Positions 1 through 33,334 of a stretch of 33,334 nucleotides of DNA are shown one piece after another (within the stretch, counting starts at the first letter, position 1; each line of letters opens with the position of its first letter). Origin of the DNA: a virus; IMG/VR virus record IMGVR_UViG_3300029798_000294, positions 1 through 33,334 of that record. The stretch is one strand, 5' to 3'. The notes beneath the pieces were generated by a model that was not told where the DNA came from, did no database searches, and saw nothing but the letters and a program-made list of their open reading frames with translations. The position numbers and the translations under genes are program-made.

Positions 1-816
1 TTATCTGCCGGGCTTACCTTTTTGTATAGGGTAATTGGCTGTCAATACCTCGATTTTATTTGATCTGACTGCCTTCTTTGAGGCACATAAAGGCATTTTA
101 AAAGCCAGCTGGGACCAGCCATGCTTCTTGGCATATTGAGTGATAATGTCCTGAGGGTAATTGCTTAATAAAAACTTTCCTTTGATGTTTGATAGCCTTA
201 TCAAGAGCTGCTCAAGGTTGTCCATCGTATAACCCTTGTAATGGCCCAAATTGGTCCCAGGATAAGGTGGGTCGATATAATGAAAGGTATCCGGTGTATC
301 ATATAGCCTGATTACGTCAAGGGCGTCACGGCACTCTATTTGCGTTAATTCAATACGCTCCTGAAGCTGATCAGTAAACTGCCTTTTTTTATTCATAACT
401 TTCCTTGCAATACTGGATTTGCTTTTATCAAACCCCCAGGATCCTGAGAGCTGACTTCCGAAGGATTGAGTGGATAATACCCATAAGGCCCATGCCCTGG
501 TTACCGGATCGTGGAGTATTGGCTGCTGATAAATCTCCCATGCCTGCTTATGAGTCTTACGACTGTGCAATGTGATTTTAACGACTTTTTGAAGGGCTTT
601 AAATTGTGTTTTAAGAACAACGTAAAAGTTGATCAGCTCATCATTCATGTCATTGATCACTTCAACCTTTGAAGGGGCCTTTAACCAGTAAATGGCGGCA
701 CCTCCACAGAAGGGTTCACAATAAACAGTGTGTTTGGGAATTAAAGGCAGAATATGCCTCGACATTTGTTGTTTGCCCCCATAGTAAGAAATGGGGGTCT
801 TAATAGTGTCAATCAT
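1..816 (-). CDS. Dam-type (D12 class) adenine-N6 DNA methyltransferase
   Basis: This is a 271-residue enzyme expected to transfer a methyl group from S-adenosylmethionine to adenine N6 in DNA. The AdoMet-binding loop YYGGK is at residues 11-15, EPFCGG follows at 34-39, and the catalytic motif DPPY is at 182-185; these mark the D12/Dam family, whose members often act on GATC. The length is normal for Dam. It is the last gene of the leftward late operon, 63 bp after the tail-fibre gene. That is the place where Mu carries its DNA-modification gene mom, so protection of progeny DNA from host restriction is a reasonable inferred role. The recognition sequence cannot be read from the protein. The stop codon is at the first base of the window. 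Confidence 0.9.
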   Translation of the reverse strand: MIDTIKTPISYYGGKQQMSRHILPLIPKHTVYCEPFCGGAAIYWLKAPSKVEVINDMNDELINFYVVLKTQFKALQKVVKITLHSRKTHKQAWEIYQQPILHDPVTRAWALWVLSTQSFGSQLSGSWGFDKSKSSIARKVMNKKRQFTDQLQERIELTQIECRDALDVIRLYDTPDTFHYIDPPYPGTNLGHYKGYTMDNLEQLLIRLSNIKGKFLLSNYPQDIITQYAKKHGWSQLAFKMPLCASKKAVRSNKIEVLTANYPIQKGKPGR

Positions 817-879
817 CGCTTAGGGTTTAAATGTTAGTACTTTGCTTATCCCAACATCAACCCTTGAAATGAATAGATT

Positions 880-3879
880 TTAAGTCAGTTTTAAAACAGC
901 ATAACCATATAATGGTGATGCTGTAGCTACAGTTACCCTTAAATTATCCGATGCAACTGTGGCGTTAGAAATAGTGACATTACTGGATTTTTCAACCACA
1001 GTGATATCCATGCCCACATATTTGTTAGGAATGGCCACATTATCAATCATTACGCCGTTATAGTCAAGATAAATATAAACGGCCTTACCGACCTCTATCA
1101 TGTTGCAGGATAATCGTCCTGTGGGATTGTTCTCAACATCGGAGAAGATTCTGAATGCCACAGCCTGATAGGTAGTCCCCGCGGCAATATCACCCAGAGT
1201 GTCATCAATGCCACAAGGATAGCTCTTTCGTGATGTATAATAATACCAGGCTCTCGAAACAAGATCTTTTCTTCCGACACCTATACCCTTATCTGTAACG
1301 AATCCTGACATAAAAGCGTGTTTCCTTGTGCCATCTCCTAATGCAAGAAACTCAATAGCCCTGTCCGGTGGCGAGTTTGGATTTTCCCAATAAGCCGAAT
1401 CAATATTAATGCTTCCAGCAGGGGCAGATGTTAAATCAATAAGTGTTCTGAGATCATAAGTTGTACCCGAAACGGTTACAGGTAACGCTTTCGGCATATA
1501 AACGAGCATTTTTGTCAATGGAGAAACTGTGTTCATCGGAGCATTTTGAATAAAACCCATATATCCAATGTCGACTTTTTGCAGGGCCGTCCAGTCATGC
1601 AGAACAAGCATGGCTCCGTTATTTTGCATCCTGAAGACAATATTACACTGAACACAACCATCTCCTGCATTAATTGCCGGCGAAGGATCAGTACCACGAT
1701 TTGCAATCAGATAATCAATTGCCGATGCCGGGTTGACAATTTCATAATTCTCCTTAATGTCTACATGATCACAGTAGTAAGTCCCATCAGCCGTCTCTTC
1801 AGCGATTCCATCCAAGAGCACCTTACAGGTCCTGTTTTTTATTGCAGGCGTTATCTGGGCTTGTTCCTGGGCACTAAAGGTGATAGTTCCTGTATGGGTT
1901 GCACCTGCTGAATGGGTTAAGCTCGATCCTGAAAGCAAGTCAAATGCCCATATATCAGAAGCTCCAATATTTTCCGACAACACCCATAACATACTTGAAC
2001 TGACAATTCTAAGGATGTAAAACTTCCTGTTGGCACTATCAGTCCATTCGCTTCCGACATCAACCGCTGTTTTCCCATGAGATGATGCTGTTATTAGGAT
2101 GCCCGAACTGCACCCATGATTACCACCGATGTATGTGCCGTTCATACTTGTGGGAGTGCCATCATCGGCCCCGGATTGCAAGGTTATTGTCGGAGCACCT
2201 ATATTATTTGAGCCTTTAATGACAAGGTGAGATGAGAAATTTACGATGTTGTTATTAAATGGTGTGGAATTAAAGCAGGTGAAATCGGTGCGTAAATCAT
2301 AAGTGTCATTATATGGAGTAAACACATGGACATATGGAGTAGCGATGATCACAGTGGTTTTCTTAATGCCGATTTTAGCCTCATTCGCTATTACCATTGC
2401 CTGCTGTGCAACGTCGACTGCATCACTTATTGAAGGTGGATATTGCATTACGTTTAAACCGTCAGGATGGATGTTTGAACATATGATTTCATCCTCCCAC
2501 ACAAAAGTAAAATTAGCGTAATCCAAATCGTTTCCATACAGTAATGCCACCTGGGGATAATTCATGTAGAACCTTGGCGTTGTAGATGTAAACGCTCCAT
2601 CATAAACAACATTCTCAACCGTGAATGCAACGAAGCTCCAGCCGTCCTGCTTATCAAGGCAAACAGCTTTAAAATCTCCTGCCATGTAAGAAGCTACATT
2701 AAATGTCCCATTCTGCTCATTTCCGATTGCCGCAATTACAGTGTTTATTGCAATTAGGATTGTGGCATATATACTTCCGTCAAAAAAATAAAACATCATG
2801 TTTGGACTACCTGCAAAAACCGTTGCCAGCTGAGTGTCATTAAGCCAGAATCCCCAACTCCATTTTGTGGGTTTAGGAGAGGTTGGGAAAACATAACCTA
2901 CGGTTCCATCCCATTCAACAAATGTACTTCCGGAATTAGAGATGGCCGTTAACCGGTTCATATATGGAAGTTGTGCTGAACACGGAGAGGTATTAGTTAC
3001 ATGAGTACCGGTTAGATTTTGACCACCTGTTGTCCATGTAAAACTTGGATATAGTGTTCCATTTCCTTTATTTGCATTTAAAGGAAGCTTTGTTGAAACT
3101 ATCTTTTTCAGAATTTCATCAAGGGCAATTGCCTCCGCCTTCGCCAAGGCCAGTGTTTCGGCTTTAATAGTCGGAATGTCCCCTGTTGAAACGGCATCGT
3201 CTAATTTTTGGGTAAGTGATTTTTTTAATAAACGTGTATAGGGTACCTGGGTGGATGAAACGGCCCCTAATTCGAGTTGGAATAAAGTTTTGAAGAGGGA
3301 AAAAGATTCCGTAGGATTTGCCATTGAGTTTATACCTATAAAGGCACAGCCAGACGGAGTAGTAAATGTAATCGTTCTATAATCGCCATCGTACCCTCCC
3401 AGATTAGCCATGGAAGAATTATAAAATCTGATATTACCATATGTAGCATCTGTGCCAAATTTTGTCAGAGTGTATTCTGTATTTGGTAATACGGCTTGGT
3501 AACCACTACAATTAAAGACACTTCCAGCCCCTAAATTAAGTGCTCCATTTGAGTTATTAAAGTAAGCACCCTCAATACATTCATCCGGATTAAACTTGTT
3601 TTTCCCAATCTCAGTAAATGCCGACAGTTGCATGTAATCAACTAATGAGATCCCGGTCTCATATTTACTCCAAGCGGACCCATTCCAGATTAGAAATGCC
3701 ACTTGACCTGACACCACCAAACCATTAAAGTGAGTGTATGTTCCTGCCTCACCCGCGAACCAGTACTCGGGATCATTCGGTGAACCAGGGTTTGTACTGG
3801 TTAAAGCGACGCCCTTGAATTGATTGGATTCAAATAAGACCTGGCCGCCGAGGTTTATGGTTTTTGATGTGCCTGACAT
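880..3879 (-). CDS. large tail fibre / receptor-binding protein
   Basis: A 999-residue protein rich in Ser, Thr, Asn, Gly and aromatic residues, with no transmembrane or enzyme motif. It sits at the end of the baseplate/fibre genes, where Mu has its fibre gene S. The first 100 residues contain a tail-protein-like stretch (FLIWNGSAWSKYET). A middle helical segment rich in Ala, Lys and Glu (about residues 235-265) could be a trimer-forming stalk. The remainder looks like several beta-rich, probably carbohydrate-binding modules. Base composition is more AT-rich than in the baseplate genes, as is common for fast-changing receptor-binding genes. Role as fibre is inferred from size, composition and position; the receptor is unknown. 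Confidence 0.75.
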   Translation of the reverse strand: MSGTSKTINLGGQVLFESNQFKGVALTSTNPGSPNDPEYWFAGEAGTYTHFNGLVVSGQVAFLIWNGSAWSKYETGISLVDYMQLSAFTEIGKNKFNPDECIEGAYFNNSNGALNLGAGSVFNCSGYQAVLPNTEYTLTKFGTDATYGNIRFYNSSMANLGGYDGDYRTITFTTPSGCAFIGINSMANPTESFSLFKTLFQLELGAVSSTQVPYTRLLKKSLTQKLDDAVSTGDIPTIKAETLALAKAEAIALDEILKKIVSTKLPLNANKGNGTLYPSFTWTTGGQNLTGTHVTNTSPCSAQLPYMNRLTAISNSGSTFVEWDGTVGYVFPTSPKPTKWSWGFWLNDTQLATVFAGSPNMMFYFFDGSIYATILIAINTVIAAIGNEQNGTFNVASYMAGDFKAVCLDKQDGWSFVAFTVENVVYDGAFTSTTPRFYMNYPQVALLYGNDLDYANFTFVWEDEIICSNIHPDGLNVMQYPPSISDAVDVAQQAMVIANEAKIGIKKTTVIIATPYVHVFTPYNDTYDLRTDFTCFNSTPFNNNIVNFSSHLVIKGSNNIGAPTITLQSGADDGTPTSMNGTYIGGNHGCSSGILITASSHGKTAVDVGSEWTDSANRKFYILRIVSSSMLWVLSENIGASDIWAFDLLSGSSLTHSAGATHTGTITFSAQEQAQITPAIKNRTCKVLLDGIAEETADGTYYCDHVDIKENYEIVNPASAIDYLIANRGTDPSPAINAGDGCVQCNIVFRMQNNGAMLVLHDWTALQKVDIGYMGFIQNAPMNTVSPLTKMLVYMPKALPVTVSGTTYDLRTLIDLTSAPAGSINIDSAYWENPNSPPDRAIEFLALGDGTRKHAFMSGFVTDKGIGVGRKDLVSRAWYYYTSRKSYPCGIDDTLGDIAAGTTYQAVAFRIFSDVENNPTGRLSCNMIEVGKAVYIYLDYNGVMIDNVAIPNKYVGMDITVVEKSSNVTISNATVASDNLRVTVATASPLYGYAVLKLT

Positions 3880-3891
3880 GGTTTGTTGGTT

Positions 3892-4218
3892 TTAGTATAA
3901 ATAACTGATTCTATCGATGGTTCCGGCTGCAGCTGTTCCTTTGGTTAAGGCAACTCGTATATAGATGCCTCTTGCAACGCCGGTGAGGTTCCATGAGTGG
4001 GATGTCTTTGCCGGATTGACGGTAACCAGGGATTCGGGTACCTGGGTAAAACTCGCACCTGGTGAAATGGCCTGCTCGAGGGACAAGGTAACATCCTCCG
4101 CTTCAAGATCCGTGTAGTCGACCTGGATCATGGCGTTATTGGAATCGATCTGCTGTGCATCAAAATTATGATTGCCATCGGCGATCGAATAATCTGGTTT
4201 TTGGTTTATGAGTGACAT
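3892..4218 (-). CDS. small beta-rich tail-associated protein
   Basis: A 108-residue protein without signal peptide. It lies between two fibre-like genes in the late operon. Residues from about 30 onward follow a pattern also seen in the C-terminal half of the LysM-like protein at 6428..7003 and in the secreted protein at 12250..12699: a VDYTDLEAEDVTLSLEQA-type strand, then a Ser/His-Trp strand, then a RVALTKGTAAAGTIDRISY-type end. This suggests a shared beta-sandwich domain, possibly for binding fibre or glycan. The exact function is unknown. Confidence 0.65.
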   Translation of the reverse strand: MSLINQKPDYSIADGNHNFDAQQIDSNNAMIQVDYTDLEAEDVTLSLEQAISPGASFTQVPESLVTVNPAKTSHSWNLTGVARGIYIRVALTKGTAAAGTIDRISYLY

Positions 4219-4245
4219 TGGTATATGGTTTAAACGGTTTTTAAA

Positions 4246-5073
4246 TTATGCGTCGCCTTCGGGAGGAGCTGTACCACCACTTGTGGGCAATCCCCAGTTC
4301 ACCGGATCCTGGAAGTTGATCAGGTACTGAAATGAGATGTAGTTCGTGGCCGTGATGGAAGCGCCTGACACATATACATCACCATTCTTCTTAATCTTCA
4401 GTACGCCGGGTGAAACGGAATCATTGAAAAAAGGTGCAACCAGGTCACCACTGGGACGATGTCCTGAAGGAAGGGTTGTTATCTTGCCTGCAGTAACCGT
4501 GGCGTTAAATGCGCCCAGAAGCATATACCATCCCATGGTGTTCTTTTCAAGCTTCAGGCCATCGAGACCAGTTGCTGCGCCAAATCCAGTCAGATAACTG
4601 AGTGTATAAAGATTCAGCAGATTCGAATTAAGGGTGATCTGCGAGAGGATGAGACTCGTGAGCTTGCCAATCAATGGAATAGAATTAAACGGGATGCTTC
4701 CACTGGGTTGGCTATCAGCATAGGTCATTTCGTACCGTCGCAATTGCCAAACATCATGCGTACTTGTATCCTTGAAGGTGCGGTTCTCAGAGGTAGTGAT
4801 ATCAGGTACCAGGTAGAGACCATACCCCTCATCGTGGGCCACGAAACTTGAAGCCGGGACATAGCAGATCTCGTCACCATCAAAGAACCAGCCTTCGGTA
4901 ACATCTACATTGGTGTTTACAGTCAGTACCATGCCACAGACGATGAATGAGGTTTCCTCAGGCAACAGACCCGTTAAAATGGCCTTTAGCAATGCTTTTT
5001 CCACATTCTGGATCAATTCCCAGTCTGCGGATCTCAGTGGCTGTGCGCCTCCAAGGCTTAATAATCTATCCAT
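4246..5073 (-). CDS. tail fibre-like / baseplate-distal protein
   Basis: A 275-residue protein with no recognised enzyme motif. The N-terminal third (about 1-60) is predicted mainly helical; the middle has a domain with many aromatic residues (EGWFFDGDEICYVP); the C-terminal part (about 165-275) is Gly/Thr/Ser-rich and ends in a flexible Pro/Gly tail. It directly follows the small tail gene at 5075..5533 with 1 bp between the genes and precedes the large fibre, so it could connect baseplate and fibre or be a short second fibre. The closest positional match in Mu would be between gp48 and gene S. The assignment rests on position and composition. Confidence 0.55.
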   Translation of the reverse strand: MDRLLSLGGAQPLRSADWELIQNVEKALLKAILTGLLPEETSFIVCGMVLTVNTNVDVTEGWFFDGDEICYVPASSFVAHDEGYGLYLVPDITTSENRTFKDTSTHDVWQLRRYEMTYADSQPSGSIPFNSIPLIGKLTSLILSQITLNSNLLNLYTLSYLTGFGAATGLDGLKLEKNTMGWYMLLGAFNATVTAGKITTLPSGHRPSGDLVAPFFNDSVSPGVLKIKKNGDVYVSGASITATNYISFQYLINFQDPVNWGLPTSGGTAPPEGDA

Positions 5074-5074
5074 A

Positions 5075-5533
5075 TTAAATGAGTTGTATGATAAAAACCT
5101 TACTAAACAGCTTGAATTTGTTCACATCCGCGGCGATTACATTACAGAAATCAGACAAAGCGCTCGGTACTTTTACCACGAAATCAACCGTTACCTCATC
5201 ATTGTTACTGTACACATAATTATCAGGTTCGTACATGAATAAATCAACCTCTCCTGAGGGTGGAGTTCCATGCCACACCCAGGGACCCAGCTCGTAACCT
5301 TCTACGATCCGGATCTCTGTAGTACCCCACCGGTCGTTTAAAAACTTTTCCAGATAACACACCTGGGGAGTCATACGTGCCTCGGTAAGCGCACGCTCTC
5401 GCAGTTGCATCAAGCGGTTATGAATCATCACCAGGTCGCTCACAAATACCTTTGCCCAGGCAATAAACCGGGGGGTCCTGCGGCGAAAGGGCAGCAGGAT
5501 CTGAATGAGCTTATATAGCGAGAAGTTCCACAT
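5075..5533 (-). CDS. hypothetical tail protein, position of Mu gp48 / tail protein I
   Basis: A 152-residue protein with a basic, hydrophobic N-terminus (LYKLIQILLPFRRRTPRF) and a mixed alpha/beta C-terminal half. I do not recognise a family. Its start codon overlaps the stop of the J-like baseplate gene (shared base 5533), and it is followed almost at once by a fibre-like gene. In Mu and P2 the gene in this slot encodes tail protein I, which links the J protein to the fibre. That function is a suggestion from gene order only. Confidence 0.5.
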   Translation of the reverse strand: MWNFSLYKLIQILLPFRRRTPRFIAWAKVFVSDLVMIHNRLMQLRERALTEARMTPQVCYLEKFLNDRWGTTEIRIVEGYELGPWVWHGTPPSGEVDLFMYEPDNYVYSNNDEVTVDFVVKVPSALSDFCNVIAADVNKFKLFSKVFIIQLI

Positions 5534-6426
5534 TATTCAACCGATACTTGTATGTAATCCTGATACGTAAAACTGGACGATGCCTGGTCAATCACAAAAT
5601 GCCCGGACACGGACTCAACGCTCATGTCGACAGTGGCAAAGGTGCCTCCGGCTGCTTTGTGTTGTGCGGAATTGAGTTTCACATCCTTTACACCTTCCGC
5701 CGCCTTGATCAAGTTGACCAGGGTGGAGAGCGTAATGATACCGTCAAACTCTAAACTATTCCCGTATGCAGTAATAGCGTCATCGATCGGAAACACACTG
5801 GCATCCCTGAGCAAGGAATTATTTCCGTTTAACACCAGGCGATCCCGGATGATCTTGATGTCGATCTTTAAAATGTCAGCGGCCTGGGAAACGATTTCAA
5901 GGCGAACACCGGCGTCTTTCCACTGAGCCCAGAATTCAGTAAATGCGGCTTTTTCGCCAATGCTCAAAGGGACCTTCTGTGTACCCGATTCTTTGGCGAC
6001 CTTCAGAATCACCTTACCGTTCTTTTCTGATGCAGCTGCATACTTGACTACCTTTGCATCCTCGTCGATTCGGGCATACTGGTACTGGCCATCCTTCCAG
6101 ATCATGGCATAACCATACTGGAATTTTTTGCTCTCCTCAGCATACCACCTGCGAGTGTGTGGTTTTTTGGCGGATAAGATATCGGTGATTTCCTCAGTAT
6201 GTTTATCGAACAAGGTTTCAACGATCCAGGATCCAGTGGCAAACAGCCACATGAATAGTCGCCATACAGCCACTTTACTGGATGAGTTGATATCCGATAA
6301 AAGAGTATCCCAGGTATCCTGAATGCTGTGTGAGTTATTGGCGTCCACTACATAATCATGCAGTTCCTGGAAAGTGGATTTTACCACATTCAGAGAATCA
6401 AATATTTCGGAGATCTTACGAGCCAT
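5533..6426 (-). CDS. baseplate J-like protein
   Basis: A 297-residue protein. I place the start at 6426 rather than at the upstream in-frame ATG at 6471, because 6426 follows a good Shine-Dalgarno match (GGAGG, 7 bp before the ATG) and leaves only 1 bp after the stop of the LysM gene. The N-terminal half has a helical region with WRLFMWLFATGSWIVETLFD, followed by KPHTRRWYAEESKKFQYG. The C-terminal half has the J-like order of VRLEIVSQAADILKIDIKI, a middle segment and LVNLIKAAEGVKDV. The J family forms the baseplate wedge around the hub, consistent with the gp25-like and spike genes just upstream. Confidence 0.65.
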   Translation of the reverse strand: MARKISEIFDSLNVVKSTFQELHDYVVDANNSHSIQDTWDTLLSDINSSSKVAVWRLFMWLFATGSWIVETLFDKHTEEITDILSAKKPHTRRWYAEESKKFQYGYAMIWKDGQYQYARIDEDAKVVKYAAASEKNGKVILKVAKESGTQKVPLSIGEKAAFTEFWAQWKDAGVRLEIVSQAADILKIDIKIIRDRLVLNGNNSLLRDASVFPIDDAITAYGNSLEFDGIITLSTLVNLIKAAEGVKDVKLNSAQHKAAGGTFATVDMSVESVSGHFVIDQASSSFTYQDYIQVSVE

Positions 6427-6427
6427 A

Positions 6428-7003
6428 TTATGTCCTCCAGGTAATTGTGTCCAGCGTGCCGGTTGCACCACCTGCTGCCTCGAGGCGGACCCTGCAGAAG
6501 TTGGTTACCAGGTCAACGAAATTGAACGTATGAGAATCCTCAGAGGGATCCAATTCATAGAATGCTCCTGAAATGGGCGAGTAGTTAATTCCATCCAGCG
6601 ACTGTTCGACATAAACTATGACATCACCGGTCAAGTCGGTATAGTTGAGCTGGAGGCTTAATTCATCCCCCATGTTGGACAGACGAACCCCGGCAAACTG
6701 CTCATTCCCGTCACTGAAGTCGTATGCAATATTTTGCGTCACGTTGATCATATCCGTTATTGTTAATTCAATGGCTTCTCCCAACCCGGAGACGGGCTTA
6801 CTGTTATTCCGCGTGTAATAATCAACCACAGAGGCGTTAATGACCGTGTCCGGTACTAACACCGGCTGGCCAACTGATAAAGCCATGTCGGGGCGGATAA
6901 ACGCATTTATGCCCATAATTTCGAAGGCCCCGGATGCGTCTCCCATTTCCTGAAGACTGATGTCCCAAACGGTCTGGTTTGCGATTGCGGTTACAGTTTT
7001 CAT
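6428..7003 (-). CDS. LysM-like tail/baseplate protein with C-terminal beta domain
   Basis: A 191-residue protein. Residues 4-51 fit a LysM fold: a start of VTAIANQTVWDIS, a turn with MGINAFIRPDM, and an end with VGQPVLVPD. LysM-like modules are found in phage tail hub proteins, where they help fix the tape-measure/hub region. Residues 95-191 form a second domain that resembles the 108-residue protein at 3892..4218 and the secreted protein at 12250..12699. The start codon overlaps the stop of the gp25-like gene by 4 bp, which suggests coupled translation. LysM assignment is by eye. Confidence 0.65.
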   Translation of the reverse strand: MKTVTAIANQTVWDISLQEMGDASGAFEIMGINAFIRPDMALSVGQPVLVPDTVINASVVDYYTRNNSKPVSGLGEAIELTITDMINVTQNIAYDFSDGNEQFAGVRLSNMGDELSLQLNYTDLTGDVIVYVEQSLDGINYSPISGAFYELDPSEDSHTFNFVDLVTNFCRVRLEAAGGATGTLDTITWRT

Positions 7004-7287
7004 TTATACTGCGCGTTTATGTTGATCCCGCCTATGGCCGTTACTTTCAGAACGCTCATGCCATCGCGGGTGAACTGAGATCTTATCTTTCGTATCATGT
7101 CGGTCTTATCTTCATCCAGTAAAAAACCCTCTATGCCTACACCGGTAATGGGCCATTGCTTGTACTCGCCCTCATTGGCCACAAGGAGATCCACCTGGTG
7201 CTGACGGGTGGAATCTCCTATGAGGAAATCTCCATCACTACTGGCCAGATCGTTTGTCACGATATCGATGAGTATATCAGTTGGCAT
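7000..7287 (-). CDS. gp25/W-like baseplate wedge protein
   Basis: A 95-residue protein placed between the spike gene and the LysM and J-like genes, which is the order found in Mu (gp45, gp46, gp47). The sequence begins with a strand containing DILIDIVTNDLASSDGDFLIGDSTRQ, broken here by turns, and then QWPITGVGIEGFLLDEDKTDMIRKI, a pattern seen in small gp25-like or gp46-like wedge proteins of Bacteroidota phages. It overlaps its upstream gene by 1 bp and its downstream gene by 4 bp. The structural role is inferred from size and order. Confidence 0.6.
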   Translation of the reverse strand: MPTDILIDIVTNDLASSDGDFLIGDSTRQHQVDLLVANEGEYKQWPITGVGIEGFLLDEDKTDMIRKIRSQFTRDGMSVLKVTAIGGININAQYK

Positions 7288-7844
7288 TAATGCTTGATGT
7301 CCTTGTTTTCAATATCACCAAAATCTTCTTTCTCCAGAGGGTTCACCAATGGATTGTAAATCGCTTCCCATGCGGCCTGATTGGGATGTAACGCTCCTGT
7401 CGGAACCTGCTTGAGAAGATCAAGTGCCGTATCGAGTCGTTTTGTCATTTTAGCGAGTTGATCCTTGAGCTCAGGCGTGATTGTCAGGCCGCCATTATCC
7501 CCATTATTAATCACAATCTTACCGGTAGTTCCATCGATGTCGATCGTGATATCTTTATGCTTATAGAAAATCTTCTCCGGATCATCGACCTTGATAATCA
7601 TGACATCGCGCAAATCTTCATCATTGCATCCGAGGATCACGCTGGATCCGACCTTCGGTGTCAAAATCAACTTATCCTCATCGTCGCGGGTGGTTGCCTT
7701 AAGCTTGATATCGGTAAGTTCCAGATCCCCAAGTTTCGCGCTGCAGGTATTGCCGGTGATCTCTGTCACGGTTGCATAAAAAAAGCAGTCTCCTTTTTTC
7801 TTAAGACTCCTGAAGGCTTCCACAAATTTTGCCATCTGATCCAT
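7287..7844 (-). CDS. baseplate spike protein, gp45/gpV-like
   Basis: A 185-residue protein with the layout of the small membrane-piercing spike of contractile tails. The first 100 residues read like an OB fold (FFYATVTEITGNTCSAKLGD, then LILTPKVGSSVILGC). Repeats rich in Asp, Ile, Gly and Thr follow (DITIDIDGTTGKIVINN), typical of the beta-helical needle. The last 60 residues are helical. Its start overlaps the stop of the hub gene by one base. The function as spike at the tail tip is established for the family; the match is by pattern. Confidence 0.75.
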   Translation of the reverse strand: MDQMAKFVEAFRSLKKKGDCFFYATVTEITGNTCSAKLGDLELTDIKLKATTRDDEDKLILTPKVGSSVILGCNDEDLRDVMIIKVDDPEKIFYKHKDITIDIDGTTGKIVINNGDNGGLTITPELKDQLAKMTKRLDTALDLLKQVPTGALHPNQAAWEAIYNPLVNPLEKEDFGDIENKDIKH

Positions 7845-8815
7845 TATGCCAGCTTCCTTCCTATTTGTACTTTTTTCACGCCACCGGCCTGAGAGAAATT
7901 CGTAGTTACCGAAACCACGTAATATGTCCCGGTCTTATACTCATAATCCTTATCGGTGATCTTAGCGGAGTACCCCGGATGAGCTTCAGGTACCAGCCAT
8001 GAGGTTATGGATCCTTCATACCCGTCAAACACCAGGTACTTCAATTCTTCTTCTCCGCGCTTCTTCAGGGTTTCTTTATCGGTGACCCCGGAGATCTTGA
8101 TCGATCGTTTCTCTCCACCGGTAGTTCCAAGAGTAATGATCGTGCGTTTATTATCCAGGGAGATCCCTTCTACCTCAACTTCATATTGACGCTCATCGGC
8201 GCGGCGATACTGCAGATCGCTTTTCTCAATATTAACCGCGAAATCGTATGATACATCCCCGAACTTTTCAACGTATGCCGGATGAAAGTGCAGCACCCTG
8301 TCCTTGATGTAAATATTCCCTTTGGTGTCTTCGTGGAGTTTGTTCAATACATCCCTGCCGTTGGCCTTCCGGATGACGAACTTATCGTATTTAAGTTCGT
8401 AGTCGCAATTCAGGGACAGTTTCTGATCTGCAGGCAATGAGAGATTCACCTGGTCGACCACATATTGAGCGATTTGCTTGGAAGTGCAATTCTTCATTTC
8501 CTTGTCCTTCACCGCCACGCGAGTTAAAAAGATGCCATCTTCACAAACGATGCTGATGGAGGAATCGTCGGTAGAAATACGCTCGATGAATCCTTTAAAT
8601 ACACTCTTTACATCCTTATCATAACCGATTGAAATTTCAACCGGATCCCCTCGTTTAATCTTGCTCTCAATTTCCAGCTGCTTATTCAATGCTGAACCGG
8701 GCAGTTTGATCGTAGCCACATCCGAAAGAACATCAACCGACTCAACGATCTCTACATTATCGAGAAGCTTGAGTAGGTATTTCCCCAGTTGTATTTTCCA
8801 GTTCATCACAAACAT
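7844..8815 (-). CDS. GpD-like tail hub protein (late control protein D family)
   Basis: A 323-residue protein with the order of GpD/gp44 hub proteins: an N-terminal beta barrel (IKRGDPVEISIGYDKDVKSVFKGFI, in two parts), the central ISTDDSSISIVCEDG and IAQYVVDQV region, and a C-terminal part with VEGISLDNKRTI and YSAKITDKDYEYKTGTYYV. In contractile phages this trimer forms the hub that holds the spike, which is encoded immediately downstream. There is no sign of truncation. The family call is strong because both neighbours (spike and DUF6046-like protein) agree. Confidence 0.8.
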   Translation of the reverse strand: MFVMNWKIQLGKYLLKLLDNVEIVESVDVLSDVATIKLPGSALNKQLEIESKIKRGDPVEISIGYDKDVKSVFKGFIERISTDDSSISIVCEDGIFLTRVAVKDKEMKNCTSKQIAQYVVDQVNLSLPADQKLSLNCDYELKYDKFVIRKANGRDVLNKLHEDTKGNIYIKDRVLHFHPAYVEKFGDVSYDFAVNIEKSDLQYRRADERQYEVEVEGISLDNKRTIITLGTTGGEKRSIKISGVTDKETLKKRGEEELKYLVFDGYEGSITSWLVPEAHPGYSAKITDKDYEYKTGTYYVVSVTTNFSQAGGVKKVQIGRKLA

Positions 8816-8822
8816 CTTACCT

Positions 8823-9377
8823 TTATGCTAAGGGTTTAACGTCTTCTTTCAGCAAATCAAACAGATCATCGGACAGGGCGGAGATGGTAAAGCGCTGATT
8901 CGCCTCTCCTTTGGTAAAAGGAATATCCCAGGATACAATCGTGATCCGGGTAATATCATAGATCTTCAGCAGGTCACATTCTACATCCAGGGCCTCGGTG
9001 GCTTCACAGAACTCTCTCAGTTTTCTTACATCTTCTTCAGGATATACATTCGCATCTTTGAGGTTGATCAGCACACCTTCAATCGTTACCTGGTAATCAT
9101 CCTGAGTCCAGCGTTCTTTGATCGTGCCGCGCCCCTTTCCCTTTGAAACAGTCCGTTTTGCAATTACATTCCCTCCCGAAATGCTCACCAGGGGTTCCAC
9201 CGGCACCGTCCATGACTCTTTCTCATGGAAGGCCAACTTCAGAGGCATCACCATTGCAAAGCCATTGCCGTTACTTGGCTTGTCGGTAGTGGCACCATCA
9301 GATGAAGCAAGCAATGTCACATCCGCGCTATTGCCTTCATTGAGATTGATCCGTACCTGGTTAATGATGAATTCCAT
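8823..9377 (-). CDS. DUF6046-like tail protein
   Basis: A 184-residue protein lying between tape measure and hub genes, where Mu has gene N (gp43). A conserved-looking core reads RTVSKGKGRGTIKERW followed by QDDYQVTIEGVLIN and VRKLREFCE, which I recognise from the DUF6046 group of Bacteroidota phage tail proteins. No transmembrane segment or catalytic motif is seen. The start overlaps the stop of the tape-measure gene by 1 bp. A role in attaching the tape measure to the baseplate hub is likely but inferred from order. Confidence 0.65.
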   Translation of the reverse strand: MEFIINQVRINLNEGNSADVTLLASSDGATTDKPSNGNGFAMVMPLKLAFHEKESWTVPVEPLVSISGGNVIAKRTVSKGKGRGTIKERWTQDDYQVTIEGVLINLKDANVYPEEDVRKLREFCEATEALDVECDLLKIYDITRITIVSWDIPFTKGEANQRFTISALSDDLFDLLKEDVKPLA

Positions 9378-11335
9378 TATGAGTTTGCTTGAGCTAAGGC
9401 CATGGCCCTATTTAATGAATCTAAAATCTTGGTCTGCATCTCCTCGATTGATTCGGTAAATGTTTCTTTCGAGCTGATATTAAGTGTCCCGATCAAATTC
9501 TTTAAATTGAACGTATTGTTTACATTCTTACTACCACCGGTTACCACCGTATCGGAAGATGACTTACTGCTGGATGGACCTGCTTGTGTTTTCTTCGTTT
9601 TCGCTCCAGGAAGTTCCGGGGGTTCGATGGTTGCACCAGGCACGTAGGCTCCCGGCATGAATGGAGCATTCAAAGGTTTCTCGCTGGTGGGTGCGCTTAC
9701 ATATTTCGAATAGGATGCTTTTGCCACCGTTTCAGGGGTAAAGGCTGTTTTTACAACCTCCTTGGCCGCACTTGCTGCATTAGTTACCGCGGTAACCCCT
9801 GATAGATCCAGGGCGCCCTGCTTGGCATCTTTCCATGCTCCTTTGAAATCACCTGTAAACAGTTTATAGATGGCAGATCCCAGGGATCCGATCCCGGAGA
9901 TGATCCCCTTGATCCGATCCAGTACGAAATCCTTCAGGATCCCACCGAACCCTTTCATTACCTCCCATACCGATTTCACGGCATTGCGGAAGCCTTCAAA
10001 CTTATTCCAGGCATACACCACTCCTGCTACCAAGGCAGCAACACCCAGTACAATCCAACCAATGGGCGAGGCGATGAAGGCTGCATTGAGTAACCACTGT
10101 GCCGCTGTCCACACGCCGGTTGCAGCTGCAGCGACTCCCTCTGCGATGGCGGCCTGCATACTTACCAGGGTAACCAGTCCAACGACGCCTTGAATGGCCA
10201 TCACGCCTATTTTAAACGCAGGCAGCGCTCCTTTGGTCATGTTAAACAGGCTAATCCCCCAGTCTTCAACGCTGGCCTTTACACGGCCCATTTTTTCAGA
10301 GAAGCTGCCCATTACGATGCCCGCCTGTTCCTGGGCGGATTTGGTGCCAGATATGACCGTGGTATACCTGCCTATCTCATCCGTGCCGCTGATCAGTGCA
10401 AGGGCTGCATTCTGGTTTTCCTTCCCAAAGAGCTTGGTGATCAGTGCAGCATCATTCATAGCCGGTTTAAGCTGGTTTAACCGGTCGCGGAAGCTTAGGG
10501 ATGTGTTTCCCAGGGCATTCAAATCCACACCAGCCTTGGCCAGGGCTTTCTGCGTCTCGGGAGGAAGGAACCTTCCTTCAGAGAGAGTAGCCAGAACGTT
10601 TCGTATGGCCACGCCTCCCTCAGCGCCCTTCTTGCCAGCTTTATCCAATACCTGGATCGCTGCATTGAGCTCCTCAAAAGATACTCCCGCCATCTTCGCG
10701 GCCATCCCGGAGTTTTCCAGAGCGGCTTTAATCGCAGGTAGTTCGGCAGATCCTTCTTTCGCTGCAGCAGCCATCACGTTCATCATCTTGGCCATCTCTG
10801 CAGCTGCTACGGTTGGATCATCCAGGGAGACCTGAAACTGATTCATGGCCGTGGTGAGTACCTCGGTGGCACCGGTGGTGTCACCTCCCATCGTTTTACT
10901 CAGGGTTGATACCGCTTCACCCATGGCCTTTAGAGCTGCAGGGGTCTTTGCAATATCGGGGCCTAACTGGGAAAGGATGAGCTTGTAGGATTCAACGCCT
11001 TTTGCTGCAGAGCCGCCGAAGATCTTTGCATTCTCCCTGGCATAGCCTTCGATCTCCTTGAGTTTGTCCCCGGTGACCCCGGTGATGGCCGAAAGGTCAG
11101 CCATTGCGCTGTTGAGCTTCACACCCGGTTCGATGGCTGAGTCCAAGGCTGTAGAGACACTATCGATCGCGCTTTTGATGTTATTGGCCGCGAAGGCTGC
11201 CATACCAACCTTCTGAACAGCAGACTGCAGCGAAGTGGTTGACTTCGCTGCAGCTGCGGCAGTAGAACTTATCGCGTTTAAGCCTTCGGTAGCATTGCCG
11301 GCAACATTGATGGTATAGGTCGTTGTACTACTCAT
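9377..11335 (-). CDS. tail tape measure protein
   Basis: A 652-residue protein rich in Ala, Lys and Gly. Residues 75-345 match the TP901-type tape-measure core (SAMADLSAITGVTGDKLKEI, GGDTTGATEVLTTAMNQF, SFEELNAAIQVLDKAG). A long hydrophobic region at 374-443 could insert into the host membrane on DNA injection. The C-terminal part is Pro/Ser/Thr-rich and then helical. If tape measures span about 0.15 nm per residue, tail length would be about 98 nm, comparable to other myoviruses. Preceded by a chaperone with a possible frameshift extension, as is usual for this gene. Confidence 0.9.
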   Translation of the reverse strand: MSSTTTYTINVAGNATEGLNAISSTAAAAAKSTTSLQSAVQKVGMAAFAANNIKSAIDSVSTALDSAIEPGVKLNSAMADLSAITGVTGDKLKEIEGYARENAKIFGGSAAKGVESYKLILSQLGPDIAKTPAALKAMGEAVSTLSKTMGGDTTGATEVLTTAMNQFQVSLDDPTVAAAEMAKMMNVMAAAAKEGSAELPAIKAALENSGMAAKMAGVSFEELNAAIQVLDKAGKKGAEGGVAIRNVLATLSEGRFLPPETQKALAKAGVDLNALGNTSLSFRDRLNQLKPAMNDAALITKLFGKENQNAALALISGTDEIGRYTTVISGTKSAQEQAGIVMGSFSEKMGRVKASVEDWGISLFNMTKGALPAFKIGVMAIQGVVGLVTLVSMQAAIAEGVAAAATGVWTAAQWLLNAAFIASPIGWIVLGVAALVAGVVYAWNKFEGFRNAVKSVWEVMKGFGGILKDFVLDRIKGIISGIGSLGSAIYKLFTGDFKGAWKDAKQGALDLSGVTAVTNAASAAKEVVKTAFTPETVAKASYSKYVSAPTSEKPLNAPFMPGAYVPGATIEPPELPGAKTKKTQAGPSSSKSSSDTVVTGGSKNVNNTFNLKNLIGTLNISSKETFTESIEEMQTKILDSLNRAMALAQANS

Positions 11336-11353
11336 GGACTGGGCAATGCGTTG

Positions 11354-11464
11354 TTAGGTGCTGTCTTTCTCTCTTTTTCTGATATCGGCCAGTTGTTTGA
11401 ATTTCTGCGCCCAGGCTTCATCCGTCAAGGGTTCAGGATCAATATGCAGATAGTATTCCATCAT
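11354..11464 (-). CDS. tail chaperone T-domain (possible frameshift extension or separate small ORF)
   Basis: A short reading frame encodes 36 residues from the ATG at 11464 (containing LTDEAWAQKFKQL and ADIRKREKDST) and lies between chaperone and tape measure. It is in the -1 frame of the chaperone, and that frame stays open back across the chaperone stop codon. The chaperone ends GAT TTT TAA within a run of five Ts, so a P-site slip of TTT to TTT at the stop would give a fusion of about 153 residues. The lambda G/GT pair and equivalents in many tailed phages use this arrangement. Separate initiation at 11464 or 11461 is the alternative; no clear ribosome-binding site is seen there. Confidence 0.6.
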   Translation of the reverse strand: MMEYYLHIDPEPLTDEAWAQKFKQLADIRKREKDST

Positions 11465-11514
11465 GGTGTTGATATAGCCTATCCGGTTTTCGTCGATCGA
11501 TCCCTGGGCTTGGT

Positions 11515-11814
11515 TTAAAAATCCTCGACCTGGACTTCCTTGGTGGTGATCATCTTCTTGAGTTCTGCGGCAATCGCAAAGAAGAACCGGTCGTTTGTTT
11601 TGAATTCTTCGCTTCCACCGAGCCAGATCGTGTCGAGCAGCTTTGCATTGCTCTTAATACCATCGGTGATGGTGTTCACGAACGATACCTCGGTCCGGGT
11701 GGGGTAGCGTAAGTAACAGACATGACCGTCCGATTCAAAACGCTTTCCAATCCCGTGCTTCTTTTTCCACTCGGCCAATTGTTCGGGCGTGGCCTCGCCG
11801 ATAATTTTAGGCAT
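11515..11814 (-). CDS. tail assembly chaperone (lambda G / Mu gp41 position)
   Basis: A 99-residue acidic/basic mixed protein with no membrane segment. Contains KKKHGIGKRF, then VCYLRYPTRTEVSFVNT, and a helical C-terminus (FFFAIAAELKKMITTKEV). It lies between the tube gene and the tape-measure gene, exactly where tail-assembly chaperones are encoded. These proteins keep the tape measure in an assembly-competent state and are not part of the finished tail. The stop codon at 11515-11517 lies in a run of Ts that could permit a -1 slip into the downstream frame. Confidence 0.7.
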   Translation of the reverse strand: MPKIIGEATPEQLAEWKKKHGIGKRFESDGHVCYLRYPTRTEVSFVNTITDGIKSNAKLLDTIWLGGSEEFKTNDRFFFAIAAELKKMITTKEVQVEDF

Positions 11815-11817
11815 ATG

Positions 11818-12231
11818 TTAGCTGATTTGATTGATTTTGCGCAGGGCGATGAACGGGAGAGTGATCTCCATGAACTTTGCACCCTGCTTAATGTCCTTTG
11901 CGGATTCGGTGAACTGGATCCCGATCATCGAGTCGGTGATCAGGGTATCACCATTGGAAGGGTTACCGTAAGAGATCACGGCGTCGGTGACCAGGTTCAG
12001 GACAGATCCCTGACCGGCAGCCGTGAGGATTTCAAGCTCACTCTGGGTCACTCCGATCTCTCCTTCGAAGGCGATATTCCCGGTCTGGATGGAATGGGGA
12101 TATCGGCCTTTGCCGTACAGGGCTTCACGTTCTGCCTTTTCACTGTACTTGATACTGCGGATACCGGTGATATCCTTGTTTCCAATGAAGAGCGTGACAT
12201 CGGCGAATTCGTATTCTTTTGAATTGAACAT
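11818..12231 (-). CDS. tail tube protein (Mu gp40/M-like)
   Basis: A 137-residue beta-rich protein, a normal length for contractile tail tubes. The pattern VTLFIGNKDITGIRSIKY, then the EIGVTQSELEILTAAGQG region and GIQFTESAKDIKQGAKFMEI, fits the tube fold. The gene precedes the chaperone and tape measure, as in Mu. Unusually, it is separated from the sheath gene by a signal-peptide protein (12250..12699), whereas tube and sheath genes are normally adjacent. Function in forming the inner tube is inferred from size and order. Confidence 0.75.
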   Translation of the reverse strand: MFNSKEYEFADVTLFIGNKDITGIRSIKYSEKAEREALYGKGRYPHSIQTGNIAFEGEIGVTQSELEILTAAGQGSVLNLVTDAVISYGNPSNGDTLITDSMIGIQFTESAKDIKQGAKFMEITLPFIALRKINQIS

Positions 12232-12249
12232 CGTGAAGGGGTTTAATGG

Positions 12250-12699
12250 TTACTTTTTCTTGTAGAGGTAGCCCTTGAAGCGCACCGTGCCGGTCGCATA
12301 ATGCGTCACCGCGAACCTGTAATAAGGCAGGGTGAGCACGGCCGATAGATGCCAAAGAAACCCGGCGTCAGTATCTGAAAACCGCACACACTTAAAATCG
12401 GTTGCCATGGAGGTGGTCGATGCAACACTTCCCGCATAGGTTACCAGCTGAAGGTTGTTCCAGATGACATTATCAGTGGATCCCTGCAGGTATACACAGG
12501 TACTATCGCTGGTCCCGGTGAGGTGATCAACGTATGCCTGGAACGAGCCGTAGGCGAGATCAGGCATGACGGCTGCAGGGTAATACTTGGTTTGTGCTCC
12601 CGAGAGGGTGTCTGCATAGCTGGCCATGACCACACGCTGAGCGGGAACTGATACTGCGAAGAGCATCACAATTGCAAAAAGGCAGATTAACTTTTTCAT
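12250..12699 (-). CDS. secreted beta-rich protein inside the tail operon
   Basis: A 149-residue protein that starts with a clear Sec signal peptide: basic MKK, hydrophobic LICLFAIVMLFAV, and a cleavage site after SVPA (about residue 20). No lipobox cysteine is seen. The mature part is beta-rich, with a middle strand CVYLQGSTDNVIWNNL and a C-terminus YYRFAVTHYATGTVRFKGYL, similar in pattern to the small tail proteins at 3892..4218 and 6428..7003. It lies between the sheath and tube genes, with 24 and 18 bp on either side, so it should be made late. A virion part would not normally be exported. Possible roles include blocking phage receptors or helping release; none is shown. Confidence 0.8.
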   Translation of the reverse strand: MKKLICLFAIVMLFAVSVPAQRVVMASYADTLSGAQTKYYPAAVMPDLAYGSFQAYVDHLTGTSDSTCVYLQGSTDNVIWNNLQLVTYAGSVASTTSMATDFKCVRFSDTDAGFLWHLSAVLTLPYYRFAVTHYATGTVRFKGYLYKKK

Positions 12700-12724
12700 G
12701 ATTTAAATGAGGGTTAAATGAATA

Positions 12725-13921
12725 TTAAACAGTAACGGTCTTGAATCCCAGGTACACGTCGATATACCTTCCATAACCGAAGGGACGGACGCGGACCTTG
12801 ATATTGATCCTGGAGGTGCTGACGATGTTCTGCGTGGGATCAATGAAACACTGAACGCCGCGGTCTTTCGGGTTGGTAACATCGGCCGAAAGTTCACCGT
12901 TGGCAGTCATCTGCAGGGCGATGGCGCTTTCAACCAGTCCCTGCCAGCTCTTGATCATGGGATACTGCATGGTTCCATCGTCATTGACGGGGATCTCATC
13001 GAGCAATTGCTCCAGCAGGGTATTGTAGGCAATGCGGTAGGCTTTATCGATGGTCCTGCGGGCCGTGAGGCTGCGGTAATCATCGATCACCTTGGTAGCG
13101 AGGTAATCATCGCTGTAGAAATACCCGTTCTTTCCAACAAAGGTGCGAAGGGTAATATATCCTTTGTCATGGATGCTTTCCACGTCGGCCACTTCAATCG
13201 CTTTGTCCTTGATAAAAGCGGTAAGCGATGGAATAGCGCCATCTTTCACTCGGGCCAGATTACGCTGGACCGGGATGGATGCGATACGCCCCCCCAGAAG
13301 GCCCATGCAAGCATTGCCGGAGTCTTTCACCGTATCACCGATGAGTACGCCCACGCGGTTATATTGCGATAAGGTAAGGTCCGTAAGTGCAGTTGCCGTA
13401 CCGCTGAAGCTGCGACCTTCGAGGATCACAAACACCGGGGCGAACCGTGAAACCGTGGCCCACTCGGCCAGTGCCTGAGCAGTCACCAAAGCGGCCTCCA
13501 CATCGGCATCAATACCGTGGGTGATGACCGGGATATATTCCGTTGCAGGAGTCCGGGAAACGAGCAATCCACGAACACGGCCATTGCTGGCGGTGATCAG
13601 GGTCTTGCCATAGCTCTCTTCCTTATCACACATATCTTCCATGGTGACCGTGTTTGCACATCCAAGGATCCAGAGTTCAGTCCCTTCAGGAGCTACTTTA
13701 TAAAAGTCACTTACGACTCTTACGACGTTGGCATTATTGACTGTGGTAATGCCCAGGTTGGTTTCCAGGTCCTCAAATTTGCGAAGGATATAGGCCGTGC
13801 CCAGGGCAAACTTTTCACTCACTGCAGCACCGGTGATGACCAGGCCCAGAACGCCGTCAGGGCTCGGTATGACCGATCCAAGGGCGCCGTTTTCAAAGAA
13901 TATTTTAACGCGTGGTAACAT
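12725..13921 (-). CDS. contractile tail sheath protein (DUF2586-like)
   Basis: A 398-residue protein with the start typical of this sheath group (MLPRVKIFFENGALGSVIP, PSPDGVLGLVITG). The middle contains a VFVILEGRSFSGT and LTLSQYNRVGVLIGD region, and the end is a beta-rich handshake-like segment (INIKVRVRPFGYGRYIDVYL). The sheath surrounds the tube and contracts to drive it through the cell envelope. The length is close to the usual range for Mu-like sheath proteins (about 400-500). The start abuts the stop of the Ala/Pro-rich gene (13922), which implies coupled translation. Confidence 0.85.
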   Translation of the reverse strand: MLPRVKIFFENGALGSVIPSPDGVLGLVITGAAVSEKFALGTAYILRKFEDLETNLGITTVNNANVVRVVSDFYKVAPEGTELWILGCANTVTMEDMCDKEESYGKTLITASNGRVRGLLVSRTPATEYIPVITHGIDADVEAALVTAQALAEWATVSRFAPVFVILEGRSFSGTATALTDLTLSQYNRVGVLIGDTVKDSGNACMGLLGGRIASIPVQRNLARVKDGAIPSLTAFIKDKAIEVADVESIHDKGYITLRTFVGKNGYFYSDDYLATKVIDDYRSLTARRTIDKAYRIAYNTLLEQLLDEIPVNDDGTMQYPMIKSWQGLVESAIALQMTANGELSADVTNPKDRGVQCFIDPTQNIVSTSRINIKVRVRPFGYGRYIDVYLGFKTVTV

Positions 13922-14332
13922 TTACAGGATCTCCTTTCTTTCAATGGTTGTGACTTCCTGAGACGTTAAGCTTTCTGCGTGGATCCTGGCATACTGAGGT
14001 TCCAGAAAAGCCGTGTTGTCTGAGGTAAAATACAGTGTATCCACCGCATGCTGGGCGAAGACCTTTTTTGCACGCTCGAGCATGGGACTGAGTCGGCTGT
14101 CTTTCTTGGATTTCTTCGGGGCCTTTTCAGGCGCTTTTACTACCGGAGCCTCAGCTGCCTTTGTTTCAGCAGGTGCTTCACCCTCAGATGGAAGGTTATC
14201 AGTTGCCACAGGGGCAGGATCTGCAGGAGGCTTATTCGTTGTTTCGGCTTCAGGATTAGATCCGGGAGCTGCACTGTTCTTTGCTTTTGCCGTGGAAGTT
14301 ACTTTCCCTTTGGGCTGCTTTTTTGTTGACAT
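13922..14332 (-). CDS. Lys/Ala/Pro-rich protein with conserved C-terminal segment, Mu gp38 position
   Basis: I place the start at 14332 because this ATG lies 1 bp after the holin stop; an earlier in-frame ATG at 14407 would overlap the holin gene by 74 bp. The 136-residue protein has a low-complexity, disordered N-terminal region rich in Lys, Ala, Pro and Glu (about 1-78) and a folded-looking C-terminus with FAQHAVDTLYFTSDNTAF and ARIHAESLTSQEV. Similar small proteins precede sheath genes in Bacteroidota Mu-like phages. Function is unknown; a head-tail joining or assembly role is possible. Confidence 0.7.
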   Translation of the reverse strand: MSTKKQPKGKVTSTAKAKNSAAPGSNPEAETTNKPPADPAPVATDNLPSEGEAPAETKAAEAPVVKAPEKAPKKSKKDSRLSPMLERAKKVFAQHAVDTLYFTSDNTAFLEPQYARIHAESLTSQEVTTIERKEIL

Positions 14333-14333
14333 A

Positions 14334-14795
14334 TTATTTATCCTTTTTAGTTCCCATTTGATATTTACCCATGGTCTCGATGATCTTTTCAATACCACGA
14401 GACCCAAAATAAAACGACATGATCAGCATTCCCCACTGACCTAAAAGTTCTACGTATGCAGAGTTAATTTTGAAGGTCGGTACGATAACCCCGTTAATGA
14501 CTTCCCGGCCCATATTCCCGTCGATCAGCGAAAGCAGTGAATACATCACCAGGATAAACACCAGCACCAAGGGGCGGATGTTCTTGGCCAGCCAGGAGTC
14601 GGAATTCATATCGATGCGCTGACGCTCGGTAAGTTCATCCTGGGCAGCCTGTTCGGCCTGCAGCAGAACGTCGGTAAGCTCTTTCTTTGCAGCTTCACGT
14701 TCGGCATCGGTGGTGACAAACTTATCGATGATCCCACCGACCTGGCCGATCAGGTTACCACCTAAAAGGCTGATGATTTTATCTAAAATTGGCAT
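14334..14795 (-). CDS. holin-like protein, 3TM/GTA-type
   Basis: A 153-residue protein started at 14795 (MPILDKIIS). Residues 1-28 are hydrophobic with Gly (LLGGNLIGQVGGI), then a long charged helix, then two membrane segments (PLVLVFILVMYSLLSLI and LLGQWGMLIMSFYFG). That order matches the holin family known from gene-transfer agents and related phages (3TM holin). Holins form lesions in the inner membrane at the set time of lysis. The start overlaps the end of the endolysin gene by 13 bp, and the neighbours are an endolysin and a coiled-coil membrane protein, so this is a lysis cassette. Confidence 0.75.
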   Translation of the reverse strand: MPILDKIISLLGGNLIGQVGGIIDKFVTTDAEREAAKKELTDVLLQAEQAAQDELTERQRIDMNSDSWLAKNIRPLVLVFILVMYSLLSLIDGNMGREVINGVIVPTFKINSAYVELLGQWGMLIMSFYFGSRGIEKIIETMGKYQMGTKKDK

Positions 14796-15325
14796 GCTGT
14801 TTCGTATATGTGTTTCACACGGTTGATCCATCCTGGGATGTACTTTGCGAACTTTGCTTTTACTTCTACCAGGTCTTCATAAAACAGATAGCGTCCTTGC
14901 TGATATCTCAGGGCGATGTTATCGCGGAAAGTATTAGCTGCTGCAATGGTTTTAGGACCGATCAAACCATCCTCTTTACATCCTGAAATATGTTGTAGGA
15001 TCTTTACCGCCGACCGGGTCCCGGCATTTACAGCATGGTCCAGGACCTGCAGGGCGAGTTTCTCATCCCTGATGGCATCCAGCTGCAGGGGAGCATAAAA
15101 CCTTTCCCAGTAGATCTCTTTGGCCAGCTCCGGAGTGAGGGCACGAATATCATCGATGTCAATATCCCCATCATGATCCAGGTCCCACTTGATATCACCA
15201 AGCGACTTGAGTAACCGAAGCGATACACCCATCTTGGTTGCTCCGCCAGGATCATCCGGATCGTTGACGAAACCACCCTCGGCCTTGAGGATAAACGGTA
15301 TTAGTTTATTGAATCGATCGCTCAT
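14783..15325 (-). CDS. endolysin, glycoside hydrolase family 108 muramidase
   Basis: A 180-residue lysozyme-like enzyme that should cut the glycan strands of peptidoglycan. The signature EGGFVND begins with the likely catalytic Glu at residue 16, followed by DDPGGATKMGV, and the C-terminal half has the peptidoglycan-binding pattern GLIGPKTIAAAN and a helical end. There is no signal peptide, so access to the wall depends on the holin encoded immediately downstream. A calcium-loop-like DHDGDIDIDD insertion lies at about residues 49-60, which is notable for an enzyme of this family. Length is normal for GH108. Confidence 0.9.
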   Translation of the reverse strand: MSDRFNKLIPFILKAEGGFVNDPDDPGGATKMGVSLRLLKSLGDIKWDLDHDGDIDIDDIRALTPELAKEIYWERFYAPLQLDAIRDEKLALQVLDHAVNAGTRSAVKILQHISGCKEDGLIGPKTIAAANTFRDNIALRYQQGRYLFYEDLVEVKAKFAKYIPGWINRVKHIYETACQF

Positions 15326-15331
15326 CGCTTA

Positions 15332-15628
15332 TTACTTCTTTACCGGTTCCGAAGGAGCGGTATAGGGTATGTTAAAATTCTTCATGATCAGATCGAGCTT
15401 CCAGTCCACACTGTTGAATTTGAGTTCAACCACATCCATGTCAGCTTTCTCGCGTTCAACTTTTTCAAACCGGCGTTCACACTCGATCCGCTGCTGATCA
15501 AGATTCTTCTGGATGTTCGCAGAGTTCGCCGTGAGTGATCCCCATTGGATCAGGATGGCAGCCACCACTGAGATCAGCGGTATGAACACCATCCAACGTT
15601 TAAGGTTTTTTAAGTCCCGCTCGGTCAT
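15332..15628 (-). CDS. small membrane protein with coiled coil, spanin-like or lysis accessory
   Basis: A 98-residue protein with one membrane segment near the N-terminus (residues 12-29, MVFIPLISVVAAILIQW) and a charged, helical tail with heptad-like spacing (ANIQKNLDQQRIECERRFEK). This is the topology of inner-membrane spanins of the Rz type, which help break the outer membrane after endolysin action. It is encoded 6 bp before the endolysin gene. No separate outer-membrane lipoprotein spanin is seen. The function is inferred from topology and location. Confidence 0.65.
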   Translation of the reverse strand: MTERDLKNLKRWMVFIPLISVVAAILIQWGSLTANSANIQKNLDQQRIECERRFEKVEREKADMDVVELKFNSVDWKLDLIMKNFNIPYTAPSEPVKK

Positions 15629-15665
15629 TCTGAAGATTACTTTAGTGTTGCTGTTTGAGTAAATA

Positions 15666-15701
15666 GAACCAGGTTACTCCCAGAAAGGTTTCACCTGGTT
15701 C
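15666..15701. other. perfect 9-bp inverted repeat between capsid and lysis genes
   Basis: GAACCAGGT at 15666-15674 and ACCTGGTTC at 15693-15701 are exact complements separated by 18 nt. In the leftward transcript this hairpin lies 20 nt after the capsid stop and about 40 nt before the lysis genes. No run of Us follows, so it is not a typical terminator. An RNA-stability or attenuation element that favours capsid over lysis gene expression would fit. Confidence 0.5.
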
Positions 15702-15720
15702 GCGCTGCACACGGGTTCAG

Positions 15721-16746
15721 TTATGAAGTTGCGTCGGCTGAATAAATAGCTGCGATAGCGGTTGCACGGAGCGGAAGGGCACAATACCGCATCTGGAAGT
15801 TGATCACGTCACCTTTGTTATCAGGATCGGCGTATTTTGCGAACATTTCGGTTGTTCCCATAGCCTTCATCACTTCATCTTTGTGATAGGCAAAGGAAGA
15901 ATGCGTATCGGTCTCAGCTGCTACGGCAGCATAGGCTGCTTTAACACCGGTCGACACGTTATAAACCGGCGTTGCTGAAGTGCGGTATAGTTTGAATCCG
16001 AACAGCATTCCGTTGACCATGGCACTGCGGTACATGGTAAGATCCTCGGCGATCAGATCAGCCTCGTGTTTTGGATTAAGCACCAGGATTCGTCCATCGG
16101 CAGGAATATCAAGGTCATTAAATTTGACCATCAGAGCAATGACATCCATGAAACTCATGGATTTCTTTCCAAGGGCATTGGCCTTGCCGGTTGTGGGTAA
16201 TACCGGAGTTAAGGTTGCATTCGAAGAGGGTGCCCAGTTCCATGCGGCCAGTTTACAGGCAGTTTTCAGAAGTTCCTGCTTATGCCCGTAGATCACCGAT
16301 GACATTTTGTCGTAGGATAACTCCATCGCTTCTACGTTGCGGACAACCGTGGAAGTGGTATCGAGGGTCTTCAGTGCGAGTTCCTTCGGTACGTCGGTAC
16401 GGGATGTCACGGCAATGGGATAAGATGTATTATCAATGAGCACGGTAGGATTCGCTCCAACCTCGGCCAGGTTGATCTTATTGAACTCTACCAGGGAAGA
16501 CATATCCCTCGCCTCGGAGATGAATGAATTCTCAGGATAAAACTTCTCCAGCAGGATATCGGTCCAGATCTCCTTCTGCAGACCGGCCATGAGGACTGAT
16601 CCGTTATTAGAGAAGGAAAGTAATGTTCCCCCGACGATCGAGGCTCCGATGGCCAGGGCGGGTGTGATGGCAAACAACAGCGCTGCAGTCAGTGCGACGA
16701 GCGTGTTGAACAACAGGTTCGAAAAATTGAGTTTCTTTGCTTTCAT
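15721..16746 (-). CDS. major capsid protein with hydrophobic N-terminus
   Basis: A 341-residue protein encoded immediately after the protease/scaffold gene, in the place of Mu gpT. The mature-like part from about residue 53 starts MAGLQKEIWTDILLEKFY, as in capsid proteins of Bacteroidota Mu-like phages, and continues with KVELSYDKM-like and DGRILVLNPKHEADL motifs (here AMELSYDKM). Residues 1-52 are unusual: a basic start (MKAKKLNFSN) and a hydrophobic stretch LFNTLVALTAALLFAITPALAIG, which looks like a signal anchor. It may be a cleavable delta-like region that keeps precursor capsids at the membrane or at the portal, removed by the protease. The family recognition is by eye. Confidence 0.8.
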   Translation of the reverse strand: MKAKKLNFSNLLFNTLVALTAALLFAITPALAIGASIVGGTLLSFSNNGSVLMAGLQKEIWTDILLEKFYPENSFISEARDMSSLVEFNKINLAEVGANPTVLIDNTSYPIAVTSRTDVPKELALKTLDTTSTVVRNVEAMELSYDKMSSVIYGHKQELLKTACKLAAWNWAPSSNATLTPVLPTTGKANALGKKSMSFMDVIALMVKFNDLDIPADGRILVLNPKHEADLIAEDLTMYRSAMVNGMLFGFKLYRTSATPVYNVSTGVKAAYAAVAAETDTHSSFAYHKDEVMKAMGTTEMFAKYADPDNKGDVINFQMRYCALPLRATAIAAIYSADATS

Positions 16747-16751
16747 TGGGG

Positions 16752-17204
16752 TTATGAGTGTTTGGGTTTATACGCTTTTTTCAGAGCTTCAAATTCCTGA
16801 GGCTTTTCAGCGGCAAGTTTCTGAAGGCCCCTGGGATCTTCCTTGCTCCATTTCATGTAATCCCATGAAGTGCGGTCTTCTGCTTTGGGATCACCGGCAG
16901 GTTTTACCTGGGCGGAGAGGACTGTTTTAACCGGCATAGCCGAAATCAGGTCCTTAGCCTGGGCCAGGTCGCTTTCGGCAAGCTTCAAGAAGGATTCCTT
17001 TTTGTCAGCCGTGAGGCGTCCTTCGGTGATGGCGCCTTCCACCAGGGTGGTTGCCTGGGCGGTGAGGTGAGCCTTCAGGGCATCCTCTGCGGTCTTTTTC
17101 TCGGCAGCCAGCTTCATGATAGCGGCGCTCAGAGCCGGGCCTTCAGGCTCGGTACTCACGGCTAAAGCTGCTGCAGCCTCGGCCGTTAAAATGATTTTAT
17201 TCAT
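16752..17204 (-). CDS. possible internal scaffold gene, Mu gpZ-like
   Basis: Within the protease gene an in-frame ATG at 17204 would start a 150-residue Ala/Lys/Glu-rich helical protein, corresponding to the scaffold portion alone. Mu is known to express scaffold gpZ this way from within gene I. No strong ribosome-binding site is visible before the ATG, but most genes here also lack one. The start is at the domain border between protease (ending SLRLSSRD, then a linker) and scaffold, which supports the idea. Confidence 0.4.
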   Translation of the reverse strand: MNKIILTAEAAAALAVSTEPEGPALSAAIMKLAAEKKTAEDALKAHLTAQATTLVEGAITEGRLTADKKESFLKLAESDLAQAKDLISAMPVKTVLSAQVKPAGDPKAEDRTSWDYMKWSKEDPRGLQKLAAEKPQEFEALKKAYKPKHS

Positions 17205-17690
17205 TGTTTCGGGTTCGTTTTTATTGATTGTTATCTGGTCTATTGCAAGTTTGATGTCGGCGCCTGTTTCCAGCAGCTTACCGTCGCGGGATGAAAGACG
17301 AAGCGAAAGAGCATTGCTGGGAACAGAAACGACGCTTCCTTCCATCAGTTCACTCTTGGTCACTACAGCGATAAAGCCCAGAGTAGGAACTTCTCTCAGC
17401 TCGGCCTCCAGGGGAACGATCCAGGGCGATGCGCCACGGATGAAATTGCGATCTACCTGTCCCATGATCTTCTTGGCCTCCTCGTCCGCATCATCAAACA
17501 CGGGATCTGCCAACAGACGGGTTCCTTCAATGCGAACATTATCCCAGCGGCCAATGACTTTTTCAGGATCATGTTGGTGCAGCATCACCGGGTTGTCCTT
17601 GAACCGGGAAAGGTCGATGCCTGCATTAAGCAATATGAATCCACGATCATTGACTCTCGTTTCATCATTAAATACAAAGGGTTTAGCCAT
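16752..17690 (-). CDS. prohead protease with C-terminal scaffold domain (Mu gpI/Z-like)
   Basis: A 312-residue protein when started at 17690 (MAKPFVFNDETRV), which follows the predicted promoter. The longer frame beginning at 17786 would run through the promoter boxes and is rejected. The N-terminal 170 residues have the pattern of phage head-maturation proteases: VMLHQHDPEKVIGRWD with candidate catalytic His, then RNFIRGASPWIVP with candidate Ser, then VVSVPSNALSLRL. The C-terminal part from MNKIILTAEAAAAL onward is a long Ala/Lys/Glu-rich helix, as expected for a scaffold. Mu makes gpZ scaffold from an internal start in gene I; the same may happen here at 17204. Confidence 0.8.
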   Translation of the reverse strand: MAKPFVFNDETRVNDRGFILLNAGIDLSRFKDNPVMLHQHDPEKVIGRWDNVRIEGTRLLADPVFDDADEEAKKIMGQVDRNFIRGASPWIVPLEAELREVPTLGFIAVVTKSELMEGSVVSVPSNALSLRLSSRDGKLLETGADIKLAIDQITINKNEPETMNKIILTAEAAAALAVSTEPEGPALSAAIMKLAAEKKTAEDALKAHLTAQATTLVEGAITEGRLTADKKESFLKLAESDLAQAKDLISAMPVKTVLSAQVKPAGDPKAEDRTSWDYMKWSKEDPRGLQKLAAEKPQEFEALKKAYKPKHS

Positions 17691-17743
17691 GTTTTTTAAT
17701 CTTTTAACTGTACTTTGGGCAGTTACCTGATCGGTTGAGCGGG

Positions 17744-17778
17744 CAAACATACATTCATAGTTTCCCAGAAACAACAAA
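17744..17778 (-). promoter_or_regulatory. predicted leftward late promoter (Bacteroidota type)
   Basis: On the minus strand TATGTTTG (17751 to 17744) is an exact match to the Bacteroidota -7 box TAnnTTTG. TTTG lies at 17778-17775, 23 bp upstream, and a TTG at 17774-17772 is 20 bp upstream; both fit the -33 box. Transcription would start near 17736, about 45 nt before the protease ATG at 17690. It would drive the capsid, lysis and tail genes down to Dam. Confidence 0.65.
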
Positions 17779-17820
17779 GCTTCCAAGGGTTAGAAGGTTC
17801 CTTCTAAGGCTTAGAAGCTT
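17777..17820. promoter_or_regulatory. nested 44-bp palindrome, candidate late operator
   Basis: Perfect inner arms TTAGAAGG (17790-17797) and CCTTCTAA (17800-17807) flank a 2-bp centre, and outer arms AAGCTTC (17777-17783) and GAAGCTT (17814-17820) flank these with 6 bp on each side, so the whole is symmetrical about one centre. Read as half-sites, it holds four copies of a CTTAGAAG-like 8-mer, one degenerate. It adjoins the -33 box of the leftward promoter and lies just upstream of the rightward terminase gene, so a dimer or tetramer bound here could control both late operons. Confidence 0.65.
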
Positions 17821-17822
17821 TC

Positions 17823-17853
17823 TTTACAAAATGACCTTTATCATCCATTTTTG
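17823..17853 (+). promoter_or_regulatory. possible rightward late promoter
   Basis: CATTTTTG at 17846-17853 differs by one base from the Bacteroidota -7 box TAnnTTTG, and TTTA at 17823-17826, 19 bp upstream, resembles the -33 box. Transcription would start only a few bases before the terminase small-subunit ATG at 17864, so the leader would be very short. The match is weaker than for the leftward promoter. Confidence 0.35.
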
Positions 17854-17863
17854 CAGAAAAACA

Positions 17864-18322
17864 ATGGCCCTTAAAAAGGTTAGATCCCGCAATCCCGAGA
17901 AAGAAGAATACGCTTACCTGCTTTTCATGCAGCGAGTTTCTCAGGAGGATATCTGCAAGCGAGTAGGCGTCACGGCTCCCACCCTTAAATCATGGAAAGA
18001 CTCAGGCGCCTGGGAAGATAAGCGTGCATCACGCACGATCTCCCTGGATGATCTCATGCAGAAAGCCTTGAAACGGGTCAATGAGATCCTTGACAGCAAG
18101 GAGCCCTTCAACGCCGATTCCTTTGCAAAGGCTGTCAAGCAGCTTAAAGAGCTCAAGACCACCAATACCATCGACGACGATATTTATTGCTTTATGGCCT
18201 TTCAGGATTTCCTCATCCAGAAGCGCAGTGAATACGATATCACCGACTCCTTCATCAAAATGGTGACCAAGTTCCAGGACATCTTCATTCAATTCCGTTT
18301 AGGGAATGGCAAACTTTCGTAA
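17864..18322 (+). CDS. terminase small subunit-like protein
   Basis: A 152-residue protein when started at 17864 (MALKKVRSRN); an earlier ATG at 17735 would pass through the operator region and is unlikely. Residues 25-50 form a helix-turn-helix (VSQEDICKRVGVTAPTLKSW followed by KDSGAW), the DNA-binding part used by small terminases to recognise packaging DNA. The C-terminal part is helical. The gene is first in the rightward operon and overlaps the large-subunit gene by 17 bp. The slot matches Mu gp27 (DUF1804). Confidence 0.75.
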   Translation: MALKKVRSRNPEKEEYAYLLFMQRVSQEDICKRVGVTAPTLKSWKDSGAWEDKRASRTISLDDLMQKALKRVNEILDSKEPFNADSFAKAVKQLKELKTTNTIDDDIYCFMAFQDFLIQKRSEYDITDSFIKMVTKFQDIFIQFRLGNGKLS

Positions 18323-19817
18323 GAACAAAGAACTGCAGCTGCGCTGGCAGAATCGCGTCCAGTGGATCCTCTCCCAGACATTCCGTATTACGGATTCCCT
18401 CGAGGAAAAGCAGAGACGCATAGGCCGTGCAAGGCGCGATTACCAGTTCTTTGTCGATACGTATTTTCCTCACCTGGCAACAAAGAAGTGCGGCAAATTC
18501 CAGCTGGATGCAGCCTCGTACCTTTTAAAGAATTTCGATACGCGTGCGCTGTTCGAGTGGGCGCGTGGTCACGCCAAGAGCTCACACCTTTCTCTGATGA
18601 TTCCCCTGTGGCTCAAGATCCAGGATCCCCGCCAGCTGAACGTGATGATCCTGGTAAGCAAGTCAGAGGATATGGCCGTCCGGCTGCTGGCCGACCTGCA
18701 GGCTGAATTACAATACAACCAGGCATTCAAGGAAGACTTCGGAGAACAAGTTTCTAAAGGATCCTGGGCAGATGGTGAATTTCATACTACCGATGGCTGT
18801 TTGTTTGTAGCCCTGGGACGCGGACAAAGCCCCAGGGGACTGAAGGATCGTGGTAAGCGCCCGGATTATATCGTCATCGATGATATTGATGATGATGAGA
18901 TGATCCGTAATCCACGCCGCGTGGGTGAATCCCTGGACTGGTGCCTTACTGCCCTATCCGGTACCATGGCCATGGGCCGCGGCCGGTTCGTAATGGTTGG
19001 TAATCGCATTGGCAAGGACAGCGTGCTGAGCCGCTACGCTGAAAGACCGGGTGTGCATCATGTGATTGTCAATACCCTGGATAAAAAAGGACTTCCTTCC
19101 TGGGGAGAGAACTACACCTTGGATGAGATACGCAAAATGCGTGAGTTCGTGGGTGAACGCCGCTTCCAGAAGGAGTACATGAATAATCCTATTACCGAGG
19201 GGACCGTCTTTAAGGAAAAGGATATCCGATACGGCGCCATGCTGGATCTGAAAGCATATAAAACTCTCATTTGTTACACGGATCCATCATTCAAGAATTC
19301 TGCCACTGCGGACTTCAAGGCAACGATATTACTGGGGAAAACGCCACAGGGGTATTATCATGTGCTCAAAGCATTTGCTGATCAGTGCACGGTAACAACG
19401 ATGGTATCCTGGCATTATCAGGTCATGTCCTTCGTCGATGGCAGGGTTCCGGTCCTGTATTATATGGAAAGTAATTTCCTGCAGGAGCTGCTGCTCGATG
19501 AGTTCAAAAAAGTAGGGATCATTGCATCGCATCAGATCCCTATCCGAGGTGACTTGCGAAAGAAGCCCGATAAGTTTGCACGTATTGAAGCTCTGCAGCC
19601 CTTGTTTGAGCGAGGTATGTTTATCTTCAATGAAAAGGAAAAGGAGTCACCTGGCATGATGGTCCTGAAGGATCAGCTGCTGATGTTCGAACGCGGCAGC
19701 CGTGCACATGATGATGCTCCGGATGCTCTCGAGGGTGGTACCTGGATCCTGTCACAACGTACCCGGTCATCGGATGCAAGGTATGTTTCCGGAGCAAGAG
19801 AAAATCGACACTATTAA
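18306..19817 (+). CDS. terminase large subunit (DNA-packaging ATPase and nuclease)
   Basis: A 503-residue motor protein. Its N-terminal ATPase has a Walker A-like loop ARGHAKSS at residues 86-93 and a Walker B strand YIVIDDID at 188-195. The C-terminal RNase H-like nuclease has candidate metal-binding acidic residues at D326 (CYTDPSFK), E388 (YYMESN) and the HDDAPDA motif at 468-474. Such proteins pump DNA into the prohead and cut it at the end of packaging; a Mu-like phage should package by the headful with some host DNA. The start follows AGGGA closely and overlaps the small-subunit gene. Confidence 0.95.
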   Translation: MANFRKNKELQLRWQNRVQWILSQTFRITDSLEEKQRRIGRARRDYQFFVDTYFPHLATKKCGKFQLDAASYLLKNFDTRALFEWARGHAKSSHLSLMIPLWLKIQDPRQLNVMILVSKSEDMAVRLLADLQAELQYNQAFKEDFGEQVSKGSWADGEFHTTDGCLFVALGRGQSPRGLKDRGKRPDYIVIDDIDDDEMIRNPRRVGESLDWCLTALSGTMAMGRGRFVMVGNRIGKDSVLSRYAERPGVHHVIVNTLDKKGLPSWGENYTLDEIRKMREFVGERRFQKEYMNNPITEGTVFKEKDIRYGAMLDLKAYKTLICYTDPSFKNSATADFKATILLGKTPQGYYHVLKAFADQCTVTTMVSWHYQVMSFVDGRVPVLYYMESNFLQELLLDEFKKVGIIASHQIPIRGDLRKKPDKFARIEALQPLFERGMFIFNEKEKESPGMMVLKDQLLMFERGSRAHDDAPDALEGGTWILSQRTRSSDARYVSGARENRHY

Positions 19818-19829
19818 TCCACTGCACAT

Positions 19830-20081
19830 ATGATTCTTAAAATTGCTAAATGGTACATTGATCTTAGGAAAGTCCTTTTTGATATTCAGCTTTATTTTGC
19901 AATCAAAGCCTGCAAACGCCGGGCGAAACTCTTTAATAAGACTCACCTGGTCATTCCCTTCAACGGACGTCCGAGGGTCTTTATGAAGTCTCACCTGAAG
20001 GATCTGATCAAACGTCGGGCCTTATACAAAAAGGGAGTTACTATCGCACAACTTGAAAAGATGTCACTTTATAAATCATAA
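19830..20081 (+). CDS. small basic protein of unknown function
   Basis: An 83-residue, strongly basic protein (IKACKRRAKLFNKTHLV, DLIKRRALYKKG). Its N-terminus is hydrophobic and amphipathic (MILKIAKWYIDLRKVLFDIQ) but not a clear membrane segment. It is 12 bp after the terminase gene and 5 bp before the DUF1320 gene, so it is part of the late operon. A charge-rich C-terminal IAQLEKMSLYKS looks like a small helix. I do not recognise a family. Binding to nucleic acid is possible but only from charge. Confidence 0.65.
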   Translation: MILKIAKWYIDLRKVLFDIQLYFAIKACKRRAKLFNKTHLVIPFNGRPRVFMKSHLKDLIKRRALYKKGVTIAQLEKMSLYKS

Positions 20082-20086
20082 ACACC

Positions 20087-20572
20087 ATGTTCCTTACCAA
20101 AGCAGAACTTAAATCGGTGATCTATGAATATCAGCTCAACGATATCGTAGAAATTACCACCGGAAGTACCACCAACGAGGATATCGTGGTGATGGCCATT
20201 GATGCCGCTGTGGAAGAGATGAAGTCCTATCTCAACCCGAACAACCAGGGCCACTGGATCGATGGCCGTAACCGCTATAATACCGCGGTGATCTTTGCGG
20301 CCACCGGCACCGCCCGTAATCCCCTGATCCTGGAATTCGCCAAGAGCATCGCACTGTATTACATCTGCCGCCTGTCGAACGTGGACATCATCGAGGAGAA
20401 AGTTAAGGCACGGTACGACCGGGCCATTGACTGGCTCGAGAAGGTTGCCGGTATCGGAAAGTATGCCGATGGTCCCGCGATCACACCCAATCTGCCACTA
20501 CTCACCCTGGAGGACACTCCGGAAAACGTTCCCTTCCGCTTTGGATCCAGGGACAAGTTCAACCACGAATAA
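20087..20572 (+). CDS. DUF1320 / Mu gp36-like head-completion protein
   Basis: A 161-residue helical protein that begins MFLTKAELKSVIYEYQLNDI and contains AIDAAVEEMKSYLNP, then LILEFAKSIALYYICRLSN and the region EKVKARYDRAIDWLEKVAG. This pattern is typical of gp36-like proteins, which are small all-helical head-tail connector components. It is placed before the portal here, whereas in Mu it is after the capsid gene, so the order has been changed. Its start follows the sequence AAACACC, also seen before the transposase and MuB genes. Confidence 0.8.
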   Translation: MFLTKAELKSVIYEYQLNDIVEITTGSTTNEDIVVMAIDAAVEEMKSYLNPNNQGHWIDGRNRYNTAVIFAATGTARNPLILEFAKSIALYYICRLSNVDIIEEKVKARYDRAIDWLEKVAGIGKYADGPAITPNLPLLTLEDTPENVPFRFGSRDKFNHE

Positions 20573-20585
20573 ACACTTTAGAACA

Positions 20586-21752
20586 ATGGATAAGAAAAAA
20601 ACAACGGGTAAAAAGAGAGCTGACGGGTATGCAATGAAAGTTCAGCCCAAGGCGATCAGTCAGGCCCGAAACGATATTGCGACATGGAAGATGGCCGTAC
20701 GACAGGCGCTGGCTATCCTGATGCCACGCCGTGCCCGCTTGCAGAACTTGTATAAGGATATCGCCATCGATGCACACTTATCCTCCCAGATCGAGAACCG
20801 TGTCCTGCAATCCCTGGCTGCTACTTTTTCACTTCGTGATCAGGGCGGAAAGATCAATGAAGAGGCTACTGCAACTCTCAAGGACAGCAAATTCTATTAC
20901 GACCTGGTACGTAATATCCTGGACTCAATTTATTGGGGCCCCACGGTGGTGGAGATTCTTAACGATGCCTCAGGAGTGAAGGTTGTAACCATTCCCCGCA
21001 ATAACATCGAACCCAAAGAAGGTCTGTTCCTCGTTGATGAGAACGACACCACCGGGATCCCATACCGGGAGCTGAAGGAATTTAATACCTGGATCCTGGA
21101 GTTTGGAGAAGCGGAGGATCTCGGGTTATTTAACCGTGCCATCCCGCATGTACTCTTCAAACGCTTTGCCCAGTCATGCTGGAGTGAACTTTGCGAGATT
21201 TACGGGATGCCGCCCCGCGTGCTAAAGACCAACACACAGGATCCCACGATGCTTTCACGAGGCGAACAGATGATGCGGGACATGGGAGCCGCAGCCTGGT
21301 TCATCATTGACGAGAGTGAAACTTTCGAGTTTGCCAAGGGTGCAGACAGCAATGGCGATGTATATAGCAACCTGATCCGCCTTTGCAACAATGAAAATTC
21401 GTTATTGGTGTGCGGAGCCATCATTGGACAGGATACCAAGAACGGCAACGAAAGCAAAGAGACGATTTCTATTGGAATGCTCTCACGCCTGGTGGACTCG
21501 GACAAACGCCGGATTGAAAGCTATTTCAACGACCTGGTTCTGCCCGCCCTGGTGCGTATCGGATTGATCCCTGATAACCTGCATTACACCTACGATCCCC
21601 AGGAAAACATTACTCTGCTCTGGAGCATGACTAAGGAGGTCCTGCCTTATATGGAAGTGGACCCGGTATGGGTGAAAGAGAAATTCGGCATCCAGGTTAC
21701 CGGCATTAAAGCGACCCCGGCCAAGGCGCAGCTTTCCAGTTTTTTCGATTAA
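20586..21752 (+). CDS. portal protein, DUF935 family (Mu gp29-like)
   Basis: A 388-residue portal, started at 20586 (MDKKKTTGKKRADG) because the earlier in-frame codons lie inside the DUF1320 gene. The family pattern is clear: MPRRARLQNLYKDIAIDAHL near the start, the FYYDLVRNILDSIYWGPTVV helix-strand region, and the C-terminal QENITLLWSMTKEV. It forms the twelve-fold ring through which DNA enters. The gene ends with AGT TTT TTC GAT TAA, in which six Ts and a C form a -1 slippery heptamer, followed by a hairpin; the MuF gene is in the -1 frame (see the site at 21740..21768). Confidence 0.9.
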   Translation: MDKKKTTGKKRADGYAMKVQPKAISQARNDIATWKMAVRQALAILMPRRARLQNLYKDIAIDAHLSSQIENRVLQSLAATFSLRDQGGKINEEATATLKDSKFYYDLVRNILDSIYWGPTVVEILNDASGVKVVTIPRNNIEPKEGLFLVDENDTTGIPYRELKEFNTWILEFGEAEDLGLFNRAIPHVLFKRFAQSCWSELCEIYGMPPRVLKTNTQDPTMLSRGEQMMRDMGAAAWFIIDESETFEFAKGADSNGDVYSNLIRLCNNENSLLVCGAIIGQDTKNGNESKETISIGMLSRLVDSDKRRIESYFNDLVLPALVRIGLIPDNLHYTYDPQENITLLWSMTKEVLPYMEVDPVWVKEKFGIQVTGIKATPAKAQLSSFFD

Positions 21753-21768
21753 GCCCCTTTGAGGGGCT
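21740..21768 (+). promoter_or_regulatory. candidate programmed -1 ribosomal frameshift site, portal to MuF
   Basis: The heptamer T TTT TTC (21740-21746) stands in the right phase in the portal frame, whose codons are TTT at 21741-21743 and TTC at 21744-21746. Both tRNAs can re-pair one base back. After a 5-nt spacer a stem begins: AGCCCC at 21752-21757 pairs with GGGGCT at 21763-21768 around a TTTGA loop. The -1 frame is then open for 39 codons up to the GTG at 21863 and through the MuF gene. A second GGGGCT at 21781-21786 might offer an alternative pairing. This is the standard layout of a -1 frameshift signal. Confidence 0.75.
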
Positions 21769-21862
21769 CCATAGCCGACTGGGGCTCATATACCACCGCC
21801 ATGAGGATGAAGCCACAGGCGTCGCCCTGGGGGCCAAGAGTGAAAAAATACCGCCTTTCTCA

Positions 21863-22621
21863 GTGAGGATATGGAATGCAGCCGTGAATCATATCCGCAA
21901 ATCCGGAACTTATTCGGCCAAGATGCTTAAGGATAAACCGGTCAAGGCTGTAATCAGTGAGACGCAGCGGATCCTGGACGATGGCATGCAATCCGGACTG
22001 AGCGATAATGAGCCGCCTCAGCAGATGACCGATAGTTTAAGAAGTGATGTCTTTGTTTTCTCTGCCTGCAAAACACATATCCAGCTGAAGGAACTTTCAT
22101 CCATGCTGTTGAATGATCAGGGTAAGGTCACCCCGATGAGTGAGTTTAAGCAAAAAGCCACGGAACTGCACCAGCAGTATAATGGGAATTACCTGGAGGC
22201 AGAGTATGTCTTTGCGACCTCCAGCGCGCAGATGGCTGCCCAATGGGCTGATGTGGCCCAGAGTGAAAATCGTTACGACCTCCAGTATCGCACGGCAGGA
22301 GATAGCCAGGTGAGAGAAACGCACCGAAGACTCTCCAATATCACCCTGCCTGCAGATGATCCGTTTTGGGACGCGTATTATCCACCCAATGGATGGCGCT
22401 GCCGTTGCACAGCTATTCAGGTTCGTAAAGGGAAATACCCGCAGAGCGATTCCAATGAGGCCATCACACGTGGTGAAATTGCAACAACAGAGATCGATGC
22501 TCAGGGAAACAACCGTGCCGAGATGTTCCGATTTAATCCCGGCAAGCAGCAGGTGATCTTTCCTCCCTCGCATCCGTATTACAAAGTGAAGGAAACCGTT
22601 ACTAAAAACGTGAAGCAGTGA
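21863..22621 (+). CDS. MuF-type head morphogenesis protein (Mu gp30-like), probably expressed as portal fusion
   Basis: Counted from the GTG at 21863, 252 residues; the reading frame is open upstream to 21710 without an ATG. The MuF signature is at residues 138-182 (DLQYRTAGDSQVRETHRRL, then ADDPFWDAYYPPNGWRCRC). Its Cys residues at 180 and 182 are usual for the family. MuF proteins bind the portal inside the head in few copies. The 39 codons before the GTG read like protein (GLIYHRHEDEATGVALGA), and the N-terminal part would be short for the family without them. I infer that the real product is a portal-MuF fusion of about 678 residues via the -1 site. Separate translation from the GTG, whose first bases overlap a 21-codon ORF stop, is the alternative. 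Confidence 0.85.
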   Translation: MRIWNAAVNHIRKSGTYSAKMLKDKPVKAVISETQRILDDGMQSGLSDNEPPQQMTDSLRSDVFVFSACKTHIQLKELSSMLLNDQGKVTPMSEFKQKATELHQQYNGNYLEAEYVFATSSAQMAAQWADVAQSENRYDLQYRTAGDSQVRETHRRLSNITLPADDPFWDAYYPPNGWRCRCTAIQVRKGKYPQSDSNEAITRGEIATTEIDAQGNNRAEMFRFNPGKQQVIFPPSHPYYKVKETVTKNVKQ

Positions 22622-23121
22622 ATTACATTCGGCAGTTCATCGAGGATCTCAGGGTTGAGGTAACCGACGAGTTCGATCGTAATTTTGAGCGTAAAGGCTT
22701 TTTTGACGAGAAGTGGCCAGATACACGCCGCGTCGTAAATCGCGGATCCCTGCTCATGCGCACGGGCGCATTGCGCAGATCCCTGCAGTCGACATCCCAG
22801 GGCAACAGCATTCGTTTCTTTTCCTCTCTGCCTTATGCATCGATACAAAATGACGGCGGAGAGATCACGGTAACCACCAAGATGAAGCGGTATTTCTGGG
22901 CCATGTACAAGAAGGCTGCAGGTGGAAGGAAAAGCAGCAATCTTACCGGTGAAGCTGAATTCTTCAAGGCGATGGCCCTGAAGAAAGTCGGATCCAGGAT
23001 CAAGATCCCCAAACGGCAGTTCATCGGGCATCACGAGAGAATTGATCAGGTGGTCGACAAGGTATTTCAACAGACTTTAAACTCCCATGAAATGATGGTT
23101 AAAAAACAATTGAAGCCATGA
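22618..23121 (+). CDS. gpG-like virion morphogenesis / tail completion protein
   Basis: A 167-residue protein with the pattern of the phage virion morphogenesis family (Mu gpG, P2 gpS): FFDEKWPDTRRVVNRGSLL, LMRTGALRRSLQS, LPYASIQNDGGEI and a basic C-terminus with RIKIPKRQFIGH. These proteins join tails to heads or finish the tail. The start is a GTG that overlaps the MuF stop codon (GTGA), so translation is probably coupled. It overlaps the next gene by 4 bp. Confidence 0.85.
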   Translation: MNYIRQFIEDLRVEVTDEFDRNFERKGFFDEKWPDTRRVVNRGSLLMRTGALRRSLQSTSQGNSIRFFSSLPYASIQNDGGEITVTTKMKRYFWAMYKKAAGGRKSSNLTGEAEFFKAMALKKVGSRIKIPKRQFIGHHERIDQVVDKVFQQTLNSHEMMVKKQLKP

Positions 23122-23618
23122 AAGAATTAATCGACGATATCAAAACACGTTTGAGCGCCGTTACGCAGCTCAAAACCATTGATGAAGACTGGGGACAGCT
23201 GGACTATTACAGCAATTCTCCACCGGTTAAATTTCCCTGTGCCCTGGTGGATATCGACCAGGTTCCCTGGAGCGATGAAGGCAAACTGGTTCAGATCGGC
23301 ATCGCCAGCGTCTCCATCCGCGTCGCTGATCAGCGGCTTACCAATACGAACGTCAAGGCCCCGACCGCCCAGAAAACGAAAGCCCTGGCCTTCTTTGACC
23401 TGGTGATGTATATTCATCAGAAACTTCATGGCTGGAGTGGAGCCAATAACAACGGCCCGTTAACACGTAGGATGTACCGAAAAGTCAAGCGAGACGACGG
23501 GATCCGGGAGGTGGAATTGATCTACACCGTAGAGATCACCGATGATAGCGCACGTAAGGTTCCTTCAAAGAAGAGGATCGTGGCAGCCGGACTAAACATC
23601 ACCGCTGAAATGATTTAA
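23118..23618 (+). CDS. tail terminator-like protein (Mu gp37 position)
   Basis: A 166-residue alpha/beta protein, beginning MKELIDDIKTRLSAVTQLKT and containing PPVKFPCALVDIDQVPW and the VELIYTVEITDDS strand. Small proteins of this kind are head-tail connector or tail-terminator factors (Mu gp37, lambda gpU). It is the last gene in the rightward late operon, with a bidirectional terminator 23 bp further on. The start overlaps the gpG stop by 4 bp (ATGA). The function is inferred from size, fold pattern and order. Confidence 0.65.
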   Translation: MKELIDDIKTRLSAVTQLKTIDEDWGQLDYYSNSPPVKFPCALVDIDQVPWSDEGKLVQIGIASVSIRVADQRLTNTNVKAPTAQKTKALAFFDLVMYIHQKLHGWSGANNNGPLTRRMYRKVKRDDGIREVELIYTVEITDDSARKVPSKKRIVAAGLNITAEMI

Positions 23619-23640
23619 CCCCTGGCTTAATTAAAACGAA

Positions 23641-23663
23641 AAACCCCGCTTGTGGCGGGGTTT
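23641..23663. terminator. bidirectional rho-independent terminator
   Basis: AAACCCCGC (23641-23649) and GCGGGGTTT (23655-23663) form a perfect 9-bp stem with a 5-nt loop. A run of As precedes the stem and a run of Ts ends it, so it can work in both directions. It lies between the convergent late operon (ending 23618) and the secreted-protein gene (ending 23683). Confidence 0.9.
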
Positions 23664-23682
23664 CTGCTTATCTCAGGAGATG

Positions 23683-24435
23683 TTACCACTTCAGTAACTT
23701 CCCGGATCCTACCAGCCTTGATCCATCATACACCTGGTAAAGATATTCTCCCTGAGTGAAGGATGCCGTGCTGAGCCTAACTATTCCTGAAGGTGTAAGT
23801 CGCACCTGGTTGATCACCCTGCCGGTCATATCAGTTACGCGAAGATCACTCCCTGAGGGAGGATACGTGATGTCAACATAGTTGGTGCAGGGATTAGGAG
23901 AGGCTTGTATTTGTTCGAAAGAAACAGCAGTTTCAGGAATGTCGACCATAGTTCCGGGAAGAGCGTACACATAAGTATTGGAATCGAGTGAAGTGGTCTG
24001 AGTAATCATTTTAAAATTCCCATTCAGGTTCACAATATAAGCGTAATCTTGTTTTGTGAACTCCTGCAGAGGAGATCCATCTTCATTTTTTAATATTAAT
24101 TTATAATCGACTGGATTACCTCTAAAAAGTGAATATAGAACCTCAATCTTATTATCCGTATTGAATAGATTGTCAGAGACGTTGATAAGATAAATGAAAT
24201 TATATCCAGAGGGAATTTGAATAGGAATAGATTTAAGCAAGGAATGAGATTCATTGTAAATGTAAATATCATTCTTCGTGGTTCCATAATGAATGGCCGC
24301 GTACACCCATCCGTAATTTGTCAATTTGTATGGACCGTATAAAGTCTGATCCGTGTAAGTGTGTTCCAGTACTGCCTGGGCAGATGCTGTGTTGAGCAGT
24401 ACAATCAATAAAAAGGTAGAGAGTAATGATTTCAT
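23683..24435 (-). CDS. secreted protein with T9SS type A C-terminal sorting domain
   Basis: A 250-residue protein with a Sec signal peptide (MKSLLSTFLLIVLLNTASAQ, cleavage after ASA) and a C-terminal domain from about residue 175 that fits the type A sorting signal of type IX secretion: SPNP at 179-182, VDITYP, DLRVTDMTGRVI, the FTQGEYLYQV region, and the end GSGKLLKW. The middle part is beta-rich (YVYALPGTMVD and similar) and has no recognised enzyme motif. T9SS moves proteins across the outer membrane in many Bacteroidota, so this one should be exported to the surface or released. It is a phage gene outside the virion set, at the end of the early operon and AT-rich in its middle, so it looks like a lysogenic-conversion gene. 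Confidence 0.85.
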   Translation of the reverse strand: MKSLLSTFLLIVLLNTASAQAVLEHTYTDQTLYGPYKLTNYGWVYAAIHYGTTKNDIYIYNESHSLLKSIPIQIPSGYNFIYLINVSDNLFNTDNKIEVLYSLFRGNPVDYKLILKNEDGSPLQEFTKQDYAYIVNLNGNFKMITQTTSLDSNTYVYALPGTMVDIPETAVSFEQIQASPNPCTNYVDITYPPSGSDLRVTDMTGRVINQVRLTPSGIVRLSTASFTQGEYLYQVYDGSRLVGSGKLLKW

Positions 24436-24474
24436 GGCCGTGTGGTTTTAATTGGGAATTAAAAATAGGTAAAA

Positions 24475-24705
24475 TTATGTTTGAATCTCCTCAAGGCATT
24501 TACACATTTTCTGTTGCTCCTCCTTGATTTGTCTTTCGATTGGCGTGGAAAGGTAGGTGTAGAGCGTGCCAAGGGAGATGTGAAAGCGGGGTTTGATGAA
24601 GTTTTTATACACGTAGGCGGTGGACACTCCTGGCTTCTTCTCGCGGCAATAGACTTCTACAATATCGTGCATTCGGCGTAAATGATTAAGCCTGTTATAT
24701 CCCAT
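24475..24705 (-). CDS. small helical protein, possible transcriptional regulator
   Basis: A 76-residue protein with KKPGVSTAYVYKNFIKPRF followed by HISLGTLYTYLSTP, a helix-turn-helix-like pattern also seen in small genes of Bacteroidota Mu-like phages. It lies near the end of the middle region, where Mu has its late-gene activators Mor and C, but it does not resemble those by eye. It is 2 bp after the stop of the next upstream gene. A role as the late activator acting on the 17.8-kb control region is possible from position only. Confidence 0.55.
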   Translation of the reverse strand: MGYNRLNHLRRMHDIVEVYCREKKPGVSTAYVYKNFIKPRFHISLGTLYTYLSTPIERQIKEEQQKMCKCLEEIQT

Positions 24706-24707
24706 AG

Positions 24708-25103
24708 TTATGCCGTTTGATGGTCAATTTCGGAGTGGATTAAATTACGAAGTGTATTTTCATAAATGGATTCAGTGGGGATATTCAGAATATAAAGCAT
24801 GTGATGGATGGCCGCAGCTTCTGCAACAGTAAACAGGAGTTTGAACATTGGTTTGAGATCCATATGCTTTGGGCGGATCTTCTTTTCATACACCTGGTGC
24901 ACGATGAAATAAGTTGCTTTCTCAAATAAATCTCCATTAAAACAAGTTGTAGCAAGGTAAAGAACCATCAGCCGGTCGAAGGATTCGAACTGGGATTGAC
25001 CCAGGCGGATCTCAATCTTTTTTCTCAGCATCGCGATCTCGATCATGCGGCCTCGACTCGTCTGCATCATTTCTCGGCCATTAAACTGAGTTAATTGTTC
25101 CAT
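24708..25103 (-). CDS. hypothetical protein, middle region
   Basis: A 131-residue largely helical protein, with EIAMLRKKIEIRLGQSQFES and LMVLYLATTCFNGDLFEKAT. No membrane segment or known motif. Its start overlaps the stop of the gene at 25091..25519 by 13 bp, which ties it to that gene. I do not recognise it. It is in the same position as other unknown genes between gemA and the late activators of Mu-like phages. Confidence 0.6.
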   Translation of the reverse strand: MEQLTQFNGREMMQTSRGRMIEIAMLRKKIEIRLGQSQFESFDRLMVLYLATTCFNGDLFEKATYFIVHQVYEKKIRPKHMDLKPMFKLLFTVAEAAAIHHMLYILNIPTESIYENTLRNLIHSEIDHQTA

Positions 25104-25519
25104 AATTCGGCGTTTAAATACGTTTCTACGAACTTTTTCGCTGTGCCTGGTAGAATGTTCCCCTCATATCGTGAAATAAAGCGGTAGGATTTAATTTGAT
25201 CGGTCTTGCTCATTTTATTCCATTTGGCGATGGCCCGTTTCTTCGAAGATCTCATTTTATCGTCATATCGGTCCCAAAACATCTGGAAAGTAACCTCCTC
25301 GGTAAACTCGGTAAGCTTTGCCGTTTTCGAAGTACCCAGGATCCTTTCTATTTCATCCACCGTCTTGGGCATTTCACCAATGAGCCATTTCATTTGTGCC
25401 TGGTTTAGCTGGGCCCCGGATGAATTATACATCACCAGGTAGCCATCTTCATCAAATTGCAGGATCACTTCGCCGGTGAACTGCTGAGAAGTAAGCGAGA
25501 AGGTCCGTTCAGCTTTCAT
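25091..25519 (-). CDS. hypothetical protein with replication-organiser-like C-terminus
   Basis: A 142-residue protein. The C-terminal 70 residues (FWDRYDDKMRSSKKRAIAKW, NKMSKTDQIKSYRFISRYEG, then AKKFVETYLNAELW) follow a pattern seen at the end of phage replisome-organiser or helicase-loader proteins and of several Bacteroidota phage proteins: FW, Y, K, A, W, then a YLN-W end. The N-terminal part is beta-rich. Start and stop overlap both neighbours by about 11-13 bp. A role in replication is possible but not shown. Confidence 0.6.
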   Translation of the reverse strand: MKAERTFSLTSQQFTGEVILQFDEDGYLVMYNSSGAQLNQAQMKWLIGEMPKTVDEIERILGTSKTAKLTEFTEEVTFQMFWDRYDDKMRSSKKRAIAKWNKMSKTDQIKSYRFISRYEGNILPGTAKKFVETYLNAELWNN

Positions 25520-25964
25520 GAGGTTGGGATAGAGTTTCTTTCGCTACGTGCTCGAACTGTTTCACAAGACGTTGCAGTTCTTTATAGGAATAATCGTTGA
25601 GGGGTTTATGCAAATACGAATAATGCTTCATCCAACTATTCAATCGCTCAAAATCAACTTCCGATTTGCTCTTGTCTTTGTTCCAGGTGGTCCATCCCAT
25701 CGTATAACAAAGCGAAAGGATCCTGCGGCGCATCTTCTGTCCCTCAAAAATTGTTTGAGATTTAGTGTGGGATCCCACGGCGCCGGGTCCGAGTTGCTCC
25801 TCCAGGTGTTTTATCAGCGCCTGAGCCTCAAGGTCGGTAAGATCCGCAGAGTTTTCAGTCCTTCCATTGGCAAAACTAAATACCAGGTCGTGCCGGTATT
25901 TCTCCGTGCCGGTTTCCCGGAACAGAGAGTATAATCTGCGATGCCGCTGAAGGGAATGATTCAT
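25509..25964 (-). CDS. GemA-like protein (Mu gp16 family)
   Basis: A 151-residue protein with the pattern of the gp16/GemA family: an N-terminal RHRRLYSLFRETGTEKYRHD, then a LTDLEAQALIKHLEEQLG segment, and a C-terminal helical half with RRRILSLCYTMGW. In Mu, GemA alters host gene expression and DNA supercoiling; the position in the middle operon fits. The gene overlaps its neighbour at 25519 by 11 bp. Family recognition is by eye. Confidence 0.7.
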   Translation of the reverse strand: MNHSLQRHRRLYSLFRETGTEKYRHDLVFSFANGRTENSADLTDLEAQALIKHLEEQLGPGAVGSHTKSQTIFEGQKMRRRILSLCYTMGWTTWNKDKSKSEVDFERLNSWMKHYSYLHKPLNDYSYKELQRLVKQFEHVAKETLSQPHES

Positions 25965-25965
25965 A

Positions 25966-26187
25966 TTAATCTACGTATCCAATTACTTTCAATAAATCTG
26001 AACTCTTGAGAACCTTGATCTGGTTCCCTTTTTCATCCAATTTAATGGTTGAATCGTCATTTACCAATCTGACCAGGCATTTGTTCAAACTCTTAAATTC
26101 GACCGTCTGTTCATCGCGATGAATGATGCCCCTTTGTTTTTCACCGGTTGTGGAAATGTATTCTACTAAATAGCCAATCTTACCCAT
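25966..26187 (-). CDS. hypothetical small beta-rich protein
   Basis: A 73-residue protein containing GYLVEYISTTGEKQRGIIHR and FKSLNKCLVRLVND. It has no membrane segment or cysteine pattern. It sits one base upstream of the gemA-like gene in the same direction. It may be a small DNA-binding or inhibitor protein, but nothing in the sequence shows this. Confidence 0.6.
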   Translation of the reverse strand: MGKIGYLVEYISTTGEKQRGIIHRDEQTVEFKSLNKCLVRLVNDDSTIKLDEKGNQIKVLKSSDLLKVIGYVD

Positions 26188-26205
26188 GGTAAATGTTTAT
26201 TAGGG

Positions 26206-26349
26206 TTAATACATTGTTTCTTCTTTGTCCTGATCATCAAAAATGCCATTGATCCATTTCCCTATCGCCATTAACAGCAGACCAAAGCAGAAGAATATTC
26301 CGATTACCGAACAACAGGTGATGAACATGGCTAATGGGTTTGAGATCAT
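26206..26349 (-). CDS. 47-residue single-span membrane protein
   Basis: This short gene encodes 47 residues: a start MISNPLAMFITCCSVIGIFF, a continuing hydrophobic stretch CFGLLLMAIG, then KWINGIFDDQDKEETMY. It has one membrane span of about 25 residues (roughly 6-30) and an acidic C-terminal tail. It fills the otherwise empty space between the HD gene (26359) and the 73-residue gene, with 9 and 18 bp on either side. Small proteins like this may be lysis-timing, exclusion or signalling factors. The strong hydrophobic pattern makes it likely to be real. Confidence 0.65.
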   Translation of the reverse strand: MISNPLAMFITCCSVIGIFFCFGLLLMAIGKWINGIFDDQDKEETMY

Positions 26350-26358
26350 GATATTTGT

Positions 26359-26880
26359 TTAAACATTTTGAGTAAGACTTCCGATCCGGGTGGCCAGGAG
26401 TTCATAGGTCCCGAGAAAGGACCGTTTAGCAAACTTATGATCCAGTCCTGTGTTGCGATCGTTGATCACCATGTTGACCCACTCCCAACGCAGAGCAAAA
26501 TTATCCGCTTCCTTAACTGTATCGAGAAACGGGTATTGAATCTTGAATACGGAAGCAATGACCCGGTGAAGCTTATCCTCAATCTCACAAAAATTAGTCA
26601 GGCGATGTTTAATCGGACGAGGCATATCGATCAGGTAAGCTTCAGCGGCATCGTGCAACAATCCGCAGAGTTTGTCTTGATCGCTCTGCATAAGGTTGGA
26701 TACGAACATTGAATGTTCGGCAACGCTGTAGAACTGGTTGATGTGTCCGGAGAACCGGCATTGTTTTGCAAGTGCATGTGCAATGTCTATGATATTGATC
26801 AGCGAAGGATCCGGATCCAGGGGATCGATAAATTTGCCGGTGAAGGTGCGGATCTTGTTTTCTTCAAAAAGTCTTTCCAT
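26359..26880 (-). CDS. HD-domain phosphohydrolase, YfbR-like
   Basis: A 173-residue metal-dependent hydrolase with the HD motif complete: His at 56 (YSVAEHS), His-Asp at 76-77 (LLHDAAEAYLIDMPRPIK), and Asp at about 126 (KEADNF). YfbR-like enzymes remove phosphate from deoxynucleoside monophosphates, and phage members can adjust nucleotide pools. It lies in the early/middle operon, before the small membrane protein gene. Whether it supports phage DNA synthesis or some host defence function is not shown. Confidence 0.85.
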   Translation of the reverse strand: MERLFEENKIRTFTGKFIDPLDPDPSLINIIDIAHALAKQCRFSGHINQFYSVAEHSMFVSNLMQSDQDKLCGLLHDAAEAYLIDMPRPIKHRLTNFCEIEDKLHRVIASVFKIQYPFLDTVKEADNFALRWEWVNMVINDRNTGLDHKFAKRSFLGTYELLATRIGSLTQNV

Positions 26881-26882
26881 GC

Positions 26883-27536
26883 TTATGAAATTAGGGATCG
26901 TTTAATGTTGGGTCTCTGCTGAGGGGGGGGGCAGGTCTTTTTGATCTTTTCCAGCTTTTCCTTCAGCTGCTCGTCATGCGCCTTAACTGTACCGATCTCC
27001 TTCTGCTCAGGAATTGAAAACTCACGGGGCTCGGGAATTGTAAATGCTATCAGGTGTGCCTGTCGACATTTAAGGGTACAGAAATTCGCATTCCATCCAT
27101 GTTTACCCTTGGTCGGATTACCACAGTGCATACATTTACGGCCGGTGTCGGGTTTTGTCTTTTTCTTGGCATCATACTTGGAAGCATTCTTACACTTTTT
27201 CGAGCAGTACTTCACATGGCGACTTACGGTAAGAAATTCCTCTTTACACTGCCAGCAGATCATTTTACGCTTCTCTCCCCGAGTGTATGAGTCCGTGAAT
27301 TTTACATGATCCGTAGTGGTAATGTGAGTTATCACCGGGAAGGATTGTTCCTCAGGCATGGACGATTGTCCACTTGGTTGAGGACTTGCTGTTTCCTCCA
27401 CGATTGGAGTGAGTTCACGAACCTTCAGTTCGCCATTAAAGAGTGCGGCATTAACACTCATCTCATCATTTTTAATCCACTCGAGGATTTTCATAATAGA
27501 TGCCGCATCAGCGGAGATATGAAGTTGAATGTCCAT
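26883..27536 (-). CDS. double zinc-finger-like protein with homopolymer tract
   Basis: A 217-residue protein. An N-terminal 45 residues are folded-looking, then a Pro/Ser/Glu-rich linker (about 45-75), then two Cys4 modules: C94-C97 with C111-C115 (ICWQCKEEF, YCSKKC) and C135-C138 with C153-C157 (CMHCGNP, FCTLKC). The modules resemble treble-clef or FCS fingers that bind nucleic acid or proteins. The C-terminus is charged and ends in a region encoded by nine consecutive Cs (codons for Cys-Pro-Pro-Pro at 202-205). It lies between HD and DUF3164 genes. I do not know its function. Confidence 0.75.
   Translation of the reverse strand: MDIQLHISADAASIMKILEWIKNDEMSVNAALFNGELKVRELTPIVEETASPQPSGQSSMPEEQSFPVITHITTTDHVKFTDSYTRGEKRKMICWQCKEEFLTVSRHVKYCSKKCKNASKYDAKKKTKPDTGRKCMHCGNPTKGKHGWNANFCTLKCRQAHLIAFTIPEPREFSIPEQKEIGTVKAHDEQLKEKLEKIKKTCPPPQQRPNIKRSLIS
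26923..26931. repeat. nine-base G/C homopolymer inside the zinc-finger gene
   Basis: Nine Gs on the plus strand, read as nine Cs in the gene. Gain or loss of one base would change only the last 8-13 residues: loss leads to a stop after about 10 further codons, gain to a stop about 7 codons after the tract. It could be a site of slipped-strand variation, or of assembly error. Confidence 0.5.
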
Positions 27537-27539
27537 CCT

Positions 27540-28154
27540 CTAAAGAGCTGAAAAGTTCAATTCAATGAGTTTGTAGCTTCCGTCCTCATCTCGTTTCCAT
27601 AGCCTGAAATAGGTTTTTGATCCCGGATGGCGTAATCCATCGCTTAGGACATTTAACGCCTCCTGGAACAGCGGGTGGCTGATTTTCGTGCGGTATTTCA
27701 TCAGGGCAAATACTTTCTTTGCGTCGATCTTGCCACGGGTGGTTGAAAACGCATCGATCACCAGGTCCTTGACGAACTCCATTTTTGAATCGAGGTTCTC
27801 GCTCAGGAAAGAATCAAGTTTTTCCTTGGATGCCTGGATGGCCAGGTCGTCGAATGTGATGCGATCCGAGATAGAAACCTCGATCTTGATGGAGCGGTCG
27901 AAGTTGAACCAGGTGAAGTTTCCTTTGCCATCCGGTTTTGCTTTGTATTCCTCCATGGCCTTACGGTATACATCCTCGCAAAGCTTTTCCATGCGCTTTT
28001 TAAAGCTCATCAATTTTGAGTTGATCAGCTCAGCCTCTTTGAGCAGTGATGCGCTACTGCGTTCTTTCAGGCGCGTGCCCAGGGAAATGTATTCAACCGG
28101 CACGTCCTGTCCGGTTTCGTCTTTCCATACTTTGTTTTCTAATTTCTGAATCAT
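27540..28154 (-). CDS. DUF3164 family protein
   Basis: A 204-residue protein with the family pattern: KVWKDETGQDVPVEYIS at the start, a helical LLKEAELINSKLMSFKKRM region, the strand GNFTWFNFDRSIKIEVSISD, and a C-terminal KKVFALMKYRTKISHPLFQE followed by ALNVLSDGLRHPGSKTYFRL. DUF3164 is common in the early region of Mu-like phages; its exact role is not established. There are 3 bp before the zinc-finger gene. Confidence 0.85.
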   Translation of the reverse strand: MIQKLENKVWKDETGQDVPVEYISLGTRLKERSSASLLKEAELINSKLMSFKKRMEKLCEDVYRKAMEEYKAKPDGKGNFTWFNFDRSIKIEVSISDRITFDDLAIQASKEKLDSFLSENLDSKMEFVKDLVIDAFSTTRGKIDAKKVFALMKYRTKISHPLFQEALNVLSDGLRHPGSKTYFRLWKRDEDGSYKLIELNFSAL

Positions 28155-28171
28155 ACTATACTTGTTTAATG

Positions 28172-28588
28172 TTAATGACTTGTGGTTTCACTGAGTTTCT
28201 TGAGGATCTGCTGAGAAGTTTTATTATACGAGTTGTGGATCTCTTCATAAATGACGTTGTCTGGGAATGCGTCGATTGAGATGTGCATCGTGGCATAGAT
28301 ATGCCTGAGTTCTTTGCGACACTTAGGCTCATTCTTAAAGCTGCAGTAATGATAATAGAACTCCTGGTCCACCAGGTTCCATTGCCCTCGCCACCAGGCC
28401 CAGAATAGCGGCTCCTTAAGGAATTGCTGCAGCCATTCATCGGACATGCCGGTAGTTTTCATATAATTGATTGCTGTTTTGAAAATCATCTGTGACAGAT
28501 GGTTCTCGGTCATACCGGTCATCAACAGGATGTTATTTTTAAGCATTTCCTGCCTGGCCTTTAACCGTGCTTTTGCGCTGTCTTTCAT
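28172..28588 (-). CDS. hypothetical protein, early region
   Basis: A 138-residue protein, helical and rich in aromatic residues (FLKEPLFWAWWRGQWNLVDQ, EFYYHYCSFKN). The Trp-rich core with several His and Cys residues could bind metal or nucleic acid but shows no known motif. Its order between the second ATPase and DUF3164 is that of an early-operon component. I do not recognise a family. No signal peptide or membrane span. Confidence 0.6.
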   Translation of the reverse strand: MKDSAKARLKARQEMLKNNILLMTGMTENHLSQMIFKTAINYMKTTGMSDEWLQQFLKEPLFWAWWRGQWNLVDQEFYYHYCSFKNEPKCRKELRHIYATMHISIDAFPDNVIYEEIHNSYNKTSQQILKKLSETTSH

Positions 28589-28594
28589 AAGGCA

Positions 28595-29224
28595 TTAAAT
28601 TTTACTGACATGAATGTAAGTTTCAGCACCTTCCTCCCATATCGTGTAAGGCTCTCCACCTCCATATCGAGAAACCGGAAAGGCTTTGTACCCTTCAATC
28701 CAAACCTTGACAAAGGCGTCAAAACGGATCGAGCGGGCTACGCGGCCTGAAGGTTCCTTGCCATCGGCATGGCTGATCAGGATGAAGAGTTTATTGCGAA
28801 ATGTGTCACGGAGGGTTTTGTACTGTGCATAATTAAGTCCTGTATATTGTATTGAATCGATGATGATCACCTGAGGAGAGCGTGGCCGACTCAGACGAAC
28901 GATCAGTTCATCGATCGGTTCTTTGTCCAGCAGCATGAAGCGACGCGACACTTCCTGCATATTGCAATCCATCAGTGCGTTTTTCATAGACAGTGACACG
29001 CCTTCCTCCAGGGAGTCGTAGGCCACTTTTTTTCCGAGCGAAGCGAGGTATTTTGCCACCTGGAGAGCGAAGCGGGTTTTCCCATTGCCCGATTTTCCCC
29101 AGATGAGCCAGGTGCCGGTGACCTCAGGGCGACCGATCGCCTGGAGCCAAGCGCCGGTAAATTCAAGACAGTTCAAGTTTGTCTTGAATAACCGGTGCAT
29201 TGTGACTGCTCTTTTTTCCTTCAT
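28595..29224 (-). CDS. RecA/DnaB-like P-loop ATPase
   Basis: A 209-residue ATPase with a complete Walker A motif GKSGNGKT at 43-50 and a Walker B strand VIIIDS at 119-124. The region after Walker A resembles RecA-type folds (FALQVAKYLASLGKKVAYDS). The C-terminal half has ISHADGKEPSGRVARSIRFD, with a possible sensor His and basic patch. It starts 1 bp after the MuB stop. Its association with transposase and MuB suggests a role in target choice or the handover from transposition to replication, but it is distinct from MuB. The function is not known to me. Confidence 0.75.
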   Translation of the reverse strand: MKEKRAVTMHRLFKTNLNCLEFTGAWLQAIGRPEVTGTWLIWGKSGNGKTRFALQVAKYLASLGKKVAYDSLEEGVSLSMKNALMDCNMQEVSRRFMLLDKEPIDELIVRLSRPRSPQVIIIDSIQYTGLNYAQYKTLRDTFRNKLFILISHADGKEPSGRVARSIRFDAFVKVWIEGYKAFPVSRYGGGEPYTIWEEGAETYIHVSKI

Positions 29225-29225
29225 G

Positions 29226-30095
29226 TTAAGCGATCTTACGAAGTTCGTCCTGGATCCTGCGAAGGGAGTAATCCGTCTGTCGCATCAGCTTCTGGATGTC
29301 TATTTCTGCCGGTGCATTGGCCTTGATGATCATTGCGGCATGTACCTGGCGGAATTTGCGCAGATCCTCACCTGAGTCGGGCGTGGCTTTCTGATATCGG
29401 GATCCGTAGCGGCTAAAAAGTTCGGTGTAACCAACCTTCTTGTGATCGATCGAGCGGCGGATCTTCTCCTTCAGGCCATCGGCTCCCATCATGTACCATC
29501 CGGTGCAACGTTCCGTAGCATTCCAGAGCGCTTTTAACTCAAGGAAGGCAGGATAATCAAGGTCACCGGCTTCATCCAGGATAATTAATGGAGAGGGCAG
29601 GGAACGCAGATAAAACACCAAATCTGCGTATACATCGCTGTACTTTCCCGTGTGCCCTACTCCAAACTCTTTGGCAATAAATCTCACCAACTTCTGCCTG
29701 GTTTTGACCTGGCTGCAGTCAACGTAAATGGCGTTTTTGTTGACTTTAACAAAATGCTTTGCAGTAAACGTTTTGCCGATATCGGCCATATCACACAGCA
29801 GTCGGCTGGCAGCGTTTTGCTGGCAGAACTGAAGCTGCGTGGAGATGAAGTTGAATACCGGAGTGCTTGCAGTTTGCCATACGGGAGTGTTCCCGATGGC
29901 AATCTCCAGGGTACGAGCCAGGGAGATCCAGTTCTGATCCGACAGGACCCGCTCGGTCTCCCCGTTCTTAATGCGGGAGTACTGGGCGTTATTGATCCCG
30001 ATTGATACTGCAAACTTCGCATCGCTTCCGGCGAAGTTTTCGCGCCTGAGGGCCAAGGCCGTCAAAATACGCTGTTTTAATTCCGTTGTCATCAT
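29226..30095 (-). CDS. MuB-like transposition ATPase
   Basis: A 289-residue AAA+ ATPase that should bind DNA and activate and guide the transposase to target DNA. Residues 24-45 form a helix-turn-helix (KFAVSIGINNAQYSRIKNGE), as in MuB. The Walker A loop is reduced: CDMADIGKT at 101-109 lacks the usual first Gly of GxxxxGK[ST] but keeps GKT. Walker B is LIILDEAGDL at 170-179. The C-terminal domain is helical and basic (DYSLRRIQDELRKI). The order transposase, MuB is that of Mu, with 35 bp between. Confidence 0.85.
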   Translation of the reverse strand: MMTTELKQRILTALALRRENFAGSDAKFAVSIGINNAQYSRIKNGETERVLSDQNWISLARTLEIAIGNTPVWQTASTPVFNFISTQLQFCQQNAASRLLCDMADIGKTFTAKHFVKVNKNAIYVDCSQVKTRQKLVRFIAKEFGVGHTGKYSDVYADLVFYLRSLPSPLIILDEAGDLDYPAFLELKALWNATERCTGWYMMGADGLKEKIRRSIDHKKVGYTELFSRYGSRYQKATPDSGEDLRKFRQVHAAMIIKANAPAEIDIQKLMRQTDYSLRRIQDELRKIA

Positions 30096-30132
30096 GGTGT
30101 TTTGGTGTTTTATGTTTATTTATATGGTGTTT
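30096..30132. repeat. tandem AAACACC motifs before the MuB start
   Basis: GGTGTTTT occurs twice in tandem (30096-30103 and 30104-30111), with a third GGTGTTT at 30126-30132, read as AAAACACC on the coding strand. The motif lies right before the ATG. The same motif precedes the transposase ATG and the DUF1320 ATG. Confidence 0.5.
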
Positions 30133-32179
30133 AAATGCTTTCTAAAGCGCGTTCAGATTCCCATCCGTTGTTGTACTGAGCGATCATATCCTCGATATTC
30201 TCTTCCGTGGGGACACTGGCTGTTGAAGGGACGGTTTCAACAATCGCAGGTAACTCCTCCAGGTCACTGGTCTTAATGATCTCCAGCTTACGTGTAACCT
30301 TTTCAGCAAGGCCATCCTTCTCAACCTTGAAAAAATGAGCCTGGCGCTTGGCCTGGTCCGTGCGGATCTGCTCGTCGCGATCCGTGCGCTCAATCTTAGC
30401 TTCATTGTACTCTTCGATCTTGGTGGCTCGGGTGATGAAGGTGTCATCCTGGTACAAATACACTTCCGGGATCCCGCCGTCATGTTCCGGGACATAATAT
30501 GCCTGAACGGTATAGTTATTGGGCTTTAATCGTATGATCGCGCTCTGATTGTCAATAGCATATTTACTGTACATCACCTGGGCAAAGTCATTGTTGCGGA
30601 TGGAGGTCTTGGTTTGGATTCCCAGGTACCTGAACAGTTTATGTTTTTGCGGACGACCCAGATCCGGGTTTTGATTCTCAAGAAGGACCTGCCAGCGGGT
30701 TTTCCCAGGGAAAAGTTTTTGATTCGGATGTAATTCACTATTGAAACGCTGGATACTCTGGCGGTCCTCTTCGATCAATTGTTCAACGGGGATCCTCGGC
30801 TGCTTGTAATCCTCGTCCTTGTTTTCGCTCTTAGTTTTATAGGCTCCTTTCCCGTTCCAACGTCCAATGCCGACCTGGTTTTTCTTTTCGTCACCGTACT
30901 TTTTACTCCTGATCTTATGCTCTGCACGCTTTGACCTTGAGAGACCAGGAGCGCAGAAGGTGACGTATGAGAACATAGCGTTCAATTCATGCTCTATATC
31001 CTTCATCAGATGGTTCTCAACTTCAACCTCACCAGGCCACATTAGGCAATTTGTATTCAGGTTACGGTACATTTCCCGGAAACATTCCCACACTAAATTC
31101 AAATCCGGCCCACCGGTGGTATAAACACAGGACAATATTGAATCACTCAGTACATCAAAGGCCAGGTAAGCATTTAACCACTTGCCGTCACTTGTTTTCC
31201 TACTCAGCGTGCGGTCGTCCATGGAGATCTTGCTCAGGGAGTACTGGGGAGCTTTACGGTGGTTATAGGGAGTATTCTTGGTGATGTGATCAATGCGATT
31301 ATTGCGCATCCGGTCAATAATGATGGCATTGGCAGGATTATTGATGATGTTCCATACGGTTGACTTGCTGATCACGATGTAAGTGCCACGTTTATTGTCG
31401 AAGAAATCTTCACGGTTAAACATCGAACCGGTCTCCCGATCAACGATTGAAGTGTGGCCATAGATAAACTGCAGGTAGGTATCATACACCCAGGCTCCAA
31501 AGGGCAGATTATCCTGGCAGTATATGGATATAATCAGCCGCTCGGCTGCATCGTTCATCTTACGGGCATTGCAGTTGCCAATTCCCTTATGGATCAGGTG
31601 CAGATACCCATGCTCGCCGTAATTGCGGTACTTTTCCTTCAGGCGCAGCGCATTGGATGGCAGGGTGTGCTGATATTTATTCTTATCCAGGTTATTGACC
31701 GCTTCGCTGACCGCTTGCCAGATGCCGGTAGTTTTACCACCGAGGCCGCGGCGCCGTGCAGACTTTTCACCTACAAAGTGCCCTACTGCATTAAGGATGC
31801 TGGCGTTTGCATTGTATTCAACCTGGCGATCGGGTTTAATTGAGGTCCCATCATCAAAAAGGTATTCTGAAAAGAAAGTGGACGCTTTGAAATCAGGCTG
31901 GATTAGCTCAATGAGCTTGTTACGTTTGGATGCCTGGTGGAGATCTCCGTACTTATCCTGCAGCCTCTGCTTAATATCACTGCGTAGAAGATCATAGTTT
32001 AACAGTGCAGGGCATCCAGGACCGCCTCCTTTGCGCACGCGCACCTGGGGAAACCGGTGTAAGTACATATGTAAGGCATCTTCACTCATGACAGGTCTTT
32101 CTTTAAGGCTGTCTGACTTGGGATTCCCATCCGTTAAGTCAGGCTTAGAAATACAGAATATGTTGTTAAAATATTCCAT
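30131..32179 (-). CDS. MuA-type DDE transposase
   Basis: A 682-residue transposase for phage integration and replication. The N-terminal 280 residues are DNA-binding-like, with an HTH-type helix set. The catalytic domain has its first Asp in SMDDRTLSRK (D321/D322) and continues with LAFDVLSDSILS, VEVENHLMKDIEHELNAMF and a third acidic motif SKRAEHKIR (E420). The second catalytic position appears to be Glu in VEVENH (E386/E388) rather than Asp. The C-terminal tail is charged and helical (TKIEEYNEAKIERTDRDEQI), the region that in Mu contacts MuB and ClpX. Identification as the MuA family is confident; active-site residues are assigned by eye. Confidence 0.9.
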   Translation of the reverse strand: MEYFNNIFCISKPDLTDGNPKSDSLKERPVMSEDALHMYLHRFPQVRVRKGGGPGCPALLNYDLLRSDIKQRLQDKYGDLHQASKRNKLIELIQPDFKASTFFSEYLFDDGTSIKPDRQVEYNANASILNAVGHFVGEKSARRRGLGGKTTGIWQAVSEAVNNLDKNKYQHTLPSNALRLKEKYRNYGEHGYLHLIHKGIGNCNARKMNDAAERLIISIYCQDNLPFGAWVYDTYLQFIYGHTSIVDRETGSMFNREDFFDNKRGTYIVISKSTVWNIINNPANAIIIDRMRNNRIDHITKNTPYNHRKAPQYSLSKISMDDRTLSRKTSDGKWLNAYLAFDVLSDSILSCVYTTGGPDLNLVWECFREMYRNLNTNCLMWPGEVEVENHLMKDIEHELNAMFSYVTFCAPGLSRSKRAEHKIRSKKYGDEKKNQVGIGRWNGKGAYKTKSENKDEDYKQPRIPVEQLIEEDRQSIQRFNSELHPNQKLFPGKTRWQVLLENQNPDLGRPQKHKLFRYLGIQTKTSIRNNDFAQVMYSKYAIDNQSAIIRLKPNNYTVQAYYVPEHDGGIPEVYLYQDDTFITRATKIEEYNEAKIERTDRDEQIRTDQAKRQAHFFKVEKDGLAEKVTRKLEIIKTSDLEELPAIVETVPSTASVPTEENIEDMIAQYNNGWESERALESI

Positions 32180-32192
32180 TGGTGTTTTTGGG

Positions 32193-32252
32193 TCCCGGAG
32201 GCTGATTCGATCCAGCTGCTCTTGCTCTTCTCCGGGAGGATGCTTACATTTA
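32193..32252. promoter_or_regulatory. divergent control region with 8-bp inverted repeat between transposase and the 99-residue gene
   Basis: TCCCGGAG at 32193-32200 and CTCCGGGA at 32230-32237 are perfect complements, 29 bp apart. On the plus strand TTG (32222-32224) and TACATTTA (32245-32252), 20 bp apart, resemble Bacteroidota -33 and -7 boxes, with the right arm of the repeat between them, as for an operator. A matching leftward promoter for the transposase is not evident, though a TTTG lies upstream of it. Confidence 0.45.
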
Positions 32253-32278
32253 CGTTGTCAAACCTTAAATGAAGCTAT

Positions 32279-32578
32279 ATGAAAAGAAATGTTTTACACG
32301 CAACTGTGATTGATACATCAGCCGCTGTATGGGCTTTGGCAGCAACTTTTTCAGCATACATTCGCGAGAAGGAATCGACGGTGTATCACTGTGATGTGAT
32401 GATGAATTTTTACAAGAACCATATTGAGCTTTTGCGTGATCTATCCCTCGCTCTGCAAGACGAGCTACCTTCTGAGGCATTGTCTCAGATTTTAATAAAG
32501 AAGAGTTTGGAGTCCCAGGTTGAATTTGATCGCCTGTTGAATCAACGAAACATGGAGGCTGGACTTGATCCCGTGTGA
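32279..32578 (+). CDS. hypothetical protein on plus strand between ner-like gene and transposase
   Basis: A 99-residue protein whose codons begin mostly with G or A and whose composition looks like a real helical protein (YREK-type helices: NFYKNHIELLRDLSLALQDE, KSLESQVEFDRLLNQ). It runs opposite to both neighbours, so it is divergent from the transposase and convergent with the ner-like gene. A 109-residue frame on the other strand covers the same bases but has a less protein-like composition. I do not recognise a family. Its location next to the control genes suggests a regulatory role, not shown. Confidence 0.65.
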   Translation: MKRNVLHATVIDTSAAVWALAATFSAYIREKESTVYHCDVMMNFYKNHIELLRDLSLALQDELPSEALSQILIKKSLESQVEFDRLLNQRNMEAGLDPV

Positions 32579-32604
32579 GTTTGCTTTTTTTCATAAATGG
32601 TGTT

Positions 32605-32868
32605 TTAATGTGAGCACTTATCTTGATTATTCAGTTTACGAAGCTTGGCAAGATTGAGTCGGTAGATCTTCATGGCCCATTCCTCGATGCGTTTATTTTT
32701 ACGTGTTCCCTGGCACCAATTGCGGACATAGTTCATCGAGAAGCCAGTTTTAAAGGATATTAATTGCTTATCCTCTGCGGTCAGATATTGCGAAACCCTT
32801 CTATTTTCAGGGTAATCGTATAAATATTTGACTTTTCCGTTTTCGGGTTGTACTTTTGTGCTGTTCAT
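32605..32868 (-). CDS. Ner-like DNA-binding regulator
   Basis: An 87-residue protein with a helix-turn-helix-like region at residues 32-60 (EDKQLISFKTGFSMNYVRNW and QGTRKNKR). I place the start at 32868 because the predicted promoter lies just upstream; a longer frame to 32904 would contain the promoter boxes. It is divergent from the repressor, as Ner is in Mu, where it turns down early transcription. Its stop is followed by the convergent 99-residue gene, so it is not simply in one operon with the transposase. Confidence 0.65.
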   Translation of the reverse strand: MNSTKVQPENGKVKYLYDYPENRRVSQYLTAEDKQLISFKTGFSMNYVRNWCQGTRKNKRIEEWAMKIYRLNLAKLRKLNNQDKCSH

Positions 32869-32872
32869 GCCG

Positions 32873-32904
32873 CAAATATAATACAAGTTAAATGGATATT
32901 CCAA
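32873..32904 (-). promoter_or_regulatory. predicted early promoter of the ner-like gene
   Basis: On the minus strand TATATTTG (32880 to 32873) exactly matches the -7 consensus TAnnTTTG, with TTG at 32904-32902, 21 bp upstream. The expected start of transcription falls at or within a few bases of the ATG at 32868, so the mRNA may be leaderless. Confidence 0.55.
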
Positions 32905-32912
32905 GTAAAATG
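32884..32912. repeat. direct repeats in the repressor/ner intergenic region
   Basis: CAAGTTAAATG at 32884-32894 and CAAGTAAAATG at 32902-32912 match at 10 of 11 positions, 18 bp apart. They overlap the ner-like promoter between its -33 and -7 boxes and lie 21 bp before the repressor start, so they are candidate binding sites for the repressor or the Ner-like protein. Confidence 0.5.
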
Positions 32913-32932
32913 TAATATTTTTTCAACTATTA

Positions 32933-33334
32933 ATGGAATTTTCTGCCAACATAAAGTATCTCAGGAAGTTAAAGAAGCTCACACAGGACGATTTAGCTAA
33001 GGAATTGGGACTTACTAACACCGCAATTTCGAATTGGGAGCAAGGTATTTCCACTCCAGATGTAACCGTATCCTTGAAATTGTCCAATATATTTGGAGTT
33101 TCCCTGAATGATCTATTGATTAATGACATTAGGAATGGCAGATCCCTGGAGGTGATAGAAGACAAATCAGCATATCGTGCTACCCCGAAATGTGATTTGT
33201 GCACACAAAAGGACGAGACAATTGAAGTCTTGAAACTATTAACTAAAACTCAAGCTAAACAAATAGAGCTATTGTCCTCCCGCAATGATGAACACGAAGC
33301 GATTCATAACGGGCAAAAAAAGAAAGCTGGTTAG
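32933..33334 (+). CDS. XRE-family repressor (lysogeny control)
   Basis: A 133-residue repressor with a standard N-terminal helix-turn-helix of the XRE/Cro-CI family at residues 5-62 (LRKLKKLTQDDLAKELGLTN, AISNWEQGISTPDV, LKLSNIFGVSLNDLL). Residues about 85-91 have a Cys-x2-Cys (KCDLCTQ) followed by a helical region that could be a coiled-coil dimerisation segment (94-115). It is the only gene at this end on the plus strand, divergent from the ner-like gene, as in Mu. The stop codon is the last base triplet of the window. No protease-cleavage domain is visible, so induction would not be by the LexA-like route. Confidence 0.85.
   Translation: MEFSANIKYLRKLKKLTQDDLAKELGLTNTAISNWEQGISTPDVTVSLKLSNIFGVSLNDLLINDIRNGRSLEVIEDKSAYRATPKCDLCTQKDETIEVLKLLTKTQAKQIELLSSRNDEHEAIHNGQKKKAG

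What the first reader, a model, noticed from the sequence alone, without database searches (positions are those of the whole stretch)
21740..21862. Canonical -1 frameshift signal predicts a portal-MuF fusion protein
At the end of the portal gene the codons AGT TTT TTC contain T TTT TTC, the X XXY YYZ heptamer in the correct phase. After 5 nt (GATTA) a 6-bp GC-rich stem (AGCCCC/GGGGCT, loop TTTGA) follows. The MuF gene lies in the -1 frame, which has no stop from the slip site through MuF. There is no ATG in that frame until well inside the gene, only a GTG at 21863. The 39 codons in between read like protein. All elements needed for programmed frameshifting are present, and the result would be a small share of portal subunits carrying MuF, which would suit the low copy number of MuF in heads. 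I do not know of such a recoding event described for portal and MuF genes.
Basis: partly seen in the sequence, partly recalled or inferred. Interest (0 to 1): 0.92.

Follow-up and report, generated by a model that had tools for sequence, protein, structure and literature searches.

The report
Frameshift-made portal-MuF fusion in phages
In a large group of Mu-like viruses of Bacteroidota bacteria, the gene for the DNA gateway (portal) of the virus head ends in a conserved signal that should make some ribosomes slip back one base and add the next gene's minor head protein (sometimes with a toxin domain) to a fraction of the gateway subunits.

Summary
At 21740-21746 the portal gene (PF06074) ends AGT TTT TTC GAT TAA. 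T TTT TTC is an in-phase X_XXY_YYZ heptamer, followed after 5 nt by a 7-bp hairpin. The MuF gene (PF04233) continues in the -1 frame with no ATG/GTG/TTG before a GTG at 21863. Comparison makes it far stronger than one site. Among 187 portal clusters (90% identity), 126 have TTTTTTC exactly 10 nt before the portal stop. The heptamer occurs in phase once in 67,469 portal-body codons. In 36 more clusters the site is A_AAU_UUU, U_UUU_UUU, C_CCU_UUC or UUUUUUC at another spacing; the three substituted heptamers fall in a class published as efficient in E. coli. The hairpin is at a fixed spacing and covaries. The trans-frame linker evolves as -1-frame protein (pN/pS 0.30 against 1.2 and 1.5). Related phages have turned the pair into in-frame portal-MuF fusions several times; most keep heptamer and hairpin, so slippage there would give the short portal (dnaX-like). 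Phage Mu and distant relatives start MuF on its own. I found no description of a portal-MuF frameshift in the papers held. Mechanism: -1 programmed ribosomal frameshifting yielding a 678-aa portal-MuF fusion. Not shown experimentally.

The parts
20586..21752 (+). Mu-type portal gene (zero-frame product, 388 aa, ends ...LSSFFD*)
   Evidence: Pfam PF06074 E 1.6e-66; AF2 model matches JBD30 and Mu portals in the PDB
21740..21746 (+). slippery heptamer T TTT TTC in zero-frame phase
   Evidence: conserved at the portal end in 126 of 187 portal clusters, 1 per 67,469 codons elsewhere
21747..21751 (+). 5-nt spacer GATTA (overlaps the portal stop TAA 21750-21752)
   Evidence: spacer 5-6 nt in 105 of 132 homologues with a stem
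21752..21768 (+). 7-bp stimulatory hairpin AGCCCCT-TTG-AGGGGCT
   Evidence: position-fixed stability and covariation across homologues
21746..21862 (+). trans-frame linker translated only after -1 slip (RLSPFEGLHSRLGLIYH...), predicted helix then flexible stretch
   Evidence: -1 frame pN/pS 0.30 against 1.2 and 1.5 in other frames; motif conserved; AF2 helix at trans-frame residues 6-19
21863..22621 (+). MuF domain (minor head protein) in the -1 frame; GTG 21863 is the only conventional start ahead of the domain
   Evidence: Pfam PF04233 E 8.7e-15; MuF domain pLDDT above 90 from about residue 41 of the trans-frame

Best explanation
The portal-MuF junction is a -1 programmed ribosomal frameshift cassette. 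Ribosomes translating the portal gene reach U_UUU_UUC one codon before the stop. The hairpin 5 nt downstream stalls them, and a fraction re-pair both tRNA-Phe one base back (UUU UUU) and read on as CGA UUA AGC..., making a portal-MuF fusion (678 aa). The rest stop after one more codon and make the plain 388-aa portal. Co-assembly into the portal ring would tether MuF, and in many relatives a C-terminal polymorphic-toxin domain, to the portal vertex inside the head in a number set by slip efficiency. Shown here: signal, phase, hairpin, conservation, covariation, codon constraint, protein-type selection on the linker, and evolutionary turnover among slippery heptamers and true gene fusions. Inferred: that slippage happens, at what rate, that fused subunits enter the portal ring, and where MuF sits.
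For: Heptamer in phase at 21740, kept in relatives only 25-30% identical in the portal. In the survey, 162 of 187 portal clusters carry UUUUUUC (134), AAAUUUU (18), UUUUUUU (8) or CCCUUUC (2) at the portal end with MuF downstream. All are H_HH.U_UU.Y, a motif class published as efficient in E. coli (PMC4066793). FF codons at the end are TTT TTC in 135/142, against 7/54 in the portal body. Hairpin window mean MFE -16.3 against -7.5 to -9.8 elsewhere; the 6-nt left arm finds its complement in its own sequence in 66% against 11% in swapped sequences; C-G/G-C swaps at the same columns. Linker pN/pS 0.30 (0.24-0.36) in -1, against 1.20 and 1.50. 39 clusters, the window included, have no ATG/GTG/TTG anywhere from the upstream -1 stop to 40 codons past the slip; in 47 the -1 frame closes within 2 codons upstream of the heptamer. 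In-frame portal-MuF fusions arose several times on the tree.
Against: No protein or reporter data. Winoviridae relatives FPSV-S1 and pippi8-1, phage Mu and distant Mu-type portals have a separately started MuF without the heptamer, so fusion is not obligatory for Mu-type heads in general. Hankyphage p00 has heptamer and hairpin but also an ATG overlapping the portal stop, so free MuF might be made as well there. Some in-frame fusions (L092, L233) lack a strict heptamer.
Confidence: 0.93

Rival explanations
1. MuF is made as a separate protein by termination-reinitiation or initiation at GTG 21863 or another non-AUG codon; the heptamer is incidental.
For: A GTG exists at 21863, where the AF2 model has the first MuF-domain helix begin. 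Phage Mu uses an own ATG with an annotated ribosome-binding site, and Hankyphage has an ATG overlapping the portal stop.
Against: The GTG is not conserved in relatives such as L005. 39 clusters have no ATG/GTG/TTG at all in reach and 116 of 162 have no ATG. Heptamer, hairpin and the protein-type constraint on a linker that this model leaves untranslated would be unexplained.
Confidence: 0.04
2. Transcriptional slippage at the T run, not ribosomal slippage, produces mRNAs in the fused frame.
For: Six Ts in most members and seven or more in some; several in-frame fusions differ from the frameshift type by run length, as in L188.
Against: A_AAU_UUU and C_CCU_UUC replace T6C at the same place and phase. 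Codon phase and a hairpin at 5-6 nt are requirements of ribosomal frameshifting, not of RNA polymerase slippage. Six Ts are short for efficient slippage (own knowledge).
Confidence: 0.03
3. The hairpin at the end of the portal gene is a transcription attenuator or mRNA-stability element and the frame change a relic or assembly error.
For: A stable G+C-rich hairpin lies just after the portal stop.
Against: No T run follows it in the window. The site recurs independently in metagenomes, isolates and type strains. The heptamer is tied to the hairpin by fixed spacing.
Confidence: 0.01

Closest known systems
Phage lambda G/GT tail-assembly-chaperone -1 frameshift (Xu, Hendrix and Duda 2004) and SPP1 17.5/17.5* at UUUUUUC
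   Same: Same decoding mechanism; SPP1 17.5 uses the identical heptamer UUUUUUC (PMC6316719); a minority C-terminal fusion in a phage morphogenesis operon conserved over great distances.
   Different: Tail chaperones, not virion components (own knowledge); here the fused proteins are the portal and the MuF minor head protein.
Frameshift-extended virion proteins: T3 capsid, Lactobacillus phage A2 major head and tail proteins, Listeria phages
   Same: A share of a virion protein receives a C-terminal extension by frameshifting (PMC5009743).
   Different: Extensions there are mostly Ig-like domains on coat or tail proteins; here a separate morphogenesis protein family (MuF) is joined to the portal.
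In-frame portal-MuF fusions of Microbacterium phages (clusters EA3/EA5/EA8, EB)
   Same: Same two functions in one polypeptide (PMC7302621).
   Different: Those are single genes. In Bacteroidota phages the join is made by recoding, with in-frame fusion a derived state in several lineages.
Phage Mu gp29/gp30 (portal / F)
   Same: Same gene pair and order; portal homology.
   Different: gp30 has its own ATG and annotated ribosome-binding site; no frameshift signal.
Retroviral Gag-Pol and bacterial dnaX
   Same: Gag-Pol: a frameshift fusion carries a minor component into a particle in a fixed ratio. dnaX: a frameshift makes the shorter product (PMC5009743, and own knowledge), like the predicted state of the in-frame-fusion clade.
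   Different: Unrelated genes; analogy of logic only.

Membership tests
-1 programmed ribosomal frameshift cassette | X_XXY_YYZ heptamer in the zero-frame phase | tested here: met
   T_TTT_TTC at 21740-21746; strict heptamer in 162 of 187 portal clusters
-1 programmed ribosomal frameshift cassette | 3' stimulatory structure 5-9 nt downstream | tested here: met
   7-bp hairpin after 5 nt; 132 of 134 TTTTTTC homologues have a stem of 5 bp or more, spacer mostly 5-6
-1 programmed ribosomal frameshift cassette | downstream ORF open in -1 across the site, evolving as protein | tested here: met
-1 programmed ribosomal frameshift cassette | conservation of the site beyond amino-acid need | tested here: met
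   TTT TTC 135/142 at the end, 7/54 in the body
-1 programmed ribosomal frameshift cassette | measured frameshift product | not testable with these tools
   needs a reporter or proteomics
Mu-type portal protein (PF06074) | profile match and portal fold | tested here: met
   E 1.6e-66; Foldseek E 2.7e-13 to the JBD30 portal, 7.3e-10 to the Mu portal
MuF / SPP1 gp7 minor head protein (PF04233) | profile match and position directly after the portal | tested here: met
   E 8.7e-15; adjacent to the portal
MuF polymorphic toxin | C-terminal toxin domain | tested here: not met
   The window's MuF ends after the domain. Relatives do carry such domains: a weak, sub-threshold CdiA_C match in L005, papain-fold toxin in L016, L067 and L155
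lambda G/GT tail assembly chaperone frameshift | gene pair between major tail protein and tape measure | tested here: not met
   The genes are portal and MuF; the tape measure is at 9377-11335

The most novel reading that the evidence does not exclude
Frameshift efficiency is the stoichiometry control of the portal vertex in most Mu-like phages of Bacteroidota. The 12-mer is a mosaic of plain and MuF- (often toxin-) bearing subunits, and lineages that turned the fusion into the zero frame kept the signal to make the short portal by slippage instead, inverting the recoding while keeping the mixture.
Probability: 0.6. Interest if true: 0.87.

Novelty: new variant of a known kind. Interest (0 to 1): 0.8.

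Why it matters
It explains how a low-copy head protein could be placed at a single vertex: fused to a minority of subunits of the one ring that marks that vertex. It predicts chemically mixed, not strictly 12-fold symmetric, portals. Relatives range from environmental phages to the human-gut Hankyphage and Porphyromonas phages. It makes most MuF start codons annotated in this group suspect. It also suggests how MuF-linked polymorphic toxins are loaded into heads. The repeated swaps between slippery heptamers, and between recoding and gene fusion, are a natural experiment in the evolution of frameshifting.

Tried and rejected
The first translation of the portal was off by one base, corrected. 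A single-sequence viral scan found only one distant relative; alignment queries were needed. The strict heptamer rule first scored L231, L108, L198 and L077 as 'no site'. Reading the DNA showed near-slippery sites at the same place (G_GUU_UUU, C_CUU_UUU, G_CUU_UUU, G_GAU_UUU). I recall G_GUU_UUU and G_GAU_UUU as shift sites of RNA viruses, but did not look this up. L076, L079 and L212 keep the site but have a break further into MuF. L244 has a broken portal frame. Foldseek found no solved relative of the MuF model. A second frameshift was sought at the other gene ends of the window; only a TTTAAAC with a separate downstream ATG appeared. Transcriptional slippage, reinitiation and attenuator readings were considered and rated low. 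That 162 of 162 clusters are open in -1 after the slip is partly built into how slip sites were assigned, so it is not used as independent evidence. A first pN/pS run held a few duplicate pairs; the deduplicated figures are the ones reported.

Full report
OBSERVATION. The portal ORF (20586-21752, 388 aa; Pfam Portal_Mu PF06074, E 1.6e-66) ends AGT TTT TTC GAT TAA. T TTT TTC at 21740-21746 is an X_XXY_YYZ heptamer in the zero-frame phase. Five nt downstream the strand folds into a 7-bp hairpin, AGCCCCT-UUG-AGGGGCU (21752-21768). MuF (PF04233, E 8.7e-15) lies in the -1 frame, open from before the heptamer to 22621. The only standard start codon ahead of the domain is GTG 21863. The fusion would have 678 aa and 76.8 kDa, the plain portal 43.9 kDa. 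The portal model matches the JBD30 and Mu portals in the PDB, so this is a genuine Mu-type head module; sheath, tape measure and Mu-like transposition genes are present too.

FIRST COMPARISON. Seven other genomes of the same bacterial family have a MuF match. In the seven loci read (L004-L010) the portal ends in T TTT TTC followed by one codon and the stop, with MuF in -1. L010, with 27% MuF identity to the window, has a different stem (CCCCGG...CCGGGG). Human faecal phage contigs L011-L013 and the Hankyphage-type prophage L016 show the same -1 peptide FFRxxP.

SURVEY. Portal and MuF alignments were used against viral contigs, genome contigs, the phage collection and genomes of the phylum. 286 sequences were scored with portal and MuF profiles and collapsed to 187 portal clusters at 90% identity. 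126 clusters have TTTTTTC exactly 10 nt before the portal stop. In all, 162 clusters have TTTTTTC (134), AAATTTT (18), TTTTTTT (8) or CCCTTTC (2) at the portal end with MuF downstream. Peternella has A_AAA_AAA and L277 G_GGA_AAG. Four more have near-slippery sites at the same place. Nine clusters are in-frame portal-MuF fusions. The clusters without a signal are distant Mu-type portals, the Winoviridae FPSV-S1 type, and a few broken or truncated loci. The sampling favours relatives of the query, because searches return best hits.

SPECIFICITY. In-phase TTTTTTC occurs once in 67,469 codons of portal bodies. Where the portal ends in FF, the codons are TTT TTC in 135 of 142 clusters; inside portals FF is TTT TTC in 7 of 54. 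The substitute heptamers belong to the H_HH.U_UU.Y and V_VV.A_AA.R classes that PMC4066793 reports among the most efficient in E. coli.

HAIRPIN. Mean MFE of the 50-nt window starting 5 nt after the heptamer is -16.3 kcal/mol (mean z -2.4), against -7.5 to -9.8 for six other windows (z -0.1 to -0.6). The six bases at heptamer+6 find their reverse complement downstream in 66% of own sequences against 11% when sequences are swapped. 132 of 134 TTTTTTC clusters have a stem of at least 5 bp and 126 at least 6 bp, usually with a 5-6 nt spacer. At single stem columns C-G alternates with G-C, A-U and U-A, so the structure is conserved, not just the sequence.

TRANS-FRAME LINKER. In 25 independent ungapped pairs the stretch after the hairpin has pN/pS 0.30 (bootstrap 0.24-0.36) in the -1 frame, against 1.20 and 1.50 in the others. 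It carries a recurrent [F/Y]xGLHxRLxxLY motif, predicted as a helix (trans-frame residues 6-19) followed by a flexible stretch and then the MuF domain at high confidence from about residue 41. In 39 clusters, the window included, there is no ATG, GTG or TTG from the upstream -1 stop to 40 codons past the slip; in 47 the -1 frame closes within two codons upstream of the heptamer. Conventional initiation therefore cannot account for the conserved linker.

EVOLUTION. On a tree of 127 portals, T6C is the common state. AAATTTT needs at least 4 changes and in-frame fusion at least 4 changes forced by starred branches. Most in-frame fusions keep the cassette: L089, L226, L240, L245 and L246 have T_TTT_TTT in phase followed by a GC hairpin, and the Porphyromonas phage L288 has in-phase T_TTT_TTC with an 8-bp hairpin in a single 853-aa ORF. 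There a -1 slip would end the chain 21-33 codons later, giving a short portal, so the logic is reversed as in dnaX. This reversal is a prediction: the short -1 stop distance alone is what chance gives, but retention of heptamer and hairpin is not.

MECHANISM. Shown: a complete -1 cassette, its conservation and its coding constraint. Inferred: slippage of both tRNA-Phe from UUU UUC to UUU UUU, incorporation of fused subunits in the portal ring, and MuF inside the head. [quoted passage not shown] PMC6316719), which a minority fusion would reproduce. Many relatives extend MuF by 150-250 aa; the median trans-frame ORF is 460 aa. Examples are a papain-fold toxin domain in L016, L067 and L155 and a weak CdiA_C match in L005, so the same slip would tether polymorphic toxins to the portal.

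LITERATURE. Searches and readings found G/GT, capsid and tail frameshifts and in-frame portal-MuF fusions in Microbacterium phages (PMC7302621). They found no portal-MuF frameshift: not in the part of the 2016 recoding review that is held, the GeneTack survey, PRFect, nor the Hankyphage, Porphyromonas-phage and MuF-toxin papers. PRFect mentions MuF-like genes only in a list of apparent false positives. The held library is open-licence PMC only and supplements were not readable, so priority is likely but not certain.

VERDICT. It is a new gene context and, through the reversed in-frame clade, a new evolutionary variant of a known mechanism. Experimental proof is missing.

Noticed in passing
L005, L016, L067, L155 (MuF C-termini): Many trans-frame MuF ORFs carry C-terminal polymorphic-toxin-type domains: papain-fold Gln_amidase in L016, L067 and L155, and a weak CdiA_C match in L005. 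The toxin would then be joined to the portal by the frameshift.
   Followed up: partly
L288 (Porphyromonas phage 007a_Bg4) 1016-3577: Portal and MuF are one in-frame ORF that still holds an in-phase T_TTT_TTC and an 8-bp hairpin; a -1 slip would truncate it after 21 codons.
   Followed up: partly
L188 (Flavobacterium covae AL-02-36): A single extra T in the slip run (T7C instead of T6C) makes portal-MuF one ORF while close relatives keep T6C: a recent switch from recoding to fusion, or a sequencing error.
   Followed up: no
L290 (Hankyphage p00) about 2543-2549: The MuF ATG annotated in Hankyphage overlaps the portal stop (ATGGTGA) downstream of the slip site and hairpin, so both free and fused MuF may be made.
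   Followed up: partly
window 25091-25519 (-): In-phase TTTAAAC 28 nt before the gene end with the next gene in the -1 frame; that gene has its own ATG, so probably not recoding.
   Followed up: no
window 15721-18322: The head genes are split: protease and major head protein on the - strand, terminase, portal and MuF on the + strand, reading away from each other.
   Followed up: no
L287 (Elizabethkingia phage TCUEAP3) 2318-2594: The record starts its minor head protein 275 nt after the portal end, whereas the -1 frame after TTTTTTC plus a hairpin is open from the portal: a likely mis-annotated start, as in other records of this group.
   Followed up: no
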